Shown: piece by piece, positions 1-64,000 of the stretch
How the letters are laid out: the number at the start of each line of letters is the position of its first letter
Position numbering within the stretch: position 1 is the first letter of the stretch
Source: an uncultured Alphaproteobacteria bacterium
GTDB lineage: Bacteria; Pseudomonadota; Alphaproteobacteria; Caulobacterales; Caulobacteraceae
NCBI GenBank assembly: GCA_903822175.1
Contig: CAIJOB010000022.1
Coordinates: 1 to 64,000, forward strand
Direction of reading: 5' to 3'
DNA: 64,000 bases
The notes under the pieces: model-generated
What the model was told of the DNA's origin: nothing
Database searches by the model: none
What the model saw: the letters and a program-made list of their open reading frames with translations, nothing else
Program-made: the position numbers and the translations under genes

Positions 1-226
1 CCACGACACCATCCACGGCTCGCAGGACGCCGGCATCGACCGGATCCTGAACTTCAGCGCCGGCCACGACGTGGTGGAACTGGACCCCGGGACGACCTTC
101 AGCGTCAGCCAGGTGGGCGCCGACACGGTGATCGACATGGGTGCCATCAACGGCGCGCCCAACCAGATGATCCTGGTGGGCGTCTCGATGAGCTCGCTGA
201 CCGCCAGCACGATCTTCCTGGGTTAA
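1..226 (+). CDS. C-terminal end of an RTX/type I-secreted calcium-binding protein (partial)
   Basis: Only the last 74 codons lie in the window, read in frame from base 2 to a TAA at 224-226. The visible residues (HDTIHGS, then GIDRILNFSAGHDVVEL and a short hydrophobic end ASTIFLG) match the tail of hemolysin-type or M10-like proteins, in which a beta-roll is followed by an uncleaved C-terminal secretion signal recognised by an ABC/MFP/TolC exporter. The nonapeptide glycine-rich repeats would lie upstream of the window. The passenger domain, and so the true function, cannot be seen. Confidence 0.6.
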   Translation, partial: HDTIHGSQDAGIDRILNFSAGHDVVELDPGTTFSVSQVGADTVIDMGAINGAPNQMILVGVSMSSLTASTIFLG

Positions 227-245
227 GCAGAACCCCAGATAGCAA

Positions 246-277
246 GAGACCCGCGGCCGGGGAGGGTCGCGGGTCTC
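246..277 (+). terminator. Hairpin after the RTX gene
   Basis: A perfect 10-bp inverted repeat (gagacccgcg at 246-255, cgcgggtctc at 268-277) with a 12-nt loop starts 20 bases after the stop codon. No T-run follows, so it may be a weak or Rho-assisted terminator, or a 3'-end protecting hairpin. Confidence 0.45.
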
Positions 278-368
278 GGGCCCGCCAAAGCGGCCGGGGA
301 GCCTAGGGCGGGCTGGCTAGAAGGCCGGGGGAAGGCCCTCACACTCAATGTACGCACGCAGTTTTGAC

Positions 369-665
369 TTAGATGCGTGAGGCGTACTGGACGTTGCTGG
401 AGGCCTTGGCCATGGCTTCGTCACGGACGGCCGTCTGGCAGGCGGCGCGCTGGCTGAGGTTCGCCTCGGTGGAGCAGAAGTGGCGCACGGCGTGGTCGAC
501 GCGCTTGTCGAAGGTCGCCTTGCCGGCGGCGGTCGCCATGTTCAGGTCGGAGACGTAGACGCGTTCGTGGCCGGCGGCATGGGCCGGGGTGACCAGGGCG
601 GCGACGGGGGCGGCGGCCAGGGCCAGGGTGGCGATGCCGGCGATGCGGGAGATCAGGGTGGTCAT
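369..665 (-). CDS. UrcA family secreted protein
   Basis: 98 residues. An N-terminal signal peptide (hydrophobic stretch ending near THPAHA-type AxA, about residues 1-31) is followed by the short UrcA-type domain: VYVSDLNMATAAGK, then a helical part with two cysteines (HFCSTEA, RAACQTA) that could form a disulfide, and AVRDEAMAKA near the end. UrcA proteins are small periplasmic proteins of unknown function, multiplied in Caulobacterales and sphingomonads. The start has an AGAGGA-type ribosome site about 8 bases upstream. The 250-base upstream stretch (666-912) is AT-rich around 715-850 and probably holds its promoter. Confidence 0.8.
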   Translation of the reverse strand: MTTLISRIAGIATLALAAAPVAALVTPAHAAGHERVYVSDLNMATAAGKATFDKRVDHAVRHFCSTEANLSQRAACQTAVRDEAMAKASSNVQYASRI

Positions 666-877
666 TGGAGTAGTCCTCTTTCGAATGTGTCTGGCGGTGC
701 GGGCCGCCGATGAAGAGGGAATACTTGGTGAGTTCTGTTAAGTCCCGTGAAGTCTCCGTAATGACCTCGATTTAACAAAATGAACGGAGGTTAAGAAACT
801 GACCGTTGTGTAATGATTTAGTGAATACATAAACGGTCTGTAATGTTCGCGGGTGACGCGAAGAACCACCCACCGCT

Positions 878-909
878 CCGCTCATCCCCGCCTGCGCGGG
901 GATGAGCGG
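878..909 (-). terminator. Perfect 14-bp hairpin at the 3' end of the cyclophilin operon
   Basis: ccgctcatccccgc (878-891), loop ctgc, gcggggatgagcgg (896-909). It lies 3 bases past the stop codon of the minus-strand gene at 913, so it is well placed as a terminator or 3'-end hairpin. The T-rich side (attttatt, 910-917) is on the plus-strand side, so in the minus direction it lacks a U-tract. The core tcatccccg/cggggatga is a common intergenic hairpin theme in this group, and it may belong to the same class of repeats as others here. Confidence 0.5.
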
Positions 910-912
910 ATT

Positions 913-1479
913 TTATTGAGGCACGCCGATCAGCTGCAGGAAGGTCACCGCGGCCACGGACTTCTGGGGGAGGTTGCCGTAGGTGGCCTTGGGCTTGGCC
1001 TCGACGCTGAGCGCGGCGATCTGCCAGGCGGCGGGGAAGGCTTTCAGTTCGTGGTCCGGCATGGCTTTCAGGTGCGGGCAGTGCAGGAGGGCGCGCTCAG
1101 CGCAGGCCCTGTGCAGGGGCGCGATGGCGCCGGCGTCGAACAGCGGCTTGTCTTCGGGGTAGTCCGGCGAGATCCAGACGCCCAGGCCCCTGGCGCGCAG
1201 CTCGCCGGCGGTGGTCCAGCGGCCGGTCTGGCTCCAGCGGTCGCCGGCTTGCGTGGCCTCGCCGCACATCGGGCAGAGCATCTCGCGCACCGACTTGCGC
1301 TGGCGGAACAGGTGATTGCGCGAATAGAGCGGCTTGCCCTCGCCGGGCGCCCAGACCTGGCCGACCGCCAGCACGCCGTCGACGCTGGGGCAGGGCGCGA
1401 CCCCGGTCATGCCCTCCTTCGACCAGCTGGTCACCCAGGGGACGTCGACGCCGACCTTAAGCTTGGGGTGCAAGGCCAC
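913..1479 (-). CDS. Uncharacterised protein with a CPMCG motif
   Basis: 188 residues from a GTG start 2 bases after the cyclophilin stop, so translation is probably coupled. I do not recognise the family. The protein has no signal peptide or membrane segment. It carries CPMCG near residue 70 and two further Cys/His-rich places (PLHRACAERALLHCPH), which together could hold a zinc ion. It also has many Trp residues (TSWSKEGMTG, RWSQTGRWT, LGVWISPDY). Codon use fits the neighbours. The long plus-strand frame over the same DNA is rich in Gly/Arg/Ala and looks like a shadow, which supports the minus-strand reading. Confidence 0.55.
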   Translation of the reverse strand: MALHPKLKVGVDVPWVTSWSKEGMTGVAPCPSVDGVLAVGQVWAPGEGKPLYSRNHLFRQRKSVREMLCPMCGEATQAGDRWSQTGRWTTAGELRARGLGVWISPDYPEDKPLFDAGAIAPLHRACAERALLHCPHLKAMPDHELKAFPAAWQIAALSVEAKPKATYGNLPQKSVAAVTFLQLIGVPQ

Positions 1480-1481
1480 GG

Positions 1482-2168
1482 TCAGTGGGGCGCGGGCGTG
1501 GCGGCGGGTGTGGACGAGGCTGGCGCGGTCGCAGGCGTCGCCGCCGGCAGAGGCGCCGGGTCGGCGGGCGGGGCGCGGCGGATGGAGACGATCTTCACCG
1601 GCTTGACCAGGATCTCGCCCTTCATGGCGCCGACGCCGGCGTTGGGGTCCCTTTGCATGCCCAGGATCTGCTGGACGATCGGCATGCCGTCGGTGACGTG
1701 GCCGAAGGCGGCGAAGCCCGGATCGGTCGCCGTGGCGTCGAGATAGCTCATGTCGCCGACGCAGATCACCCAGTCGGCCTGGGCGGTGCCGGGCGCGTAG
1801 CGGCCCATGGAGATGGTCCCGTCCCCGTGCTTCAGCCCGGTCTTCAGCGTGCTCTCGTGGGCGATGGGCGGCAGCTTCTTCTTCACGTCGTCGCGCAGGC
1901 CGCCCTGGATGGAGCCGTAGTCGTTGGCCGCCTGGCCCGGCGGCTTGGACGCCCGGTAGAAGGTCGAGCCGTCATAGAGCTTGCGGTCGACGTACTTCAG
2001 GAAATTGGCCGTGGTGATCGGCGCCTTGTCGGCGGCGAGCTCGACGGTGATCGCGCCCTCCGTGGTGGTGATGACCACGCGCGGGTTGGGCTTGGCGTCC
2101 TGGGCAAGGGCGGGGCCGGCCAGGGTCACGGCGGCGGCGAGGGCGAGAAGGGTGCGGCGGAGAAGCAT
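1482..2168 (-). CDS. Cyclophilin-type peptidyl-prolyl cis-trans isomerase, exported
   Basis: 228 residues. A signal peptide (about 1-22, ending ALAQ) is followed by a cyclophilin domain (about 28-190) with VVITTTEGAITVELAADKAP, ANFLKYVDRKLYDGSTFYR and AAFGHVTDGMPIVQQI, typical of the periplasmic PpiA class. It would catalyse proline isomerisation during folding in the periplasm. The FxFxQGG and WL motifs are altered (the region reads DYGSIQGG), as in many divergent bacterial members, so the catalytic rate could be low. The last 35 residues are an Ala/Pro/Thr-rich tail. It is first in an operon with the CPMCG protein. Confidence 0.85.
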   Translation of the reverse strand: MLLRRTLLALAAAVTLAGPALAQDAKPNPRVVITTTEGAITVELAADKAPITTANFLKYVDRKLYDGSTFYRASKPPGQAANDYGSIQGGLRDDVKKKLPPIAHESTLKTGLKHGDGTISMGRYAPGTAQADWVICVGDMSYLDATATDPGFAAFGHVTDGMPIVQQILGMQRDPNAGVGAMKGEILVKPVKIVSIRRAPPADPAPLPAATPATAPASSTPAATPAPH

Positions 2169-2186
2169 GGGGGGACCATACTAGAT

Positions 2187-2348
2187 GCTCCCCCTCAGGG
2201 GGAGCTGTCTGCGAAGACAGACTGAGGGGGTTTCCTCTCCGGCGCTTCGGATGTCGGGTGTCGCGGACTCGGCGGGTGAAACCCCCTCCGTCTCGCGGCT
2301 GCGCCGCGATCCACCTCCCCCTGGCGCGCTGCGCGCTGGGGGAGGAAC
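2187..2348. repeat. Composite inverted intergenic repeat, copy 1 (type A)
   Basis: Two units face each other. Unit U1 (2187-2231) is made of two hairpins: gctcccc/ggggagc at 2187-2205 and tgtct/agaca at 2206-2219, then gactgaggggg. Unit U2 (2279-2348, read on the minus strand) is a hairpin around ctcccccagcgcg plus a second hairpin ending gagacggaggggg. The same two units, nearly base for base, recur in the opposite orientation at 51892-52033. The element fills the gap between two minus-strand genes and may act as an RNA-processing or termination element. Confidence 0.8.
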
Positions 2349-2357
2349 TGAGACGGG

Positions 2358-4025
2358 CTACTTCCGCGCAGCCGCCGTCTTCGCGCGGACCGGCTTGAAC
2401 TCCGAGGTCGCGTTCCAGGTGGGCCAGCGCGTGGAGTTGGCGAGGTCGCGGCCGACTTCGTAGAAGAGGTCGATGTCAGCGGCGGCGCCGGTCAGGTCCC
2501 AGTCGGCATGCCAGTCGTCGCAGACCTGGTGGTAGCACTTGGTTGTGTAGTCGTTGACCCAGGCGTCGCCGGCCGCGCGGCCGCCTTTGACCAGGTCGGG
2601 CCCGGCAGCCATGCCCATGATCAGCAGCGTCGGCACGCCGCGCTTGGCGACGCTGAAATGGTCGGCGCGGTAGAACAGGGCCTTCTCGGGAGCCGGGTCC
2701 GCCGTGATGGTGCGGCCCTGTCTGGCGGCGGCCTTGGCGAGGTCGGCCTCCAGGCTGTTCTGGCCGGCGCCGACCAGCACCAGGTCGTGGCTCGCGCCAG
2801 CGGTCTGGACCACGTCCATGGTGAAGTCGCCGGCGGTGGTCGCCAGCGGGAACTTCGGGTGGCTGGCGTAATATTCGCTGCCCAAGAGGCCGCGCTCCTC
2901 GGCGGTCCAGACGCCGAAGACGACGCTGCGGTCCGGCTTGGGGCCATGGGCGAAGGCCCGCGCGATCTCCAGCACCCCGGCCACGCCCATTCCGTCGTCG
3001 ATGGCGCCGTGGCGGATGGTGTCGCCGGTCGCGTCGGCCGGGCCTTGGCCGAAGGCGTCCCAGTGGGCGCCGAACATCACGCTCTCGTTCGGCCGCTTGG
3101 CGCCGGGGAGTTGCGCCAGGACGTTGTGGCTGGTGAGGCGGGTGGTCTTGACGCCCATGTCTGCGGAGAAGCTGGCGCCGGTCAGGGCCACCGGCTTGAA
3201 GCCGTAGGTGCGGGCCTGCGTCTTCAGCGCCTCGAAATCGAGGCCGCTGGCCTTGAACAGGTCGACGGCGATGTCGCGCTGGATCCAGCCCTGCAGCAGG
3301 GGGTGGACCTTGTTGGCGTCGGGCCGGACCACGTCGTAGCTCTCGCCGTTCGAGGCGACGACCGTCGACCAGGGATAGGCGGCGCCGGCGGTCTCGTGGA
3401 CGATCAGCGCCGCCAGGGCGCCGTGGCGGGCGGCTTCCTCGAACTTGTAGATCCAGCGGCCGTAGTAGGTGGCGGCCTTGCCGCCGAACTTGCCGGCCAC
3501 CGGCTCGCCCGGTTGCGCCTCGAAGTCGGGGTCGTTGATCAGGATGACGGCGATCTTGCCCTTCAGGTCGACGCCCTTGAAGTCGTCCCAGCCGCGCTCG
3601 GGCGCGGTGACGCCATAGCCGACGAAGACCAGCGGGGCGCCGGCGATGGCGACGCGGTCGGTGGGACGCTGGGTCCAGGCCATGATCTGCTGGGTTTCGG
3701 CGAGGTCCCGGGCCTTGCCGCCGGCGGTCAGGCTGAACTTGGTGTTCGGCTGGACGGTGAAGCGGATCAGCGGCACCGCCTGGGTCCAGCCACCGTTGTC
3801 GCCGGCGGGCTTGAGGCCGAGCGCTTTGAACTGGCTTTCGAGCCAGGCCAGCGTTCCGGCCTCGCCTGGGCCGCCCGGCGCGCGGCCGTAGAGCTTGGCG
3901 TCGGCCAGGACCTTCACGTCGGCGGAGAGGCGGGCCGGCGAGATGGGGTTGGGCGGCGGCTGGGTCTGGGCGGAGGCGGAGAAAGCCAAGAGGGTGGCGG
4001 CGAGGGTCAGTGAAGCGATGCGCAT
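2358..4025 (-). CDS. M28 family zinc metallopeptidase, secreted
   Basis: 555 residues. A signal peptide (about 1-19, SASAQ) is followed by a PA-like insert (about 120-270) and the M28 aminopeptidase/Zn-peptidase core (about 300-530). The di-zinc site is visible: GAHWDAFG (His and Asp near 320), GAIDDGMG (bridging Asp), TAEERGLLGS (catalytic Glu plus Glu ligand) and YRADHFSVAKRGVP (last His). It is predicted to remove amino acids from peptides in the periplasm or outside the cell. The layout and length match the PA-containing M28 group of Caulobacter and Xanthomonas. Its stop is 9 bases from the repeat copy at 2187-2348. Confidence 0.88.
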   Translation of the reverse strand: MRIASLTLAATLLAFSASAQTQPPPNPISPARLSADVKVLADAKLYGRAPGGPGEAGTLAWLESQFKALGLKPAGDNGGWTQAVPLIRFTVQPNTKFSLTAGGKARDLAETQQIMAWTQRPTDRVAIAGAPLVFVGYGVTAPERGWDDFKGVDLKGKIAVILINDPDFEAQPGEPVAGKFGGKAATYYGRWIYKFEEAARHGALAALIVHETAGAAYPWSTVVASNGESYDVVRPDANKVHPLLQGWIQRDIAVDLFKASGLDFEALKTQARTYGFKPVALTGASFSADMGVKTTRLTSHNVLAQLPGAKRPNESVMFGAHWDAFGQGPADATGDTIRHGAIDDGMGVAGVLEIARAFAHGPKPDRSVVFGVWTAEERGLLGSEYYASHPKFPLATTAGDFTMDVVQTAGASHDLVLVGAGQNSLEADLAKAAARQGRTITADPAPEKALFYRADHFSVAKRGVPTLLIMGMAAGPDLVKGGRAAGDAWVNDYTTKCYHQVCDDWHADWDLTGAAADIDLFYEVGRDLANSTRWPTWNATSEFKPVRAKTAAARK

Positions 4026-4063
4026 GGCGCAACCCTAGCCTTAAATCTCATGGCCGCCACCGA

Positions 4064-4840
4064 TCAGGCCGACGCTAGCGCCCCTGCGCTCGATCCGGAC
4101 GCGGCGAGGTCCGTGCCACGGATGCGCCGCGAATAGACCTGGGGCAGGATGAAGGTGGACACCGTGGTCGTCAGCGAGCTGAGCGCCAGCATCCAGAGCC
4201 GGTCCGTGGGGGATCTGGGGAGATGGCCGCCCGCCGCCTGGATCATGGCCAGGACCACGCTGGGCAGGGCCAACAGGATCCCCGCCAGCAGGAACGCCCC
4301 ATAGGCCTGGCTCATCCAGCGCAGGGCGCGGAGCGGCGTAAGCTGGTCGCCGAGCAACACGCTGATCGGCCATAGGGCGAGGGCCGCGGCGATGAGCGGC
4401 AGGGCGAGCGCCTCCACGTTGAACAAGCCCATCTGGACCATGATGTCGTGGCTGCCCAGGTCGCGCGGATGCGGCGCCACCGCCAAGGTCACGCCCACCG
4501 AGACGAGGGCCCAGGCGACCATCAAGCCGACATAGCCGGCAAGCCGGAGGTCGAGGCGCAGCGCCGTGGCCCTGCGCTCGATCAGCCAGCGGATCAGTAG
4601 ACCGGAGACCGTCGCCGTCGCGGCGCCGATGACGGCGCCAACGGCGGTCTGCGTGGGGTCGAAGCCTAGTCTGGGGGCGGCCGTGACGTGGGCCATCCTC
4701 AGGATCGGCTGAATGGCCTCCACCATCCCCCGAGCCGCCCAGGCCATGAGGAACACCGGCCAGGCCCCGCCGATCGACCGCGCCGCCACGGTGACCATTT
4801 CGCCGAACCGCACCTGATGGTCTGAGCCTGTCCGGTCCAT
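4064..4840 (-). CDS. Multi-pass inner-membrane protein, unknown function
   Basis: 258 residues if started at the ATG at 4840, which has GGGCGAG upstream; a longer frame to 4897 has an arginine-rich, unlikely start. Six hydrophobic segments are visible (for example VGAVIGAATATVSGLLI, VGLMVAWALVSVGVTLAV, ALALPLIAAALALWPISVLL, AFLLAGILLALPSVVLAMI). The pattern recalls the DUF4013/glycerophosphoryl-diester membrane domain type of integral proteins, with a conserved PLRALRWM stretch between helices, but I cannot name the family. It stands alone between the peptidase and cspA on the same strand. Confidence 0.65.
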   Translation of the reverse strand: MDRTGSDHQVRFGEMVTVAARSIGGAWPVFLMAWAARGMVEAIQPILRMAHVTAAPRLGFDPTQTAVGAVIGAATATVSGLLIRWLIERRATALRLDLRLAGYVGLMVAWALVSVGVTLAVAPHPRDLGSHDIMVQMGLFNVEALALPLIAAALALWPISVLLGDQLTPLRALRWMSQAYGAFLLAGILLALPSVVLAMIQAAGGHLPRSPTDRLWMLALSSLTTTVSTFILPQVYSRRIRGTDLAASGSSAGALASA

Positions 4841-4924
4841 CGCGCCCTCGCCCCGCCTAAGCCGGTGGAGTGTGCGCCCAGGTTGCGCGCCACGCAAACC
4901 ACCCGCCGGGCGTGAAGCCTGGCT

Positions 4925-4961
4925 ACAAAAGAAAAGGGCCGGCGCTTCGCAGCGCCGGCCC
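4925..4961 (-). terminator. Rho-independent terminator of cspA
   Basis: Read on the minus strand: a perfect 10-bp GC stem (ggccggcgct 4937-4946, agcgccggcc 4951-4960, 4-nt loop) followed at once by TTTTCTTTT (from 4935 down). It lies 44 bases after the cspA stop. This is the clearest intrinsic terminator in the window. Confidence 0.9.
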
Positions 4962-5004
4962 CAATCAGTTCGCGCAGCTCCCGAAGGAGCTAAGCGTCAA
5001 GTCC

Positions 5005-5214
5005 TCAGGCGCTGCCGAGTTGGCCAGCCGAGGTCTTGCCGTTGCGCGGGTCTTTTTCCAGCTCGTAGCTGATCTTTTGACCTTCGTTCAGCGAAGACAT
5101 GTTCGCCCGTTCGACGGCGGAGATGTGCACGAACACGTCTTGGCCGCCATCATCTGGCTGAATGAAACCGAAGCCTTTTTGGCCGTTGAACCACTTCACG
5201 ACACCAGTCGCCAT
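5005..5214 (-). CDS. cspA: Cold-shock domain protein (CspA family)
   Basis: 69 residues, one cold-shock OB-fold. Both nucleic-acid binding motifs are present: RNP1 as KGFGFIQ (about 13-19) and RNP2 as VFVHIS (about 27-32), after the typical start ATGVVKWFN. It would bind single-stranded RNA/DNA and loosen mRNA structure, either in the cold or in stationary phase. A strong ribosome site (AAGGGGA) lies 7 bases before the ATG. The upstream region is long enough for the extended 5' leader that many csp genes use for thermal control. A strong terminator follows. The paralogue number cannot be told from the window. Confidence 0.95.
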
Positions 5215-5522
5215 ATTAGTATCCCCTTCCGGGTCTTAAGTATTCACGCGCCCAATATAGGCGACATGATCAAATTTTCGGAGAGGGTCGGGGCGGTTCC
5301 GGCGCCCGACTGTGAAATCGGGGGTGGAGAGCGGGCGAGCCAAAACGATATTCGATGCCGCCATCTTCCCATGACCTAAGGCAAGACGCAAGGCATTTCG
5401 CGAAAGCTTCGCCAAAAGGGGGAGACACCGCGCTGTTTTACCTATAGAAATCTAATCCCTTAATCATTCAACAACAATCCCGGGGCCGCGGCCGACGCCG
5501 CGCTTTAGAAGGATCAATCACC
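5215..5522. promoter_or_regulatory. 308-base divergent intergenic region of cspA and the DUF2188-like gene
   Basis: This holds the cspA leader and promoter (minus) and the promoter for the gene at 5523 (plus). It is AT-richer at both ends: 5223-5280 (tattcacgcgcccaatatag, then caaattttcgg) and 5434-5482 (gttttacctatagaaatcta and ttaatcattcaacaac). A perfect 10-bp palindrome, tttcgcgaaa, lies at 5396-5405. I see no further gene and no clear riboswitch fold. Confidence 0.5.
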
Positions 5523-5738
5523 ATGGCCATCCGCGGCGCCTCCGATCGTGAAACCCTTACCGTGGCGCGCCACGAAGGCCGCTGGGCGGTCGAACACCAG
5601 GGCGTTTTCTCCGACCACACCGCCGAAAAGGAAGAGGCCAAGGCTGCCGCCAACAAGCGCGCCCGGGCCCTGCAAGACCAGGGCCGCCCCTGCCAGGTGC
5701 GGGTGAGCGGCGAACACGGCTTCTTCGCGGACGCATAA
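5523..5738 (+). CDS. Small DUF2188-like protein
   Basis: 71 residues, soluble, charged. The pattern RHEGRWAVEHQG, then HTAEKEEAKAAANKRARAL and QVRVSGEHGFF resembles DUF2188-type domains (a short beta hairpin, a helix that pairs with a strand). Function is unknown. AAGGATC lies 8 bases before the ATG. It ends 4 bases before the next gene, so the two form an operon. Confidence 0.7.
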   Translation: MAIRGASDRETLTVARHEGRWAVEHQGVFSDHTAEKEEAKAAANKRARALQDQGRPCQVRVSGEHGFFADA

Positions 5739-5742
5739 ACCC

Positions 5743-6159
5743 ATGAGCACCCAAGCCCCCAAGCCCACCCGACGCCGCGGCACCGCCGCCGAAGAAGCCC
5801 GCTTCGCCATCGAAACGGCCGAGGCCGACGGCGTGGCGCGTGACGCCATGACCCTGCGCATGACTCTGCGCGACGCCTCGGAACTGAAGCGCGACCCCAA
5901 GGTGGCGATGGCCGATATCAGCTACAGCCCTGACGGCATGCGCTACCTCGGCGTGGCGGTCGACCAGGGCGGCGGGGTGACCCAGTCGATCCTCGACCGC
6001 GGCGACACCAGCTATGTCCGCGGCGCTTTGCCCGAGCCGCCGCCGGCCAAGCCCAAGGCGACCCGTAAGAAGGCGGTCAACGCCGACGGCACGCCCAAGG
6101 CCAAGGCGCCCCCGAAGGCCAAGGCCGCTAAGGCCAAGGTCGACGCCACCGTCGAGTAG
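5743..6159 (+). CDS. Conserved small protein with a lysine/alanine/proline-rich tail
   Basis: 138 residues. An N-terminal basic segment (KPTRRRGTAAEEARFAIE) leads to a compact middle part with ISYSPDGMRYLGVAVDQGG. From about residue 95 the chain turns into a basic, low-complexity tail (KPKATRKKAV, PKAKAPPKAKAAKAKV) like histone H1 or AlgP-type tails. Such tails often bind nucleic acid, but no DNA-binding fold is visible in the core. It is the second gene of an operon with the DUF2188-like protein. The family is not recognised. Confidence 0.65.
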   Translation: MSTQAPKPTRRRGTAAEEARFAIETAEADGVARDAMTLRMTLRDASELKRDPKVAMADISYSPDGMRYLGVAVDQGGGVTQSILDRGDTSYVRGALPEPPPAKPKATRKKAVNADGTPKAKAPPKAKAAKAKVDATVE

Positions 6160-6176
6160 GGCCACCGTCGAGTAAG
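6145..6176 (+). repeat. 16-base tandem duplication at a stop codon
   Basis: gccaccgtcgagtagg (6145-6160) is followed directly by gccaccgtcgagtaag (6161-6176). The first copy holds the TAG stop of the preceding gene; the second holds a TAA in another frame. It looks like a recent slippage or duplication. Confidence 0.85.
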
Positions 6177-6187
6177 GCTCACGAAAA

Positions 6188-6218
6188 CGCCGGCCGGCCC
6201 TCTCGGGCGCGACCGGCG
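6188..6218 (+). terminator. Probable terminator of the 5523-6159 operon
   Basis: A GC-rich stem (cgccggccg with cgaccggcg, one mismatch) is followed a few bases later by gccgttttt. It stands between two convergent genes. Confidence 0.55.
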
Positions 6219-6261
6219 CTGCCGTTTTTCAGCGAAGCTCTGGCTTCAGCGAAGCCTTAGC

Positions 6262-6909
6262 TCAGCTCTTCTTCATCGCCGCCTGCATGGCCTTCACCTT
6301 GTCCAGGTGCATCTGGACGGTGGGCGCGGTCTTGGCCGCGCCGCCCTTCAGGCCGGCGTCGGACCCGTCCTTGGCATAGCCGTTCATCAGGTCCAGCGCC
6401 TCGCCGTGGGCGGCGACCTGCTGGTCGACGTAGGTCTTGTCGAAGTCGGCGTCGCTGGCCTTGTTCAGGTGGTCGATGAAACCCTGGCGGCGGTCGTCGA
6501 GCTTGTCGGCGGGCGTCTGGCCGGCGGCGGCGACCAACGGGGTCATCGCCTTCATGCTGGCGGTGTGGTCCTTGATCATCATCTTGGCGAAGGCGCGGAT
6601 GTCGGCATTCTTCGAGCGCTGCTCGGCGATCTTGGCCGCCTGGATCTCGTACATGTCGCTCTGGCTGGCGTTGGAGACGAAGGCGGCGGTGTCGTGCGGG
6701 CCGAGCGTATTGGCGCTGGCCACGCCGACCGCGGCGCCGGTGGCGTCCTCGGCCTTGTTGACCGCCGCGCCGGTCGCCGAGGCCGCGTCAGAGGCGGTAT
6801 TGCTGGCAGCAGTCGTCGCGTCGGCGGCGGTCGTGCTCGCCGGCTTGTTGCAGGCGGCCAGCGACAGGGCCGCGATCACCGAGGCGCTGAGGAGCAGGGC
6901 GGTTTTCAT
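6262..6909 (-). CDS. DUF4142 lipoprotein
   Basis: 215 residues. A lipoprotein signal with lipobox LAAC (about residues 17-20) is followed by a 45-residue Ala/Thr/Ser-rich linker and a ferritin-like helical DUF4142 domain (about 68-205). Domain marks are DTAAFVSNASQSDMYEIQAAKIAEQRS, in which I note DMYEIQ, KNADIRAFAKMMIKDHTAS, and VAAHGEALDLMNGY with conserved Asp/His. The family is often linked to stress and exopolysaccharide conditions, but the exact role is unknown. CGGAGA lies before the ATG. Position 3 of the mature lipoprotein gives no inner-membrane retention signal. Confidence 0.88.
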   Translation of the reverse strand: MKTALLLSASVIAALSLAACNKPASTTAADATTAASNTASDAASATGAAVNKAEDATGAAVGVASANTLGPHDTAAFVSNASQSDMYEIQAAKIAEQRSKNADIRAFAKMMIKDHTASMKAMTPLVAAAGQTPADKLDDRRQGFIDHLNKASDADFDKTYVDQQVAAHGEALDLMNGYAKDGSDAGLKGGAAKTAPTVQMHLDKVKAMQAAMKKS

Positions 6910-6986
6910 ATGAAGTCTCCGAGGGATGGGTTGGCAGCACTAAGCCGCGCGGCGCCCCTCGGTTCCCGATTGCGTGATCCGGCCGC

Positions 6987-7349
6987 CTAGTTGACCTTCA
7001 GCGGCTTGCCCTGGGTCCACTCGTAGAGCTGCTCCTGGTCCATCTGCCGCCGCTCCGTGTACTGGCGGCGGGTGGCGCAGACCTGCTTGGGGAACCGGCT
7101 GCCGATGGGCGTTTCCTGGTGGCAGAGGACCTCGGTAGGATCCTTCTGGCTCTCGGGGATGCGCTTGCCGGTGACGGTGACCCCGTCGAGGCTGTGTCCG
7201 GCCGGCTTGGCGGCGTCGGGGGCCGGCGTGGCCGGAGTTCCCGTCGAGCCGAAAGTGACCTGGCCGAAGCCCTGCGCGGCGGCGGGCGCGGCGCAGGCCA
7301 GCAGGCCGGCGGTCGCCACGAAGCCCGTAATGATCAACAGCCTACGCAT
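6987..7349 (-). CDS. Small secreted protein, paralogue of its upstream neighbour
   Basis: 120 residues from the ATG at 7349, which directly precedes a signal peptide (MRRLLIITG to AAPAAAQ). The mature part has a variable linker and then a conserved block: DGVTVTGKRIPESQKDPTE, with LCHQETPIGSRFPKQVC and TRRQYTERRQMDQ. The two cysteines bracket an IGSRF core, a pattern shared by many short periplasmic proteins of Caulobacterales and sphingomonads. Function unknown. It starts 2 bases after the stop of its paralogue, so the pair is an operon. Confidence 0.75.
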   Translation of the reverse strand: MRRLLIITGFVATAGLLACAAPAAAQGFGQVTFGSTGTPATPAPDAAKPAGHSLDGVTVTGKRIPESQKDPTEVLCHQETPIGSRFPKQVCATRRQYTERRQMDQEQLYEWTQGKPLKVN

Positions 7350-7351
7350 GG

Positions 7352-7705
7352 TCACTTCTCCAGGGAGGTCCATTTTTCCAACATCAGCTGATCGTCCTGA
7401 CGCCGTTCGGCGTACTGCCGTCGAGTGTGGCAGATCTTCTTCGCAAACCGGCTGCCGATCGGGAGTTCCTCGTGACAGAGGACCTCAGTCGGATCCTTCT
7501 GACTATCCGGAATGCGCTTGGCGGTGACGGTGACGCCGTCGACGTCACGGTCGGCGGCCCCGGGCTTCACCAGGGCAGGCGCGGCCGTCGCGGGCGGCTC
7601 GGTCACGAAGACGATCTGGCCGAATCCTTGCGCCGTGGCGGGAACGGCAAAAGCCAGAACAGCGGCCGTCGCCACAAATCCCATTGCGATCAGCCGTTTA
7701 CGCAT
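7352..7705 (-). CDS. Small secreted protein, tandem paralogue
   Basis: 117 residues from the ATG at 7705; the longer frame to 7804 adds residues before a full signal peptide and is unlikely. The signal peptide runs to VPATAQ. The C-terminal block DGVTVTAKRIPDSQKDPTE, LCHEELPIGSRFAKKIC and TRRQYAERRQDDQ is close to that of the next gene, which shows a tandem duplication. Both mature proteins also share the start QGFGQ. Unknown function; the Cys pair could form a disulfide in the periplasm. Confidence 0.75.
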   Translation of the reverse strand: MRKRLIAMGFVATAAVLAFAVPATAQGFGQIVFVTEPPATAAPALVKPGAADRDVDGVTVTAKRIPDSQKDPTEVLCHEELPIGSRFAKKICHTRRQYAERRQDDQLMLEKWTSLEK

Positions 7706-7884
7706 GGTCGATCCTGCCCGAACGAGGATCGCTGAAGATAACACGCTACTGGTTTCTGGCAACGCGCCTGGGTTGCGCGCGGGAAATCCGCGCGGCGCCG
7801 TCATTTTTGAGGCGCCTCAACCCGCGAGAGGCCTGCACGCCACGGCGCTTGACGGACGCGCCGGGGCAGGGCTCATCCGCCGGC

Positions 7885-8010
7885 ATGAACGACGCTCCTG
7901 AGAACGACCGCGAAGCCGCCAGGCGCAAGCTGGTCGGCCGCGCCATGGTGATCGGCCTCTTGCTGCTGGTCGCCGTCTATTCGCTCTTCACCTTCCTGGG
8001 CCGGCGCTAG
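7885..8010 (+). CDS. 41-residue single-pass membrane protein
   Basis: MNDAPENDREAARRK is followed by one hydrophobic helix (AMVIGLLLLVAVYSLFTFLG) and a short basic end. This is a typical small inner-membrane protein with the N terminus in the cytoplasm. The frame stays open upstream to 7684, but that part is a shadow of the paralogue promoter region. The ribosome site is weak. Function unknown; the call rests on clean topology and codon use. Confidence 0.5.
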   Translation: MNDAPENDREAARRKLVGRAMVIGLLLLVAVYSLFTFLGRR

Positions 8011-8038
8011 GCGCCGCGCCCAGAAAAGCGAGACCCGG

Positions 8039-8527
8039 CTACTTCGCTTCGGCGGCCGTCTTCATGGTCGCCAGCAGGTTGGTGAACTGGGCGGTGCGCT
8101 GCGCCTTGTCCTTTGCCTTGTCTTCCGCCTCGTGCTTGGGCAGGGCGTCGGCGTCGTAGACGAGCGTGTAGAGGAGCTTCGAGGTCTTCTTGTCGATCGG
8201 CTGAATCTCCACGGTGCCGTGGTAGTCGATCGGGCTCTTGGGCTGGGAATAGGTGTAGGACCAGGCGGTCTTGGCGACCAGCAGCTCGCGGACGCGACCG
8301 GCGATGGTGCGCACCGAGCCGACCTGGCCCTCCGTGCCGGCCACCGTGCAGGTGGTCTTGAACCACGGGCCGATCAGGCAATAGCCCTCGATCTTCGGCC
8401 AGGCCTTGTCGGCCGGGGCATTGACCGTGGTCTCCAGCGGAATGGTCACGAAGTCTTCGGCGCAGGCGGCGCCCGCGGCGGTGACAGTCAGGACCGCGAT
8501 GGCGGCGGCGGCGAGTTTCAGATGCAT
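8039..8527 (-). CDS. Secreted SRPBCC (START-like) domain protein
   Basis: 162 residues. A signal peptide (to about AACAED) is followed by a polyketide cyclase/dehydrase-like SRPBCC domain. Visible marks are VNAPADKAWPKIEGYCLIGPW, RVRELLVAKTAWSYTY and YHGTVEIQPIDKKTSKL. The fold has a deep hydrophobic cavity for lipid-like ligands; nothing shows the ligand here. GGGGGAA lies before the ATG. A second exported member of the same superfamily is encoded at 32886. Confidence 0.78.
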   Translation of the reverse strand: MHLKLAAAAIAVLTVTAAGAACAEDFVTIPLETTVNAPADKAWPKIEGYCLIGPWFKTTCTVAGTEGQVGSVRTIAGRVRELLVAKTAWSYTYSQPKSPIDYHGTVEIQPIDKKTSKLLYTLVYDADALPKHEAEDKAKDKAQRTAQFTNLLATMKTAAEAK

Positions 8528-8611
8528 GTTGGTTTCCCCCAGTTGCTTTGGTTGGCCCTAACTGTGCGCAGGCGACGCGGCGGAAGCCAAGAGGCTGTGC
8601 GCGGAACGGCT

Positions 8612-9649
8612 TTAGGCGGCGCTGGCCAGGCGCAGGGTGGCGCGCACGCCGGAATGGGCGGCGTCGTAGATCACCTCTGAGTTCAGGCTGGCGGCCATGG
8701 CCTTGATCAGCCGCCCACCCAGGCCGGTGCCCTGGACCGCGCCGTCCAGCGGCATGCCGGCGCCGTCGTCCTCGACGGTGAGCATCAGGCTCCCGTCGCT
8801 GTCGGCCAGGCGGATGCGCACCTCGCCGGCCTCGCCCCGGCGGTAGGCGTATTTGCAGGCGTTGGTGACCAGCTCGTTGACGATCACGCCCACCGAGACA
8901 GCCCGGTCGGTCTCCAGCCGCACCTCGTCAGAGACCAGGCTGAGGCGGCGCGGCGATGCGGTCGAGGACAGCGTGTCCTCCAGCTCGCGCACCAGGGCTT
9001 CGAGGTAGTCCTGCATGTCCACCGACTCCACGTCCTGCGACGAGTAGAGCCGGCGGTGGACCTGACTGATCGCCTCAATGCGGCGCTGGGTGTCCTTCAG
9101 CGCCCCGCGAGCCTCGCCGTCCAAGGCGGACGCCTGCATCTGCACGAAGGCCGAGACCAGCTGCAGGCTGTTGGCGACCCGGTGATTGACCTCGCGCAGC
9201 AGGGCCTCCAGCCGCTCGTTGCTGGTCTTCAGGTCGGCCTCGGCCTTGGCGTGCAGGCGGCGCAGCTCGACCTGCTCCCAGGCCTGGGCGAAGGCGCTTT
9301 CCAGCAGGTCGAAGAACTCGTCGCCAACCGACTTGACCACATAGTCCGAGGCGCCGGCCTTAAGCGCCGACACCGCCACGCGGCTCTCGTCGGAGCCGGT
9401 GACATAGACCACCGGCGGAGGGTCGGGCAGGGCGCGGATCTTCAACAGCGTCTCAAAGCCGCCCAGGCCCGGCATGTAGTGGTCGAGCGCGATCAGGTCC
9501 ACGCCGCCAGCCTCTAGCAGGGCCAGGCCCTCCTCGCCGGTGGCGGCCAGGGTGACGTCATAGCCGCGCCGCTGCAGGGCCTTGCGCACCAGGCTGCGCA
9601 GCCCCTCGTCGTCGTCGACGTACAGGACCCGCCGTGGGGTTTCGATCAC
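8612..9649 (-). CDS. Response regulator fused to a HisKA_2-type histidine kinase
   Basis: 345 residues. The N-terminal receiver (about 5-125) has the acidic pair VDDDE, the phosphorylation site LIALDHYMPG (Asp near 56), Thr in VYVTGSD and Lys in YVVKSV. After a coiled linker comes a HisKA_2 dimerisation domain with REVNHRVANSLQLV (phosphohistidine), then an ATPase with N-box VNELVTNACKYAY and VEDDGAGM. Receiver-first kinases of this type usually feed PhyR or other single-domain regulators. It begins at a GTG overlapping the stop of the upstream CheY-like gene (GTGA) and is last in a four-gene operon. Confidence 0.88.
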   Translation of the reverse strand: MIETPRRVLYVDDDEGLRSLVRKALQRRGYDVTLAATGEEGLALLEAGGVDLIALDHYMPGLGGFETLLKIRALPDPPPVVYVTGSDESRVAVSALKAGASDYVVKSVGDEFFDLLESAFAQAWEQVELRRLHAKAEADLKTSNERLEALLREVNHRVANSLQLVSAFVQMQASALDGEARGALKDTQRRIEAISQVHRRLYSSQDVESVDMQDYLEALVRELEDTLSSTASPRRLSLVSDEVRLETDRAVSVGVIVNELVTNACKYAYRRGEAGEVRIRLADSDGSLMLTVEDDGAGMPLDGAVQGTGLGGRLIKAMAASLNSEVIYDAAHSGVRATLRLASAA

Positions 9650-10092
9650 CCCTTGGCCTCGACATCCGGGACCTGGATCACTGACAGGAACAGGCCGAGC
9701 TGGCGGATGGCGTCGGCGAAGCTCTCATAGTTCACCGGCTTGGTGATGTAGACATTGGCGCCCAGGTCATAACAGCGCTGGATTTCCACCTTGTCGTCGG
9801 TGGTGGTCAGCACGACCACGGGCGTGCGCTTCAGCCGGTCGTCGGACTTCACGCGGGCCAGGATGTCGGTGCCGCTCATGTCCGGCAGGTTGAGGTCCAG
9901 CAGCACGAGGGCCGGACCGTTCAAGGCCGGCCCGGCGTCGTCGTTCTCCAGGTAGTGCAGGGCCGACGCGCCATCCATGAAGTGGCGGATCTCGTTGGAG
10001 ATGCCGGCGCGCCGGATGTTTCGCTCGATCAGACGCGCGTGGCCCTCGTCGTCCTCGATCATGACGATCGTGACGTGGCGCTGTTCACTCAT
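9646..10092 (-). CDS. Single-domain response regulator (CheY/Rcp1-like)
   Basis: 148 residues, one receiver domain. It shows IEDDEGHARLIERNIRR, LVLLDLNLPDMSG (phospho-Asp), VVVLTTTDD and VYITKPVNYESF (Lys and the KPV turn). The LNLPD and KPxxxESF details match receivers that pair with bacteriophytochrome-like or CHASE3 kinases. With no output domain it would pass phosphate or act by protein contact. Both ends overlap neighbours by 4 bases: the kinase stop upstream and the receiver-kinase start downstream. Confidence 0.9.
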   Translation of the reverse strand: MSEQRHVTIVMIEDDEGHARLIERNIRRAGISNEIRHFMDGASALHYLENDDAGPALNGPALVLLDLNLPDMSGTDILARVKSDDRLKRTPVVVLTTTDDKVEIQRCYDLGANVYITKPVNYESFADAIRQLGLFLSVIQVPDVEAKG

Positions 10093-11609
10093 GACGAAAA
10101 TCCTTCGGGCCCCAGTCTAGCAGGCTCTAAGCGGGCTGGCAGAGAAACTCGGAATGTCGCGCCCTGGTCAAGGATGGACTCGCAGGTCACGGTTCCCCCA
10201 AGGCGGTAGGCCAGCGCGCGGACGTGGGCCAGGCCGATGCCTTCGCCCGGCTGGTCCTGGGCGCCGGCGCGGCGGAACAGGTCGAAGATGCGGTCGTGAT
10301 CCTTGGGATCGATGCCGCGGCCGTTGTCGGTCACCCGATAGACCACGCGCCCGCCCACCTTGGCGCCACCCACCTCGATGTGGCCGGGGCGGCCGGGCTT
10401 CAGGTATTTCAGCGCGTTCTCCACCAGGTTGGAGAAGATCTGCTCCAGTGCCAGGCGGTCGCTGACCACGCCCGGCAGGTCGGGATCGATGTCGATGCTG
10501 GCGCCCAGCTCGCTGGCCCGGTGGGCGAGGTTGTCGGCGACGCCGCGCAGCACGCCGCCCATGTCCAGCGGCTCCGGCGTCAGCACGCGGCGCCCCTGGC
10601 GGGAGAGCTGCAGGATGGCGTTGATCAGCCGGTCCATCTTCTGGGTGGAGGTGCGGATGAAGCCGATGGATTCCGGCAGGTCGATCCGGATGGCGGTGCG
10701 GGCGTCCTCGGTGACGATGCCCGGCGCCTCGGTCTCGGCGCGCTCCAGAAGCACGCCCAACGGCTTGGCGGCCGCCTCGAGCTCGGCGGTGAACCCCATG
10801 ACGTTGACCAGCGGCGAGCGCAGATCGTGGCTGACGATATAGGCGAAACGCTGAATCTCGTCGTTGGCCCGCTGCAGATCGGCGGTGCGGGTCATGACCT
10901 GCTCTTCCAGGCCCTCGTTGAGCTGGGCCAGCTCCCTTTGCGAGCGGTTCAGCTGGCGGGTGTAGCGCAGGATCACCCAGACCGAGCCGAACGCCAGCAA
11001 GATCAGCAGGCCGCCGGCGGCGACCGACACGCGGATGAGCTGGTCGAAAGTGGCCTGTTGGCCGGCGTTGCGGATCTTGAGCTTGTGGTTCTCCTCCTGG
11101 GTCATCTGCTCGGCCAGGCGCCGGATGGCCCGCGTCGCTTCGACGCCGGTGTCGTGATAAAATTCCGAACTGTCGGAATGGCCGCCGCGGGCGAAGGCCA
11201 TCGACACGGCGATCGCCCTCTGCTGCTGGGCGACCAGGGTCCGCATCTGGGCGACATTGGCCTGCTGGATCGCGTTGTCGACGGTCAGCTGCTGGATCGT
11301 CAGCAGGGTCCGGTCCAGTCGGGTGGAGGTCGTCGCCACCGAGTTGGAGAAAAGGTCGTCGCGCGACAGCAGATAGCCACGCCGCGCCGTCTCGGTCCGT
11401 TCGTCATTGATCAGGAAGTCGGAGATCGCGCCCTTCACCTCGTAGGTGTGGGCGACCCAGCGCGTGAAGATCAGATTCTCGCGCATGACGCTGAGGCCAT
11501 AGGCGGCCACGGCCACCAGTGTCAGGAAACCGAGCGCAACGATGCCCACGACGACGGTGTTGAAAGCCCGCTCCGAGCGTATCGCCAGGAGTTTACGCGC
11601 CGCGGTCAT
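10089..11609 (-). CDS. Membrane histidine kinase with CHASE3 sensor
   Basis: 506 residues. TM1 (about 18-42) and TM2 (about 190-212) enclose a CHASE3 periplasmic four-helix sensor with [14 protein letters not shown] coiled-coil linker follows, then HisKA with [14 protein letters not shown] (phospho-His) and a HATPase with [19 protein letters not shown] and GEGIGLA. The H-box and the [16 protein letters not shown] ending are of the phytochrome-kinase class, which fits the Rcp1-like receiver coded next. The signal sensed is unknown. The ATG overlaps the yebC stop (ATGA), so expression is tied to yebC. Confidence 0.9.
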
Positions 11610-12352
11610 TCAGCCAACTTTTCGAGCTCCGCTGCGTCGATCTCTTCGTTGGAATAGACCTTCTGGACGTCGTCATCGTCGTCGAGGGTTTCCAACAGCT
11701 TCATGAGCGAGCCGGCTGCGTCGCCGGTGACCGGGGTGCGGACCTTCGGCCGCCAGACGATGTTAGTGGATTTCGGCGCGCCAAGCGCGGTCTCCAATGC
11801 CGCAGCCACTTCCGGAAGGTCAGCGAAGGCGGTGTAGATGGTGTGACCGTCCTCGTCGGACTCCACGTCCTCGGCGCCGGCCTCGATGGCGGCCTCCATG
11901 ACCTTGTCCTCGCTGCCGGCGGCGGCCGGATAGCCGATCTCGCCGACCCGGTCCCACATGAAGGACACCGAGCCGCTTTCACCCAGATTGCCGCCGTGCT
12001 TGCTGAAGGTGGCCCGCACGTTGGCGGCCGAGCGGTTGCGGTTGTCGGTGAGCACCTCGACGATGACGCCGACCCCGCCCGGGCCGAAGCCCTCATAGCG
12101 GATTTCCTCATAGGCCTCGGCGTCGCCGCCCGAGGCCTTCTTGATCGCCCGGTCGATGACGTCCTTGGGGAGCGACTCGCCCTTGGCGTTGTTCACCGCC
12201 AGCCGCAGGCGTGCGTTCATGTTGGGATCGGGGAGGCCCGACTTGGCCGCCACAGTGATTTCCCGCGAGAGCTTGGAGAACAGCTTGGAGCGCGCGCTGT
12301 CTGCGCGGCCCTTGCGGTGCATGATGTTCTTGAACTTGGAATGTCCGGCCAT
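11606..12352 (-). CDS. yebC: YebC/PmpR family regulator
   Basis: 248 residues. The start [18 protein letters not shown] and the blocks [33 protein letters not shown] and [13 protein letters not shown] are those of the universal YebC family (usual length 240-250). Family members act as transcription regulators (PmpR) or, as reported more recently, in helping ribosomes through difficult sequences. Usually yebC lies near ruvC; here it instead leads a signalling operon with the CHASE3 kinase and two receivers. Confidence 0.95.
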
Positions 12353-12443
12353 GTCGGTCTGCGCGGGGCCCCGTCGGTAAGGAGGGGATGCTTCTAGCCT
12401 TCGGGGGAGCGGTCAGGAACCCCTGCCATTCGCCGCCGACACG

Positions 12444-13823
12444 TCAGGCGCGGCGGGTCACGATCAGCGGCAGTCCGTCTTTGGGGCGCAGAGCGATGTC
12501 CGAGGTGACTTCGACGTTGTGGCCGGGGACGGGGGAGAACTCGAAGCGGGCCAGCCATTCGGTGAGGATCAACAGGGCCTCGGCGGTGGCGAACTGGGCG
12601 CCGATGCAGATGCGCGGGCCCGCGCCAAAGGGGATGTACTGGAAGCGGTGCTGGGCGGCCTTGGCCTCGGGGGCGAAGCGTTCGGGGTCGAAGGCGTCGG
12701 GATTGTCCCACAGGGCCTCGTGCCGGTGCAGCACCCAGGGCCAGACGCCGATGTAGTCGCCCTTCTTGACGACGAGCTCGCCGAGCTGGTCATCGGCGAG
12801 CGCCTGGCGGTCGATGCGCGGCGCGGGCGGATAGAGCCGCAGCGCTTCCTCAAGCACCCAGCGCAGATAGACGAGGCGGCCAAGCACCTGCTGCGGTCCG
12901 CCGCCGCCGGCCAAGGCTTCGCGCGCCTCCTGCGCCGCCCAGGCCTGCGCATTCGGCTGTTCGCTGAGAAGGTAGAGGGTCCAGGCCAGCGCATTGGCCG
13001 TGGTCTCGTGGCCGGCGACCAGGAAAGTGACCGCGTTGGAGAGCGCCAGCTTGGCGGCCTGCTTCGGAGGATGGTCGGCGGCGAAGGCGTCGATCAGGCG
13101 GGTCATGAAGTCGGCGGGCGGTGAGGGATCGGCCTGGCGCCGCTCGATGAAGGCGGTGATGCGCTGGGTCAGGTAGGCGGTCCCCCGGCGTCCGGCGCGG
13201 GCGCGGGGCGACGGGTCGAACTGGGAGAGGCCGAGGTAGGCCATGATCCCCACCTGGCCGACCCCGTCCAGCATGGCGGCCACGTGGTCGGCGGCCTCAT
13301 CGCCGGCCAGACCCTGTTCGGCCGAGAACAGGGCGCGGCTGATAATGTCGAAGGTCGCCCGCGTCGCCGCGGCGGCCACATCGATGGTTTCGGGCTGCTC
13401 ATGCTCCCAACTCGCCGCCGTCGCCTGCGCGACCTCGGTGAAGATCGGCAGGAAGTCCTGGAGGGCGGCGGGCGTGAACACCGGCGCCATCAGCCGGCGC
13501 TGGCTGCGCCAGGGGGCGCCGTCCGTCCCGAACAGGCCGTCCACCATCAGCGGGAAGACACGGGCCAGCTGGTCGGGTTTTGGATAGTTTTCGACGTTGT
13601 CGAGCAGCACGCGGCGGACCGCTTCCGGGTCGTTGATCGCGTGGTAGGTGGTCCCCAGGATGGTGTTGGTGGTGACCGGGGTTCGGAAGCTCTCGGCGGT
13701 CCACCATTGGACGAGGTTGCGCGACGCGGCGCCGAACAGCTGGTTGAGCACGGAGGCTGGCTTGTCCCGCCGCGCCGGGGCGGTGGGGATGAAGGCCGGG
13801 GTGTCGATCGCCTGGACGCTCAT
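12444..13823 (-). CDS. Cytochrome P450
   Basis: 459 residues from the ATG at 13823, which has GGGAGAG before it. All key P450 marks are present: I-helix VAGHETTANALAW (oxygen activation), ExxR as EEALR, the PERF-type FDPERFAPE, and the heme-ligand loop FGAGPRICIG with the thiolate Cys near residue 405. It is a class I soluble bacterial type with no membrane anchor, and would need a ferredoxin and reductase not coded here. The substrate is unknown; the PPAPRIDRQAL region suggests a hydrophobic or fatty substrate only by general family likeness. It stands alone, between yebC and a repeat. Confidence 0.93.
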   Translation of the reverse strand: MSVQAIDTPAFIPTAPARRDKPASVLNQLFGAASRNLVQWWTAESFRTPVTTNTILGTTYHAINDPEAVRRVLLDNVENYPKPDQLARVFPLMVDGLFGTDGAPWRSQRRLMAPVFTPAALQDFLPIFTEVAQATAASWEHEQPETIDVAAAATRATFDIISRALFSAEQGLAGDEAADHVAAMLDGVGQVGIMAYLGLSQFDPSPRARAGRRGTAYLTQRITAFIERRQADPSPPADFMTRLIDAFAADHPPKQAAKLALSNAVTFLVAGHETTANALAWTLYLLSEQPNAQAWAAQEAREALAGGGGPQQVLGRLVYLRWVLEEALRLYPPAPRIDRQALADDQLGELVVKKGDYIGVWPWVLHRHEALWDNPDAFDPERFAPEAKAAQHRFQYIPFGAGPRICIGAQFATAEALLILTEWLARFEFSPVPGHNVEVTSDIALRPKDGLPLIVTRRA

Positions 13824-13904
13824 GGCGCTCTCCCGCGAGGTTCGCTGAGGGAGAGTGCGCCCGATGCGGCGCTGCAGCAAACGAGGAAATGGCGGCGAGT
13901 CTGT

Positions 13905-14096
13905 GACTTCCTTTCCCGCGCAGCGGGAGAGGGGGACCGCTCGCCGAAGAGCGAGTGGTGGAGAGGGAGGACCTCAGGCTCTGAGCCCTTGGGTGGACGA
14001 TCCAAGCGCGGTGCTCGCCGCCCTCCCTTCCCACCATCCGCTCTTCGCTACGCTCGGCGGACGGTCCCCCCTTCCCGCGTTGCGGGAGGGGAAGTC
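13905..14096. repeat. Composite inverted repeat, copy 2 (type C)
   Basis: The left unit (13905-13970) holds a hairpin tttcccgcgcagcgggag and a second one around cgctcgccgaagagcgag, ending gagagggagg. The right unit (14020-14096) is its inverted counterpart (ccctccc, then ccgctcttcgctacgctcgg, then cttcccgcgttgcgggagggg). The right end gaagtca touches the stop codon of the phosphatase gene at 14095. The element lies between two minus-strand genes, downstream of the phosphatase-SDR unit, where it may trim or stop the message. Confidence 0.75.
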
Positions 14097-14685
14097 ACTC
14101 CACCGGCTCGCAGTCGATGCGGCCGACGGTTCCGTGCTGGAGCAGGAAGACGGCGTCCTGGGGGACGTCCTGCTGGCCGGCCTCGTCGCGGGGCAGGTTG
14201 GCGTAAAGGCCGCGGATGACGCGGCCGGAGATACCGTGGCTGACGGCGATGATCCTGCGCTGCGGCTCCGGCGGCAGGCTGGCCAGCCAGTCGCTGACCC
14301 GGGCGGCCACGACCTCGTAGCTCTCGCCGTCGGTGGGGGCGTCGAAGGCCCAGCCGGACTTGCCGAAGGTTTCCGGATGGTCGGCCTCGATCTCCGACCG
14401 CAGGCGGCCGTCGTAGGACCCCCAGCTCATCTCCTGGATCCGCGCGTCGAGTTCGACCGGCAGGTTACCCAATTTGCCGGCGATGATCTCGGCGGTGGCG
14501 CGGGCGCGGCCAAGCGGGCTGGAGATGATCCGCCAGCCGGCCGTGTCGCGGATCAGGTCGCGCAGCAGGCGGCCGACCGCGTTGGCCTGGCGGACGCCAA
14601 CCTCCGTAAGCTGACTATCCACGTGGCCCTGGATGCGGCGCTCGCGGTTATATTCGGTCTGGCCGTGGCGAACGAGGTAGATCAC
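14095..14685 (-). CDS. Histidine phosphatase family protein
   Basis: 196 residues. The RHG signature [10 protein letters not shown] (catalytic His near residue 6) opens the protein. [14 protein letters not shown] carries the second arginine pocket, EMSWGSYDG is the conserved mid part, and [12 protein letters not shown] holds the second His. It would remove phosphate from small molecules or phosphoproteins (phosphoglycerate-mutase-like or CobC-like); the substrate is not shown. The GTG start overlaps the SDR stop by GTGA. The stop codon abuts the repeat at 13905-14096. Confidence 0.88.
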
Positions 14686-15467
14686 CGCTTTCGGCGCACC
14701 ACCGGGTGCGAGGTGGAAAGCCCGCCGTCCACCGCGATCGTCTGGCCGTTGACGTAGGAGGCGTCATCGCTGGCCAGGAACAGGCCGGCGTGGGCGATCT
14801 CGTCCGGCACGCCGTAGCGGGTCAGCGGATTGAGCTGGCCGATCTTGTCCTCGTTGCCCCGCGCCCGCGCGCCCTCGAAGATCGGCTTGGTCATGCCGGT
14901 CTCGATCAGGCCGGGCGCGATGGCGTTGACCCGCACGCCCGTGCCGTAGAACTCGTTGGCCGAGGTCTGGGCGAGGCTGATGACGCCCGCCTTCGACGCG
15001 GAATAGGCGGGGCCCCCGGCGCCGGAGCGGATGCCGGCGACCGACGCCGTGCAGATGATCGAGCCCTTGCCGGTGGGGATCATCACCCGGCTGGCGTGCT
15101 TCACGGCCAGGAAGGCCCCGATCAGGTTCACCCGCAGGATCTCGGCCCAGTAGTCCGGGGTCTGTTCGTCCAGCGGCATGAAGCCGCCGGAGATGCCGGC
15201 ATTGGCCCAGACCACGTCGAGCGAGCCGAACTCCGCCTGGGCGCGGGCGATGTATTCGGTGACGAAAGCCTCGTCGCCGGCGTCACCCTGCAGGGCCACG
15301 GCCTTGCCGCCGGCCTTGGCGATCATCGCGGCGGTCTCCTCGACGCTTTCGGCGCGGTCGGCGCAGATCATCGAGGCGCCTTCGTGGGCGAACAGCAGGC
15401 TGGCGGCGCGGCCGATGCCGCTGCCGGCCCCGGTGATGACGGCCGTGCGGCCGGAGAGACGTCCCAT
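14682..15467 (-). CDS. Classical short-chain dehydrogenase/reductase
   Basis: 261 residues. The Rossmann motif [10 protein letters not shown] (about 12-21), NAG as VWANAGISG, catalytic Ser in ICTASVAG, and YSASKAG (Tyr/Lys near 155-159) make a complete classical SDR. The acidic CADRAE after strand 2 suggests NAD(H) rather than NADP(H). The C-terminal [14 protein letters not shown] is typical. The substrate could be a hydroxy- or keto-acyl compound or a steroid-like alcohol, given the neighbouring hydrolase and lipid genes (inference). It is coupled to the phosphatase gene. Confidence 0.9.
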
Positions 15468-15476
15468 GGATAAGTC

Positions 15477-16331
15477 CTATGCGTTGGCTTTGGCGCGGCT
15501 GGCCGCGGCGGTGATGGCGTCGACGAAGGTGTCGTAGAGGCCCGGCGGCAGGTCGTGGCCCATGCCGGGGATGATCCGCAGCTCGGCGCCGGGGATCGCC
15601 GCCGCCGTCGCCTCGCCGCCGACCTTCATCAGCAGCGGATCGTCGGCGCCGTGCAGCACCACGACCGGCAGCTTCAGACCTTTAAGCGCCTGCGTGCGGT
15701 CGCCGTCGGCGCGCACAGCGGCCATCTGTCGCGCCACGCCCGCCGGGTTGAAGGCGCGCGTGTACTCGGCGATCACGCGCTCGCGGTTCTCTTCGTCCGT
15801 CCACGGATAGTCTGGGCTGCCGATGGTCACCGCATTGGCCATGCGGTTGGCGACGAAGGCCTCGAAGTCGGCCTTGGGATCGGGCGGCGGCAGGTTCAGC
15901 ACCGCAGCGGCCTCCGGCGTCGACTTGAAGGCGTCCTGCGCCCCGGTCGTCGACATGATCGAGGTCATCGACAGCACCCGGTCGGGGTGGTCCAGCGCGA
16001 TGCGCTGAACGATCATGCCGCCCATCGAGACGCCCGCGATGTGGGCCGTCTTCACGCCCGCGGCGTCCAGCACGGCGACTCCGTCGTTGGCCATGTCCTG
16101 TAGGGCGTAGGCCTGCGTCGGCCAGGAGGAGAGCCCGGTGTCGCGGTTGTCGAAGCGAATGGCGCGGTAGCCCTTGGCGACCAGCAGCTCGCAGAAAGCT
16201 TCCGGCCAACGGGTCATCTGCGAGCCGAGGCCGTTGACCAGCAGGACGGTCTCCGGTTGTCCGTCCCCATGATGGCTTGGACCGAAGCTCTCGTACTCGA
16301 TCTCGATGTCGCCGTTTCTGGCGCGGGGCAT
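15477..16331 (-). CDS. Alpha/beta hydrolase
   Basis: 284 residues. The fold marks are VLLVNGLGSQMTRWPE (oxyanion region), RFDNRDTGLS, the nucleophile elbow GVSMGGMI (Ser near 110), VLHGADDPLL (Asp) and IPGMGHDLP (His). The NRDTGLSSW stretch is common in bacterial esterases close to the aclacinomycin methylesterase type. It would hydrolyse an ester or a related bond. GGGAGG lies before the ATG. It is 9 bases upstream of the SDR gene, so probably in one operon. Confidence 0.88.
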   Translation of the reverse strand: MPRARNGDIEIEYESFGPSHHGDGQPETVLLVNGLGSQMTRWPEAFCELLVAKGYRAIRFDNRDTGLSSWPTQAYALQDMANDGVAVLDAAGVKTAHIAGVSMGGMIVQRIALDHPDRVLSMTSIMSTTGAQDAFKSTPEAAAVLNLPPPDPKADFEAFVANRMANAVTIGSPDYPWTDEENRERVIAEYTRAFNPAGVARQMAAVRADGDRTQALKGLKLPVVVLHGADDPLLMKVGGEATAAAIPGAELRIIPGMGHDLPPGLYDTFVDAITAAASRAKANA

Positions 16332-16351
16332 AGAAGCCTCCCTGATTGAAG

Positions 16352-16774
16352 TCAGAGGATGAGGATGTTGATGGCGAGCCCGGCCCCGATCACCAGGCAG
16401 AGCGGAGAATAGAAGACGCGGTTGATGCGGTGGAAGGGCAGGCCCTCCGCGCGCCGCCAGAGCGCTGGGAAGTAGCCCGCTACGCCGCGCCCGAAGAACA
16501 CCAGGGTGACGACGAAATAGGCGCCCGCCGCCAGCATGTCCCAGGGCGCCGGAACCTTGGCGCGCGAGGCGGCTACCACCAGGCCGGCGACAGCGATCGC
16601 CGTGGCGACGGCTAGCGTGATCGCCCGGCCCGGGCGGCGCGTTCCGGCGGTCACATAGATCGCCAGATTCCCGCCCTTGGGCGCCGGCCAGTCGCCGCCG
16701 AAAGCCCAGCTAAAGTGCAGGAGGGCGATGGCGCCGATCAGGGCCGCCAGGGTGACCGTGATCGTCAGGCCCAT
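16352..16774 (-). CDS. DUF3995 membrane protein
   Basis: 140 residues with four hydrophobic helices (ITVTLAALIGAIALLHFSWAF, ITLAVATAIAVAGLVVAA, MLAAGAYFVVTLVFFG, RVFYSPLCLVIGAGLAINI). The conserved pair of DUF3995, HFSWAFGGDWP near the first helix and NRVFYSPLC before the last, is clear. Function unknown. Its ATG overlaps the oxidoreductase stop by one base (TGATG), which shows translational coupling. Confidence 0.85.
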   Translation of the reverse strand: MGLTITVTLAALIGAIALLHFSWAFGGDWPAPKGGNLAIYVTAGTRRPGRAITLAVATAIAVAGLVVAASRAKVPAPWDMLAAGAYFVVTLVFFGRGVAGYFPALWRRAEGLPFHRINRVFYSPLCLVIGAGLAINILIL

Positions 16775-17739
16775 CAGGGAATCAGCAGCACACGGCCGAC
16801 CGCCTGCCGGCTTTCGATGTAGCGGTGCGCGTCGGCGGCCTCGGAGAGCTTGAAGGTGCGGTCGATGACCACCTTGAGCGACCCGTCGGCGACGTCCTGG
16901 ATCAGCTGTTGGATGTTGTCGTGCACCCGGTCGGTGGCGATCTCGGCGCCCAGGAAGACGCCGCTGAGCGTGCGGTTGCCGCCCATCATCGAGCCCACGT
17001 CGACGACCATCGGCTCGCGCCCGGCCGCGCCGACCATCGAAACGCGGCCGCGGTAGGCGAGGCTGGCGATCGAGCTCTGCAGGGTGGGCCCGCCAACGCT
17101 GTCGACGATGACGTCGGCCATGTGCTTGTCGGTGAGGCGCGCGACCTCCTGGGCCACGTCATCGCGGCTGTAGTTGATGCCGTGGGTGAGGCCGAGCGGC
17201 TTCAACGCTTCCAGCCGGGCGTCGGAGGAGGCGGTGGCCAGCACCATCGCGGCCCCGGCGCGGGCGGCGAGCTGGATCGCCGCGACGCCGACGCCGGACG
17301 CGCCGGCCTGCACCAGGACGATGTCGCCCTTCTTCATGCGGCCGAATTCGAACAGGCAGTCGTGCGCGGTGCCGAACGGCACGGGGATGGCGGCGGCCAG
17401 TTTCACGTCCATGCCGGGCGGGATCACCCAGGCGGTGCGGGCGGCGACGGCGCGCAGCTCCGCGTGGCTGCCGAAAGCGCCGGTGGTGACGGCCCTGTCG
17501 CCGACCTTGATGTTGTCGACCTCTTCGCCGACCGCGACCACTTCGCCCGCGGCCTGATAGCCGACGATGTGCGGCTTGGTCGCCATCGCGCCGCGGAAGC
17601 GGTTGAGCGTATCGCCGCCCTCGATGGAGACCGCCTCGACACGGATGACGATGCCCTTGCGGTGGCAGTCGGGGTCGGGGACCTCCTCGTACTTGAGGAC
17701 GTCTGGGCCGCCGTTTTCGTAATAGACCGCAGCCTTCAT
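16774..17739 (-). CDS. Zinc-free medium-chain quinone oxidoreductase (QOR-like)
   Basis: 321 residues. The GroES-like N-terminal part with GYQAAGEVVAVGEEV and the Rossmann part with VLVQAGASGVGVAAIQLA are typical of NADPH:quinone reductases of the MDR superfamily. No structural-zinc cysteine cluster is seen. The C-terminal QAVGRVLLIP is standard. It would reduce quinones or enones with NADPH. The ribosome site GAGGGAGAGG lies before the ATG. It is first in an operon that runs to DUF3995 and perhaps further to the hydrolase, SDR and phosphatase. Confidence 0.9.
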   Translation of the reverse strand: MKAAVYYENGGPDVLKYEEVPDPDCHRKGIVIRVEAVSIEGGDTLNRFRGAMATKPHIVGYQAAGEVVAVGEEVDNIKVGDRAVTTGAFGSHAELRAVAARTAWVIPPGMDVKLAAAIPVPFGTAHDCLFEFGRMKKGDIVLVQAGASGVGVAAIQLAARAGAAMVLATASSDARLEALKPLGLTHGINYSRDDVAQEVARLTDKHMADVIVDSVGGPTLQSSIASLAYRGRVSMVGAAGREPMVVDVGSMMGGNRTLSGVFLGAEIATDRVHDNIQQLIQDVADGSLKVVIDRTFKLSEAADAHRYIESRQAVGRVLLIP

Positions 17740-17931
17740 GGCGTCGCCTCTCCCTCGTTGACTTCAGCCAAACACTTGTTTGACGGAAGGCATCCCACGC
17801 GGCGATTGCAGGCGCAAGACGGCAGGGTTCGGCCCGCTGCACGAGCGGACGCGAAGCAGCTTGCGGTTGCATAACTTCTCTATAAGTTTTCACCGGTACA
17901 GTGACGCTTGAATCGGCTTGAGGACCTTGGC

Positions 17932-18780
17932 GTGCCTAGTGGCGTGAACGTCTTTTTCGTCTGTGGGGCGCCCAAGTCCGGGACGACCTGGCTGCAGAGC
18001 GTGCTGGACGCCCATCCGGAGGTCTGCTGCTCGGGCGAGGGCCATTTCGTGCAGCGGTTCAGCCTGCCGGCCGCGCAGATGATCAACACCTACAACGGCC
18101 AGCTCGGCGTCGAGGCCGAGAAGGTCTACGAGGGCCGGCCCAGCTATCAGCCGGTCGATCAGGACGAGTTCGACGACATGGTGCGCGCCTTCATCCTGCG
18201 CCGGATGGGCGCGCGGGCGAGCGCCGAGACCCGCTGGATCGGCGACAAGACGCCGGCCTATGTCAGGCAGCTGGGCCGGCTGCATCACCTGTTCCCGCAG
18301 GCCAGGATCCTGCACATGGTCCGCGATCCGCGTGACGTGGCGGTCTCGCGCCTGGGCTTCGAGGCCCGCGCCGGCCGGGCCCGCGCGCTGGCCCCCGGCG
18401 AAGAGGATCACCGCAAGGTCGTCGAGGCGGCGATCGGCTGGTGGAAAGACGCCATCACGCGGGTTGATGCGTTTTCGAAGGCCCATCCTGGCCTGGTGCA
18501 CGAGGTGAACTATCGCGATCTGCATGCCGATCCGATTGCGACATCGGCGGGTCTGTTCGGCTTCCTGGGCGTCTCGACCGAGCAGGTGCAGCTGGAGCGC
18601 ATCGCCGCGGCGACCTCCTTCGAGGCGATGAGCGGGCGGCGTCCCGGCGTCGAGGACGCCAGCTCCTTCCTGCGCAAGGGCGTGCCGGGCGACTGGCGCA
18701 ACGGGCTCGATGCGGACAGCGTCGAGCTGATCCAGGCGGAGTGTGGCGATCTCATGCGCGAGCACCGCTTCGCGGCCTGA
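17932..18780 (+). CDS. Sulfotransferase family protein
   Basis: 282 residues from the GTG at 17932, which has GAGG 8 bases upstream; a TTG at 17908 is possible. The PAPS 5'-phosphosulfate loop APKSGTTWLQ is near the N terminus. The 3'-phosphate binding region is visible as MVRDPRDVAVSRL. It would transfer sulfate from PAPS to a hydroxyl or amine of a small molecule, lipid or glycan. It is cytoplasmic, with no membrane segment. The two patatin genes follow 73 bases later on the same strand. Confidence 0.88.
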   Translation: MPSGVNVFFVCGAPKSGTTWLQSVLDAHPEVCCSGEGHFVQRFSLPAAQMINTYNGQLGVEAEKVYEGRPSYQPVDQDEFDDMVRAFILRRMGARASAETRWIGDKTPAYVRQLGRLHHLFPQARILHMVRDPRDVAVSRLGFEARAGRARALAPGEEDHRKVVEAAIGWWKDAITRVDAFSKAHPGLVHEVNYRDLHADPIATSAGLFGFLGVSTEQVQLERIAAATSFEAMSGRRPGVEDASSFLRKGVPGDWRNGLDADSVELIQAECGDLMREHRFAA

Positions 18781-18853
18781 GGCCTCGGCAAGCTCGGCTG
18801 ATGACAATATCGCCGGTTCCCCTGACACTGCGCACGCGGCAGAGGGACGAGTG

Positions 18854-19747
18854 ATGACTCGAGCGTTGGTGCTGGGCGGCGGCGGACCGGTGGGCATCGC
18901 CTGGGAAAGCGGGCTGGTGGCCGGCCTGGCGCAGGGCGGCGTCGATCTCGGCCAGGCGGATTTCACCATGGGGACCTCGGCGGGGTCCTTCGTCGGCGCG
19001 CGGCTGGCGCTGGGGGCTGACGCCGCGACCTTCGCCGACGCGATCATCGCGGACAAGATCCCCGGCGAGGAGCGGCGGCCGGCCAACAGCGGTGGCCCGC
19101 CGCCCGACCTGTCGGCGCTGATGCGGCTGATGGGCGAGGCGCAGGGCGGCCTGCGCAATCCCGCCGAGGTGCGTCAGGAGATCGGCGCCTTTGCGCTCGC
19201 CGCGCCGACTATGGCCGAGGACGCGTTCATCGAGACCTTCGGCAGGTCCTTCGCCACCCTGCCGGTCGACGCCTGGCCGGAGCGCGGCTTTGCCTGCACC
19301 GCCGTCGACGCGGAGACCGGCGCCTTCCAGCTGTGGACCAAGGAGTCCGGCGTGGGCGTGGTTCGCGCGGTGGCGTCGAGCTGCAGCGTTCCCGGTGTCT
19401 ATCCGCCGGTGACCCTGAACGGGCGGCGCTATATCGACGGCGGCATGCGGTCCTCGACCAACGCCGACATGGCGGCCGGCCACAAGCTGGTGCTGGTGGT
19501 CGCGGTGCGGCTGGGCGCGGCGGGTGGCGCGCTGGGCGAACGCATCCAGGCGCGCTTCGATGAAGAGGTCGAGACCCTGAAAGACGGCGGCGCGACGGTG
19601 GTGACGATTACGCCCGACGAGGACGCGGTCGCATCCTTCGGCCCCAACCTGATGGACTTCCGCCGCCGCGCGGATGCGGCGCGCGCCGGCCTCGCTCAGG
19701 GCCTGGCCTATGCCGCCGACGTGAAGCCCTACTGGACCGCGCCATGA
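18854..19747 (+). CDS. Patatin-like phospholipase, tandem copy 1
   Basis: 297 residues from the ATG at 18854. The catalytic parts are a Gly-rich oxyanion loop LGGGGPVG, the nucleophile elbow GTSAGSF (Ser near 50) and the aspartate in YIDGGMR near 195. A Ser-Asp dyad of this sort cuts acyl esters in phospholipids. No signal peptide, so it acts in the cytoplasm or on the inner leaflet. The next gene is a close paralogue that overlaps by ATGA. An upstream extension to 18743 covers the sulfotransferase 3' end and is not likely translated. Confidence 0.88.
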   Translation: MTRALVLGGGGPVGIAWESGLVAGLAQGGVDLGQADFTMGTSAGSFVGARLALGADAATFADAIIADKIPGEERRPANSGGPPPDLSALMRLMGEAQGGLRNPAEVRQEIGAFALAAPTMAEDAFIETFGRSFATLPVDAWPERGFACTAVDAETGAFQLWTKESGVGVVRAVASSCSVPGVYPPVTLNGRRYIDGGMRSSTNADMAAGHKLVLVVAVRLGAAGGALGERIQARFDEEVETLKDGGATVVTITPDEDAVASFGPNLMDFRRRADAARAGLAQGLAYAADVKPYWTAP

Positions 19748-20631
19748 GCCGGGCGCTGGTGCTGGGCGGCGGTGGGCCGGTGGGCATCGCCTGGGAGAGC
19801 GGGCTGATCGCGGGCCTGGCCCAGGGCGGTGTCGACCTGGGCGCGGCCGACCACATCCAGGGCACCTCAGCCGGCGCCTTCGTGGGCTTAAGGCTGGCGA
19901 TGGGCGAGGCGTGCGCGACGCTTGCCGACCCGATCCTCTCGGACGCCACCAGCATGGTGCGCAACGTCGCCCGCAGCACCCGCAAGCCGCCGGACCTGAC
20001 CCAGGTGATGCGGATCATGGCCAAGGCCAAGGAGGCCAAGCGCGACCTCGCCGAGGCCCGCGCCGAGATCGGCGCCCTGGCGCTGGCCGCGCCGACCATG
20101 ACCGAGGACGAATATATCCAGAGCTTCGGGCGCCAGTTCGCCGCGCTGGGGGACGACGCCTGGCCGACGCGCAGCTTCGCCTGCACCGGCGTGGCGGCCG
20201 ACACCGGCGCGTTCCAGCTGTGGACCCAGGACTCCGGCGTCGGCGTGGGCCGCGCCGTGGCGGCCAGCTGCAGCTTTCCGGGGATCTATCCGCCGGTGAC
20301 CATCAACGGCCAGAGGTGGATCGATGGCGGGGCGCGGTCGATGACCAACGCCGACCTCATCACCGGCCACGACGTGGTGCTGATCGTCCAGGTGCGGATG
20401 AGCGAATGGACGCCCGGCGGGGCGCTGGCCAAGCTGTTCGACTACCTTGAGCCGGAGGTCGCCAGCCTGGAGGCGGCCGGCGCCAAGGTGATCTCCATCC
20501 TGCCCGACCCCGCCAGCGTCACCGCGCTCGGCGGCAACCCCATGGACTTCGAAAAGCGCGCCGGCGCCGCCCGGGCCGGGCTCATCCAGGGCCTGGCGAC
20601 GGCCGAGGCGATCAAGGCCGCTTGGGGCTAG
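19744..20631 (+). CDS. Patatin-like phospholipase, tandem copy 2
   Basis: 295 residues. It has the same plan as copy 1: LGGGGPVGIAWESGL, GTSAGAF (nucleophile Ser) and WIDGGARS (Asp). The two proteins agree along their full length, with blocks such as ALAAPTMTED and TGAFQLWTQDSGVGVGRAVA nearly the same, so this is a gene duplication kept in tandem. Copy 2 differs in the 70-110 region (loop over the active site), which may change its substrate. It ends on a CTAG whose complement is the stop of the convergent aminotransferase. Confidence 0.88.
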   Translation: MSRALVLGGGGPVGIAWESGLIAGLAQGGVDLGAADHIQGTSAGAFVGLRLAMGEACATLADPILSDATSMVRNVARSTRKPPDLTQVMRIMAKAKEAKRDLAEARAEIGALALAAPTMTEDEYIQSFGRQFAALGDDAWPTRSFACTGVAADTGAFQLWTQDSGVGVGRAVAASCSFPGIYPPVTINGQRWIDGGARSMTNADLITGHDVVLIVQVRMSEWTPGGALAKLFDYLEPEVASLEAAGAKVISILPDPASVTALGGNPMDFEKRAGAARAGLIQGLATAEAIKAAWG

Positions 20632-21806
20632 TTGTTCTTCTTCACGAAGGCGCGGATGGCGGCGACGATCAGGTCCTGGTCGTCTTCCTTCAGGTAGGGG
20701 TGCATGGGGAGGCTGATTACCTTCCCGGCCTTGGCCTGCGTGACCGGCAGGCCGCCGGGCGCGACTGGATAGCCGGAATAGACCCCCTGCTTGTGGATCG
20801 GGATCGGGTAGTAGACGGCGGTCGGTACGCCGTGTTCGCGCAGCGCGGGGCCGAGGTCGTCGCGGCCGCCTTGCACGTCCTTGGGCACTTCGATCGTGTA
20901 CTGAGCCCAGACGCTGACGCCGCCAGCCTGCACCGTGGGCGTCTTCACGATGTCGCCGAGCCCTTGCGCGTAGCGGTCGGCGACGCGGTTGCGGGCGGCG
21001 ATCTCGTCCTCGAAGATCTTCAGTTTCTCCAACAGGACGGCGGCCTGGATGGTGTCCATGCGGGAATTCATCCCGATACGGACGTTCAGGTATTTCGGGT
21101 CGTGCTCGAAGGTCTTGCCGACGATGTCCGACTTCACCGCCTGGCCGTGGACGCGCAGGCTGACCAGCAGGTCGTGGAAGCCCTCGTCCTTGCTGAGCAC
21201 CGCGCCGCCGTCGCCGTAGCAGCCGAGCGGTTTGGCCGGGAAGAAGGAGGTGGTGGTGACGTCGGCCCAGTGGATCGGGTGCTGGCCGTCGAGTGTGCAG
21301 CCGAAGCCCTGGGCCGAGTCCGAGATCAGCTTCAGGCCATGCTTTTTGCAGACCGCCGCGATGGCGGGATAGTCCGCCGGGCCGCCGAACAGGTCGACGG
21401 CAATGACCGCCTTGGGCGTCAGCTTGCCCTCGCGCTTCACCGCCTCGATGGCGGCGTCCAGGCTCACAGGGTCGAGGTTGTAGGTGGCCGGATCGATGTC
21501 GACGAACACCGGCGCGGCGCCGACCAGCGGCATGGCCTCGGCGGTCGCGGCGAAGGTGAAGGAGGGGCAGAAGACCGCGTCGCCCGGTCCGATCCCCCAG
21601 GCCATCAGCGGCAGCACCAGGGCCTCGGTCCCTGAGCCGCAGGAGAGCGCATAGGGCGCCTGTCCGAAGGCGCAGAGCTGGCGTTCCAGCTCGGCGATCT
21701 CGGGGCCCATGATGTAGGCGCCCGAACGCACCACCTTGAGGATCGCGTCCTCCAGCGGCTGGCCCAGCCGCGCGCGCTGCGCCTGCAGGTCGATGAACGG
21801 GATCAT
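20628..21806 (-). CDS. DegT/DnrJ/EryC1 family aminotransferase (WbpE-like)
   Basis: 392 residues from the ATG at 21806 (MIPFIDLQAQ); the frame is open to 21866 but the extra residues are not family-like. PLP-enzyme marks: SCGSGTEALVLPL, SFTFAATAEA, SDSAQGFGC and the Schiff-base lysine in TTSFFPAKPLGCYGDGG. These fit sugar aminotransferases of the WbpE/PglE sort that make amino-sugar nucleotides for O-antigen or capsule. No other sugar-nucleotide gene is beside it. Its stop codon shares CTAG with the patatin gene on the other strand. Confidence 0.9.
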   Translation of the reverse strand: MIPFIDLQAQRARLGQPLEDAILKVVRSGAYIMGPEIAELERQLCAFGQAPYALSCGSGTEALVLPLMAWGIGPGDAVFCPSFTFAATAEAMPLVGAAPVFVDIDPATYNLDPVSLDAAIEAVKREGKLTPKAVIAVDLFGGPADYPAIAAVCKKHGLKLISDSAQGFGCTLDGQHPIHWADVTTTSFFPAKPLGCYGDGGAVLSKDEGFHDLLVSLRVHGQAVKSDIVGKTFEHDPKYLNVRIGMNSRMDTIQAAVLLEKLKIFEDEIAARNRVADRYAQGLGDIVKTPTVQAGGVSVWAQYTIEVPKDVQGGRDDLGPALREHGVPTAVYYPIPIHKQGVYSGYPVAPGGLPVTQAKAGKVISLPMHPYLKEDDQDLIVAAIRAFVKKNN

Positions 21807-21894
21807 GGGCTCAGCACCTTCGCGATTGCGGGCGGGCCTATGCCATGCGTCGGGCGGCCAAGCCAAAACACGCTTGGTTGCGAGGTGTTGCGGA

Positions 21895-22626
21895 TCAGAA
21901 CATCAGCGGCGGCAGGTTGACGGTGAGCGTGCCGACCACCTCCGGCCCGCAGGTCTTGGGGAGGAACGGGCAGTTGGCCCGCGTGCGGTCGGTGTCGACG
22001 TAGCGCAGGTCGAAGCCGAGCGTCTTCCACCTGGTCGCCGCGCCCAGGCTCCAATAGGCACGGGTGTGGTTGCGGCCGCCCCATTGGTCGCCGACGATCG
22101 CCTTGAGGGTGAGGTCGGGGGTCAGGGCGTAGTCGGCGTCGGTCTCGACCCGCCAGACCTTGCCGGAGTGGTAGGAACCTTCGGGGACGAAGGCGGCCAG
22201 CGTCGAGGTGGTGAGCTTGCCCCAGACCCGCTTGCCGGCGACCTCGTAGGTCAGGAAGTCGAAGGTCGGGCCGGGCGTGCGGTTGTTGGGGAAGACCGAG
22301 TCCATCAGCTGCAGCTTCAGCTCGGTCTTGCCGCCATCGAATTCCAGGTTCTTGCCGCCGTACCAGTCGAGCTCGTAGCTGGGCGAGCCGACGTAGGCAA
22401 AGTCGACCTGGCTGGCGAACAGCCCGGCGTACCAGCCGTCGGGGCGCCAGTAGTGGACGTTGCCCTGGACCGCGCCGTTGCCGTCGGTGTTGCTGGCGCC
22501 CTGGAAGCGGTAGTCGCTCGTCAGGTCGATGAAGGAGAACAGGCCGCCGGCTTCGTTGGCGGCGGCTGTGGGACCGGCCAGGGCGAGAGCGAGAACGACG
22601 GCAGAAACGGCGAGGGCGGCTTTCAT
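21895..22626 (-). CDS. TorF family putative outer-membrane protein
   Basis: 243 residues. A signal peptide (to GPTAAA) is followed by alternating strands such as SFIDLTSDYRFQGASNT, AGLFASQVDFAY and LGFDLRYVDTDRTRANC, ending in the aromatic-rich LPPLMF with a C-terminal Phe typical for barrel assembly. The DLTSDYRFRGxSxT start is the hallmark of the TorF/Gcw_chp family. Such proteins are putative porins of unknown cargo. The gene diverges from a LysR regulator 50 bases away, which may control it. Confidence 0.85.
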   Translation of the reverse strand: MKAALAVSAVVLALALAGPTAAANEAGGLFSFIDLTSDYRFQGASNTDGNGAVQGNVHYWRPDGWYAGLFASQVDFAYVGSPSYELDWYGGKNLEFDGGKTELKLQLMDSVFPNNRTPGPTFDFLTYEVAGKRVWGKLTTSTLAAFVPEGSYHSGKVWRVETDADYALTPDLTLKAIVGDQWGGRNHTRAYWSLGAATRWKTLGFDLRYVDTDRTRANCPFLPKTCGPEVVGTLTVNLPPLMF

Positions 22627-22676
22627 CCACGAGTGTCTAGCTTCGCGGACGTCTGCCGTGATAATGAAAACGCTGG

Positions 22677-23582
22677 ATGAGTGAATTCGATCTCAATCAA
22701 ATTCGCCGGCTGGACGGCGGCCTGCTGCTGGTGTTCCGCGAGCTCTTGCGGACGCGCCGCGCCAGCACCGTGGCCGAGCGGCTGGGCCTAAGCCCCTCGG
22801 CGATCAGTCATGCGCTGACCCGGCTGCGCGACCTGTTCGACGACCCGCTGTTTATCCGCCGGCCGCACGGCTTCGAGCCGACACGCCGGGCCGAGGAGCT
22901 GGGGCCGAAGATCGAGGCGCTGATCGAGCTCACCGGCCAGACGCTGTCGAACGACGCGCGCTTCGATCCGGCGCTCAGCCGCCGCGCGTTCCGCTTCGCG
23001 GCGCCGGAATTCGTCACCGCCCTGATCGGCGCGGCCCTGATCAATCAGCTGAAGACCGCGGCGCCAGAGGTGACCTTCGGCATCAGCTTCTCAGGCGAGG
23101 AGGATGCGTTCCGCGCGCTGCGCAAGGGCGAGATCGAGTTCGCCATCGGCCGCTTCGGCGCCGCGCGGCCGGGCTTCACCGTCGAGCCGCTGTTCGACGA
23201 CGAATATTGCGTCGCCGCGCGCCGGGACCATCCGGAGCTGAACGGCGCCATCGACGAGGCCCAGTGGCAGAATATCGGCCACATCTACGCCTGGTCCGCC
23301 GCCGAGGTCGGTGGGGACACGGGTCCGGCCCATGTGCGGATCAAGTCGCTGGCCGCGGTGCCGCAATGGCTGACGGCGCTGACCATGGCGGCGGCCACCG
23401 ACGGCCTGGTCACCTGCTCGCGGCGGCTGGCGGAGCGACATGCCGAACGGCTGGGGCTGCAGGTGCTGGATCTGCCCTTCCCGCCCAACCGGATCAGCGT
23501 CTCGGTGATGCGCCGCACGGGCGTCGCCGACGAGGGCGCGGATTGGTTCCTGGGGCAGGTCAGAGAGGCTGTTGCGGCCTAA
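22677..23582 (+). CDS. LysR family transcriptional regulator
   Basis: 301 residues. An N-terminal winged HTH (about 10-68) with RRASTVAERLGLSPSAISHA and LFDDPLFIRRPHGFEPT is followed by a periplasmic-binding-like effector domain (about 95-295). The HTH and effector regions are closest in look to the NodD/LinR-type LysR proteins. The divergent TorF-type gene starts 50 bases away, so the shared gap is the likely operator. Its TAA overlaps the TAG of the convergent acyl-CoA synthetase (CTAA at 23579-23582). Confidence 0.9.
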   Translation: MSEFDLNQIRRLDGGLLLVFRELLRTRRASTVAERLGLSPSAISHALTRLRDLFDDPLFIRRPHGFEPTRRAEELGPKIEALIELTGQTLSNDARFDPALSRRAFRFAAPEFVTALIGAALINQLKTAAPEVTFGISFSGEEDAFRALRKGEIEFAIGRFGAARPGFTVEPLFDDEYCVAARRDHPELNGAIDEAQWQNIGHIYAWSAAEVGGDTGPAHVRIKSLAAVPQWLTALTMAAATDGLVTCSRRLAERHAERLGLQVLDLPFPPNRISVSVMRRTGVADEGADWFLGQVREAVAA

Positions 23583-25180
23583 ATCTGCCGCGCGCGGCCT
23601 TCCCAGTAGGGGGCGCGGACCTTGTTGCGCTGGATCTTGCCGGCTTCGGAGCGGGGCAGGTCGGTGACGAAGTCGACGCTGCGCGGGACCTTGAAGCCCG
23701 GCAGGCTGGACCGCGCGAAATCGAGGATCTCCTGGGCCAGTTGGTCGGAGGCCTGGAAGCCCGGCTTCAACAGGATCACCGCCTTCACTTGCTCGCCCCA
23801 TTCGTCATGCGGCACGCCGATGGTCGAGGAGTCGGCGACGGCGTCGTGCTTGATCAGCTCGTTGTCGACTTCCTGCGGATAGATGTTCACCCCGCCGGAG
23901 ATGATCGTCTCGGCATCGCGGCCGGTGAGGAACAGGTAGCCGTCTTCGTCGAAGTAGCCGACGTCGCCCATGGTGAAGTAGTCGCCGACCCGGTTCTTCT
24001 GGGTCTTGGCCTCATCCTTGAAATAGGTGAAGCCGCCGCCGGGAGGCAGCTGGTGATAGATGCCGCCGGACACGCCGACGGGAAGCTCTTCGCCGTTCTC
24101 GCCGAGGATCTTGGAGCCGAGCAGGGCCGGGCGCTTGCCGACGCTGCCGGGCTTCTGCAGCCATTCCTCGGAGGTGATGGTGAAGCCCGCGCCGCCTTCG
24201 GAGCCGGCGTAGTATTCGCTGAGCACCGGGCCGAACCAGTCGATCATCGCCGCCTTCACCTCCGGCGGGCAGGGCGCCGCGCCGTGGACCACATATTGGA
24301 CGTGGCCGATGTCGTACTTCGCCTTCACCTCGTCCGAGAGCGCCAGCAGGCGCTGGAACATGATCGGCACCAGGTGCAGGTGCGTGACCTTCTTTTCCGA
24401 GATGGTCTTCAGGACGTGCTCGGAATCCCATTTGTCGATGAAGTGCAGCGGCACGCCCGCGCCCAGCGCCGCGCCCACGTCGAAGGCCAATGGGGCCGCG
24501 TGATAGGCCGGGCCCGCGCACAGCTGCACGGAGGTCTCGTGGTTGTAGCCGCGCAGGGTGTACATCGCCTGCGGGACCACCATCGGCTGGGCGCGGTAGA
24601 CGCCCTTGGGCCGCCCGGTGGTGCCGGAGGTGTACATCATCTGATTGCCCAGGACGGGATCGTCGATGTCTGATGGATCCAGGCCCGAAAGGGCTTCGTC
24701 CCAATCCAGGAAGCCGTCGATGGGGCCGCCGATCGCCACCTTGATCTTGAGGTTCGGCGCCTGAGCCGTGGCGGCGGCGGAGGCGGTGACGCGCTGCTCG
24801 CAGAACACCGCCTTGGCCTCGCAGTCATTGATGATGTAGCCGATCTCGTCGGCGGTGAGGTGCCAGTTGACCGGGGTCAGGCGCAGACCGGCGCGACGTG
24901 TGGCGCTCATCACCTCGATGAATTCGGCGCGGTTGGAGCAGACCAGCGCGACAGAATCGCCGGCCTTCAGGCCGTGACGGCGCAGCAGGCGCACGATGCG
25001 GTTGGCGGCGGCGTTGACCTCGCCGAAGGTCGTGACCTTGCCGTCAGGGTCGTAGATGAAGGGGGCGTCGGGCTTCAGGTCCGCCCAGACCGCCATGGTC
25101 ATGCCGACATTGCCGGCTTCGGTCAGCCGGTCGTCGAGGCTCATTCCTTCGCTGCTTTGGCGGTCCTTCAGATCTTCCAT
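23579..25180 (-). CDS. AMP-forming acyl-CoA synthetase
   Basis: 533 residues from the ATG at 25180, with GGGAGGA 5 bases before it. ANL superfamily marks: P-loop MMYTSGTTGRPKGVYR, A5-type YYAGSEGG, TMGDVGYFDEDGYLF, the hinge TGRDAETIISGGVNIYP, and the C-terminal lysine in SEAGKIQRNKVR. It would join a carboxylic acid to CoA via an acyl-adenylate. Substrate length cannot be read, but the group includes medium and long-chain fatty acid and bile-acid-type enzymes. No signal peptide. It stands as a single gene with a convergent LysR. Confidence 0.92.
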   Translation of the reverse strand: MEDLKDRQSSEGMSLDDRLTEAGNVGMTMAVWADLKPDAPFIYDPDGKVTTFGEVNAAANRIVRLLRRHGLKAGDSVALVCSNRAEFIEVMSATRRAGLRLTPVNWHLTADEIGYIINDCEAKAVFCEQRVTASAAATAQAPNLKIKVAIGGPIDGFLDWDEALSGLDPSDIDDPVLGNQMMYTSGTTGRPKGVYRAQPMVVPQAMYTLRGYNHETSVQLCAGPAYHAAPLAFDVGAALGAGVPLHFIDKWDSEHVLKTISEKKVTHLHLVPIMFQRLLALSDEVKAKYDIGHVQYVVHGAAPCPPEVKAAMIDWFGPVLSEYYAGSEGGAGFTITSEEWLQKPGSVGKRPALLGSKILGENGEELPVGVSGGIYHQLPPGGGFTYFKDEAKTQKNRVGDYFTMGDVGYFDEDGYLFLTGRDAETIISGGVNIYPQEVDNELIKHDAVADSSTIGVPHDEWGEQVKAVILLKPGFQASDQLAQEILDFARSSLPGFKVPRSVDFVTDLPRSEAGKIQRNKVRAPYWEGRARQI

Positions 25181-25352
25181 CAAATCCTCCCGGCGCCTCA
25201 CTTTGAGCGGCGCATCAAATGCTATTGGAGGCTCTCGGAAGACGGGACGAAATAGTCCGCGTCGCTTGCGACCCGGAAGCCTCGCGGCCACCATCACACG
25301 AGTAAAAGCGGGCGACAATTGGCCGGCGCGGCCCGAGTCAGATCGGAAGGCT

Positions 25353-26423
25353 TCAGTAGGTCGAGCGTCCAGCTCTGACCGGCGCCGCGGGGGCCGACAT
25401 GACCGCGCTCAGCTCCACCCCGGCGCGACCCACGACGACCAGGCCGTCGCCGGCGCCGATCACCAGATCGCCGGTGGGCCGGGTGATGGTCTCGCCGCCG
25501 CCGTCGCGGTCGAGCTGGACGACGAAGAAGGCCCCGTGGCCGCGGCTTTCGAAGTCGGCGATGGAGGCGCCCACCGCCGCGCTGCCCTTGCGCGCGATCA
25601 CCACCTCGATCTCCAGGCCCAGGTCCCGCAGCACCTTTTCGAAATCCTGCATGCGCTCGGACCCGCGGATGAAGCGGGCGGTTTCCGGGAACAGGATCAT
25701 CTCGGCGATGCGCTCGGCGCCGATGTGGGTGGGCAGGACGACCTTGTCGGCGCCGGCGTGGAGTAGCTTGCTCTCGGTGGTGGGCGCCTCTCCGCGCGCG
25801 ATGATCTGCAGCTCGGGGTTCAGGCTCCGCGCGCTGAGCGTGATGAACACATTGGCCGCGTCATCGGGCAGGACGGTGGCGAGGATGCGGGCGCGGGCGA
25901 TACCGGCCTCGATCAGCGGGCCCTCGTCGGTAGCGTCGCCCTGCAGGCAGAGGTAGCCGAGCTCGCGCGCCTCAGCCACGCGGCGGTCGCCCCGCTCCAG
26001 GATGACGAAGGGCGAGCGGCTGGTGGCCAGTTCCCTGGCGAGCATCACTCCGATACGGCCGAAACCGCAGATGATCACGTGGTCCTTGAGTTTGCCGATG
26101 TCGTTCTTCACGCGGTTGCCCCCCAGGAGCTGTTGGATCTGTATGGCGGTTAGCGCCTGAACGAGCACGCTGGTCAGCAGGATCATGCCGGTGCAGCCCA
26201 GCATGATGGTGCCGATGGTGACCGCGTGCAGGTAGGGTGTGACGATGGGATGGACCTCGCCGTAGCCCACGGTGAACACCGTCAGCAGGACCATGTAGAT
26301 GGCGTCGTCGAAGCTCCAGCCGGCGTGCATGTAGGCGCCGGTCGACAGGGCCACGACCACCAGCATGAAGCCGACGATGGAGGCCAGATTGCGCAGCGGC
26401 GACGCCGCGGCCAGGCTGTTCAT
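25353..26423 (-). CDS. Potassium channel with RCK (TrkA) domains
   Basis: 356 residues. Two transmembrane helices (about 10-32 and 70-100) flank a pore loop with the selectivity filter TVFTVGYGE, so K+ is the ion. Then comes RCK_N with VIICGFGRIGVMLA (nucleotide-binding glycine loop) and LQGDATDEGPL, and RCK_C near 260-345. The design is that of the two-helix Ca2+- or nucleotide-gated channels such as MthK. It probably sets membrane potential or K+ balance. It stands alone on the minus strand. Confidence 0.92.
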   Translation of the reverse strand: MNSLAAASPLRNLASIVGFMLVVVALSTGAYMHAGWSFDDAIYMVLLTVFTVGYGEVHPIVTPYLHAVTIGTIMLGCTGMILLTSVLVQALTAIQIQQLLGGNRVKNDIGKLKDHVIICGFGRIGVMLARELATSRSPFVILERGDRRVAEARELGYLCLQGDATDEGPLIEAGIARARILATVLPDDAANVFITLSARSLNPELQIIARGEAPTTESKLLHAGADKVVLPTHIGAERIAEMILFPETARFIRGSERMQDFEKVLRDLGLEIEVVIARKGSAAVGASIADFESRGHGAFFVVQLDRDGGGETITRPTGDLVIGAGDGLVVVGRAGVELSAVMSAPAAPVRAGRSTY

Positions 26424-26546
26424 GGCGCAAGGCTAGAGGGGCGCGGCCGCGCTTGTCGCGGCGCGGGCGGGCTCAGCCGGGCGGTGTGCGGAGAAGGTGG
26501 AAAAGCAGGCGCGCGCGGGCGGCGGGCGCCTTCGAATGCGGCGCGG

Positions 26547-26957
26547 TCAGCCGAACCGCTTCGCCGACCAGCGCCAGATCAGGTAGCCGACGCTGGCGCC
26601 GACGCAGGTGAGGAACGTGCCCCAGCAGATGTCGATGAGCGTGATCCGCGTCGCCCAGATCTTCAGGGTCGCCTGGTTGGTGAGGTCGTAGGTGGCGTAG
26701 GCGAAGGCGCCCAGGATCGCGCCGGTCCGCGCGGTCTTGGCCAGGCCCGCGTCTTGGTTGGGGAGGATGGCCAGGGCCATCACGCCGGCGATGTACATCA
26801 GGTAGAAGGCGACGGCGGCGGGCAGGTTCACGGTGTCGGCCAGGAGCGCGTCCAGGGTCGGGCGGTCCACCTTCGTTCCGGCGATAGTCAGGTAGACGGC
26901 GTCCAGCGCCGCGAAGACCACGCCCGTCCCCAGGTAGGTGACGATGTATTTGAGCAT
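26547..26957 (-). CDS. DUF2177 membrane protein
   Basis: 136 residues with four helices. Conserved DUF2177 marks are ALDAVYLTIAG in the first helix, FYLMYIAGVMALA, and GAFAYATYDLTNQATLKIW followed by DICWGTFLT. Function unknown, but the family is repeatedly beside cyclopropane-synthase-like and FAD amine oxidase genes, as it is here. A GGGGGA ribosome site precedes the ATG. It is third and last in the minus-strand lipid operon. Confidence 0.85.
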   Translation of the reverse strand: MLKYIVTYLGTGVVFAALDAVYLTIAGTKVDRPTLDALLADTVNLPAAVAFYLMYIAGVMALAILPNQDAGLAKTARTGAILGAFAYATYDLTNQATLKIWATRITLIDICWGTFLTCVGASVGYLIWRWSAKRFG

Positions 26958-26981
26958 TGCGCGTTCCCCCGATTACGCTCG

Positions 26982-28010
26982 CTAGGCCGGTTTCAGCCTG
27001 TAATGGCTGACGCCCCATTCTTCGCCGCCACGGTGACCGAAGAGGCCCGCGGTGGCCAGGAAGAAGAGCCGCCAGCGGCGATGCCAGAGCACCGCCTTGT
27101 CGCCATAGACGGCGCGCAGCACGGGGCGGATCTTGGCGACGTTGCGGTCGTAGTTTTCCAGCCAGTGGAGCGCGGTCTTCTCGTAGTGGGTCCCGCTCCA
27201 GCGCCAGTCTTCCTCGACTTCGAAGAGGTCTGGGAACTGCCGCATCAGATTGTGGCTGGGCATGACGCCGCCGGCGAAGAAGTGCTGGGCGATCCAGTCG
27301 GCCTCGTCTTCGATGTCGAAGCGGTAGGGCCCGGTCTTGTGCGTGAAGATGTGGATGAAGAGCCGCCCGTCCGGCTTCAGCCAGGTCTTCACCCGACCCA
27401 AGAGGGCGCGCCAGTTGGCCATGTGCTCGAACATCTCGACGCTGACCACGCGGTCGTATTGGCCGGCGTTCGGCGGGTCGAACTCGTTCATGTCGGCGGT
27501 GATGACGGTGAGGTTGGTCAGGCCCTGCGCGGCGGCGCGGCCACGGATGTACTCGCCCTGGCTGGTCGAATTTGAGACGGAGGTGATCTTCGACTTCGGA
27601 TAGCGGCGGGCCATCCAGAGCGACAGCGAGCCCCAGCCGCAGCCGAGTTCGAGGACGCTCTGGCCGTCCTTCAGGTCGGCGTGGGTGCAGGTCTCGGTGA
27701 GCGCGCGGTCCTCGGCCTGGCCCAGGGTGTCGCCGGGTTCATAGAGGCAGGAGGAGTACTTCAGGTTGGGGCCCAGGCAGTTGAGGAAGAACTCGGCGGG
27801 GACCTCATAGTGCTGCTCGTTGGCCGCGTCGGTGTGCTCGGCGATGGGCCGCTCGGCCATCTGGCGGGCGAAGGCGGCGTCGGTGTCCGGGCCGGCCGAG
27901 GCGGCCTGGCGGCGCACGCCGGAGACCAGCACCTGGATCGCGGCCTTGCGGACGGGGTCGGGAAGCGGGGCGCCCTCGAAGGCAAGCAGGGCGTTGGAAA
28001 CGAGACTCAT
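26982..28010 (-). CDS. Cyclopropane-fatty-acyl-phospholipid synthase-like SAM methyltransferase
   Basis: 342 residues. Motif I of the Rossmann methyltransferase is ELGCGWGSLSLWMA (about 132-145). The family block HYEVPAEFFLNCLGPNLKYSSCLY and VEMFEHMANWRALL are those of CFA/UFA methyltransferases, which add a methyl or methylene carbon from SAM to unsaturated acyl chains of membrane phospholipids. It lacks the N-terminal extra domain of E. coli Cfa and is of the short CfaS-like type. Neighbours (DUF1295, DUF2177, FAD amine oxidase, DUF1365) suggest joint lipid modification. Confidence 0.88.
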   Translation of the reverse strand: MSLVSNALLAFEGAPLPDPVRKAAIQVLVSGVRRQAASAGPDTDAAFARQMAERPIAEHTDAANEQHYEVPAEFFLNCLGPNLKYSSCLYEPGDTLGQAEDRALTETCTHADLKDGQSVLELGCGWGSLSLWMARRYPKSKITSVSNSTSQGEYIRGRAAAQGLTNLTVITADMNEFDPPNAGQYDRVVSVEMFEHMANWRALLGRVKTWLKPDGRLFIHIFTHKTGPYRFDIEDEADWIAQHFFAGGVMPSHNLMRQFPDLFEVEEDWRWSGTHYEKTALHWLENYDRNVAKIRPVLRAVYGDKAVLWHRRWRLFFLATAGLFGHRGGEEWGVSHYRLKPA

Positions 28011-28019
28011 GCAGGTCCT

Positions 28020-28853
28020 CTAAACGGCGTTGTTCTTGGGCGGCAGCGGGAAGAAGGCGCTGACCCGCTCTTGATACTTACGGTAGGCCTCGCCCTTGGA
28101 GGCAAGCTGCGCCTCTTCCAGCGGTGGAATCCCCGAGACGCGGGTGAGCAGCAGGTACATCACCGCCGGCGCGGTAAGGCTCAGCCAGGTGACCGGATGG
28201 GCGGGATCGAGCCCGATCACCGGATAGGCCAACCAGCCCAACCAGTCGAAGAAGTAGTTGGGGTGCCGTGACCAGCCCCAGAGGCCGGCGTCGGCCACCT
28301 TGCCCTTGTTGGCGGGGGCGGCCTTGAAGCGCTTCATCTGGCCGTCGGAGACCGCTTCGCCGCCGAGCGCGATCAGCAGCATGGCCACGCCCAGACCGTC
28401 GCGCAGGCCAAGCTGTGCTTCCGGCGTGCGCGCGGCGATCAGCACGGAGAGCGCGATGAGCGCGGTGGCCGGCGCCTGCGGCAGGGTCACGAACAGCATG
28501 TTGCGCGCGTAGTCCTTGCCCCATTCGGCGCGGAACTTGGCGTAGCGGGGGTCCTCGTGCGGATGGCCGGCGACGCGGGGCGCGAGATAGGCGAAGAGTC
28601 GTAGGCCCCAGGTCGCCACCAGGGCGGCCACCAGCCACTGGCGCGGCTGCGGGAGGGCGCCATCGTAGAGCGGGACCAGAGCCGCGGCGGCGAGCGTCAC
28701 GCCGCTGCCGAAGGCCCAAAACACGTCGGTCCAGCCGCCGTTCTTGGCCCGCACCCCATAGCTCCAGGCGAACAGCATCATCACCGTCATCGCGGCCAGC
28801 ACCGCGAGGCTCAAGACCCAGATCATAGAGGACCCACTTTCCACCCAACTCAT
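28020..28853 (-). CDS. DUF1295 (steroid 5-alpha-reductase-like) membrane protein
   Basis: 277 residues with about seven helices. The C-terminal family block is clear: GLWGWSRHPNYFFDWLGWLAYP, of which the core WSRHPNYF holds the NADPH-binding His, then SGIPPLEEAQLASKGEAYRKYQ. These are marks of the DUF1295/ICMT/5-alpha-reductase superfamily, which reduces double bonds or methylates lipids in the membrane. A start at the ATG at 28826 is also possible. It ends 9 bases before the methyltransferase gene, so the order is DUF1295, methyltransferase, DUF2177. Confidence 0.88.
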   Translation of the reverse strand: MSWVESGSSMIWVLSLAVLAAMTVMMLFAWSYGVRAKNGGWTDVFWAFGSGVTLAAAALVPLYDGALPQPRQWLVAALVATWGLRLFAYLAPRVAGHPHEDPRYAKFRAEWGKDYARNMLFVTLPQAPATALIALSVLIAARTPEAQLGLRDGLGVAMLLIALGGEAVSDGQMKRFKAAPANKGKVADAGLWGWSRHPNYFFDWLGWLAYPVIGLDPAHPVTWLSLTAPAVMYLLLTRVSGIPPLEEAQLASKGEAYRKYQERVSAFFPLPPKNNAV

Positions 28854-28966
28854 ACCCGGTCATACCTTGGCGCGGATGCATCCGCTGGGGGAAGCCTCCC
28901 GTAGCTCAAACAGGCCGCGCCGCGCGTTTTTCACGGCTGGCCCTCGTATTGGCCAAGAGGTTGCGC

Positions 28967-30316
28967 GTGTTCGATTCGGATGAGCGTCGTCTGCGGGTTG
29001 CGGTCGTAGGCGGCGGGATCGCGGGGCTGTCGGCGGCTTGGCTGCTGTCGTCACGCCACGACGTCGTGCTGTTCGAAGCCGACGGGCGGATCGGCGGCCA
29101 CGCCAATACCGCAGACGCGCCGCACCGCTCGGGTGGCGTGACCCCGGTCGACACCGGCTTCATCGTCTACAACGAGCCCAACTATCCCAATTTCACCGCG
29201 CTGCTGGACCACCTGGAGGTGGCCTCGATCCCCGCCGACATGTCGCTGAGCTTCAGCCTGGACGACGGCGGCTTCGAATACTCCAGCTTCGGCCTGGCCG
29301 GCGTTTTCGCCCAGAAGCGCAACATCTTCTCCGGCCAGTTCTGGCGCATGCTGCGCGACGTGATGCGCTTCTATAAGCACGCGCCGAAGGACCTGGCCGC
29401 GCTGGAAGCGCCGTTGACCTCGCTCGACGACTATCTGGCCCAGAAGGGCTATTGCCAGGCGTTCCGTGACGACCACCTGCTGCCGCAGGCCGCGGCCATC
29501 TGGTCGACACCGCTGGAGCACATCGGCGCCTATCCCGCTGCGGCCCTGATCCGCTTTTTCCAGAACCACGGGATGATGAGCGTCTTCGGGCGCGGGCTGT
29601 GGCGCACGGTCGAGGGCGGCAGCCGGAACTATGTCCGTAAGCTGACAGCCGCCTTCCAGGGCGAGATCCGCACGGGCGCCCGGGTGACCGGCGTGAAGCG
29701 GGGCCCCGGCGGCGCGGAGGTGCGCCACGTCACCGGCCATGTGGAGCGGTTCGATGAGGTGGTGATCGCCACCCACGGCGACACCGCCCTTGCCCTGCTG
29801 GACGATCCGACGCCGGAGGAACGCCGTATCCTCGGCGCCTTCAAGTACAGCCGCAACCTGACCGTCCTGCACACCGACGACAGCCTGATGCCCAAGCGCA
29901 AGGCCGCCTGGGCCAGCTGGAACCACATCGGCCGACGGGCCGATCCGGAGGATGGCTGCGTCACCTACTGGATGAACCGGCTGCAGAGCCTGCACGGCGC
30001 GCAGGACCTGTTCGTGACCTTGAAGCCGACGCGCGAGATCGCGCCGGATGCCGTCATCAAGACCGAGGTCTATGAGCACCCGCTGTTCGACGCCGGCGCC
30101 ATCGCCGCCCAGCGTGAAATCTGGCGCCTGCAGGGCGAGCACAAGACCTGGTTCGCCGGCTCCTACTTCGGCCACGGTTTCCATGAGGACGCCCTGCAGG
30201 CCGGCCTGGCGGTGGCCGAGCAGCTGGGCGGCGTGCGCCGGCCCTGGAGCGTCGCCGAGGAGAGCGGGCGCATCCACGTCACCCCGGCGGCGGAGCCCGT
30301 GGGAGCCGCGGCGTGA
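28967..30316 (+). CDS. FAD-dependent amine oxidase-like protein
   Basis: 449 residues from the GTG at 28967, which has AAGAGG 6 bases upstream; a TTG at 28949 also keeps the frame. The dinucleotide-binding motif VAVVGGGIAGLSAAWLL is followed by FEADGRIGGHANT, the usual amine-oxidase/desaturase pair. Later blocks include PVDTGFIVYNEPNYP, FNQ-type RFFQNHGM, and GSYFGHGFHEDAL (second FAD contact). The same family is found with CFA synthases, and members have been linked to desaturation of methylated fatty acids. Its stop overlaps the DUF1365 start (GTGA). Confidence 0.9.
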   Translation: MFDSDERRLRVAVVGGGIAGLSAAWLLSSRHDVVLFEADGRIGGHANTADAPHRSGGVTPVDTGFIVYNEPNYPNFTALLDHLEVASIPADMSLSFSLDDGGFEYSSFGLAGVFAQKRNIFSGQFWRMLRDVMRFYKHAPKDLAALEAPLTSLDDYLAQKGYCQAFRDDHLLPQAAAIWSTPLEHIGAYPAAALIRFFQNHGMMSVFGRGLWRTVEGGSRNYVRKLTAAFQGEIRTGARVTGVKRGPGGAEVRHVTGHVERFDEVVIATHGDTALALLDDPTPEERRILGAFKYSRNLTVLHTDDSLMPKRKAAWASWNHIGRRADPEDGCVTYWMNRLQSLHGAQDLFVTLKPTREIAPDAVIKTEVYEHPLFDAGAIAAQREIWRLQGEHKTWFAGSYFGHGFHEDALQAGLAVAEQLGGVRRPWSVAEESGRIHVTPAAEPVGAAA

Positions 30317-31104
30317 CGAAGCCGGCCAACGGCGACCTAACGTCCGGCCTCTATACGGGTCTGGTCAGCCACACCCGGGTGAAGCCCCGCAAGCACAAGC
30401 TCGCCTATCGTATCTTCATGCTGCTCATCGACCTGGATGAACTGCCCAATCTGAAGCTGAAGACGTTGGGCGTCGGGCGTTTCAACCTGTTCGGCTTCGA
30501 TCCGGCGAAGTTCGGCGACAGCTCCGGGCGGCCGCTGAAGGCGCAGATCGAGGCGACGCTGGCCGAAGCCGGCATACCGACCGGCGGGCCGATCCGCATG
30601 CTGGCCATGCCGCAGATCCTGGGCGGCGCGTTTAATCCGATCACGGTCTATTTCTGCCATGCGCCGAACCGCACGCTGTCGGCGATCCTCTATGAGGTGA
30701 ACAACACCTTCGGCGAGCGGCACAGCTATCTGATCCCGGCCCCCAACGCCGCCCTGATCAAGCAGGGCTGCGCCAAGCAGTTCTACGTCTCGCCGTTCAT
30801 GGACATGGACCTGACCTACGCCTTCCGGATCCTGCGTCCGGAGGAGCGCGTGCTGGTGTCGGTCGACACCTCCGACGCCGAGGGGCTGATCCTGGCCGCG
30901 AGCTTCTCCGGCGAGCGCCGACCGCTGACCGACGGCGGGCTGATCAAGGCGTGGCTGACCCATCCCTGGATGACGCTGGGCACCATGGCGGCGATCCATT
31001 TCGAGGCGCTGAAGATCTGGCTGAAGGGCGAGAAGGTGCGGGTGCGGCCGCCCTTGCCCGAGCGCGCGGTTACGGTCTCGCCAGAGGCCAAGCTAGCGGC
31101 GTAG
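30313..31104 (+). CDS. DUF1365 family protein
   Basis: 263 residues. The family start YTGLVSHTRVKPRKHKLAYRIFM is plain (core SHTRVKPRKH), followed by FDPAKFGD, IRMLAMPQILGGAFNPIT and the VxFCH-type TVYFCHAP, then KQFYVSPFMDMD. DUF1365 is always near the FAD amine oxidase in many proteobacteria, and is taken to be a partner in lipid modification; the chemistry is unknown. The GTG start overlaps the oxidase stop. A hairpin follows the stop by 3 bases. Confidence 0.9.
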   Translation: MTKPANGDLTSGLYTGLVSHTRVKPRKHKLAYRIFMLLIDLDELPNLKLKTLGVGRFNLFGFDPAKFGDSSGRPLKAQIEATLAEAGIPTGGPIRMLAMPQILGGAFNPITVYFCHAPNRTLSAILYEVNNTFGERHSYLIPAPNAALIKQGCAKQFYVSPFMDMDLTYAFRILRPEERVLVSVDTSDAEGLILAASFSGERRPLTDGGLIKAWLTHPWMTLGTMAAIHFEALKIWLKGEKVRVRPPLPERAVTVSPEAKLAA

Positions 31105-31107
31105 CGG

Positions 31108-31127
31108 CCCTCCCCATCGGGGGAGGG
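31108..31127. terminator. Short hairpin after the DUF1365 gene
   Basis: A perfect 8-bp stem (ccctcccc 31108-31115, ggggaggg 31120-31127) with loop atcg lies 3 bases past the stop codon, followed by aaggcgtattg. It looks like a single hairpin of the larger C/G-rich repeat family in this window. Confidence 0.55.
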
Positions 31128-31164
31128 AAGGCGTATTGTGCGGCCAGCAACAGATGGGGCCGCC

Positions 31165-31470
31165 ATGAGCGAAGCACCTCAGTCGACGCGTTGGTTCAAA
31201 CCAAGAGATACGGGCACAGGCTTTACGCCGGTCAGCTGGCAGGGCTGGCTGGTCACCTTGGTCTTCTGCCTCACCATCGCCGCGACGGTGCAGCTGGTCA
31301 TCCCCGAAGGCTCCGCCGCGCTCCCATGGATTGTCTCCGCCCGGCACGCGGTGGGCCTATCCGCCCAGGGGCTCGGCCTCGTAGGCGCAGTCCTGTCGAT
31401 CGGGTCGGAGCTCGCGGTCTTCTTCCTCGTGGCCTGGTGGACGAGTCGCCCGACGAAGCGGCTTGACTGA
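31165..31470 (+). CDS. Small two-helix membrane protein, paralogue of its neighbour
   Basis: 101 residues. After a polar start with RWFKPRD come the block FTPVSWQGWLVTLVFCL and two membrane helices (WLVTLVFCLTIAATVQLVI, LAVFFLVAWWTS) ending in KRLD. The block SWQGW and the W-W-x-S-R ending recur in the next gene (SWQGV, WWKSRTLKPLD), so the two are paralogues. Function unknown. Confidence 0.65.
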   Translation: MSEAPQSTRWFKPRDTGTGFTPVSWQGWLVTLVFCLTIAATVQLVIPEGSAALPWIVSARHAVGLSAQGLGLVGAVLSIGSELAVFFLVAWWTSRPTKRLD

Positions 31471-31502
31471 TCAATCGGCCAAGGCTCCGAGGGAGGATTG
31501 CG

Positions 31503-31817
31503 ATGAGCGAGCAAGGCGGAGACGGTCCGTGGTTCCGGCGCCGCCGGTCCTTCGGCATCGGCTACAACGCCGCGAGCTGGCAGGGTGTGGTGGCGATCCT
31601 GGTGTTCGTCGCGACTCTGTTGGTCACCGTGTTCTCGGGCGATCCCAATCTCACTCGGCCGTCGAAGGTCGCGTCATTTCTCAAGGCCAAGGCGATGATG
31701 GGTCTGAGCGGCATCCATCTGGCGGCTCCGACGATGGCGGGGCTGATCGTAGCCGAGGCGGCGGTGTTCATGTTCGTCGTCTGGTGGAAAAGCCGAACGC
31801 TGAAACCACTTGACTGA
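31503..31817 (+). CDS. Small two-helix membrane protein, tandem paralogue
   Basis: 104 residues, start with GGGAGGATT before the ATG. The pattern matches the previous gene: WFRRRRSFGIGYNAASWQG, then a helix VVAILVFVATLLVTVFS, a middle loop with amphipathic AKAMMGLSGIHLAAPT, a second helix LIVAEAAVFMFVVWW, and the end SRTLKPLD. Similar small proteins occur as hypothetical proteins in Caulobacterales. No enzymatic motif is visible. Confidence 0.68.
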   Translation: MSEQGGDGPWFRRRRSFGIGYNAASWQGVVAILVFVATLLVTVFSGDPNLTRPSKVASFLKAKAMMGLSGIHLAAPTMAGLIVAEAAVFMFVVWWKSRTLKPLD

Positions 31818-31833
31818 TCGTTCAACTAAGGTC

Positions 31834-31849
31834 TTGATCGAGCGATCAA
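31834..31849. promoter_or_regulatory. Palindromic operator before the TetR gene
   Basis: ttgatcg (31834-31840), 2-base centre ag, cgatcaa (31843-31849): a perfect 7-bp inverted repeat 13 bases ahead of the TetR start. A related half site (ctgatcgttcaac, near 31814-31826) and the pair caactaaggtc/caaccaaggtc flank it. This is the expected shape of an autoregulated TetR operator; the assignment is inference. Confidence 0.55.
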
Positions 31850-31862
31850 CCAAGGTCGCTCC

Positions 31863-32462
31863 ATGCCGCTCGACACCCGCCTGCGCATCCTCCTGGCCGC
31901 GATGGATCTGTTTTCGGAGAAGGGCTACGGCTCGACCTCGATCTCCGACATCCTGAGCCGCAGCCAGGCCAATTCGGGCAGCCTCTATCACTTCTTCCCG
32001 GGCAAGCAGGACGTGCTGGTCGGCGTGCTGGAGCTGTACCGCGACGGCATCTACCAGATGCTGCTGGAGCCGGCCTGGCAGGGGGTCGAGGACCCCATCG
32101 CGCGCATCTTCGCCCTGCTGAATCGCTATCGCGCGGCCCTGCTGGAGAGCGAGTGCGTCTACGGCTGCCCGATCGGCAGCCTGGCGCTGGAGCTGCATGA
32201 ACCTGACCCGCCGGTCCGCGCCTTGCTGGCCGACAACTTCACCGGCTGGACCCGCGCCATTGGCGGCTGCCTTGAGGCGGGCGCGGATCGACTGCCGCGC
32301 GGGACCGACATCCAGGGACTAGCCGAGTTCATCCTGACCACCATGGAGGGCGGCGTCATGCAGGCGCGCACCCACCGCGACATCGCCTATTTCGATCGCA
32401 GCATCGCCCAGCTGCGTCATCACGTGACGCTGCTGGAACAGAGCGCGCGGCAGGCGGCCTAG
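31863..32462 (+). CDS. TetR/AcrR family regulator
   Basis: 199 residues. The N-terminal HTH (about 5-50) reads AAMDLFSEKGYGSTSISDIL, then ANSGSLYHFFPGKQDVL, the usual TetR recognition helix and YHFF turn. The C-terminal part (TetR_C_33-like or related) has one Cys-containing patch (SECVYGCPIG) that could sense a small ligand. AAGG lies before the ATG, and a palindrome sits 13 bases upstream. It leads an operon with DUF1761 and SRPBCC genes, which are probable targets. Confidence 0.9.
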   Translation: MPLDTRLRILLAAMDLFSEKGYGSTSISDILSRSQANSGSLYHFFPGKQDVLVGVLELYRDGIYQMLLEPAWQGVEDPIARIFALLNRYRAALLESECVYGCPIGSLALELHEPDPPVRALLADNFTGWTRAIGGCLEAGADRLPRGTDIQGLAEFILTTMEGGVMQARTHRDIAYFDRSIAQLRHHVTLLEQSARQAA

Positions 32463-32490
32463 GGCTTCACTTCAAGAGGGGGACTATTCA

Positions 32491-32886
32491 ATGCCACATG
32501 TGAACTGGTTGGCCGTTGTCGCGGCCGCGCTGTCGAGCTTCCTGCTGGGTGGGGTCTGGTACTCGGCCCTGTTCGCCAGGGCCTGGCAGGCGGCGGCCGG
32601 TGTCAGCGACGAGGCGATGAAAAGCGCCAACAAGCCGATGATCTTCGGCGGGTCGTTCGTGCTCTACCTGATCCAATCGGCTGTCTTCGCCATGTTCCTC
32701 GGCCCCAACCCGGCGCCGGCGCTTGGCATTGGCGCGGGCTTCGCGGCCGGCCTCTGCTGGGTCACCGCCGCGTTCGGCGCCAACTATCTGTTCGAACGGC
32801 GCAGCCTGAAGCTGTTCCTGATCAACGGCGGCTATTCGACTCTGCAGTTCACCGCGATCGGCGCGATCCTGGGGTTCTGGCACTGA
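32491..32886 (+). CDS. DUF1761 membrane protein
   Basis: 131 residues with four helices. The start NWLAVVAAALSSFLLGGVWYS (core LGGVWYS) and the block FGANYLFERRSLKLFLINGGY are the family marks of DUF1761. Function unknown. It is coded 28 bases after tetR and overlaps the next start by one base (TGATG). Confidence 0.85.
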   Translation: MPHVNWLAVVAAALSSFLLGGVWYSALFARAWQAAAGVSDEAMKSANKPMIFGGSFVLYLIQSAVFAMFLGPNPAPALGIGAGFAAGLCWVTAAFGANYLFERRSLKLFLINGGYSTLQFTAIGAILGFWH

Positions 32887-33458
32887 TGCGCAGGCTGGCC
32901 ATCGCCGCTGCTTTCGGGCTGGCCTTCGCTGGCGCCGCGCATGCGGACGGCTCCAAGGCGGACCTGGCCGCGGTGCGCGACACGTCCAGCGTCGAGGCCT
33001 CCGGCGGCCGCGTGCTGCAAGACACAGTGCGCATCCATGCGCCGGCGGCCAGCGTCTGGCGGGCGCTGACCGACCAGGCGAGCTACCGCGCCTGGGTCGC
33101 GCCTGGCAGCGTCATCGATTTCCGGGTCGGTGGGCGCGTCGACGTGGCGTTCAACCCAAAGGCCAAGGCCGGCGATCCGCCAGATCTCAGCCAGGAGATC
33201 GTCGCCTATCTGCCCGGCCGGATGATCGCGTTCAAAAACCTGAAGACTCCGCCGCTCCCGGGTGCGGCGGCCTATCCGAAGCTCGCCATCGTCACGGTGC
33301 TGAGCCCCCTGTCGGGGGGCGACACCGAGGTCAGCCTGTCCCAGGTAGGCTATGGCGCGGGCACGGATTTCGATGCGCTCTATGGGTTCTTCAAAGGGCA
33401 TAACCCGGAGTATCTCGCCGACCTGAAGGCCTACTGCGAGCACCCGCCAAAGAGCTGA
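32886..33458 (+). CDS. Secreted SRPBCC (START-like) domain protein
   Basis: 190 residues. A signal peptide (to AGAAHA) is followed by an SRPBCC domain: VRIHAPAASVWRALTDQASYRAW, then VGGRVDVAF, and a C-terminal helix FDALYGFFKGHNPEYL. This is the AHSA1/polyketide-cyclase type, moved to the periplasm. It likely binds a hydrophobic ligand. It is last in the TetR-led operon, so its level probably answers the same inducer. Confidence 0.8.
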   Translation: MRRLAIAAAFGLAFAGAAHADGSKADLAAVRDTSSVEASGGRVLQDTVRIHAPAASVWRALTDQASYRAWVAPGSVIDFRVGGRVDVAFNPKAKAGDPPDLSQEIVAYLPGRMIAFKNLKTPPLPGAAAYPKLAIVTVLSPLSGGDTEVSLSQVGYGAGTDFDALYGFFKGHNPEYLADLKAYCEHPPKS

Positions 33459-33460
33459 AC

Positions 33461-34228
33461 CTAGGCCTTCAGGAACACGTGGATGTCGCCGACGTCGCCG
33501 AGCGGGATGGGGTCGCGTTCGGGGGCCAGGTGCTCGCCTGCCGCGAGCGGCGCGGGGTCGGTGTAGTAGAAGATCTGCCGTTCCAGCGAGCGGCGCAGGA
33601 CGGCGCCGCGGCCATCGAGCTCGACATATTCCATCACCTGGTCCATCCGCCCGACGTCCTCGCGGAAGCTCCGTTCACGGACATAGAGCAGCAGCCGCCC
33701 GCCGCTAGGCGCCGGCTGATCGAGCACCGGCTGACTGGGGTCGGCCGGCCCCGGCATGCGCATGATCTCGAGCCTCGGCAGGTGGAAGGCGGCCAGGCGG
33801 CCGGGCTTCAGGTGGCGGGACGCGGTGGCGAAGGTGTTCTTCCAGGCGGCGCCGCGCGGCACGTGGGCCAGGGTGAAATAGGGGCAGATGACCAGGTCGA
33901 AGGTCTGTTTGAGGTCGAGCGCGGTCATGTCGCCGCGCTTCAGCTCCACGCGCCGCGCGATTGCCGGGTCCAGCTCGGCGCGCTTGGCGCTGGCCTGGGC
34001 CAGCATGGCCGGCGCGATATCGACGCCGGTGACGGAAAAGCCGCGCTCGGCGAGCCCGAAGGTCAGCCGCCCGGTGCCGGCGCCCAGCTCCAGGATTGCG
34101 CCGCCCGGCGGGCAGAGGCTGGCGTAGATTTCCAGATCGCCCTCCAGCCGCGCGTCGGCGGCGGTCACCGTGTCGTAGAAGGCCGCGCTCAGGCCCTTCT
34201 CGGCATAGTAGGGATGGGTGGTCGCCAT
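33461..34228 (-). CDS. Class I SAM-dependent methyltransferase
   Basis: 255 residues from the ATG at 34228 (MATTHPYYAEKGLSAAFYD); a TTG at 34264 is less likely. Motif I is ILELGAGTGRLTFGLAERG, then VTGVDIAPAMLAQA and DMTALDL, the usual Methyltransf_25/11 pattern. It has no signal peptide and no recognised substrate domain. Similar proteins act on small molecules. Its stop is 2 bases from the convergent SRPBCC stop. Confidence 0.85.
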   Translation of the reverse strand: MATTHPYYAEKGLSAAFYDTVTAADARLEGDLEIYASLCPPGGAILELGAGTGRLTFGLAERGFSVTGVDIAPAMLAQASAKRAELDPAIARRVELKRGDMTALDLKQTFDLVICPYFTLAHVPRGAAWKNTFATASRHLKPGRLAAFHLPRLEIMRMPGPADPSQPVLDQPAPSGGRLLLYVRERSFREDVGRMDQVMEYVELDGRGAVLRRSLERQIFYYTDPAPLAAGEHLAPERDPIPLGDVGDIHVFLKA

Positions 34229-34356
34229 GGGGTCGCGATTGGCCTTTTGGGACAGGTTACGCAACTGTCATGCCCGATGTCGTTGCGCCGGATCAACGGC
34301 AGGGCCAAATAACAGTGACCAGGCTCGACTATGAGCCTTTTGGGGGAGCCGACCAC

Positions 34357-35034
34357 GTGACCCGAATTCGCACTCATATTGCCCGCGCGGCGCTGCTTCT
34401 GGCCGCCGCGTTCACGCTGACGGCGTGCGGCATCAACACCATCCCGACCAAGGAAGAGGCAGCCAAGGCCAAGTGGGCGGAGGTGCAGAACCAGTATCAG
34501 CGCCGAAGCGACCTGATCCCCAATCTCGTCAACACCGTGAAGGGCTACGCGGCCCAGGAGAAGTCGACGCTGGTCGAGGTGACGGAAGCCCGCGCCTCGG
34601 CGACCCAGGTGAAGGTCGATGCGTCGACGATCACCAACCCGGCGCAGTTCCAGCAATACGCCCAGGCGCAGGACAAGCTGTCGGGCGTGCTCGGCCGGCT
34701 GATGATGATCCAGGAGAAGTACCCGGACCTGAAGTCGAACGAGAACTTCCTGGCCCTGCAGAGCCAGCTTGAGGGCACTGAGAACCGCATCGCGATCTCC
34801 AGGCGCGACTACAACGACAGCGTTCAGGACTTCAACACGACGCTGCGGACGTTCCCGCAGGTGTTCTGGGCCAAGTCGATGTACTCGAGCTCCAAGCCGA
34901 TGGTGCTGTTCTCGGCGACCGCCTCGGCCCAGTCGGCCCCGACGGTGAGCTTCGACACCACGCCGCCGCCGCCGCCCGCCGGCGTCACCCCCGGCAGCCC
35001 GCCGCCCGCGACTCCGGCTCCGGCGACGAAGTGA
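34357..35034 (+). CDS. lemA: LemA family lipoprotein
   Basis: 225 residues from the GTG at 34357, with GGGGGAG 8 bases before it. A lipoprotein signal with lipobox LTAC is followed by the LemA coiled domain: NQYQRRSDLIPNLVNTVKGYA (core RRSDLIPNLV), VTEARASATQ and SRRDYNDSVQDFNT. The C terminus is a 35-residue Pro-rich tail. LemA proteins are helical bundles at the membrane, often coded next to TPM-domain proteins, as here. Role unknown. The TGA stop overlaps a GTG of the next frame. Confidence 0.92.
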   Translation: MTRIRTHIARAALLLAAAFTLTACGINTIPTKEEAAKAKWAEVQNQYQRRSDLIPNLVNTVKGYAAQEKSTLVEVTEARASATQVKVDASTITNPAQFQQYAQAQDKLSGVLGRLMMIQEKYPDLKSNENFLALQSQLEGTENRIAISRRDYNDSVQDFNTTLRTFPQVFWAKSMYSSSKPMVLFSATASAQSAPTVSFDTTPPPPPAGVTPGSPPPATPAPATK

Positions 35035-35054
35035 TCGCGGTGGCGCCTCGGTTC

Positions 35055-35179
35055 AGTTCCTCCCCCGCTCGCGGGGGAGGTGTCGCCGAAGGTGACGGAG
35101 GGGGCGTTGGGGCCGTGCGTCGGCAGCGCCCCCTCCACCGCTTCGCGGTCCCCCTCCCCCGTTTTACGGGGCAGGAACT
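35055..35179. repeat. Composite inverted repeat, copy 3 (type B), read through in the TPM gene
   Basis: The left unit (35055-35106) is a hairpin cctcccccgctcgcgggggagg plus gtcgccgaaggtgac, ending ggagggggcg. The right unit (35124-35179) is its inverted match: cgccccctccaccgcttcgcgg, then cctcccccgttttacgggg and aggaact. It lies between lemA and the TPM signal peptide and stays open in the TPM frame. The sequence gtgcg.cggcagcgccccctccac at 35115 recurs in copy 6 at 59474 (minus strand). Confidence 0.85.
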
Positions 35180-35987
35180 GCGGCGGCTCTCCACGCTCTG
35201 CCTAGCCACGATCATCACGTTCTTCGTCCTGACGACCGTCGCCTTCGCCGCGGCGCCGAAGTTTCCGGCTCTGACGGGCCGCGTGGTTGACGACGCGCAC
35301 ATGTTGTCGCCGGCGACGACTCAGAAGCTGACCGAGGAACTCGCGGCCCTGGAGCAGCAGACCGGGCACCAGATCGTGGTGGCCACCGTGCCCGACCTGC
35401 AGGGCCATGAGATCGAGGACTACGGCTATCAGCTGGGGCGGACTTGGCTGTTGGGCCGCAAGGGCGTCAACGACGGGGCGATCCTGCTGGTGGCGCCCAG
35501 CGAACATAAGGTCCGGATCGAGGTGGGCTATGGCCTGGAGCCGGTGCTGACCGACGCCATGACGAGCGTCATCCTCAACAGCAAGGTCCTGCCGCAGTTC
35601 AAGGCCGGTCACATGGAGCAGGGCGTGGTCGACGGGGCCGAGGCCCTGATCGCCCAGGCCGGGCTGCCGGACGACCAGGCCAAGGCCAATGTCGCCCAGG
35701 CCGACGCGGCGAACGCGAGCCAGGATCGCGCGTCGACGCCGCGCGACTCGCGCCGCGGCTTCCCGATCATCGGCATCCTGTTCGTGGTCTTCTGGGTGCT
35801 GTCGATCCTGATGCGCGGACGCCGCGGCACGGGCGGCCTGTGGTGGCTGCCCTTCCTGTTCCTGGGCGGCGGGCGCGGCGGCGGCTGGGGTGGTGGCGGA
35901 GGCGGCTTCGGCGGCGGAGGTGGCGGTGGCTTCTCCGGCGGCGGCGGCGGCGGATTTGGCGGCGGCGGATCGTCGGGGAGCTGGTGA
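35115..35987 (+). CDS. TPM-domain protein with a repeat-encoded leader (YgcG-like)
   Basis: 290 residues if started at the GTG at 35115 inside the repeat; a GTG at 35031 overlapping the lemA stop is also possible, and there is no ATG/GTG/TTG nearer to the signal peptide. The leader RRQRPLHRFAVPLPRFTG precedes a hydrophobic core (LATIITFFVLTTVAFA). The TPM domain (about 45-180) has VDDAHMLSP, TGHQIVVATVPDL, NDGAILLVAP and VRIEVGYGLEPVLTD. One helix (FPIIGILFVVFWVLSILM) and a very Gly-rich tail follow. TPM proteins may act in membrane-complex repair or phosphatase-like work. The stop overlaps the next start. Confidence 0.85.
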   Translation: MRRQRPLHRFAVPLPRFTGQELRRLSTLCLATIITFFVLTTVAFAAAPKFPALTGRVVDDAHMLSPATTQKLTEELAALEQQTGHQIVVATVPDLQGHEIEDYGYQLGRTWLLGRKGVNDGAILLVAPSEHKVRIEVGYGLEPVLTDAMTSVILNSKVLPQFKAGHMEQGVVDGAEALIAQAGLPDDQAKANVAQADAANASQDRASTPRDSRRGFPIIGILFVVFWVLSILMRGRRGTGGLWWLPFLFLGGGRGGGWGGGGGGFGGGGGGGFSGGGGGGFGGGGSSGSW

Positions 35988-36688
35988 TGAAGACCCTCAG
36001 TCCTTCAGACCTCACCGCCATCGAGGCGGCCGTGCGCGCCGCCGAGGCCAAGACCACCGGCGAAATCTACTGCATCGTCACCGAGGAGAGCGCCCACTAC
36101 ACCGAGGTGGTGATCGCCTGGGCGACGGTGGTGGCCCTCTTGGGGCCGGCTCTCCTGCTGCTGGGCGGCGTGCATGTGACCATCCCTGACCTCTTCAACA
36201 GCTGGAGCGCGTCCGACGTCGGCGCGGCCATCGAGACGGCGGTGCGCCGGGCGCTGGAAGGCGCGATCGTGGTGCAGGGTCTGCTGTTCATCGTGACCGC
36301 CGCCATCGTGGCGGTCCCCGACGTGCGGCGGTTCCTGACGCCCAGAGGCCTCAAGCGCCTTCGGGTGCAGCGCCGCGCGGCCGAGCAGTTCATCGCCAAG
36401 AACCTGCACCTGACCCGCGAGCGGACCGGCGTGATGATCTTCGTCTCGCTGGGTGAGCGGATGGCCGAGCTGATCGCCGACGAGGGCATCGCCGACCACG
36501 TCGAGCCGCATGTCTGGGACAAGGCGATGGCGGCCCTGACCGCGGGCTTAAGGGACGGCAAGGTCGAGGAAGGCTTCGCCGCCTGTATCGGCCTGTGCGG
36601 CGAGGTGCTCGCCGAGAAGTTCCCGGAACACGCCGGCGACAACCCTAACGAGTTGCCTGACGCTGTGGTGGTGCTGCCCCGTCCCTGA
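35987..36688 (+). CDS. TPM-domain integral membrane protein
   Basis: 233 residues from the ATG at 35987, overlapping the TPM stop by one base (TGATG). The N-terminal part holds AIEAAVRAAEAKTTGEIYCIV with TTGEI, the same start as TPM domains; two helices (VVIAWATVVALLGPALLLLGG, VVQGLLFIVTAAIVAV) follow; and the soluble half has RAAEQFIAKNLHLTRERTGVMIFVS (core TRERTGVMIFVSL) and LIADEGIADHV. So it is a second TPM family member in the LemA operon: lemA, TPM, TPM. Function unknown. Confidence 0.85.
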   Translation: MKTLSPSDLTAIEAAVRAAEAKTTGEIYCIVTEESAHYTEVVIAWATVVALLGPALLLLGGVHVTIPDLFNSWSASDVGAAIETAVRRALEGAIVVQGLLFIVTAAIVAVPDVRRFLTPRGLKRLRVQRRAAEQFIAKNLHLTRERTGVMIFVSLGERMAELIADEGIADHVEPHVWDKAMAALTAGLRDGKVEEGFAACIGLCGEVLAEKFPEHAGDNPNELPDAVVVLPRP

Positions 36689-36830
36689 GGCGGAAACCCT
36701 GAGATAGACCTGGGTTGAGGCAATCCGCCGCACCCGGGTTCGCCAAGCTCAACCATAGTTCTTCTGGTATTGCCCCGCTGTCCTGGCCGCTACAGATTGC
36801 GGTCACGGTTGGGCGGGAAGCGAAACCCAA

Positions 36831-37649
36831 GTGAACGCTTCGGGCGAAGAGTTGGGCGCGCAAGATCCGATCGTGCGGTGGTCTACCGACGCGACCGCCC
36901 TCGGTATGGCGTTCGTCCTCGAGAGCAAATCGGTCCCCGGCGACAATCAGAAGTGGTCGCGGCGGTTCGTGTTCGCCGGCCCCCGCTGCCTGGGTGTCAA
37001 CGGCGTCGAGGCCGCGGTGATCATGGGCGACGCCCAGGTGTTCTTCGACATGATCCTGCCGGAGCACCGCGCCGCCTATGCCGCCGCCGAGGCTCAGGCG
37101 CTGGCCGAGCTGAAACCCTTCGACGTCGAGGTCGCCATGCGCCGCGCCGACGGCGAGGTGCGCTGGCACCGGATCGCGGCCCTGCTGCGCGTCCAGCCGG
37201 ACGGGGCGGTGTTCTGGGACGGCCTGCAGGTCGATGTCACCGACCGCCGCCAGTTGGCCGCCGCGCTCTCCGAACAGCGCCGCCGACTGGAGGTGGCCGT
37301 CGAGGCGACCGGCCTGGGCTTCTGGGAATGGGACGTCGGGGCGGGCCAGGTGAATTGGTCCGAACGCAACCGCGAGCTCTTCGGTCTGGGCCCCGACGAT
37401 CCGGTGAGCACGCGGCGCTATCTGGAGCTGATCCACCCCGAGGACGTGCCGCAGGTGCGCGCCGCCTTCGAGGCGGCGCGTGCGCGGCCGCAGGGCGGCG
37501 CTTATTCCCTGGAGCACCGCATCGTCACCCCGGCCGGCGAGGTCCGCTGGATCGAGGCGCACGGCAATATCGCCAACGATCCCGAGGGCGAGGCGCGCCT
37601 GGTGGTCGGCACCTCGCTGGATATTACCGAGCGCAAGGCCGACGAGTAG
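36831..37649 (+). CDS. PAS-PAS sensor half of a split HWE kinase
   Basis: 272 residues from a GTG. Two PAS domains are visible: the first is weak (about 30-140, ending FWDGLQVDVTDRRQ), the second strong (about 150-268), with GFWEWDVGAGQVNWSERNRELFG, of which WEWDV and RELFG are marks, then LIHPEDVPQV and VGTSLDITERKADE. The frame stops at TAG (37647-37649). The same frame goes on at once with RRTLLMGELAHRAKN of the HWE kinase. Thus it appears to be the front half of one gene broken by a nonsense codon, and would lack any output domain alone. Confidence 0.85.
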   Translation: MNASGEELGAQDPIVRWSTDATALGMAFVLESKSVPGDNQKWSRRFVFAGPRCLGVNGVEAAVIMGDAQVFFDMILPEHRAAYAAAEAQALAELKPFDVEVAMRRADGEVRWHRIAALLRVQPDGAVFWDGLQVDVTDRRQLAAALSEQRRRLEVAVEATGLGFWEWDVGAGQVNWSERNRELFGLGPDDPVSTRRYLELIHPEDVPQVRAAFEAARARPQGGAYSLEHRIVTPAGEVRWIEAHGNIANDPEGEARLVVGTSLDITERKADE

Positions 37650-37664
37650 CGCCGCACGCTCTTG

Positions 37665-38225
37665 ATGGGCGAGCTGGCGCACCGGGCGAAGAACGGCATC
37701 GCCATCCTGATGGCCATCGTCAGCCAGACCGCCCGCGGCCAGGAGAGCGTCGAGGGCTTCCTGGAGCTGATCATGGCGCGGCTGCAGGCCATGGCGGCGT
37801 CGCAGGACCTGGTGACCGAGGCGGGCGGCCGGCCCGTGCCGCTGGCCGATGTGCTGGCCAAGGCGCTGAGCCCCTTTGGCCTCAGCCGCGTCGATCTGGA
37901 GCCGGAGATGGCGCAGGTGACCCTGCGCGGCGACATGGCGATCGGCATGGGCCTCCTGGTCCACGAGATGGCCACCAATGCGGTGAAGTACGGCTCGCTG
38001 TCGGCGACGGGCGGGCGGATCGCCGTGGGCCTGGACGCGGCGCCGGAGGGCCGGGCGGCCTTCACTTGGCGCGAAGCCGGCGGTCCCGCGGTCTCGCCGC
38101 CGGCCAAGCCGGGCTTCGGCACGCGCCTGCTGCAACTGGTCCTGCGGCCGCAGGGCGGCGACGTCAGCTTCGCCTTCGACCCCGATGGTTTTCGCGCCCG
38201 CGTCGAATTCCCGACCGTGCGGTAG
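37665..38225 (+). CDS. HWE histidine kinase half of the split PAS kinase
   Basis: 186 residues from an ATG at 37665, 15 bases past the TAG and in the same frame as the PAS half. The HWE marks are all there: phospho-His in MGELAHRAKNGIAIL, N-box MGLLVHEMATNAVKYGSLS, the family WxE as FTWREAGG, and the glycine end FGTRLLQLVL. It should be active as a kinase core if made. No ribosome site is visible before the ATG, so it needs re-initiation or read-through. Alternatively the TAG is a sequencing error or a true loss of function. Confidence 0.8.
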   Translation: MGELAHRAKNGIAILMAIVSQTARGQESVEGFLELIMARLQAMAASQDLVTEAGGRPVPLADVLAKALSPFGLSRVDLEPEMAQVTLRGDMAIGMGLLVHEMATNAVKYGSLSATGGRIAVGLDAAPEGRAAFTWREAGGPAVSPPAKPGFGTRLLQLVLRPQGGDVSFAFDPDGFRARVEFPTVR

Positions 38226-38248
38226 CTAGACTGCATAACGGTCTTTTC

Positions 38249-38278
38249 TTGCTGGAATAGGCGGCTCGGCTCTAGAAT
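38249..38278 (+). promoter_or_regulatory. Possible promoter of iorAB
   Basis: ttgctg (38249-38254), 18 bases, tagaat (38273-38278) looks like a housekeeping-type -35/-10 pair. Transcription would start near 38285, right at the first hairpin. It is a weak match read by eye only. Confidence 0.3.
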
Positions 38279-38284
38279 TGAGGC

Positions 38285-38357
38285 AGTGTGCTGAATTTGA
38301 AGTTCGCCTCTTTCGGGGTCGAGCGCCGGAGCGAACTTCAAATTCAAAAAGCACACT
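38285..38357. repeat. Bulged long hairpin 1 upstream of iorA
   Basis: Left arm 38285-38307 (agtgtgct then gaatttgaagttcgc). Right arm 38331-38357 (gcgaacttcaaattc, extra aaaa, then agcacact). Two perfect stems of 8 and 15 bp are split by a 4-base bulge in the right arm; the loop is 23 bases. It is followed 15 bases later by a second hairpin of the same build. Confidence 0.9.
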
Positions 38358-38372
38358 GGAAACATTTACTTG

Positions 38373-38447
38373 CGAGTGGCCTCATCGATTCCGAAATTCG
38401 CCAGAGCCCGCCACAAGAGCTTGCGAATTTCGGAATCGGGCCACTCG
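38373..38447. repeat. Bulged long hairpin 2 upstream of iorA, with paired GANTC sites
   Basis: Left arm 38373-38401 (cgagtggcc, extra tcat, then cgattccgaaattcgc). Right arm 38423-38447 (gcgaatttcggaatcg, then ggccactcg). Stems of about 9 and 16 bp are split by a 4-base bulge in the left arm; the loop is 21 bases. GATTC (38387-38391) and GAATC (38433-38437) are CcrM-type GANTC sites and pair with each other in the stem. The right arm ends 4 bases before the iorA ribosome site. Confidence 0.9.
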
Positions 38448-38464
38448 TCCAGCGGAGGCCGGTC

Positions 38465-38929
38465 ATGCCCTACAAGCTCAACGTCAACGGCAAGGTCCTG
38501 GAGGCCGACGTCGACGCGGATACGCCTCTGCTCTGGACGCTTCGCGACACGCTGGGAATCACCGGGCCGAAGTTCGGCTGCGGGATCGCCCAGTGCGGCG
38601 CCTGCACCGTCCACATCGACGGCAAGGCGACGCGCAGCTGCGTGCTGCCGGTCTCGGCGGTGGGCGACAAGGCGGTGACCACGATCGAAGCGATGGAAAA
38701 CCATCCGATCGGCAAGAAAGTGCAGGCCGCCTGGATGGACCTGGACGTGGCCCAGTGCGGCTACTGCCAGCCGGGCCAGATCATGGCGGCGACCGCGCTG
38801 CTGGCGAAGACGCCCAAGCCCACCGACGCCGACATCGACCAGGCGATGACCAACATCTGCCGCTGCGCCACCTACACGCGGATCCGCGCGGCGATCAAAC
38901 AGGCCTCCGGTCAGAAAGTGACGGCGTAG
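38465..38929 (+). CDS. iorA: (2Fe-2S) small subunit of an isoquinoline-1-oxidoreductase-type molybdoenzyme
   Basis: 154 residues from the ATG at 38465 (CGGAGG 8 bases before it). The plant-type ferredoxin half has GCGIAQCGACTVHIDGK, with Cys ligands C-x4-C-x2-C, then RSC as fourth. The second 2Fe-2S half has QCGYCQPGQIM and NICRCATYTRI. These are the small subunits of xanthine-oxidase family enzymes that pass electrons from the Mo centre. No FAD subunit is coded nearby, as in the IorAB type, which uses cytochromes or other membrane acceptors. It is 2 bases from iorB. Confidence 0.93.
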   Translation: MPYKLNVNGKVLEADVDADTPLLWTLRDTLGITGPKFGCGIAQCGACTVHIDGKATRSCVLPVSAVGDKAVTTIEAMENHPIGKKVQAAWMDLDVAQCGYCQPGQIMAATALLAKTPKPTDADIDQAMTNICRCATYTRIRAAIKQASGQKVTA

Positions 38930-38931
38930 CC

Positions 38932-41118
38932 ATGACGCTCGAACTCACCGGCGCTTCGCGCCGCGACCTGCTGAAAGCCTCCGTCGTCGGCGGCGGCCTG
39001 GTGCTCTCCTTCTCCATCGCGCCGAAGGCCGGCGCGGCCGAGGCCGGCGCCCAGGCGCTGAACGCCTATGTGCGCATCGCGCCCAATGGCCTGGTCACCA
39101 TCATGGCCAAGAACCCGGAGATCGGTCAGGGCGTGAAGACCTCGCTGCCGATGATGATCGCCGAGGAGCTCGACGTGCTCTGGGAGAACGTCCGCATCGA
39201 GCAGGCCGACAACGATCCCAAGCTGTTCACGCGCCAGTTCGCCGGCGGCAGCCTGGCGACGCCGATGAACTATGACGACCTGCGCAAGGTCGGCGCGGTC
39301 GCCCGCGCCATGCTGGTCAACGCCGCGGCGACCGCCTGGAACTGCCCGTCCGGCGAGTGCAAGACCGCCGAGGGCCACGTGATCCACGTCTCGACCGGGC
39401 GCAAGGCGACCTACGGCTCGCTGGCCGGTCAGTGCGCCGGCGTCGCCGCGCCGGACCCCAAGACGATCCCGTTGAAGGATCCCAAGACCTACAAAATCAT
39501 CGGCCAACCCAAGCGGCAGTACGACACCAAGAAGGTCGTTACCGGCCAGCCGTTGTTCGGCATCGATGTCCGCGTGCCGGGCATGCTCTACGCGACCTTC
39601 GAGAAGGCCCCGGTGTTCGGCGCCAAGGTGGCCACCGCCGACCTGGAAGCCGCCCGCGCCGTGAAGGGCGTGAAGAAGGTGTTCATCGTCGAGGGCGGGA
39701 CCAAGCTCGACGGCCTGCTGCCCGGCGTCGCCGTGGTGGCCGACAGCTGGTGGGCGGCGCGCAAGGGCCGCAATGCGCTGAAGACCACCTGGCAGGACCA
39801 TCCGACGTCCAAGCAGTCCTCCGCCGGCTTCGACAAGCGCGCTGCGGAACTGAACGCCGGCGCGCCGCAGATGAACCTGCGCAAGGACGGCGACGTCGAC
39901 GCGGCGCTGAAGGGCGCGGCCCACACGGTCGAGGCGGCCTATGCCTATCCGTTCCTCAGCCACGCGCCGCTGGAGCCGCAGAACACCACCGCCCACTTCA
40001 AGGACGGCAAGATGGAGATGTGGGCGCCGAGCCAGAACCCGGAGCCCGGTCGCCAGCTGGTGGCCTCGACGCTGGGGATCAAGCCTGACGACATCACCGT
40101 CCACATGACCCGTTGCGGCGGCGGCTTCGGCCGGCGGCTGTCCAATGACTACATGGTCGAGGCGGCCTGGATCGCGCGGGAGGCCGGCGCGCCGGTCAAG
40201 CTCCTGTGGACCCGCGAAGACGACATGCACCACGATCTCTATCGGCCCGCCGGCTACCACTATTTCAAGGGCGGCGTGGACGATAAGGGCAATGTGGTCG
40301 CCTGGCAGGACCACTTCGTTACCTTCGGCGAGGGTGAAAAGCTGGCCTCCAGCGCCGGTATGGGCGGGACCGAGTTCCCGGCCCGTTTCGTGCCCAACTG
40401 CAAGATCGACCAGTCGACCATTCCGCTGGGCGTGCCGACCGGACCGATGCGGGCGCCGGGCTCCAACGCGCTGGCCTTCGTCAACCAGGGCTTCATCGAC
40501 GAACTGGCGCATGCCGCCGGCGCCGATCCGGTGGCCTTCAAGATGAAGCTGCTGGGCGACGCGCCGATGGTCGGAACCGGCCCCTCCGGCTACAACGCCG
40601 GGCGCATGAGGGGCGTGCTGGCCGAGGCCGCGAAGATGTCGGGCTGGGCGGCGCGCGACAAGCTGCCCAAGGGCACGGCCATGGGCGTCGCCTTCCACTA
40701 CAGCCACGCCGGCTACTTCGCCGAGGTGGTGCAGGCGACGGTCAATCCGGCCAATGGCGCCATCAAGGTCGACAAGGTCTGGGTCGCCGCTGACGTGGGC
40801 CGCCAGATCGTCAATCCGCTGGGCGCCATGAACCAGGTGCAGGGCGCGGCGATCGAGGGCCTGAGCCACGCGCTCTACCAGAAGATCACCATCGTCGATG
40901 GGGCGGCCAAGGAGAGCAATTTCTCCAACTATCCGCTGCTGCGGATGGCCGCGGCGCCGCCGGTGGAGGTGAAGTTCGTGATCACCGACTACCCGCCGAC
41001 CGGCCTGGGCGAACCCGCCCTGCCGCCGGTGATCCCGGCGCTCTGCAACGCCATCTTCGCTGCGTCGGGCAAGCGCATCCGCACGCTCCCGATCGATACG
41101 AAGCAGCTGAAGGCGTAG
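38932..41118 (+). CDS. iorB: Molybdopterin large subunit, isoquinoline-1-oxidoreductase-type
   Basis: 728 residues. A Tat-like signal SRRDLLKASVVGGG at the N terminus suggests export of the folded enzyme with its small subunit. Mo-cofactor parts follow: IAPNGLVTIMAKNPEIGQGVKT (core EIGQGVKT), RCGGGFGRR, GPMRAPGSNA and the C-terminal GLGEPALPPVIPAL with the catalytic Glu. Enzymes of this group hydroxylate aldehydes or N-heterocycles using water. The substrate here is unknown. A MoxR/CoxE pair 4 to 6 kb away may help mature the Mo centre. Codon use is as in neighbours. Confidence 0.92.
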   Translation: MTLELTGASRRDLLKASVVGGGLVLSFSIAPKAGAAEAGAQALNAYVRIAPNGLVTIMAKNPEIGQGVKTSLPMMIAEELDVLWENVRIEQADNDPKLFTRQFAGGSLATPMNYDDLRKVGAVARAMLVNAAATAWNCPSGECKTAEGHVIHVSTGRKATYGSLAGQCAGVAAPDPKTIPLKDPKTYKIIGQPKRQYDTKKVVTGQPLFGIDVRVPGMLYATFEKAPVFGAKVATADLEAARAVKGVKKVFIVEGGTKLDGLLPGVAVVADSWWAARKGRNALKTTWQDHPTSKQSSAGFDKRAAELNAGAPQMNLRKDGDVDAALKGAAHTVEAAYAYPFLSHAPLEPQNTTAHFKDGKMEMWAPSQNPEPGRQLVASTLGIKPDDITVHMTRCGGGFGRRLSNDYMVEAAWIAREAGAPVKLLWTREDDMHHDLYRPAGYHYFKGGVDDKGNVVAWQDHFVTFGEGEKLASSAGMGGTEFPARFVPNCKIDQSTIPLGVPTGPMRAPGSNALAFVNQGFIDELAHAAGADPVAFKMKLLGDAPMVGTGPSGYNAGRMRGVLAEAAKMSGWAARDKLPKGTAMGVAFHYSHAGYFAEVVQATVNPANGAIKVDKVWVAADVGRQIVNPLGAMNQVQGAAIEGLSHALYQKITIVDGAAKESNFSNYPLLRMAAAPPVEVKFVITDYPPTGLGEPALPPVIPALCNAIFAASGKRIRTLPIDTKQLKA

Positions 41119-41129
41119 GACGCCAAGGA

Positions 41130-41156
41130 CCTTCCCCGCAAGCGGGCGAGGTTTTT
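41130..41156 (+). terminator. Probable terminator of iorAB
   Basis: An imperfect GC stem (ccttccccgc with gcgggcgagg, two-base loop aa) is followed by ttttt (41152-41156), 12 bases past the iorB stop. Confidence 0.6.
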
Positions 41157-41244
41157 GACACCGATGCCCCTTGGCCTCAGCCCTCAGGTCGGCACAATGC
41201 CCTGAGGCGGCGCCAGACCGCTTGTTCGATGCGGGGACGGCACG

Positions 41245-44200
41245 TTGCAGAAGCTTCTGATCGCCAACCGGGGCGAGATCGCCGTGCGGATCGCGCGCAC
41301 GGCCGCCGAGATGGGGATCGCCACCGTCGCGGTCTATTCGCAGGACGATGCGGCGTCGCTGCACACCCGGAAGGCCGACGAGGCGTATGCGCTGCAGGGC
41401 TCTGGCCCCGCGGCCTATCTGGACATCAAGGGCGTGGTGGCGGCGGCCAAGGCGACGGGCTGCGACGCGGTGCATCCCGGCTACGGGTTCCTGAGCGAGA
41501 ACGCGGCCTTCGCGCGGGCCTGCGCCAAGGCCGGCCTGACCTTCGTCGGGCCGACGCCGGAGACGCTGGAGCTGTTCGGCGACAAGGGGCGCGCTCGCGC
41601 CCTGGCGCAGCGCTGCGAGATCCCGGTGCTGCCGGGTACGGACGGACCGACGACGCTCAGCGAGGCCAAGGCCTTCTTCGATGGGCCCGGCAAGGGCGCG
41701 GTGATGATCAAGGCGGTCGGCGGCGGCGGCGGGCGCGGCATGCGGCCGGTGACCGACGCGGCTGAGCTGGAGGCCGCCTTCGAGCGCTGCGCCTCGGAGG
41801 CCAAGGCGTCGTTCGGCAACGGCGATCTCTACGTCGAACGCTTCATGCCGCACGCGCGGCACATTGAGGTGCAGATCGTCGGCGACGGGAAGATCGTCAG
41901 CCACCTGTGGGACCGCGAATGCAGCCTGCAGCGCCAGCGCCAAAAGGTCGTCGAGATGGCGCCGGCCGACATGCTGCCCCTGGCGCTGCGTGAGGCGCTG
42001 TTCGCCGCCGCCGTGCGGTTGGGCGAAGCGGCTGGCTACCGGAGCCTCGGCACGGTCGAGTTTCTGGTCCCCGCGCCGGCGCTGGAAGACAGCGGCTTCG
42101 TATTCATCGAGGCCAATGCGCGCCTGCAGGTGGAGCACACGGTCACCGAGGAGGTCACCGGCCTCGACCTAGTGCGGATCCAATTGCAGATCGCGGCTGG
42201 AGCGAGCCTGATCGATCTGGGCCTGCGGCAGGTGGATGTGGCCAGGCCGCGCGGCCACGCGGTGCAGGTGCGGGTCAATCTGGAGACGATGGCGGCGGAC
42301 GGATCGGCCAAGCCGGCGGGCGGCCTCTTGACCACCTTCGAGCCGCCGTCGGGGCCGGGCATCCGGGTCGATGGCTTTGGCTACGCCGGCTACCGCACGT
42401 CGACGCGGTTCGACAGCCTGCTGGCCAAGCTGATCGTCCATTCCGGGACCGGCGGCGTCTCGCAGGCCGTCGCCAAGGCCTACCGGGCGCTGAGTGAATT
42501 CCGCATCGAGGGGTCGGCCAGCAACATCGGCTTCCTGCAGACCCTGCTAGCCCTCCCGGCGGTGACCAAGGGCGACGTCCACACCCGCTTCATCGAGCAG
42601 CACATGGGCGAGCTCGGCCACGCGCCCGACGCCCACCGCAAGCTCTACTTCGACACCGTGCCTCGCGCCGCCGCACCGTCGGCGACGCCGCAGCGGGTCG
42701 GCTATCAGGTCGATGCGGTCGACCCGTTGGCCATCCTGGCGCTCGGCAAGCAGGAAGCCGCGGTGTCCACGGAGGACCTGGAACCCGACGCGCCGGAGGG
42801 CACGCAGGCGCTGCGCGCGCCGCTGCAGGGGACGGTGATCGCCATCGCCGTCGCCGAGGGCGATGCGGTGCGCGCCAGCCAGCCGCTGATGATCATGGAA
42901 GCCATGAAGATGGAGCATGTGATCGCCGCCCAGGTCAGCGGCATCATGCGCCAGATCACCGTGGCGGTCGGCGAGACGGTTTTCGAAGACCATCCGTTGG
43001 CCTTCCTGGAGGAAGCCGAGATCGAGGCCGGCGAAGGCGGTGAGGAAGAGGCCGTCGACCTGGATTTCATCCGCCCGGACCTGGCCGAGGTGCTCGACCG
43101 TCAGGCCATGGCGCGGGACGCGGCGCGGCCGGACGCGGTGGCGCGGCGGCGCAAGACCAAGCAGCGCACGGCGCGGGAGAACGTCGAGGATCTGGTCGAT
43201 CCGGGCAGCTTCCTCGAATATGGTCCGCTGGTGGTGGCCGCGCGGCGGCGGCGCCATTCGCTGGACGAACTGGTCAAGACCACGCCCGCCGACGGCATGA
43301 TCATGGGCTGGGCCAGCGTCAACGGCGACCGGTTCAGCGAGGACCGGGCGCGCACCGCTGTGCTCTCCTACGACTACACGGTGCTCGCCGGCACCCAGGG
43401 GGCCAACAACCACTGGAAGCTCGACCGGATGAGCGAGCTGATCCACCGCTGGCGGACGCCGACGGTGTTCTTCACCGAGGGCGGCGGCGGGCGGCCTGGC
43501 GACACCGAGGGCGGCGGTTTCACCCGCGGCTTCGAGTTCTGGGGCAAGCTGTCGGGGACGGTGCCGCTGGTTGGGATCAATTCCGGCCGCTGCTTCGCCG
43601 GCAACGCCGCGATCCTCGGCTGCTGCGACGTGATCATCGCCACCAAGGACTCGGCGCTCGGCATGGGCGGCCCGGCCATGGTTGAGGGCGGCGGCCTGGG
43701 CGTCTTCCGCCCCGAGGAAATCGGCCCGATCAAGGTCATGCAGGCCAACGGCACCATCGACGTCCTGGTCGAGGACGAGGCCGAGGCCGTTCAGGCGGCC
43801 AAGAAATACCTCGCCTATTTCCAGGGGCCGGTCGCCGATTGGACGTGTACGGATCAACGGCTGCTGCGCCGGGCGATTCCGGAGAACCGCCTGCGGGTCT
43901 ACGACATCAGAAAGGTGATCGAACTGATCGCCGACGAGGGCTCTGTGCTGGAGCTGCGGCCCAAGTTCGGCCTGGCCATGGTCACCGCCTTCATCCGCGT
44001 CGAGGGCAAGCCCATGGGGGTCTTCGCCAACAATCCGATGCATATCGGCGGCGCCATCGACAGCGACGCCTCGGACAAGGCCGCGCGGTTCCTGCAGCTC
44101 TGCGAGGCTTTCGATATCCCGGTCCTGTCGCTCTCCGACACGCCCGGCAACATGGTCGGGCCCGAGGCGGAGAAGACCGGCCTGATCCGTCATTGCTCGC

Positions 44201-44613
44201 GGCTGTTCGTGATCGGGGCCAACCTGACCGTGCCGATCTTCTCGGTGATCCTGCGCAAGTCCTACGGCCTGGGCGCCATCGCCATGACCGGCGGCAGCTA
44301 TCAGGCGGCGATGTTCTGCGTCGCCTGGCCGACGGGCGAGTTCGGCGGCATGGGGCTGGAGGGCTCGGTGAAGCTGGGCTACCGCAACGAACTCGCCGCC
44401 ATCGCCGACCCGGCCGCCCGCAAGGCCAAGTTCGACGAGATGGTCGCCGCCGCCTACGCCAGCGGCAAGGCCATGGCGCGCGGGTCCCACCCGTCGCTGG
44501 ACGATGTCATCGACCCGGCGGACACGCGGCGGTGGATCGTGGGTGGGCTCAAGGCGCTGCCGCCCACGCCGCCACGCACGGAGAAGAAGCTGCGGTGGGT
44601 GGATAGCTGGTGA
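41245..44613 (+). CDS. Single-chain acyl-CoA carboxylase (biotin carboxylase, BCCP and carboxyltransferase fused)
   Basis: 1122 residues from a TTG with GGGGA 7 bases upstream. Biotin carboxylase (about 1-450): KLLIANRGEIAVRIA, VHPGYGFLSENAAFA, ATP-grasp KAVGGGGGRGM and EANARLQVEHTVTEE. BCCP (about 525-600) has the biotin lysine in MEAMKMEH. Carboxyltransferase (about 625-1115): GWASVNGDRFSEDRARTAV, TEGGGGRPGDTEGGG, SGRCFAGNAA and DTPGNMVGPEAE. Usual carboxylases spread these over two to four chains; the one-chain form with this order is known as the long-chain acyl-CoA carboxylase type. Acyl substrate is not known. A large palindrome follows the stop. Confidence 0.92.
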   Translation: MQKLLIANRGEIAVRIARTAAEMGIATVAVYSQDDAASLHTRKADEAYALQGSGPAAYLDIKGVVAAAKATGCDAVHPGYGFLSENAAFARACAKAGLTFVGPTPETLELFGDKGRARALAQRCEIPVLPGTDGPTTLSEAKAFFDGPGKGAVMIKAVGGGGGRGMRPVTDAAELEAAFERCASEAKASFGNGDLYVERFMPHARHIEVQIVGDGKIVSHLWDRECSLQRQRQKVVEMAPADMLPLALREALFAAAVRLGEAAGYRSLGTVEFLVPAPALEDSGFVFIEANARLQVEHTVTEEVTGLDLVRIQLQIAAGASLIDLGLRQVDVARPRGHAVQVRVNLETMAADGSAKPAGGLLTTFEPPSGPGIRVDGFGYAGYRTSTRFDSLLAKLIVHSGTGGVSQAVAKAYRALSEFRIEGSASNIGFLQTLLALPAVTKGDVHTRFIEQHMGELGHAPDAHRKLYFDTVPRAAAPSATPQRVGYQVDAVDPLAILALGKQEAAVSTEDLEPDAPEGTQALRAPLQGTVIAIAVAEGDAVRASQPLMIMEAMKMEHVIAAQVSGIMRQITVAVGETVFEDHPLAFLEEAEIEAGEGGEEEAVDLDFIRPDLAEVLDRQAMARDAARPDAVARRRKTKQRTARENVEDLVDPGSFLEYGPLVVAARRRRHSLDELVKTTPADGMIMGWASVNGDRFSEDRARTAVLSYDYTVLAGTQGANNHWKLDRMSELIHRWRTPTVFFTEGGGGRPGDTEGGGFTRGFEFWGKLSGTVPLVGINSGRCFAGNAAILGCCDVIIATKDSALGMGGPAMVEGGGLGVFRPEEIGPIKVMQANGTIDVLVEDEAEAVQAAKKYLAYFQGPVADWTCTDQRLLRRAIPENRLRVYDIRKVIELIADEGSVLELRPKFGLAMVTAFIRVEGKPMGVFANNPMHIGGAIDSDASDKAARFLQLCEAFDIPVLSLSDTPGNMVGPEAEKTGLIRHCSRLFVIGANLTVPIFSVILRKSYGLGAIAMTGGSYQAAMFCVAWPTGEFGGMGLEGSVKLGYRNELAAIADPAARKAKFDEMVAAAYASGKAMARGSHPSLDDVIDPADTRRWIVGGLKALPPTPPRTEKKLRWVDSW

Positions 44614-44625
44614 GGGTCAAAATCA

Positions 44626-44765
44626 TCCCTCCTCTTTAGGGGAGGGTGGGCGAGGCGAAGCCGAGGTCGGGTGGGGAAGTGTGGGCCGGCGTGCTGAGTC
44701 AGCGCTTGAACCAGACTTCCCCACCCGTCTCGCTGCGCTCGCCACCCTCCCCTAAAGAGGAGGGA
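44626..44765. repeat. Large palindrome between convergent genes, copy 4 of the repeat family (type D)
   Basis: The outer arms tccctcctctttaggggagg (from 44626) and cctcccctaaagaggaggga (to 44765) pair perfectly for 24 bp, including the next gtgg/ccac. Inside, each arm goes on with a hairpin-rich part (gcgaggcgaagccgaggtcgggtggggaagt, and acttccccacccgtctcgctgcgctcgc), of which gtggggaagt pairs with acttccccac. The centre is 34 bases. It sits 13 bases past one stop and 7 bases from the other, so it can serve as a two-way terminator. Confidence 0.88.
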
Positions 44766-44771
44766 TGAGCG

Positions 44772-46130
44772 TCAGTGCGCGGAGTAGGTCCGCAGCACGT
44801 CTTCGACGATCCGCTCCAGTTGCCCCAGCGTGTTGCAGGTCTTGGCCACGTGGGTGAAGCGCTGGTAGCGGTACATGACGCTGTCGCCCTGGCCCCAGTA
44901 GCTCTCAGGCTCCGGGTTCAGCCAGATGACCGCCCGGGCGCGCTGCTGGATCAGGTGCATGATGTCCAGGCGCGGGTCGGCGAAGTTGGAGCGGCCGTCG
45001 CCCAGGAAGATCACCGTGGTGTGGCGGTCGATGCGGTCCATGTGGTTCTCGGCGAAATCCTCCAGCGCCTTGCCGTAGTCGGTCTGCTGGAAGCCGATGG
45101 TCTGCAGCACCTTGAGGATCGCCTTCTCGACGCCGTTGTCGTCGAGGATGGCGTTGACCGGGATCAGCCGGCCCGAGAAGGCGTAGGCGTCCAGCCGGTC
45201 GACCACCTCGTTCAGCGAATAGAGGAAGGTCAGCAGGAACTGGGCGGCGGCGGCCACCGATTTCGAGACGTCGCAGATGGCGACGATCGAGGGTTTGTCG
45301 ACCTTCTTGATCTTCCACTCGATCTCGAAGGAGACGCCGCCGTGGGCCATGGATTTGCGCAGCGTCTTGCGCACGTCCAGGTGGCCGCGGTTGGCGGTGT
45401 GGCGGCGGCGCGAGTAGCGGTCGGCCAGCCGCTTGGCCATGCGTTTGACCAGGGCCTGCATCATCACCAGGTCGACCGGGTCGATGCCGCCGTCGGCGTT
45501 CAGCGCCTTCTTGGCCAGCATCTCTTCGCGCAGCTTCGCGCCGGAGCCGGCGGCGTAGAGCTCGTGCTGGCGCTCCACATAGGCCTGGGCCTGGGCGGTC
45601 AGCGCCGTCTTCCCCGCCTCCAGCCGCACCGCCAGGCGGGCGCCTGCGTGGGTCTGCAGCCGGCGCGCGTTGGCGATGATGCGCTCGATCTCGGCCAGGC
45701 CCATCTCGTCCAGCAGCTTGCGGGTCAGCCGGCTGCGCTGGGTCGAGAGGCGGATCTCGGCGACGCCGGCGGCGCGGGCGGCCTCTTCCATGGCCTGCGC
45801 CATGCCGGCCGCGTCGCCGGCCAGCAGCATCTGGGCCAACGGTGATTGATCCGCGCCCGTCGCGTCGCCGCCTTCCTGCGGTTCGCTGTCCTCTGGCGGC
45901 GGCGGCAGGGCGAAGCTGTTGCGGGTGAAGAAGGTTTCGAAGGTCTCGTCGAACCGGCCGACCTCCTCGCGGGATTTGGCGAGCGTGGCGCAGAGCGCGT
46001 CCTTGAACAGCTCGCGGTCGGCATAGCCCACGGCCGCCGCCGTACGCGCCGCGTCAATCGCCTCGGCCGGCGAGACCTTGACGTCGGCGGCGCGCAGCGC
46101 GCGGAGGAACTCTTCGAGGGTGTGCTGCAC
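44772..46130 (-). CDS. CoxE-like von Willebrand factor A domain protein
   Basis: 452 residues. The C-terminal half holds a VWA fold with the metal site AICDVSKSVAAAAQ (DxSxS) and FLGDGRSNFADPRLD, both as in CoxE. The N-terminal half is helical, with LDEMGLAEIERIIANAR and an acidic low-complexity patch (PPPEDSEPQEGGD). It is coded 23 bases after a MoxR ATPase. In CO dehydrogenase systems the CoxD/CoxE pair takes part in building the Mo-Cu site. Here the pair is convergent with, and near, an iorAB molybdoenzyme. Confidence 0.88.
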   Translation of the reverse strand: MQHTLEEFLRALRAADVKVSPAEAIDAARTAAAVGYADRELFKDALCATLAKSREEVGRFDETFETFFTRNSFALPPPPEDSEPQEGGDATGADQSPLAQMLLAGDAAGMAQAMEEAARAAGVAEIRLSTQRSRLTRKLLDEMGLAEIERIIANARRLQTHAGARLAVRLEAGKTALTAQAQAYVERQHELYAAGSGAKLREEMLAKKALNADGGIDPVDLVMMQALVKRMAKRLADRYSRRRHTANRGHLDVRKTLRKSMAHGGVSFEIEWKIKKVDKPSIVAICDVSKSVAAAAQFLLTFLYSLNEVVDRLDAYAFSGRLIPVNAILDDNGVEKAILKVLQTIGFQQTDYGKALEDFAENHMDRIDRHTTVIFLGDGRSNFADPRLDIMHLIQQRARAVIWLNPEPESYWGQGDSVMYRYQRFTHVAKTCNTLGQLERIVEDVLRTYSAH

Positions 46131-46153
46131 GCCTTAGGTCCTTGGGCCCCCGC

Positions 46154-47110
46154 TCACCGCCGGCCCATCAGCTCGACGATCTGCGGCTCGACGGCGACGA
46201 TGTCCTGCTCGAACTTCAGGATCACGTTCAGCGTGTCGCGCACCATGGCCGGCTCCAGGTCCTTGGCGTGCAGCAGGATGAGCGCGCGGGCCCAGTCGAC
46301 GGTCTCGGAGATCGAGGGCGCCTTGCGCAGGTCCAGCGTCCGCAGCGACTGGACGAAGGCCACCAGCTGGTTGGTCAGGGTCGCCTCGATGCCGGGCACC
46401 CGCGTCGCCACGATCCGCTCCTCCAGCGCCGGCTCCGGCAGCGGGATGTGCAGGTGCAGGCAGCGGCGCTTGAGCGCATCGCCCAGGTCGCGGACATTGT
46501 TAGAGGTGAGGAAGACCAGCGGCGGGGTCTTGGCGACGATCACCCCCAGCTCCGGCACCGAGACCTGATAGGCCGACAGGACCTCCAGCAGGAAGGCCTC
46601 GAAGGCCTCGTCCGACTTGTCGATCTCGTCGATCAGCAGCACGCAGCCGTCGTCATGGCGCAGCGCCTGCATCAGCGGCCGGGGCTCCAGGAATGGCTCG
46701 GAGAAGAACAGGTCGCCCATGCCGTGCAGCCGGTCCATGGCCGCGTCCATGTCGGGTGCGTCGGCCAGCGCTATGCCCATCCGGTCCTTGAGGATCTGGG
46801 TGTAGAGCAGCTGCTTGCCGTACTTCCACTCGTAGAGCGCCTTGGACTCGTCCAGGCCCTCGTAGCACTGCATGCGGATCAGGGGCTGGGCGAGCAGGCG
46901 GGCGGTGGAGAGCGCCAGCTCGGTCTTGCCGACGCCGGCCGAGCCCTCAACCAGGATCGGCTTTTGCAGGTGCACGGCCATGTAGAGGGCGGTGGCGATG
47001 CGGCGCGAGGCGATATAGCCCACGCTGCCCAGGCCCGCGACCAGGGCGTCGACCGAAGAGAACGGGCCAGCGGCGCCGGTGGCGGCCGCGGCGGAAGCGG
47101 AAATCGTCAA
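46154..47110 (-). CDS. MoxR family AAA+ ATPase (CoxD-like)
   Basis: 318 residues from a TTG at 47110; no better start lies before the conserved part. Walker A is EGSAGVGKTELALS, Walker B LLIDEIDKSD, sensor 1 FLTSNNVRDLGDAL and the arginine-containing RRCLHLHIPLP. The QCYEGLDESKALYEWKYGKQLL block is typical of CoxD-type MoxR proteins. MoxR proteins act as chaperones that load metals or mature complexes together with a VWA partner, which is the next gene. It may serve the nearby molybdoenzyme (inference). Confidence 0.9.
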   Translation of the reverse strand: MTISASAAAATGAAGPFSSVDALVAGLGSVGYIASRRIATALYMAVHLQKPILVEGSAGVGKTELALSTARLLAQPLIRMQCYEGLDESKALYEWKYGKQLLYTQILKDRMGIALADAPDMDAAMDRLHGMGDLFFSEPFLEPRPLMQALRHDDGCVLLIDEIDKSDEAFEAFLLEVLSAYQVSVPELGVIVAKTPPLVFLTSNNVRDLGDALKRRCLHLHIPLPEPALEERIVATRVPGIEATLTNQLVAFVQSLRTLDLRKAPSISETVDWARALILLHAKDLEPAMVRDTLNVILKFEQDIVAVEPQIVELMGRR

Positions 47111-47293
47111 AGTCTCAGGCTTTCAAAATACGGACGCTGAAAACCCGATTGTGCCAAGCGGCCGCCACGAGGGCAAACGGCGAAGCAGATCGCCGAACAG
47201 TTGCGCCTGGAAGCCCGCAGGTTGTGGCTAAGAAGCTGAAAATTATCCGTGGTTTACGCGGCCTTCACCATGGGTCCCCTAAAGGTCGGCCAG

Positions 47294-49705
47294 ATGACAG
47301 TCAGCTTACCCGAGTCCGAGCCGGCGCGGTCGCCGCTCGCCCAGGCCGCCGATCGGCTTTCCGGAACGGCCCGCAGAATCGCGGAGACGCCGCGCGTTTT
47401 CACGCGCCTGCACACCAAGCTGACGGTGCTCTACGTCGCCTTGTTCGGCGTGACCCTGCTGATCGTCTCGCTGTCGGTGTTCGCGGCCATCAACCAGGCG
47501 GCGCAACGCCAGGTGAGGAGCGAACTGACCGCCACGGGGACCGTGTTCGACCGGGTCTGGTCGCTCCGGTCCGACCGGTTGCGCGAGGGCGCCAACCTGC
47601 TCTCCAAGGATTTCGGCTTCCGCGAGGCGGTCGCCACTCACGACGGGCCGACCATTGTCTCTGAGCTGGAGAACCTGAAGCAGCGCTTCGGGATCGACGC
47701 AGCCTTCATCGTCACCACCGACGGCCACATGATCGGCGCCGACGCCCAGGCGCTGGCCGCCGACGGTCCCGGCCTGACCAAGGCGCTCGACAATGCCGAG
47801 GACCCCTCGGGCGTCGTCAACCTGCGGGGCGAACCTTATCAGGTGATGGCCGCCCCGGTGATGTCGCCGGACCAGATCGGCTGGCTGGTGTTCGCCGTGC
47901 AGCTCGACCGCGGGGAGATGACCGCGCTGGAGAAGCTTTCGGCGATCCCGCTGAACGCGGCCGTGCTGAACCGAGACGGGAAGGGTTGGCGCCAGGAGGG
48001 CAAGGCCGCTGGGCCGCTCAGCCTGTTCATCGACCGCGCCACCGCCCAGAAGCTGACCACCCCGCAGGCCATCGACGAGCGGGACGGCAAATCGCTGGCG
48101 CTGGTCAAGCCGCTGCCGAGCCTGACCAAGACCGCGCCAGCGGTGCTGGTGCTACGCTACCCGCTGGCGCTGGCGCTCAAGCCCTACCGGCTGATGCTGT
48201 GGATCGTGGCCTTGGCGGGCGTCGTTGGCCTGGGCGTGGTCGGCTGGGGCTCCTGGGTCCTGGCGCGCGGCATCACCCGGCCGATCACCGCGCTGGACGA
48301 AGCCGCCCATCGCCTGCAGCGGGGCGAAGAGGCGCAGGTCGAGATCGAGACGCAGGACGAGATCGGCCGCCTGGCTGGCAGCTTCAACACCATGGCCACC
48401 GAGATCCGCGACCGCGAGCGGCGGATCACCCATCTGGCGCTGCACGACGGCGATACGGGCCTGCCCAATCGCCTGGCCCTGGAGCGCGTCGTCGAGGCGC
48501 TCTCCGACCTGCCGCCCGGCCAGGTCTATGTGGCGGCGCTCGGCATCCATCGCTTCGACCATCTGCGCGGGGCGATCGGCTATGCGTTGGCCGCCCAGGC
48601 CGTGCGGATGATCGGCAACCGCCTCGCCGGCCTAGCGCCCGCGTCCGGCGTGGCCCGCGTGGCCAGCGACGTGCTTGGCTTCGTGCTGATCGCCGCAGAC
48701 AAGGCGTCGGCCGAGGACGATGCACAGCGGCTGATGGCCGAGCTTGAGGCTCCGCTGAAGGTCGGCAATGACGTCATCGACGTGACCCTGCATCTGGGCC
48801 TGGCGCCGATCCAGCGAGGCGCCGGCCCGGGCGCGGCGATCGAGCAGGCCAATATCGCGCTCGACCAGGCGCGCGGCGGCAAGCGCAAGGTCGCCTTCTT
48901 CGACGCGGTGGCCTACGGCGACCCGGCCACCAACCTGTCGCTGATGAGCGGCATGCTGGGGGCGCTGGGCGATGGGGCCATCGATCTCTTCTACCAGCCG
49001 AAGTTCGACATGCGGCTGCGCAAGGTCACCGGCGTCGAGGCCCTGTCGCGCTGGCGCCACCCCGACCGGGGCATGCTGCCGCCGGACCTGTTCATTCCGA
49101 TGGCCGAGGAAACCGGACACATCCGTACACTGACGGAATGGGTGTTCAAGCGCGCCATCGACGTCCAGGGGCAGCTGGCCGAGGCGGGCCATGTGGTCGA
49201 CATGAGCGTGAACCTTTCCGGCCGCACACTCGGCGAGCCCGACTTCGCCGACTTCGCCATCGAGCAGGCGGCCCGGGCCAAAGGTGGCCTGACCATCGAG
49301 ATCACCGAGACCGCGGTCATCGAGAACCCAGAAGCGGCCATGGCCATGCTGGACCGCTTCGCCGGCGCCGGCATCTCGATCTCCATCGACGACTTCGGCA
49401 CCGGCCTGTCGTCACTGGCCTATCTGAAGCGGATCCGCGGCCAGGAGCTGAAGATCGACAAGTCGCTGGTAGAAGGCGTCACCGAGAGCCAGCGCGACGC
49501 GCTGATCGTGCGCTCGACGATCGACCTGGCTCACAGCCTGGGCCTGAAGGTCACCGCCGAGGGCATCGAGACCAACGACGTCTATGCCTTGCTGGCGGCC
49601 ATGGGCTGCGACCTGGCGCAGGGCTATCTGATCGCCAAGCCGATGGCTTTCGACGACCTGGTGGCCTTCCTAGGCGACGAGGATCGGCTGGCGCAGTACG
49701 GCTGA
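47294..49705 (+). CDS. Membrane c-di-GMP phosphodiesterase (double-Cache/HAMP, degenerate GGDEF, EAL)
   Basis: 803 residues from the ATG at 47294; ATG at 47270 is a choice. TM1 (about 45-65), a periplasmic Cache-like sensor (about 70-280), TM2 (about 290-312), HAMP (ARGITRPITALDEAAHRL), GGDEF (about 375-520) and EAL (about 540-790). GGDEF is broken: the signature place reads ASDVL, so no cyclase work is expected. EAL residues are complete: GVEALSRW, SVNLSG, IEITETAV, SIDDFGTG, LKIDKSL, TAEGIET and QGYLIAKP. So it should cut c-di-GMP under periplasmic control. Cupredoxin, DUF3034 and globin genes adjoin. Confidence 0.9.
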   Translation: MTVSLPESEPARSPLAQAADRLSGTARRIAETPRVFTRLHTKLTVLYVALFGVTLLIVSLSVFAAINQAAQRQVRSELTATGTVFDRVWSLRSDRLREGANLLSKDFGFREAVATHDGPTIVSELENLKQRFGIDAAFIVTTDGHMIGADAQALAADGPGLTKALDNAEDPSGVVNLRGEPYQVMAAPVMSPDQIGWLVFAVQLDRGEMTALEKLSAIPLNAAVLNRDGKGWRQEGKAAGPLSLFIDRATAQKLTTPQAIDERDGKSLALVKPLPSLTKTAPAVLVLRYPLALALKPYRLMLWIVALAGVVGLGVVGWGSWVLARGITRPITALDEAAHRLQRGEEAQVEIETQDEIGRLAGSFNTMATEIRDRERRITHLALHDGDTGLPNRLALERVVEALSDLPPGQVYVAALGIHRFDHLRGAIGYALAAQAVRMIGNRLAGLAPASGVARVASDVLGFVLIAADKASAEDDAQRLMAELEAPLKVGNDVIDVTLHLGLAPIQRGAGPGAAIEQANIALDQARGGKRKVAFFDAVAYGDPATNLSLMSGMLGALGDGAIDLFYQPKFDMRLRKVTGVEALSRWRHPDRGMLPPDLFIPMAEETGHIRTLTEWVFKRAIDVQGQLAEAGHVVDMSVNLSGRTLGEPDFADFAIEQAARAKGGLTIEITETAVIENPEAAMAMLDRFAGAGISISIDDFGTGLSSLAYLKRIRGQELKIDKSLVEGVTESQRDALIVRSTIDLAHSLGLKVTAEGIETNDVYALLAAMGCDLAQGYLIAKPMAFDDLVAFLGDEDRLAQYG

Positions 49706-49726
49706 GCCGGCCCTCGCGGGGCCGCT

Positions 49727-50371
49727 CTACATCGCCATCTTCTTGTGCCGTTGGCTGACCGGCTTCAGGTCGAGCGCGATCGTCTCCGGCGGCGCGGCGC
49801 TGAGGTTCACGGATTTGTCCACCGCGGTCTTGGCGCGCATGTCGGGGTGCCAGACGCTGAGCGTTCCATTGCCGCCCGGCAGGCCATGGATCACCACGGT
49901 TCCGCTGGCGTCGGTCTTGGCCGCGAACGGCGTGTCGGTGACGTAGATGTAGCCGATCATCACATCGTGGATGTTGCACCCGAGCGCCACGATCCCGGTC
50001 TTGTCGAAGGTGACCGTGCGCTCTTCCTGTTGACCATAGAGCTTGAGCTCGAACTTCTTGGCCGCCGAGAACGAATAGACGTGGTGGCGCACCTTGTCCT
50101 TGTTGGGGAAGCCCACCGTCGTGCCCACCGGCACGATCAGGACATAGGGGTTAAAGGCGATGTTCTGCTGGGTCATGGTCGTCGGCCAGCTGTAGTGGAT
50201 GGCGCTGGCGGGACCTGATCCGGAAGCCGGGTGCACCAGGACCACGGCGTCGGCCAGCGGCGCCCCGTCCTCGCCCTTCACGGTGACGGTCAGGTCGGCC
50301 GCGGCGGCGGAACCGGCGATAGCAGCGGCCGCGACGAGGGTGGCGGCGGTGGTCTGGAGGCTATGTCGCAT
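49727..50371 (-). CDS. Exported cupredoxin-like protein (methylamine-utilisation-type)
   Basis: 214 residues from the ATG at 50371. The signal peptide ends near GSAAAAD. A carboxypeptidase-regulatory-like beta domain (about 25-60) is followed by a cupredoxin-like part: VGTTVGFPNKDKVRHHVYSF (core DKVRHHVYSF, His ligand) and VALGCNIHDVMIGYIYV (Cys, His and a Met), the usual copper ligands. A final beta domain has TDASGTVVIHGLPGG. It would carry electrons or copper in the periplasm. It diverges from DUF3034 with a 102-base AT-rich gap, and its stop is 21 bases from the EAL gene stop. Confidence 0.82.
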   Translation of the reverse strand: MRHSLQTTAATLVAAAAIAGSAAAADLTVTVKGEDGAPLADAVVLVHPASGSGPASAIHYSWPTTMTQQNIAFNPYVLIVPVGTTVGFPNKDKVRHHVYSFSAAKKFELKLYGQQEERTVTFDKTGIVALGCNIHDVMIGYIYVTDTPFAAKTDASGTVVIHGLPGGNGTLSVWHPDMRAKTAVDKSVNLSAAPPETIALDLKPVSQRHKKMAM

Positions 50372-50473
50372 ATGAGCCGGGATAACTCGTTCTGCTGAAC
50401 GTAATATAAAGAATTCAAAGCCAAACTCCCCCTCAGACAGTCCGCTAGAAGTGGGCGAGAGTGGGGACTCTTC

Positions 50474-51349
50474 ATGCGTAGAACATGCGCGGCGCTCCTG
50501 GGCGCCAGCCTCCTGGTGTGCGCCGACGCGGCTCAGGCCGACGAACTGCGGGACGGCGGCAAGCTGCTGCTGACCCAGGGCGTCAGCGACATCGAGGGCG
50601 CGGCGGGCGGCGGCATCGCCGCCTGGGCGCTGATCAGCGGCTATGAGACCCGCGACGGGATCGGCGGCAATGTGCACGCCACTGGCATCCAGCTGAAGGA
50701 CTATCAGTTCCGCACCTATGGCGCGGCGATCGGCTTTCGCGACCGGGTGGAGCTCAGCTACGCGCACCAGGAATTCGACACCCAGGGCACCGGCGAGAAG
50801 CTTGGCCTCGGCCACGGCTTTACCTTCGGCCAGGACGTCTACGGCGTGAAGGTGAAGGTGGCGGGCGATGCGGTCTACAACCAGGATAGCTGGCTGCCGC
50901 AGGTCTCCGTCGGGGCCCAGCTCAAGCGGGCCGACCAGAGCGCGGTGATCAGCTTTCTCGGCGGCCAGCATTCCAGCGGCGTCGACTATTTCGTCGCCGC
51001 CTCGAAGGTCTTCCTCGACGAGAGCCTAGTGCTGAACGGCACGGTCCGCGCCACCAAGGCCAACCAGACCGGCCTCCTGGGTTTCGGCGGCAACAAGGGC
51101 GACGACTATCACGCCGAGTTCGAAGGCTCCGCGGCCCTGCTGCTGACCCGGAAATTCGCGGTCGGCGCGGAATACCGCACCAAGCCCGACAACCTGAACG
51201 GGCTGAAGGAAGACAACTGGGCGGACGTCTTCGCCGCCTACGCCATCAACAAGCAGCTCTCCGTCACCGCGGCCTATGTGGACCTTGGCGAGATCGCCAC
51301 CTTCCGCAACCAGCGCGGTTTCTACCTCTCATTCCAAGCGGGGTTCTAA
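50474..51349 (+). CDS. DUF3034 outer-membrane barrel-like protein
   Basis: 291 residues. The signal peptide ends near AAQADE. The mature part starts GGKLLLTQGVSDIEGAAGGG, core LTQGVSDIEGAAGGG, the family mark of DUF3034. After that alternating strands with aromatic ends go on (YAHQEFDTQGTGEKLGLG, VSVGAQLKR, EGSAALLLTRKFAVGAEYR) and the chain ends SFQAGF with a C-terminal Phe, as in barrels built by BAM. Function unknown. It shares an operon with the truncated globin that begins 1 base after its stop. Confidence 0.85.
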   Translation: MRRTCAALLGASLLVCADAAQADELRDGGKLLLTQGVSDIEGAAGGGIAAWALISGYETRDGIGGNVHATGIQLKDYQFRTYGAAIGFRDRVELSYAHQEFDTQGTGEKLGLGHGFTFGQDVYGVKVKVAGDAVYNQDSWLPQVSVGAQLKRADQSAVISFLGGQHSSGVDYFVAASKVFLDESLVLNGTVRATKANQTGLLGFGGNKGDDYHAEFEGSAALLLTRKFAVGAEYRTKPDNLNGLKEDNWADVFAAYAINKQLSVTAAYVDLGEIATFRNQRGFYLSFQAGF

Positions 51350-51350
51350 G

Positions 51351-51881
51351 ATGATCCAGGCTCTGATTTTCGCCGCCGCCGTGGCCACCGCGACGCCCGC
51401 CCCCAAGGTGGATGGACCGCCGGCCTTCAAGGTCGAGCATCCTTCCGCGACCCATCCGGGCGAGGAGGAGATCGCGACCGCCTACACCCAGTCACCGGCC
51501 AATGCCGGCGCGCCGCAGTTCGAGGGCGACCGCATGTGGAAGGCGTTCCACGAGCAGGCCGGCGTCGACCGGGTGGTGGATGGCCTGGTGGACCGCAGCC
51601 TCGCCGATCCGCGCATCGGCGACATCTTCAAGAGCCACGACATGGTGCGCCTGCGCCGGACCCTGAAGGAGCAGTTCTGCTACATCTTGAACGGTGGCTG
51701 CACCTACTCGGGCCGCGACATGAAGGCGGTGCACAAGGACATGTGCCTGCAGAACACCGACTTTAATGTGCTGGTGGAAGACCTGCAGCTGGCCATGGAC
51801 CAAGAAAAGATCGGCTTCCGCGACCAGAACCGCTTCCTGGCCAAGCTGGCCCCGATCCAGCGGCCGGCGGTCGAGCGGTAG
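51351..51881 (+). CDS. Group 1 truncated hemoglobin with an N-terminal export-like extension
   Basis: 176 residues. The globin core (about 60-170) has VVDGLVDRSLADPRIGDIF, then MVRLRRTLKEQFC, the trHb glycine motif ILNGGCTYSGRDM and the proximal heme His in AVHKDM. Usual length is about 120, so 55 residues are extra at the N terminus: a hydrophobic start (MIQALIFAAAVATATPA) and a linker, which point to export, though no basic n-region is seen. The B10 place appears not to be Tyr. Four Cys could pair in the periplasm. It is 1 base after DUF3034, so in one operon. Confidence 0.85.
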   Translation: MIQALIFAAAVATATPAPKVDGPPAFKVEHPSATHPGEEEIATAYTQSPANAGAPQFEGDRMWKAFHEQAGVDRVVDGLVDRSLADPRIGDIFKSHDMVRLRRTLKEQFCYILNGGCTYSGRDMKAVHKDMCLQNTDFNVLVEDLQLAMDQEKIGFRDQNRFLAKLAPIQRPAVER

Positions 51882-51891
51882 ATTAGATCCT

Positions 51892-52033
51892 CCCCCAGCG
51901 CGGAGCGCGATTGAGGGGGAGGTGGCTCGGTGCGAAGCGCCGAGACGGAGGGGGTTCACCCAGAGCGGATGGCGGAGTGGGCTGCAACCCCCTCAGTCTG
52001 TCTTCGCGGACAGCTCCCCCTAAGGGGAGCATC
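51892..52033. repeat. Composite inverted repeat, copy 5 (type A, reversed)
   Basis: Unit U2 (51892-51958: ctcccccagcgcggagcgcg, then gagacggagggggtt) and unit U1 (51987-52033: aaccccctcagtctgtcttc, then gctccccctaaggggagcat) are the same two units as at 2187-2348 in reverse order. U1 differs from copy 1 by only a few bases. The element lies between the globin stop and the stop of the convergent dehydrogenase. Confidence 0.88.
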
Positions 52034-52040
52034 TGCAGTT

Positions 52041-53573
52041 CTACACGTCGAATTCGACTCCCTGCGCCAGCGGCAGCGTCCGCCCGAAGTTCACGGTGTT
52101 GGTGGCGCGGCGCATGTAGGTCTTCCAGCTGTCGGAGCCGGCCTCGCGGCCGCCGCCGGTCTCCTTCTCGCCGCCGAACGCTCCGCCGATCTCGGCGCCC
52201 GAGGGGCCGATGTTGACGTTGGCGATGCCGCAGTCGGAGCCCCGCGCCGAGGTGAACAGCTCGGCCTCGCGCAGGTCGTTGGTGAAGATCGAGGACGACA
52301 GGCCCTGCGGCACGTCGTTCTGCAGGCGGATCGCCTCGCCCAGGTCCGAGTAGCGCATCACGTAGAGGATCGGGGCGAAGGTCTCGCGGTGGACGACATC
52401 TGCCTGACTCTCCATCTCCACCAGGGCGGGACGCACATAGACTGCGTCCGGAGAGCCCTCGAGTTGGACGCGTTCGCCGCCGGTGATCCGGCCGCCGGCG
52501 GTGCGGGCGTCGGCCAGCGCCTTCTGCTGGCCCTCGAAGGCGGCGTCGTCGATCAGCGGGCCGACCAGGGTTTCGGCCTTGCGCGGATCGCCGACGGGCA
52601 CAGAGCCGTAGGCCGCCTTCAGGCGCGGCAGGAGGGCGTCGTAGATGCTCTCGTGCACGAACAGGCGGCGCAGTGTCGTACACCGCTGGCCGGCGGTGCC
52701 CATGGCCGCGAAGGCGACGCCGCGGAGCGCCAGGTCCAGGTCGGCGCTGGGCGCGACGATGGCGGCATTGTTGCCGCCAAGCTCCAGCAGGGCGCGGGCG
52801 AAGCGGGCGGCCAGGCGCGGCGCCACCGCGCGGCCCATGGCGGTCGAGCCAGTAGCCGAGACCAGCGGGACCTTGGGATGGTCGACCAGAGCCTCGCCGA
52901 CTTCCCGGCCACCGATGACCACAGCGGACAGGCCCTTCGGCGCGTCGCCGAATTTCGCCAAGGCGCGGTCCAGCAGGGCCTGGACGGCCAGCGCCGTCAG
53001 CGGGGTCTTTTCCGAGGGCTTCCAGATGACCGCGTCGCCGCAGACCAACGCCAGCGCCGCGTTCCACGACCAGACCGCGACCGGGAAGTTGAAGGCCGAG
53101 ATCACCCCGACCACGCCGATCGGATGCCAGGTCTCCATCATCCGGTGCTCGAGCCGCTCGGTGGCGATGGTCAGGCCGAACAGCTGGCGCGACAGGCCGA
53201 CAGCGTAGTCGCAGATGTCGATCATCTCCTGCACTTCGCCGGCGGCCTCGGAGACGATCTTGCCGGCCTCCAGCGTCACCAGGCGGGCGAGGTCAGCCTT
53301 GGCAGCGCGCAGCTCCTCGCCCAGCAGGCGGACCAGTTCGCCGCGCCGCGGGGCGGGGACTGAGCGCCAGATCAGGTAGGCTTCGTGCGCGGTCTCGACA
53401 GCCTTCGCGGTGGAGACAGGGGAGGCGTCGTGCACCTGCGCCATGATCTCGCCGGTGACCGGCGAGCGCACGGCGCGGCCGCCGCCGGTCCAGAGCGCCC
53501 CGGCGCCGCCCAGGCGGCTCAGCACGTCGTGGGCCTCGGCGCGCGCCGAGCCGATGGGGGATTGCAAGGTCAT
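52041..53573 (-). CDS. Aldehyde dehydrogenase, piperideine-6-carboxylate dehydrogenase (ALDH7) type
   Basis: 510 residues from the ATG at 53573. ALDH marks: AFNFPVAVWSWNAALAL, WKPSEKTPLTA, LELGGNNAAIV (Glu) and the active Cys in GTAGQRCTTLRRLFVH. The GQRCTTLRR form is that of ALDH7A1/AmaB/Pcd, which oxidise 2-aminoadipate 6-semialdehyde (in balance with delta-1-piperideine-6-carboxylate) to 2-aminoadipate with NAD+. The upstream gene is a lysine 6-dehydrogenase-like protein, 8 bases away, which makes just this substrate. So the pair forms a lysine breakdown route. Confidence 0.9.
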   Translation of the reverse strand: MTLQSPIGSARAEAHDVLSRLGGAGALWTGGGRAVRSPVTGEIMAQVHDASPVSTAKAVETAHEAYLIWRSVPAPRRGELVRLLGEELRAAKADLARLVTLEAGKIVSEAAGEVQEMIDICDYAVGLSRQLFGLTIATERLEHRMMETWHPIGVVGVISAFNFPVAVWSWNAALALVCGDAVIWKPSEKTPLTALAVQALLDRALAKFGDAPKGLSAVVIGGREVGEALVDHPKVPLVSATGSTAMGRAVAPRLAARFARALLELGGNNAAIVAPSADLDLALRGVAFAAMGTAGQRCTTLRRLFVHESIYDALLPRLKAAYGSVPVGDPRKAETLVGPLIDDAAFEGQQKALADARTAGGRITGGERVQLEGSPDAVYVRPALVEMESQADVVHRETFAPILYVMRYSDLGEAIRLQNDVPQGLSSSIFTNDLREAELFTSARGSDCGIANVNIGPSGAEIGGAFGGEKETGGGREAGSDSWKTYMRRATNTVNFGRTLPLAQGVEFDV

Positions 53574-53581
53574 CTTCGGAT

Positions 53582-54682
53582 CTACTCGGCGGCGTGCAGG
53601 GCTTGCGGGGTGTCGCCAGCGTAGAAGCGTCCGAAGCGGTTGCCCAGGATGTCGGCGAGCGGAATGTCCTCTTGGCGAATGAAGCCCTTCGACGGCAGTT
53701 GGCCGGTCGCGAGCAGATCCAGCACGGCGCAGACGGCGCCGGCGGTTGTGATCTGGATGGCGCTCAGCATCTCGCCGGCGACCACCTGGGCGTAGACCTT
53801 GTTGACGTAGGTCTCCTGCATCAGCCGGCCATCCTTCAGTCCACTGACGGTTACGAAGACGATGACCACGTCCTGCAGGGTTGCCGGCACCGCCTGCTCC
53901 AGGATGTCCTTGAGCAGCGGCCGGCGGTTGCGCAGGCCCAGGTCGTTCAACAGCGCCTTCATGATCGCCGCGTGGCCCGGATAGCGGATGGTGCGGTAGT
54001 TGAGGTTGCGCACCTTGCCGTCCAGGGTCTGGCACAGCGTGCCCAGCCCGCCCGAGGTGTTGAAGGCCTCGTAGGTGACGCCGTCGAGGGCGAATTCCTC
54101 GCACTCCTCGAGCGCCGGGACCTCGCGCAGGCGGCCCTCGACGATGGCTTCGCAGGGCTCGCAATATTCGTTGATCACCCCGTCGGTCGACCAGGTGAGA
54201 TTGTAGTTGAGCGCATTGGACGGATAGCGCGGCAGGGCGCCGACCCGCAGGCGCACATCGTGCAACTCGTCGAAGTGCTTGCAGAGATCCCAGGCGGCGA
54301 TGGTGATGAAGCCAGGCGCCAGGCCGCATTGCGGGATGAAGGCCGTCGACGCGTCCTCGGCGAGGTCCCGCACCACCCGGCTCGCGGCCACGTCCTCGGT
54401 GAGGTCGAGATAGTGGGCGCCGGCGGTCTTGGCGGCCTGGGCCACCGCGACGGTCAGGTGATAGGGCGCGGCGTTGATCACCGCGAAGCAGCCGGCCAGC
54501 GCCTCGCCCAGGGCGGCGGCGCTGTCGATGGCGACGGCGGCGGTCTTGGCGCGGGTGTCGACGCCGGCCAGGGCCTGGGCGTTGGCGTCGATCACCAGCA
54601 CCTCATAGTCGCCGCAGCCGGCGAGCAGGGCGGCGGCCGTGGAGCCGATCTTGCCGGCGCCGATGACGGCGATCTTGCGCAT
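53582..54682 (-). CDS. Saccharopine dehydrogenase family protein, probably lysine 6-dehydrogenase
   Basis: 366 residues. The N-terminal Rossmann motif is IAVIGAGKIGSTAAALLAG (NAD-binding), then VINAAPYHLTVAVAQAA and AGAHYLDLTEDV, usual in the saccharopine-dehydrogenase fold. QCGLAPGFITIAAWDL and the C-terminal TTAGAVCAVLDLLATGQLP complete it. At 366 residues it fits the short lysine 6-dehydrogenase group, which oxidises the 6-amino group of lysine with NAD+ to give piperideine-6-carboxylate. The next gene codes a dehydrogenase for that product. An Lrp regulator is divergent 139 bases away. Confidence 0.82.
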   Translation of the reverse strand: MRKIAVIGAGKIGSTAAALLAGCGDYEVLVIDANAQALAGVDTRAKTAAVAIDSAAALGEALAGCFAVINAAPYHLTVAVAQAAKTAGAHYLDLTEDVAASRVVRDLAEDASTAFIPQCGLAPGFITIAAWDLCKHFDELHDVRLRVGALPRYPSNALNYNLTWSTDGVINEYCEPCEAIVEGRLREVPALEECEEFALDGVTYEAFNTSGGLGTLCQTLDGKVRNLNYRTIRYPGHAAIMKALLNDLGLRNRRPLLKDILEQAVPATLQDVVIVFVTVSGLKDGRLMQETYVNKVYAQVVAGEMLSAIQITTAGAVCAVLDLLATGQLPSKGFIRQEDIPLADILGNRFGRFYAGDTPQALHAAE

Positions 54683-54756
54683 GGGGGAATCTCCTCGGGC
54701 GGCGTATCCGTCAAAGGATGATTCGAGGCGGCGCCACTATCAATTGCCAACTCGGC

Positions 54757-54774
54757 GATATTTGTGAGATATTT
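54757..54774. promoter_or_regulatory. Direct repeat in the lysine operon/Lrp gap
   Basis: gatattt (54757-54763) recurs at 54768-54774, start-to-start 11 bases, about one helix turn. The stretch around it (54741-54805) is the AT-rich part of the divergent gap. It may be the binding place of the Lrp-type regulator coded next to it (inference). Confidence 0.45.
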
Positions 54775-54821
54775 GGACGTATCGACCAATAAAAATGGCA
54801 TAATGACGAAGGCGGCGCTTG

Positions 54822-55247
54822 ATGGACGATCTCGACGACCACCTGATCGCCCGCCTGCGCGATGACGCCCGCGCGCCGGTCGCTGAATTGGCTCGGGCGC
54901 TCGGCCTCTCGCGCACCACCGTTCAAAGCCGGCTCGCCCGGCTGGAGCGGACCGGCGTAATCGCCGGCTATTCGGTGAAGCTGTCGGAAGCGCGCGAGGC
55001 GGCGCTGATCCACGCCTTCGTCATGCTGACGGTCGAGCCGAAACAGGCCGCCGCGGTCACCGCGTCGCTGAAGCGCATGCCGGGCGTGCGGCGCCTGCAG
55101 TCCGTGAGCGGACCATCGGACATGATCGCCGCGGTCGCGGCGCCCAGCGTCGGCGACATGGACGCCCTGATCGACGAGATCGGCGCCCTGCGCGGGGTCG
55201 AGCGCACCAACTCCTCGATCGTGCTGGCGACCAAGTTCGATCGCTAG
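54822..55247 (+). CDS. Lrp/AsnC family transcriptional regulator
   Basis: 141 residues from the ATG at 54822, or a TTG just before it. An N-terminal HTH (about 1-50) with HLIARLRDDARAPVAELARALGLSRTTVQSRLARLE is clear (core LGLSRTTVQSRLARLE), then the RAM effector domain with VMLTVEPKQAAAV and VSGPSDMIAAVAA. Proteins of this size bind amino acids and control their metabolism. It diverges from the lysine 6-dehydrogenase-like gene, so lysine or a derivative is the likely effector (inference). Confidence 0.92.
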   Translation: MDDLDDHLIARLRDDARAPVAELARALGLSRTTVQSRLARLERTGVIAGYSVKLSEAREAALIHAFVMLTVEPKQAAAVTASLKRMPGVRRLQSVSGPSDMIAAVAAPSVGDMDALIDEIGALRGVERTNSSIVLATKFDR

Positions 55248-55362
55248 AGGCAGAACGACTGTGGCCGATTCAGCGCGGCGAGGGCGGAAACGGACGCTGT
55301 AAACCTGACCTTTATGATCGCCGATTAGGGTCCGTAGGTTAGGCGGAGTTCCCACCGGTCCC

Positions 55363-57891
55363 ATGAAGTCCTTCTCGCGTCGGTTCCTGATCAGCGTCGG
55401 CTTGATGTCGCTGATCATGACGGTGCTCGGCACCTTCGGCGCATTCGTTGTGTTCGAGCGCGAGCTCTCGAACCGCCAGATCGGCTACCTCACGGACTAC
55501 GTCCGGGAGCGCAGCTCCAATGTGGATCGCCAGTTCTCCAACCTTTCCACCGTTCACAAGGCCGCCGGCGAGGAGCTGGAGCGGCGGATGAACCACCTGA
55601 CCGACGCCGAGGTGGCGAAGCTGGCGGACGAGTATTTCCCGCTGCAAGCGGACGGCACGCGCCGCAGCCGCGACAAGTATTTCGACGGCGTGGTCGGCCA
55701 GGGCGACTACACCTATGGCCTGGGCGCCTTCATCGCGCAGGCTAAGGCCGCGACGCCTGACGAGATGCGCGCGCTGGTGGCCTCGTTCCGGCTGGCGTCG
55801 GATTTTGGCCAGGCCATGCGCCGCGACTACGACAACTTCTACTTCTTCACGGCCACGCCCACGCGGCTGGTGATGTACGGCCCCGACCGGCCCGACCACC
55901 TGATGTTCTACCGCCACGAGGCGCCGGCCGACCTGTCGATCTCCGGCGAGGAGATGGCCAAGGTCACGCTTCCGCAATTCGACCCCAGCCGCGCGACCCG
56001 CTGCACCAACCTGCAGCGGCTGGTGCAGGATACGGTCGGCAAGCGCCTGGCCACGGCCTGCCTGACGCCGGCCTATGTCAACGGCCGCTATATCGGCGCC
56101 TTCGGCTCATCGATGGAGCTGACGCACTTCTTCCTGAACGCGGTGAAGAACACGCCGTCCGGCGCCTCGCCGATGATCGTGACCTCGAAGGGCGAGCTGA
56201 TCGCCTATCCGGGCTTCACCGACCAGGGCGCCACGCCGGAAAAGACGCTGGCCGACTACCAGAAGAAGTTTGCGCTCACTGACCTCGCCACCCGCATCGG
56301 CAAAGACAAGCGCGAGAACGGCGTGATCGAGAGCCCGGACGGCCGCCAGATCGTCGCCTTCGGACGGCTGAATGGCCCCAACTGGTACCTGCTGCTGACC
56401 TATCCCAAGGCCAATGTGATGGCCTCGGCGCTGAAATCCGCCTCCTGGGTGCTGCTGATCGGCGGCATCGCGTCCGCCATCCAGGCGCTGGCTGTCGTGC
56501 TGCTGGCGCGGCGCAGCATCGTGCGCCCGGTCGAGCGGCTGGCAGCCTCCTGCGAAGGCGGCGACAACGAGCGCCCCGACGTCAGCGACGTGGAGCTGCG
56601 CAACGACGAGATCGGCGTCTTGGCGACCTCGCTGCGCACCGAACGCGAAAAGACCGTCGCGGTGCTGGCCTCGCTGGAGGACCGCGTCAGCGAACGCACC
56701 GCCCAGCTGGAGCGCGCCAATACCGAGAAATCGCGCTTCCTGGCCAATATGAGCCACGAGCTGCGCACGCCGCTGAACGGCGTCATCGCGATCTCCGAGA
56801 CCCTGGCCGGCCAGGAAACCACGCCCAAGGGCAAGGAGCTGGCTGAGCTGATCGTCGCCTCCGGGCGCCTGCTCGAGCGGGTGCTGACCGACATCCTGGA
56901 CTTCTCGAAGATCGAGGCCGGCGAGATCACGCTGGGCAGCGACGACTTCGCCATGACCCGGCTGGTCAGCCACGTGGCCGAGCTGCACAAGGCGTCGGCC
57001 GAGGCCAAGGGCCTGAACTTCCGCTGGTCGATCGCCCCGGAGGCCGAGGGCCACTACGCGGGCGACACGGTGCGGATCACCCAGGTGCTCTCGAACCTGC
57101 TCTCCAACGCGGTGAAGTTCACCGAGGCCGGCGAGGTCGTGCTGGACGTCATCGCCTTTGGCGACGAGATCCGCTTCCAGGTTTCCGACAGCGGCATCGG
57201 CTTCGACGAGGAGACCGGCCAGCGCCTGTTCCGCCGCTTCGAACAGGCCGACGCCTCGATCCGCCGCCGGTTCGGCGGCACGGGCCTTGGCCTCGCCATC
57301 AGCCGCTCGCTGATCGAGCTGATGGGCGGGCGCATCGTGGTGCAGTCGCGCCCGGGCCACGGCTCGACCTTCTCGGTCTATGTGCCTCTAGAGCGGCTCG
57401 AGGACGTCGCCATCGACGAGGGGCAGAACGAGGCCCCGGTGTTCGATATCGCCGGCGCCCGGGTGCTGGTGGCCGAGGACCATCCGACCAACCAGAAGGT
57501 CGTCGAGCTCATCCTGGACTCGGTGGGCGTCACCCCGGTGATCGTCGAGAACGGCCAGCTGGCCATCGACCTGCTGCGTCAGGAGCGCTTCGACGTTGTC
57601 CTGATGGACATGCAGATGCCGGAGCTGGACGGCCTCACCGCCACCGCGCTCCTGCGCCAGTTCGAGCGTGAAACCGGCCTGCCGCGCACGCCGGTGATCA
57701 TGCTTACCGCCAATGCGCTCGACGAGCATATGCGCGCCAGCCATGAGGCCGGCGCCGACCTGCACCTCTCCAAGCCGATCCACGCCCAGGCGCTGATCGA
57801 GAGCATCATGAACGCCATCAGCGGCCGCGCGGACGAGGCCACCGACGAGGCGGCCCCGGAGCAGGACGGCGAAGAGACCGCCGTCGCCTAG
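55363..57891 (+). CDS. Hybrid histidine kinase (Cache-type sensor, HisKA, HATPase, receiver)
   Basis: 842 residues. TM1 (about 8-30), a large periplasmic Cache-like domain (about 35-355) with WYLLLTYPKANVMA before TM2 (about 362-385), a short HAMP-like and coiled part, HisKA with ANMSHELRTPLNGVIAI (phospho-His near 465), HATPase with LSNLLSNAVKFTEAG, VSDSGIGFD and GGTGLGLAIS, then a receiver with VLVAEDHPTNQKV, VLMDMQMPELDG (phospho-Asp), MLTANA and LSKPI. Phosphate probably goes on to a separate HPt protein not coded here. Its TAG and that of the convergent PHP gene share CTAG at 57888-57891. Confidence 0.93.
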   Translation: MKSFSRRFLISVGLMSLIMTVLGTFGAFVVFERELSNRQIGYLTDYVRERSSNVDRQFSNLSTVHKAAGEELERRMNHLTDAEVAKLADEYFPLQADGTRRSRDKYFDGVVGQGDYTYGLGAFIAQAKAATPDEMRALVASFRLASDFGQAMRRDYDNFYFFTATPTRLVMYGPDRPDHLMFYRHEAPADLSISGEEMAKVTLPQFDPSRATRCTNLQRLVQDTVGKRLATACLTPAYVNGRYIGAFGSSMELTHFFLNAVKNTPSGASPMIVTSKGELIAYPGFTDQGATPEKTLADYQKKFALTDLATRIGKDKRENGVIESPDGRQIVAFGRLNGPNWYLLLTYPKANVMASALKSASWVLLIGGIASAIQALAVVLLARRSIVRPVERLAASCEGGDNERPDVSDVELRNDEIGVLATSLRTEREKTVAVLASLEDRVSERTAQLERANTEKSRFLANMSHELRTPLNGVIAISETLAGQETTPKGKELAELIVASGRLLERVLTDILDFSKIEAGEITLGSDDFAMTRLVSHVAELHKASAEAKGLNFRWSIAPEAEGHYAGDTVRITQVLSNLLSNAVKFTEAGEVVLDVIAFGDEIRFQVSDSGIGFDEETGQRLFRRFEQADASIRRRFGGTGLGLAISRSLIELMGGRIVVQSRPGHGSTFSVYVPLERLEDVAIDEGQNEAPVFDIAGARVLVAEDHPTNQKVVELILDSVGVTPVIVENGQLAIDLLRQERFDVVLMDMQMPELDGLTATALLRQFERETGLPRTPVIMLTANALDEHMRASHEAGADLHLSKPIHAQALIESIMNAISGRADEATDEAAPEQDGEETAVA

Positions 57892-59474
57892 CGGGCGTTG
57901 AGATAGATCGGGTTGCCGATCAGCCAGAGCTTGCCGTCCGGTCCGCGCACGTCGATGCGCAGCCAGTGGCGTTGGCCATCGCCTGACACCTCTAAGGTCT
58001 TGGTCTCGTCGTCGGTCTTGAACGTGGCGTCGGCGAGCTTCGGCTTTGGCCCGTCGCCCGCCAGTGACAGCGAAGCGCCGGCGACGTGGGTCGCATGCAC
58101 CGAGATCCGAATGGGCGCACCGGCGGGCGGCGCGAGCGCGTCGCCCATTTCCACGGTCTTGCCGCCGGATGTGGCTGTGACCTCCAACGTGCGGTCGCGG
58201 CTGGCGTTGACGTCGATGAACACATGGCCCGCGCGGATGGCGGCCAGGATCGCCGGCTGCGACAGCTCCGTGGCGTGGACGACGGTCGTGGGATAGCCGA
58301 CGCCGGCGGCGGCCACGCGGCTGATCTCGATATCGTGGCTGTCGGAACCACCGACGGCGGTGATGCGGAAGCCGGTGTTCAGCCGCGCCTCCCAGAACGG
58401 AATGCCGGAGATGATGCTCTCGCCGCCGCCGGGCAGGCGTAACGCCCCGCCGTTGACCACCTCGATCGCCTGGATGCGCGAGAAGTCGGTGTCCTTTACC
58501 GTCCAGCCGCAACCGGTGCAGGTCTCGCCCGACGGTTGGCCCGGGTGGTTGATGGAGATCAGCCCGCCGGCCTTTTCCACCTGGCTCTGGATGGCGGCCA
58601 GCGTCGGGGCGCGCGGCGAGCCGAGCTGGAAATCCATCGGCGCGGTCGGACCCCAGATGTTGGCGTGACCCCAGAAGGTGGTCAGCTCACGGCCCGGGAT
58701 CAGCAGCAGGTCGTCATAGTAGGGGGCGAGCTCGCGCAGGGCCTCGTTCTGGGCGGTGGCGTTGTGGTCGGTGACCGAGATGAAGTCGAGGCCCCGGGCG
58801 TGCGCCGCCTCCAGCGTCTTGAAGACCGGGCAGGGGACGCGGACCTTGCGCATCGACTGGCACGTCCCGTCGGAGTTGGCGGTGTGCATGTGCAGGTCGC
58901 CGCGGTACCAGCCGGGACCGGGCTTGATCGGGACGGCGCTGAAGCCGGCGAAGCTCGTCCCGTGCTCGAAGGTCACGCGGGCGGTGTAATGCGCCTCGAC
59001 GCCGGCCCGTAGGTTCGGCACGCCCAGCACCAGCTTCCAGGTCCCGGCGGGAATCGGGCCCGGCAGATAGGAGGGCGTGGCGTCGGCGTCGCTGATCGTG
59101 AAGCTCTGCTTGTTGCCGCCACTCCAGCCGCGGAAGCGCTCAGGATCGCGAACGCCCAGATCGATCACCGACTTCTGGTCCTTGCCGGTGTAGGCGAACT
59201 CGACGGTCAACCGCGTCGTGCCCGCCGGCACCTTGAAGGGGACCTCGCGGTAATGATCCTGGTCGGCGTGGGTCGTGACGCCGGTGAGCGTCAAGTCCTG
59301 CGCATGGGCGGATGTTGCAAACAGGGCGGCGATCAGTGCGGCCGCAGCGCCCCCTCCACCACTTCGTGGTCCGCCTCCCCCGCTGAAGCGGGGGAGGAAC
59401 TTGATCGATTCAGTTCCTCCCCCGTGAAACGGGGGAGGGGGACCCGAAGGGTGGAGGGGGCGCTGCCGCCGCAC
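57888..59474 (-). CDS. CehA/McbA-type PHP metallohydrolase with a repeat-encoded leader
   Basis: 528 residues from a GTG at 59474, the only ATG/GTG/TTG start open to the frame. Residues 1-45 (MRRQRPLHPSGPPPP onward) are coded by the repeat at 59344-59466; a signal-peptide core follows (AAALIAALFATSAHAQ). After a beta domain, the PHP part shows metal ligands YRGDLHMHTANSDG, DFISVTDHNA, GRELTTFWGHANIWG and ISINHPGQP. CehA-like enzymes hydrolyse carbamates, esters or phosphoesters; substrate unknown. The upstream thiolase stop is 5 bases before the GTG, so translation may be coupled. Confidence 0.85.
   Translation of the reverse strand: MRRQRPLHPSGPPPPFHGGGTESIKFLPRFSGGGGPRSGGGGAAAALIAALFATSAHAQDLTLTGVTTHADQDHYREVPFKVPAGTTRLTVEFAYTGKDQKSVIDLGVRDPERFRGWSGGNKQSFTISDADATPSYLPGPIPAGTWKLVLGVPNLRAGVEAHYTARVTFEHGTSFAGFSAVPIKPGPGWYRGDLHMHTANSDGTCQSMRKVRVPCPVFKTLEAAHARGLDFISVTDHNATAQNEALRELAPYYDDLLLIPGRELTTFWGHANIWGPTAPMDFQLGSPRAPTLAAIQSQVEKAGGLISINHPGQPSGETCTGCGWTVKDTDFSRIQAIEVVNGGALRLPGGGESIISGIPFWEARLNTGFRITAVGGSDSHDIEISRVAAAGVGYPTTVVHATELSQPAILAAIRAGHVFIDVNASRDRTLEVTATSGGKTVEMGDALAPPAGAPIRISVHATHVAGASLSLAGDGPKPKLADATFKTDDETKTLEVSGDGQRHWLRIDVRGPDGKLWLIGNPIYLNAR
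59344..59466. repeat. Composite inverted repeat, copy 6 (type B), inside the PHP gene leader
   Basis: Left unit 59344-59400 (gcagcgccccctccaccact, then cctcccccgctgaagcgggggagg and aac). Right unit 59413-59466 is its inverted match (gttcctcccccgtgaaacgg, then gggtggagggggcgctgc). The centre is 12 bases. On the minus strand it reads as an open frame giving RRQRPLHPSGPPPPFHGGG. The outer end gcagcgccccctccac matches copy 3 at 35124 onward. Confidence 0.9.
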
Positions 59475-59479
59475 CGCGG

Positions 59480-60622
59480 TCAGGGCGCCTCGTTTGAGAA
59501 CACGATGGTCCCCGAGGCGGCGAACATGCCGCCGACGCCGTGGGCGATGCTGATCTTGGCGTTCGGCACCTGGGCGGGCGCAATGCCGCGCATCTGCCGC
59601 ACGCTCTCCTGCAGGGCGTACATGCCGTACATGCCGGAGTGCATGTAGGAGAGGCCGCCGCCGTTGGTGTTCAGCGGCAGCTTGCCTCCGATCGCGGTAT
59701 TGCGGTCGCGCACGAAGCCCGCCGCCTCGCCCGGCTTACAGAAGCCCAGATCCTCCAGGCCGTAGAGCGGCAGGTGGGCGAAGGCGTCGTAGATCATCAG
59801 GTGGTCGACGTCGGCGTGGCTGATGCCGGCCTCGGTGAAGGCCTTCTTGCCCGAGACGCGGAAGGCGCGGCTGGAGGTGAAGTCCTCCATCTGGCTGACC
59901 ATCGGAGTCTCGACGCTCTCGCCGGTGCCGAGCACATAGACCGGCTTTTGCGGGAAATCCTTGGCCCGCTCGGCGCTGGTCAGGATCAGCGCCCCGCCGC
60001 CGTCGGTAACCAGGCAGCACATCAGCTTGGTGAAGGGCCAGGCGATCATGTCGGACTTCAAGACGTCCTCGACGGTGATCGGATCCTTGTAGCTGGCGCG
60101 CGGATTGAGGGCCGCCCACTCGCGCTGGATCACCGCCACCTGGGCCAGGTCCTCGACCGTGTAGCCGCGTGCCTTCAGATAGCGGAGCACCGGGATCGTA
60201 AACATGGTCGGCGGACCCATCGGGCCGTAGGGCATCTCGAACTGGCCCATCAGGCTGGAGGCGGAGCGGGCAAAGCCGCCGGCGCCGACCCGGGAGCGGC
60301 CGCTCTCGCCGTGGGTGATCAGGACGGTGTTGCAGAGCCCCTCGTTGATCGCCGCCGCCGCATGGCGCACGTGCAGCATGAAGGAGCAGCCGCCGACGCT
60401 GGTGCCGTCCGCATAGGTCGGCACGATCCCCATGTAGTGGGCGAGCTCGACCGGGGAGATGCCGGCGCAGGCGACGCCGTCGATATCCGAGGGCTTGAGG
60501 CCGCAGTCGGCCATGGCGTTCAGCGCCGCGTCGGCGTGCAGGCCGATCACCGAGACGTCCGGAATCTTGCCCATCTGGGTGGTTTCAGCGGCCCCGACGA
60601 CCGCGATGGATTTCGGTTTCAT
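59480..60622 (-). CDS. Thiolase-like (SCP2-type) protein
   Basis: 380 residues from the ATG at 60622. The N-terminal block IAVVGAAETTQMGKIPD and GVACAGISP, GGCSFMLHVRHAAAAINEG, and the C-terminal NTNGGGLSYMHSGMYGMYAL with AHGVGGMFAASG are the SCP2-thiolase/acetyl-CoA acetyltransferase pattern. The usual N-terminal catalytic Cys appears replaced (GGCSFM holds a Cys in about the right place), while His parts (NGGGLS, HGVGG) are kept. It is coded with a DUF35 OB-fold protein, and such pairs are known to form complexes working on acyl-CoA, for example in sterol side-chain retro-aldol cleavage. Confidence 0.87.
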   Translation of the reverse strand: MKPKSIAVVGAAETTQMGKIPDVSVIGLHADAALNAMADCGLKPSDIDGVACAGISPVELAHYMGIVPTYADGTSVGGCSFMLHVRHAAAAINEGLCNTVLITHGESGRSRVGAGGFARSASSLMGQFEMPYGPMGPPTMFTIPVLRYLKARGYTVEDLAQVAVIQREWAALNPRASYKDPITVEDVLKSDMIAWPFTKLMCCLVTDGGGALILTSAERAKDFPQKPVYVLGTGESVETPMVSQMEDFTSSRAFRVSGKKAFTEAGISHADVDHLMIYDAFAHLPLYGLEDLGFCKPGEAAGFVRDRNTAIGGKLPLNTNGGGLSYMHSGMYGMYALQESVRQMRGIAPAQVPNAKISIAHGVGGMFAASGTIVFSNEAP

Positions 60623-60626
60623 GGGC

Positions 60627-61037
60627 CTACGCTCCCGCCGGCTGGAAGAAGGGTAGGGAAATGTCATCGCTCTGCTTGGAGAAGGTGACCTTCACCGGCA
60701 TGTCGAGCTGGAGCGCTTCGGGCGTCTGCGGGCAATCCACGATGTTGGTCATCATCTGCGGGCCCTCGGCGAGCTTCACCACCGCGATGGCGTAGGGTTC
60801 GGTCCCCATGTCGGGGCGCGGGCGCATGTTGATGACGTAGGACCAGAGCACGCCCTGGCCGCTGGCCTTGTAGCTCTCGACCTTGCGGCTGCCGCACTTG
60901 GGGCAGAAGGGCCGGGGCGGGAAATAGCTTCCGCCGTCGCAGTCGGTGCAGCGCTGCAGGCGCAGTTCGCCCGCCTTGCAACCCTCCCAGAAATGCCGGG
61001 TCTCCGGCGTGGGCTCAGGCAACATCCGTGGTGGCAT
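60627..61037 (-). CDS. DUF35 Zn-ribbon/OB-fold protein
   Basis: 136 residues from the ATG at 61037. The zinc ribbon is seen as LQRCTDCDGGSYFPPRPFCPKCGSRK, with CTDC and CPKCG pairs, followed by an OB-fold with LWSYVINMRP and YAIAVVKLAEGP. The family binds acyl-CoA and partners with thiolase-like proteins or hydratases. Its stop is 4 bases ahead of the thiolase ATG. Together they are a typical DUF35-SCP2 thiolase unit. Confidence 0.9.
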   Translation of the reverse strand: MPPRMLPEPTPETRHFWEGCKAGELRLQRCTDCDGGSYFPPRPFCPKCGSRKVESYKASGQGVLWSYVINMRPRPDMGTEPYAIAVVKLAEGPQMMTNIVDCPQTPEALQLDMPVKVTFSKQSDDISLPFFQPAGA

Positions 61038-61124
61038 GTGAAATCCGTCCGGTTGGAAATGGCTGTTGGTCGAAGGCCGCGTCAAATCACGGCGCCAGCA
61101 CCAAAGCCGACCGCAACGGGCTTG

Positions 61125-61829
61125 TCACGCCAAGGCTTCGGCCTCGGCCGGAACCCCGAAGATTTCGCGGAAGGCGTCGAGGCCGCGCGGGCTGAAGGCG
61201 ACGATGCGCGTGCCGGGCTCGCGCTGCGCCCAGCCCAGCGCGAAGAACCGGGTGAGCAAGGCCGCGCCCAGCGCGCCGGCCAGGTGTGAGCGGCGTACGC
61301 TCCAGTCGAGACAGCCCTTGCACAGCGGCCGGCGGAGCGCCGTCAGCGCGGCCAGGTCGAGGCCAAGCGCGGTCATGAAGACCTCGCCGTCTTTGGTCAG
61401 CACCAGGGTCTCGCCGGAGCCGACGATCATGCCGCGATGGGTCAGACTATCCAGCATGGCCACGCCCAGATCGCCGGCCAGGTGGTCGTAGCAGACCCGC
61501 GCGCGGCGTAGCGCAGGTTCCTTGGGACCCGTGCGAACTCGGGTATGGCCAGTGCGCGCGGCCAGCCCGGAGAGCGCCTCGAGTACGCCCGCGACGTCAG
61601 GACCGGAGAGGCCGTAGTAGACGTGGCGGCCCTGTTTTCGGCCCTCCACTAGGCCGGCGGCGGAGAGCTTGGCCAGGTGCGAGCTGGCGGTCTGGGCGGT
61701 GACGCCGGCCTCGCGGGCCAGCTCGCCGGCGGTCAGCGCCTGCCCGGCCGACATGGCGCTCAGCATATTGGCGCGGGCCGGGTCGCCCAGCAGGGCGGCG
61801 ATGACGGCGATGTCGGGGCCGACCTTCAT
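61125..61829 (-). CDS. ArsR family winged-helix regulator
   Basis: 234 residues, longer than usual (about 100). The N-terminal winged helix (about 1-85) has LLGDPARANMLSAM, ELAREAGVTAQTASSHLAKL and GRKQGRHVYYGL, typical of ArsR. The extra C-terminal 140 residues have GVAMLDSLTHRGMI, KGCLDWSVRRSHLAGALGAALL and RFFALGWAQR, a pattern seen in a subgroup of long ArsR proteins of unknown ligand. It lies upstream of the DUF35-thiolase genes on the same strand, 87 bases away, and next to the divergent NIPSNAP gene. Confidence 0.88.
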   Translation of the reverse strand: MKVGPDIAVIAALLGDPARANMLSAMSAGQALTAGELAREAGVTAQTASSHLAKLSAAGLVEGRKQGRHVYYGLSGPDVAGVLEALSGLAARTGHTRVRTGPKEPALRRARVCYDHLAGDLGVAMLDSLTHRGMIVGSGETLVLTKDGEVFMTALGLDLAALTALRRPLCKGCLDWSVRRSHLAGALGAALLTRFFALGWAQREPGTRIVAFSPRGLDAFREIFGVPAEAEALA

Positions 61830-61946
61830 GTTTCGATCCTATGCCCAAGGGAGGCCCGGCGCCCAGAGCCAAAGCTTCGACCACGGTCGAAACCTTCGTG
61901 CGCCCGTTGGGTCTAGGAGAGAGGCCCTAACCTTGAGGAGCCCGCC

Positions 61947-62264
61947 ATGAGCCAGAACGTCGTCTGCTGCATCCGCTATGTGATCGACCCCTACAAGCAG
62001 GCCGATTTCGAGGAATACGCCAGGACGTGGCTGACGATCATCCCGCTGATGGGCGGCGAGTTGCTCGGCTATTTCATGCCGCACGAGGGGACCAACAATG
62101 TCGCGCTGGCGATGATCGGGTTCGAGTGCCTGGCCTCCTATGAGACTTATCGCGGCCGGTTGCGGCAGGACGCCGCCGCCATGGCCAACTTCAGGTTCGC
62201 CCAGGAGAAGACGTTCATCCTGGAGGAGACGCGGACCTTCCTGCGAGCGGTGAAAAAGACATGA
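61947..62264 (+). CDS. NIPSNAP family protein
   Basis: 105 residues, a ferredoxin-like dimeric alpha-beta barrel. Marks: IRYVIDPYKQADFEEYARTW with YxxDPxK, LLGYFMPHEGTNNVALAMIGFE, and YETYRGRL. NIPSNAP-like proteins occur by redox and detoxification genes; the exact role is unknown. GAGGAG lies before the ATG. It diverges from arsR (117 bases), so ArsR may control it. Overlaps the next gene by ATGA. Confidence 0.88.
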   Translation: MSQNVVCCIRYVIDPYKQADFEEYARTWLTIIPLMGGELLGYFMPHEGTNNVALAMIGFECLASYETYRGRLRQDAAAMANFRFAQEKTFILEETRTFLRAVKKT

Positions 62265-62605
62265 TCGCGGTGATCTTCGAGGTCGAGCCACGCGAGGGGC
62301 GCCGGCAGGCCTATCTGGATATCGCAGCTTCGCTGAAGCCTCGGCTGGAGGCGATCGACGGCTTCATCTCGGTGGAGCGGTTCGAGAGCCTGTCGAAGGC
62401 GGGCAGGATGCTGTCGATGTCCTTCTGGCGCGACGAGGCGGCGGTGGCGCAATGGCGCGGCCTGGAGGCGCATCGCGGCGCGCAGGCCGCCGGACGGGGT
62501 GAGGTCTTCGCCGACTATCGGCTGCGGGTGGCGAGCGTGTTGCGCGACTACGGCATGACCGATAGGGCGCAGGCGCCGGCGGACTCGCGGGCCGTCAACG
62601 GCTAG
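62261..62605 (+). CDS. Antibiotic biosynthesis monooxygenase (ABM) domain protein
   Basis: 114 residues. Marks of ABM: IAVIFEVEPREGRRQAYLDIA, core FEVEPREGR, then GFISVERFES, GRMLSMSFWRDEAAVAQWR and HRGAQAAGRGEVFADY. This fold forms cofactor-less monooxygenases or heme-degrading enzymes of the same dimeric barrel as NIPSNAP; the substrate is unknown. ATG overlaps the NIPSNAP stop, so both subunits are made together. Its TAG shares CTAG with the convergent MFS gene. Confidence 0.88.
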   Translation: MIAVIFEVEPREGRRQAYLDIAASLKPRLEAIDGFISVERFESLSKAGRMLSMSFWRDEAAVAQWRGLEAHRGAQAAGRGEVFADYRLRVASVLRDYGMTDRAQAPADSRAVNG

Positions 62606-64000
62606 TCGGCGTGGACTTCGTGGGTCGGCGCTGGTGTCGGGGCCGGGCCGCCCGGAGCGCCTGACGGCTGCTTTGGCGGCGGCTTCAGGATCAGGAGCGC
62701 CGGAGCCATCAGCAACGCAAGCGCGCCCATGGCGCCGAAGACGGCGTCGTAGCTGATCATGGTCCCTTGCCGCGTCACCTCGCCGTTGAGAATGCTCAGG
62801 CCCGGCCCGGAGAGGCTGAACGCCTGCGGCAGGCTCCAGCGCAGGACCGGATCGGTCACCGTCACGTGCTCGGCGAGCCGGGCGTGGGCGAGCGAGGCGT
62901 CGCGGATCAGGATCGCCTGCACCACCGAAATCCCCGCGCTGGAGCCGATGCTGCGGGCCATGGTGGAGACGATGGTGCCCTCTACGCGGTGCGCAGGTGA
63001 GAGCGTCGCATAGGCCAGGGTGTTGAGCGGGGCGAACAGCAGGCCCGTGCCGATGCCCTGGATGAAGCCCGCCACCTCGATGGGCCGCGCCGTCATCGAA
63101 AGGTCGAACTGGCCCATCTGCCACATGGCGTAGGCCGACAGCAGGATGCCGACCAACAGCACCCTGCGCGGCCCAAACCGCCCCACCAGCATCGGCACCG
63201 CCAGGAAGGCCATGAGCGAGCCGAGACCGCGGGTCATCGAGGCGACGCCGGCCTGCAGGGCCGAATAGCCCAGCAGGTTCTGCATCATCGAGGGTAGGAG
63301 CGCGCTGGACGAGAACAACAGCACCATGGTGGTCATCGAGAAGAGGGTGGTGGCGAGGAAGTTCGAGTCCTTCGCGAGGTCCCGGTGGAAGAACGGGTGC
63401 TCGGCGGTCAGGGTCTGGACCATAAAGACGAAGAAGCCCGCCGCGCCGATGGCGCCCTCGATCCAGATCTCCTTGGAATCGAGCCAGTCCAGGGTGGGCC
63501 CGCGATCGAGCATCAGCTGGAAGCCGCCGATGAACAGCACCAGCGCCCCGAACCCCAGGAAGTCGAACGGCCGCTCACGGCCGCCGTCGTCGCGGTCCAT
63601 GAAGGTCCAGATGCCGAGGAACGCCACGATGCCGATCGGCACGTTGATGTAGAACACCCAGCGCCAGGAGAAGTCCTCGGTCAGCCAGCCGCCCAGGGTG
63701 GGTCCCACAATTGGACCCAGGATCACCGCAGCGCTCCAGATGCTCATCACCCGCGGGATCATCTTCTGCGGATAGATGTCCAGCATGGTGGCCTGGGAGA
63801 GCGGCATCAGCGACGCGCCGGCGATCCCCTGCAACAGACGGAAGATGACGATCTCCGGCACGGAGGTGGCGAGGCCGCAGAGGATCGAGGCGGCGGTGAA
63901 GCCGGCGATCGACCACAGGAACATGGTCTTGCGGCCGATCTTCTGGGAGAGCCAGCCGGACAGCGGGGTCATGATGGCGGTTGCGATGATGTAGCTGGTG
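62602..64000 (-). CDS. MFS drug exporter, DHA2 (EmrB/QacA) type, partial at the window end
   Basis: 466 residues are visible; the start lies beyond 64000. Motif A is GWLSQKIGRKTMFLW. Motif C of the 14-helix family is IVGPTLGGWLTEDFSWRW, with FYINVPIGI after it. About twelve helices are seen, and a Pro-rich tail (KPPPKQPSGAPGG, HEVHAD) ends the protein. EmrB pumps send out hydrophobic toxins using the proton gradient, mostly with an EmrA-type adaptor that may be coded just outside the window. Its TAG and the ABM TAG share CTAG at 62602-62605. Confidence 0.93.
   Translation of the reverse strand, partial: TSYIIATAIMTPLSGWLSQKIGRKTMFLWSIAGFTAASILCGLATSVPEIVIFRLLQGIAGASLMPLSQATMLDIYPQKMIPRVMSIWSAAVILGPIVGPTLGGWLTEDFSWRWVFYINVPIGIVAFLGIWTFMDRDDGGRERPFDFLGFGALVLFIGGFQLMLDRGPTLDWLDSKEIWIEGAIGAAGFFVFMVQTLTAEHPFFHRDLAKDSNFLATTLFSMTTMVLLFSSSALLPSMMQNLLGYSALQAGVASMTRGLGSLMAFLAVPMLVGRFGPRRVLLVGILLSAYAMWQMGQFDLSMTARPIEVAGFIQGIGTGLLFAPLNTLAYATLSPAHRVEGTIVSTMARSIGSSAGISVVQAILIRDASLAHARLAEHVTVTDPVLRWSLPQAFSLSGPGLSILNGEVTRQGTMISYDAVFGAMGALALLMAPALLILKPPPKQPSGAPGGPAPTPAPTHEVHAD

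Follow-up and report, generated by a model that had tools for sequence, protein, structure and literature searches.

Which codon starts the TPM-domain gene behind lemA, and did the palindromic repeat between the two genes supply it? In the window, the stretch of 64,000 nucleotides analysed here, from a soil-dwelling Phenylobacterium, lemA (LemA family, PF04011, E 2.8e-55 on 34354-35031) occupies 34357..35034 of the forward strand with a presumed start codon, and it ends with the TGA at 35032-35034. The gene for an exported TPM-domain protein (PF04536, E 1.5e-40) follows on the same strand. Based on its open reading frame and the start position of its orthologues it extends over 35031..35987, which would give 318 amino acids if translation begins at the GTG at the lemA stop. 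An earlier note on this DNA had instead proposed that the repeat gave start codons both to this gene and to an unrelated exported protein at 59474.

The repeat and the TPM reading frame

The composite inverted repeat described in the earlier note lies between lemA and the core of the TPM signal peptide, at 35053..35181 (forward strand; delimited by own-genome matches, nhmmer limits and folding). Its outer arms, 35054-35067 and 35167-35180, are 93% complementary, and the single-strand fold of 35050-35185 has an energy of -92.9 kcal/mol, compared with -67.2 kcal/mol (sd 4.0) for shuffled sequences (z -6.4). The hydrophobic core and cleavage region of the TPM signal peptide follow at 35199..35252 (forward strand; taken from the translation, limits set by eye). 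Reading the TPM frame bore out that no ATG, GTG or TTG occurs after the repeat until the hydrophobic core is reached. The open frame runs from 35031 and offers the GTG at 35031..35033, which overlaps the lemA stop as GTGA, and the repeat-borne GTG at 35115..35117, both on the forward strand. The n-region before the core would have 56 residues when read from the former and 28 when read from the latter.

Coding potential was evaluated with a codon model trained on 24 open reading frames of the window. In both the TPM gene and the 59-kb gene coding is clear just after the repeat, and the repeat parts themselves score as non-coding, as any foreign insert would. Stop-free frames are not enriched in the repeat (130 of 198, with 139.9 expected from shuffles), which rules out selection of the repeat for open frames; without such an excess, openness alone says little in G+C-rich DNA. 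The repeat seems to be read as protein at the starts of both genes. A known structured RNA was considered as an identity for the repeat and rejected, the single Rfam match (E 0.5) reaching 19.5 bits where the gathering score is 88.

A dispersed repeat family

A query of 221 bases around the lemA-TPM copy gave at least 57 matches in the 4.02-Mb genome to which the window belongs (G000), with the query itself and both strands counted and 40 of 113 candidates scored. From 35 fetched stretches and the window, at least 33 clusters with 37 units were recovered; the stretches L100, L102, L104, L107 and L108 held no unit at E 1e-3 and are outside these clusters. The repeat is thus a dispersed family, as the earlier note supposed. 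The consensus of the unit, taken by eye, is GTGCGGC.GCAGCGCCCCCTCCACCACTTCGTGGTCCCCCTCCCCCG...CGGGGGAGGaacT. GTG is the commonest triplet at the unit start (23 of 37 units), so the GTGs at 35115 and 59474 are parts of the unit. The window copies measure 129 nt (lemA-TPM) and 143 nt (59-kb gene), and single units of 65-76 nt account for many of the other copies.

Placement of the clusters was judged by the same codon model. Most are intergenic (29 of 33); two lie in frame within enzymes and two in the leaders of the window genes. By setting, 19 clusters are found between genes of the same direction, among them the two window leaders, eight between convergent and three between divergent genes, two inside genes and one at a contig edge. 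Copies are faced by 35 gene 3' ends, 23 of which lie within 30 nt of the copy, and by 26 gene 5' ends. For the latter, ATG, GTG or TTG was sought from the copy to 60 nt into the coding segment, and by this rule 25 of the 26 genes have such a codon after the copy; the TPM gene alone has none. The 59-kb gene is one of the 25, but the codon found there is a TTG located past the signal peptide. This count rules out that copies create starts as a general rule, and the repeats are not usual start donors.

The TPM start in related genomes

A TPM orthologue was matched in 97 of 101 genomes of the genus. We examined 42 loci, including that of the window and the identical pair L010/L011, and located the lemA stop in 40 of them. 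In 38 of these 40, the window included, an in-frame start that is open to the core lies between -20 and +12 nt from the lemA stop, whereas the same rule applied to the other two frames found 2/40 and 0/40. The exact overlap of the lemA stop by ATGA or GTGA (position -1) occurs at 27 of the 40 loci, and the window retains its own, the GTGA at 35031. Only L016 and L020 lack an in-frame TPM start near the lemA stop. In G008, whose lemA stop was missed by the script, GTG-IAVAP precedes the TPM core, as in the window.

Elements in the TPM leader were detected in three other lineages, G040/G013, G075 and G033 (L020). G040 and G013 are identical over 1.2 kb at this locus and have kept the GTGA at the lemA stop. 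The leader of G075 contains the repeat with no GTG at the position of 35115, and has a GTG just after the lemA stop. G033 has no start by the lemA-stop rule and carries an ATG inside the leader. Altogether the palindrome families were found at E 1e-3 in 5 of 42 TPM leaders; one of these belongs to the window and served as a query source, and two others are identical. By eye L016 and L040 also resemble the repeat, but they score above E 1e-3 and are uncounted. The G000 and G040 leaders are both in frame: a 12-nt gap precedes the repeat, a 15-nt gap falls within it, and the gaps of 3, 8 and 5 nt near the core sum to a multiple of three. Among the 101 genus genomes, no empty TPM site was found near enough to fix the ends of the insertion or a target-site duplication such as a MITE would leave: the repeat is present in G040 and G013, the closest relatives (80% protein identity), and G041, at 79%, is the closest in which no element was detected.

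Because the start site is common to 38 of the 40 loci and is retained in the window, the TPM gene most likely kept its own start, and the repeat was most likely inserted in frame, within the n-region of its signal peptide. On this comparison of sequences the TPM repeat is best seen as having lengthened an existing gene rather than started one, and the preferred start at 35031 does not bear out the claim of a repeat-donated TPM start. An n-region of 56 residues would be long, so additional use of the GTG at 35115 is possible.

Several TPM leaders without a detected repeat (L012, L014, L015, L041 and L043) have a small hairpin, in L014 for instance CTCCATCGCGGAG, whose translation is an RGGG-like n-region. 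The hairpin could be native or left over from a palindrome. Immediately downstream of TPM in the window, a gene at 35987-36688 has a weak TPM-domain match (E 3.5e-7), so that two TPM-type genes follow lemA.

A probable repeat-borne start in the 59-kb gene

The earlier note was right that the same DNA opens an unrelated exported protein at 59474. This is a CehA/McbA family metallohydrolase (NF038032, E 1.5e-78) at 57888..59474 on the reverse strand, and its open reading frame begins MRRQRPLHP... with the repeat-borne GTG. A head-to-head pair of the lemA-TPM unit at 59334..59476, identified by its arms, nhmmer limits and fold (z -13.7 against shuffles), encodes the start, the n-region and the first alanines of the hydrophobic core. 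The core itself (AAAALIAALFATSAHA) lies at 59301..59348 on the reverse strand, with limits taken by eye from the translation. Upstream on the same strand, a thiolase-like gene (59480..60667; PF22691, E 1.1e-57) ends five bases before the GTG. The GTG at 59474 is the first ATG, GTG or TTG after the in-frame stop, and none follows before the signal core.

In G013, the orthologue behind the matching thiolase gene also opens with GTGCGGCGGCAGCGCCCCC, and its repeat contains additional GTG and TTG codons. Compensating single-base gaps separate the leaders of G000 and G013, whose middle peptides are therefore different. Another palindrome family is found in the 59-kb leader of G041, G026 and G089. 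In G026 and G089 an ATG within the element (ATGAGGGG) shares the frame of the core, and other starts lie inside element and core; in G041, the in-frame ATGs sit midway through the composite. The element of G083 is placed further upstream and is followed by ATGs. Within 300 nt, 6 of 30 59-kb leaders have an element at E 1e-3, our own query source included, and 24 have none. We also observed that the 59-kb gene is matched in G013 and unmatched in G040, despite the 1.2-kb identity of these genomes at the TPM locus.

Copies inside enzymes

Two copies in G000 lie in frame inside enzymes. One is located between the glutamine amidotransferase and synthetase domains of asparagine synthase, the other between the lipoyl and E3-binding domains of the pyruvate dehydrogenase E2 component. 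The asparagine synthase linker is enlarged in 11 of 25 loci. Of the 24 that were aligned, our own included, ten have linkers of 33-60 residues and 14 of 19-21 residues; the eleventh long linker belongs to L202 (G013), which was outside the alignment by the motif rule and was read separately. At the position of the motif SGG[IV]DS, matched by all 24 aligned loci, L202 has SSGIDS. Palindrome families were detected (nhmmer, E 1e-3) in 8 of the 25 asparagine synthase loci, five of these being query sources, and an element in 3 of 25 E2 loci, one at E 8e-4 and one a query source; L245 was outside the E2 alignment. No palindrome match was obtained in control stretches taken from within the TPM and 59-kb genes (0/72).

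The inserts of other species are repeats in their own genomes as well. Scoring 40 candidates in each genome gave at least 39 matches in G030 for its asparagine synthase insert and at least 88 in G031 for that of G031, the insert itself and both strands counted; the latter insert also has at least 81 matches in G009, 59 in G019 and 85 in G011. The E2 insert of G030 has at least 52 matches in G030, counted in the same way. Three palindrome families all occur in G000, with at least 57, 13 and 52 matches (one query each, both strands counted).

At the asparagine synthase locus the sisters G031 and G002 differ in their inserts, and G036, in a clade of insert carriers, has none. Labels for three palindrome families, assigned by eye to ten rows of the tree, do not cluster on it beyond shuffles. 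The tree fits repeated insertion and exchange in place alike and does not tell between them. It is possible, though we put it forward tentatively, that several unrelated Phenylobacterium palindrome families keep inserting in frame at a few permissive sites, are swapped between species, and have repeatedly supplied the 59-kb gene with a start codon and a basic n-region. The sites would be the asparagine synthase linker, the E2 linker and the n-regions of the two exported proteins, and the starts would be GTG CGG CGG from one family (G000/G013) and the in-element ATG AGG GGN from another (G026, G089). Should this hold, hairpin DNA would be a portable source of gene starts and linkers.

Origin of the leaders

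We consider it probable that a REP-like palindrome was inserted in frame behind the native start of the TPM gene, and that an inverted pair replaced the 5' end of the 59-kb gene, where its GTG became the start. A non-autonomous REP-like Phenylobacterium palindrome would have entered the TPM 5' end just behind the start at the lemA stop and stayed in frame. It would be translated as a long, arginine-rich n-region, and cleavage of the signal peptide would take this leader off. For the 59-kb gene, the inverted unit pair would have taken over the original 5' end, and the repeat GTG would now start the gene 5 nt behind the upstream gene's stop codon. Insertions would survive where extra residues are harmless, as in signal-peptide n-regions and interdomain linkers. 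Translation, leader removal, neutrality and the act of insertion are what we infer here, and the start codon would be owed to the repeat in no more than one of the two genes.

The proposal that the repeat donated the start in both genes, with TPM translation beginning at the GTG 35115 and its basic n-region numbering 28 residues, appears unlikely. Such a start is in frame, after GGAGGGGG, and the n-region would be closer to ordinary signal-peptide length. For the 59-kb gene this part of the earlier proposal stands, the repeat GTG at 59474 being the sole ordinary candidate before the core, but for TPM it conflicts with the native start that the window shares with nearly all other loci and with the G075 repeat, in which the corresponding GTG is absent. 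Moreover, the GTG at 35115 comes with the unit, so no selection is required to explain it. One might also regard the repeat as merely an intergenic hairpin, with the TPM start after it at a non-standard codon, for instance the CTG in GAACTGCGG, and an accidentally open frame. The intergenic location of most clusters agrees with this, as does a caution in print: N-terminal REPs are noted in PMC3733652 but often set aside as probable misannotation, and many may, according to that account, be extragenic with translation starting downstream. We nevertheless judge it to be quite improbable. The TPM gene has no ordinary downstream start, whereas 25 of 26 facing genes do (in the 59-kb case a TTG that lies past the signal peptide); the start at the lemA stop is shared among loci and in frame; and the in-frame copies in two enzymes suggest that the family can be translated.

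It is very hard to believe that an assembly or consensus error made the open frame or deleted a start codon. Hairpin-rich and G+C-rich repeats are prone to error, and the assembly consists of 42 contigs. The same arrangements are, however, present in separate assemblies, the TPM leader in G040/G013 and G075 and the 59-kb gene in G013, and asparagine synthase inserts also occur in G024 and G011, assemblies of two contigs each.

Relation to known palindromic repeats

A close parallel in function is with the Rickettsia palindromic elements (RPE; Ogata et al. 2000), described as palindromes of 100-150 bp in several families that occur in frame within unrelated Rickettsia genes and are read as protein (PMC10969869, PMC2229807). 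As far as these descriptions go, the Phenylobacterium palindromes resemble them in lying in frame in unrelated alphaproteobacterial protein genes. Both window copies fall in the size range, with terminal arms and strong folds, and in-frame gene copies are seen in two of 33 clusters inside enzymes and in the two leaders. The likeness is one of description; the host is a G+C-rich genus of the Caulobacteraceae and, unlike RPE, most copies are intergenic.

The REPs of the GTAG and CGTC types are reported as short palindromes, often inverted dimers, near gene 3' ends, and intragenic REPs, some of them translated, are reported in alphaproteobacteria and others; at recB, in one case, different REPs occupy about the same gene site (PMC3733652). 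In the terms of that account our family is similar, with short palindromes, inverted pairs, gene 3' ends close by and some copies inside genes. Of the terminal tags in print, which also include CCTC and TGTC variants, GTAG is present in 0/37 unit cores, and CGTC or its complement, counted wherever in the core, occurs in 10/37. A resident RAYT as mobiliser of the repeat is unsupported, as no Y1 transposase (Y1_Tnp, PF01797) was found in G000 (96.5% complete); PF01797 was found in 4 of 30 genomes searched. According to print, CGTC REPs have no dedicated RAYT. Compared with the REPs described there, the two N-terminal Phenylobacterium cases stand out by having no ordinary start between copy and signal core. 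The terms Phenylobacterium, Caulobacterales, Caulobacter, asparagine and signal peptide are absent from the main text of PMC3733652.

The enterobacterial repeats RU-1/ERIC, RU-2 and RU-3 are described as small mobile repeats fused to reading frames (PMC2759123), and the joining of a small repeat to reading frames is common to both systems. They belong to an unrelated host group and are compared by description, and for the Phenylobacterium copies start sites were compared across relatives. Within the same bacterial family, the Caulobacter CIR (Chen and Shapiro 2003) is likewise a hairpin repeat, described as about 110 bp with two hairpin arms, GANTC and a purely intergenic location (PMC2229807, PMC10969869). 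Compared with that description, GANTC is present in 4 of 33 Phenylobacterium clusters, and copies lie inside the asparagine synthase and E2 genes.

A search of the literature by titles and abstract openings found no paper on Phenylobacterium palindromic repeats. We regard the kind as known, working like the RPE and intragenic REPs in print, and the Phenylobacterium case as a new example of it. As two of its genes have no ordinary start between repeat and core, translation of such leaders is directly decidable. The asparagine synthase linker, with several families at one site across species, offers a natural test of repeated insertion versus exchange in place.

The window also contains a copy of the second palindrome family, that of the G031 asparagine synthase linker, at 44624-44768. 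It is flanked by an open reading frame ending at 44613, which appears carboxylase-like from its sequence, and by a convergent open reading frame ending at 44772.
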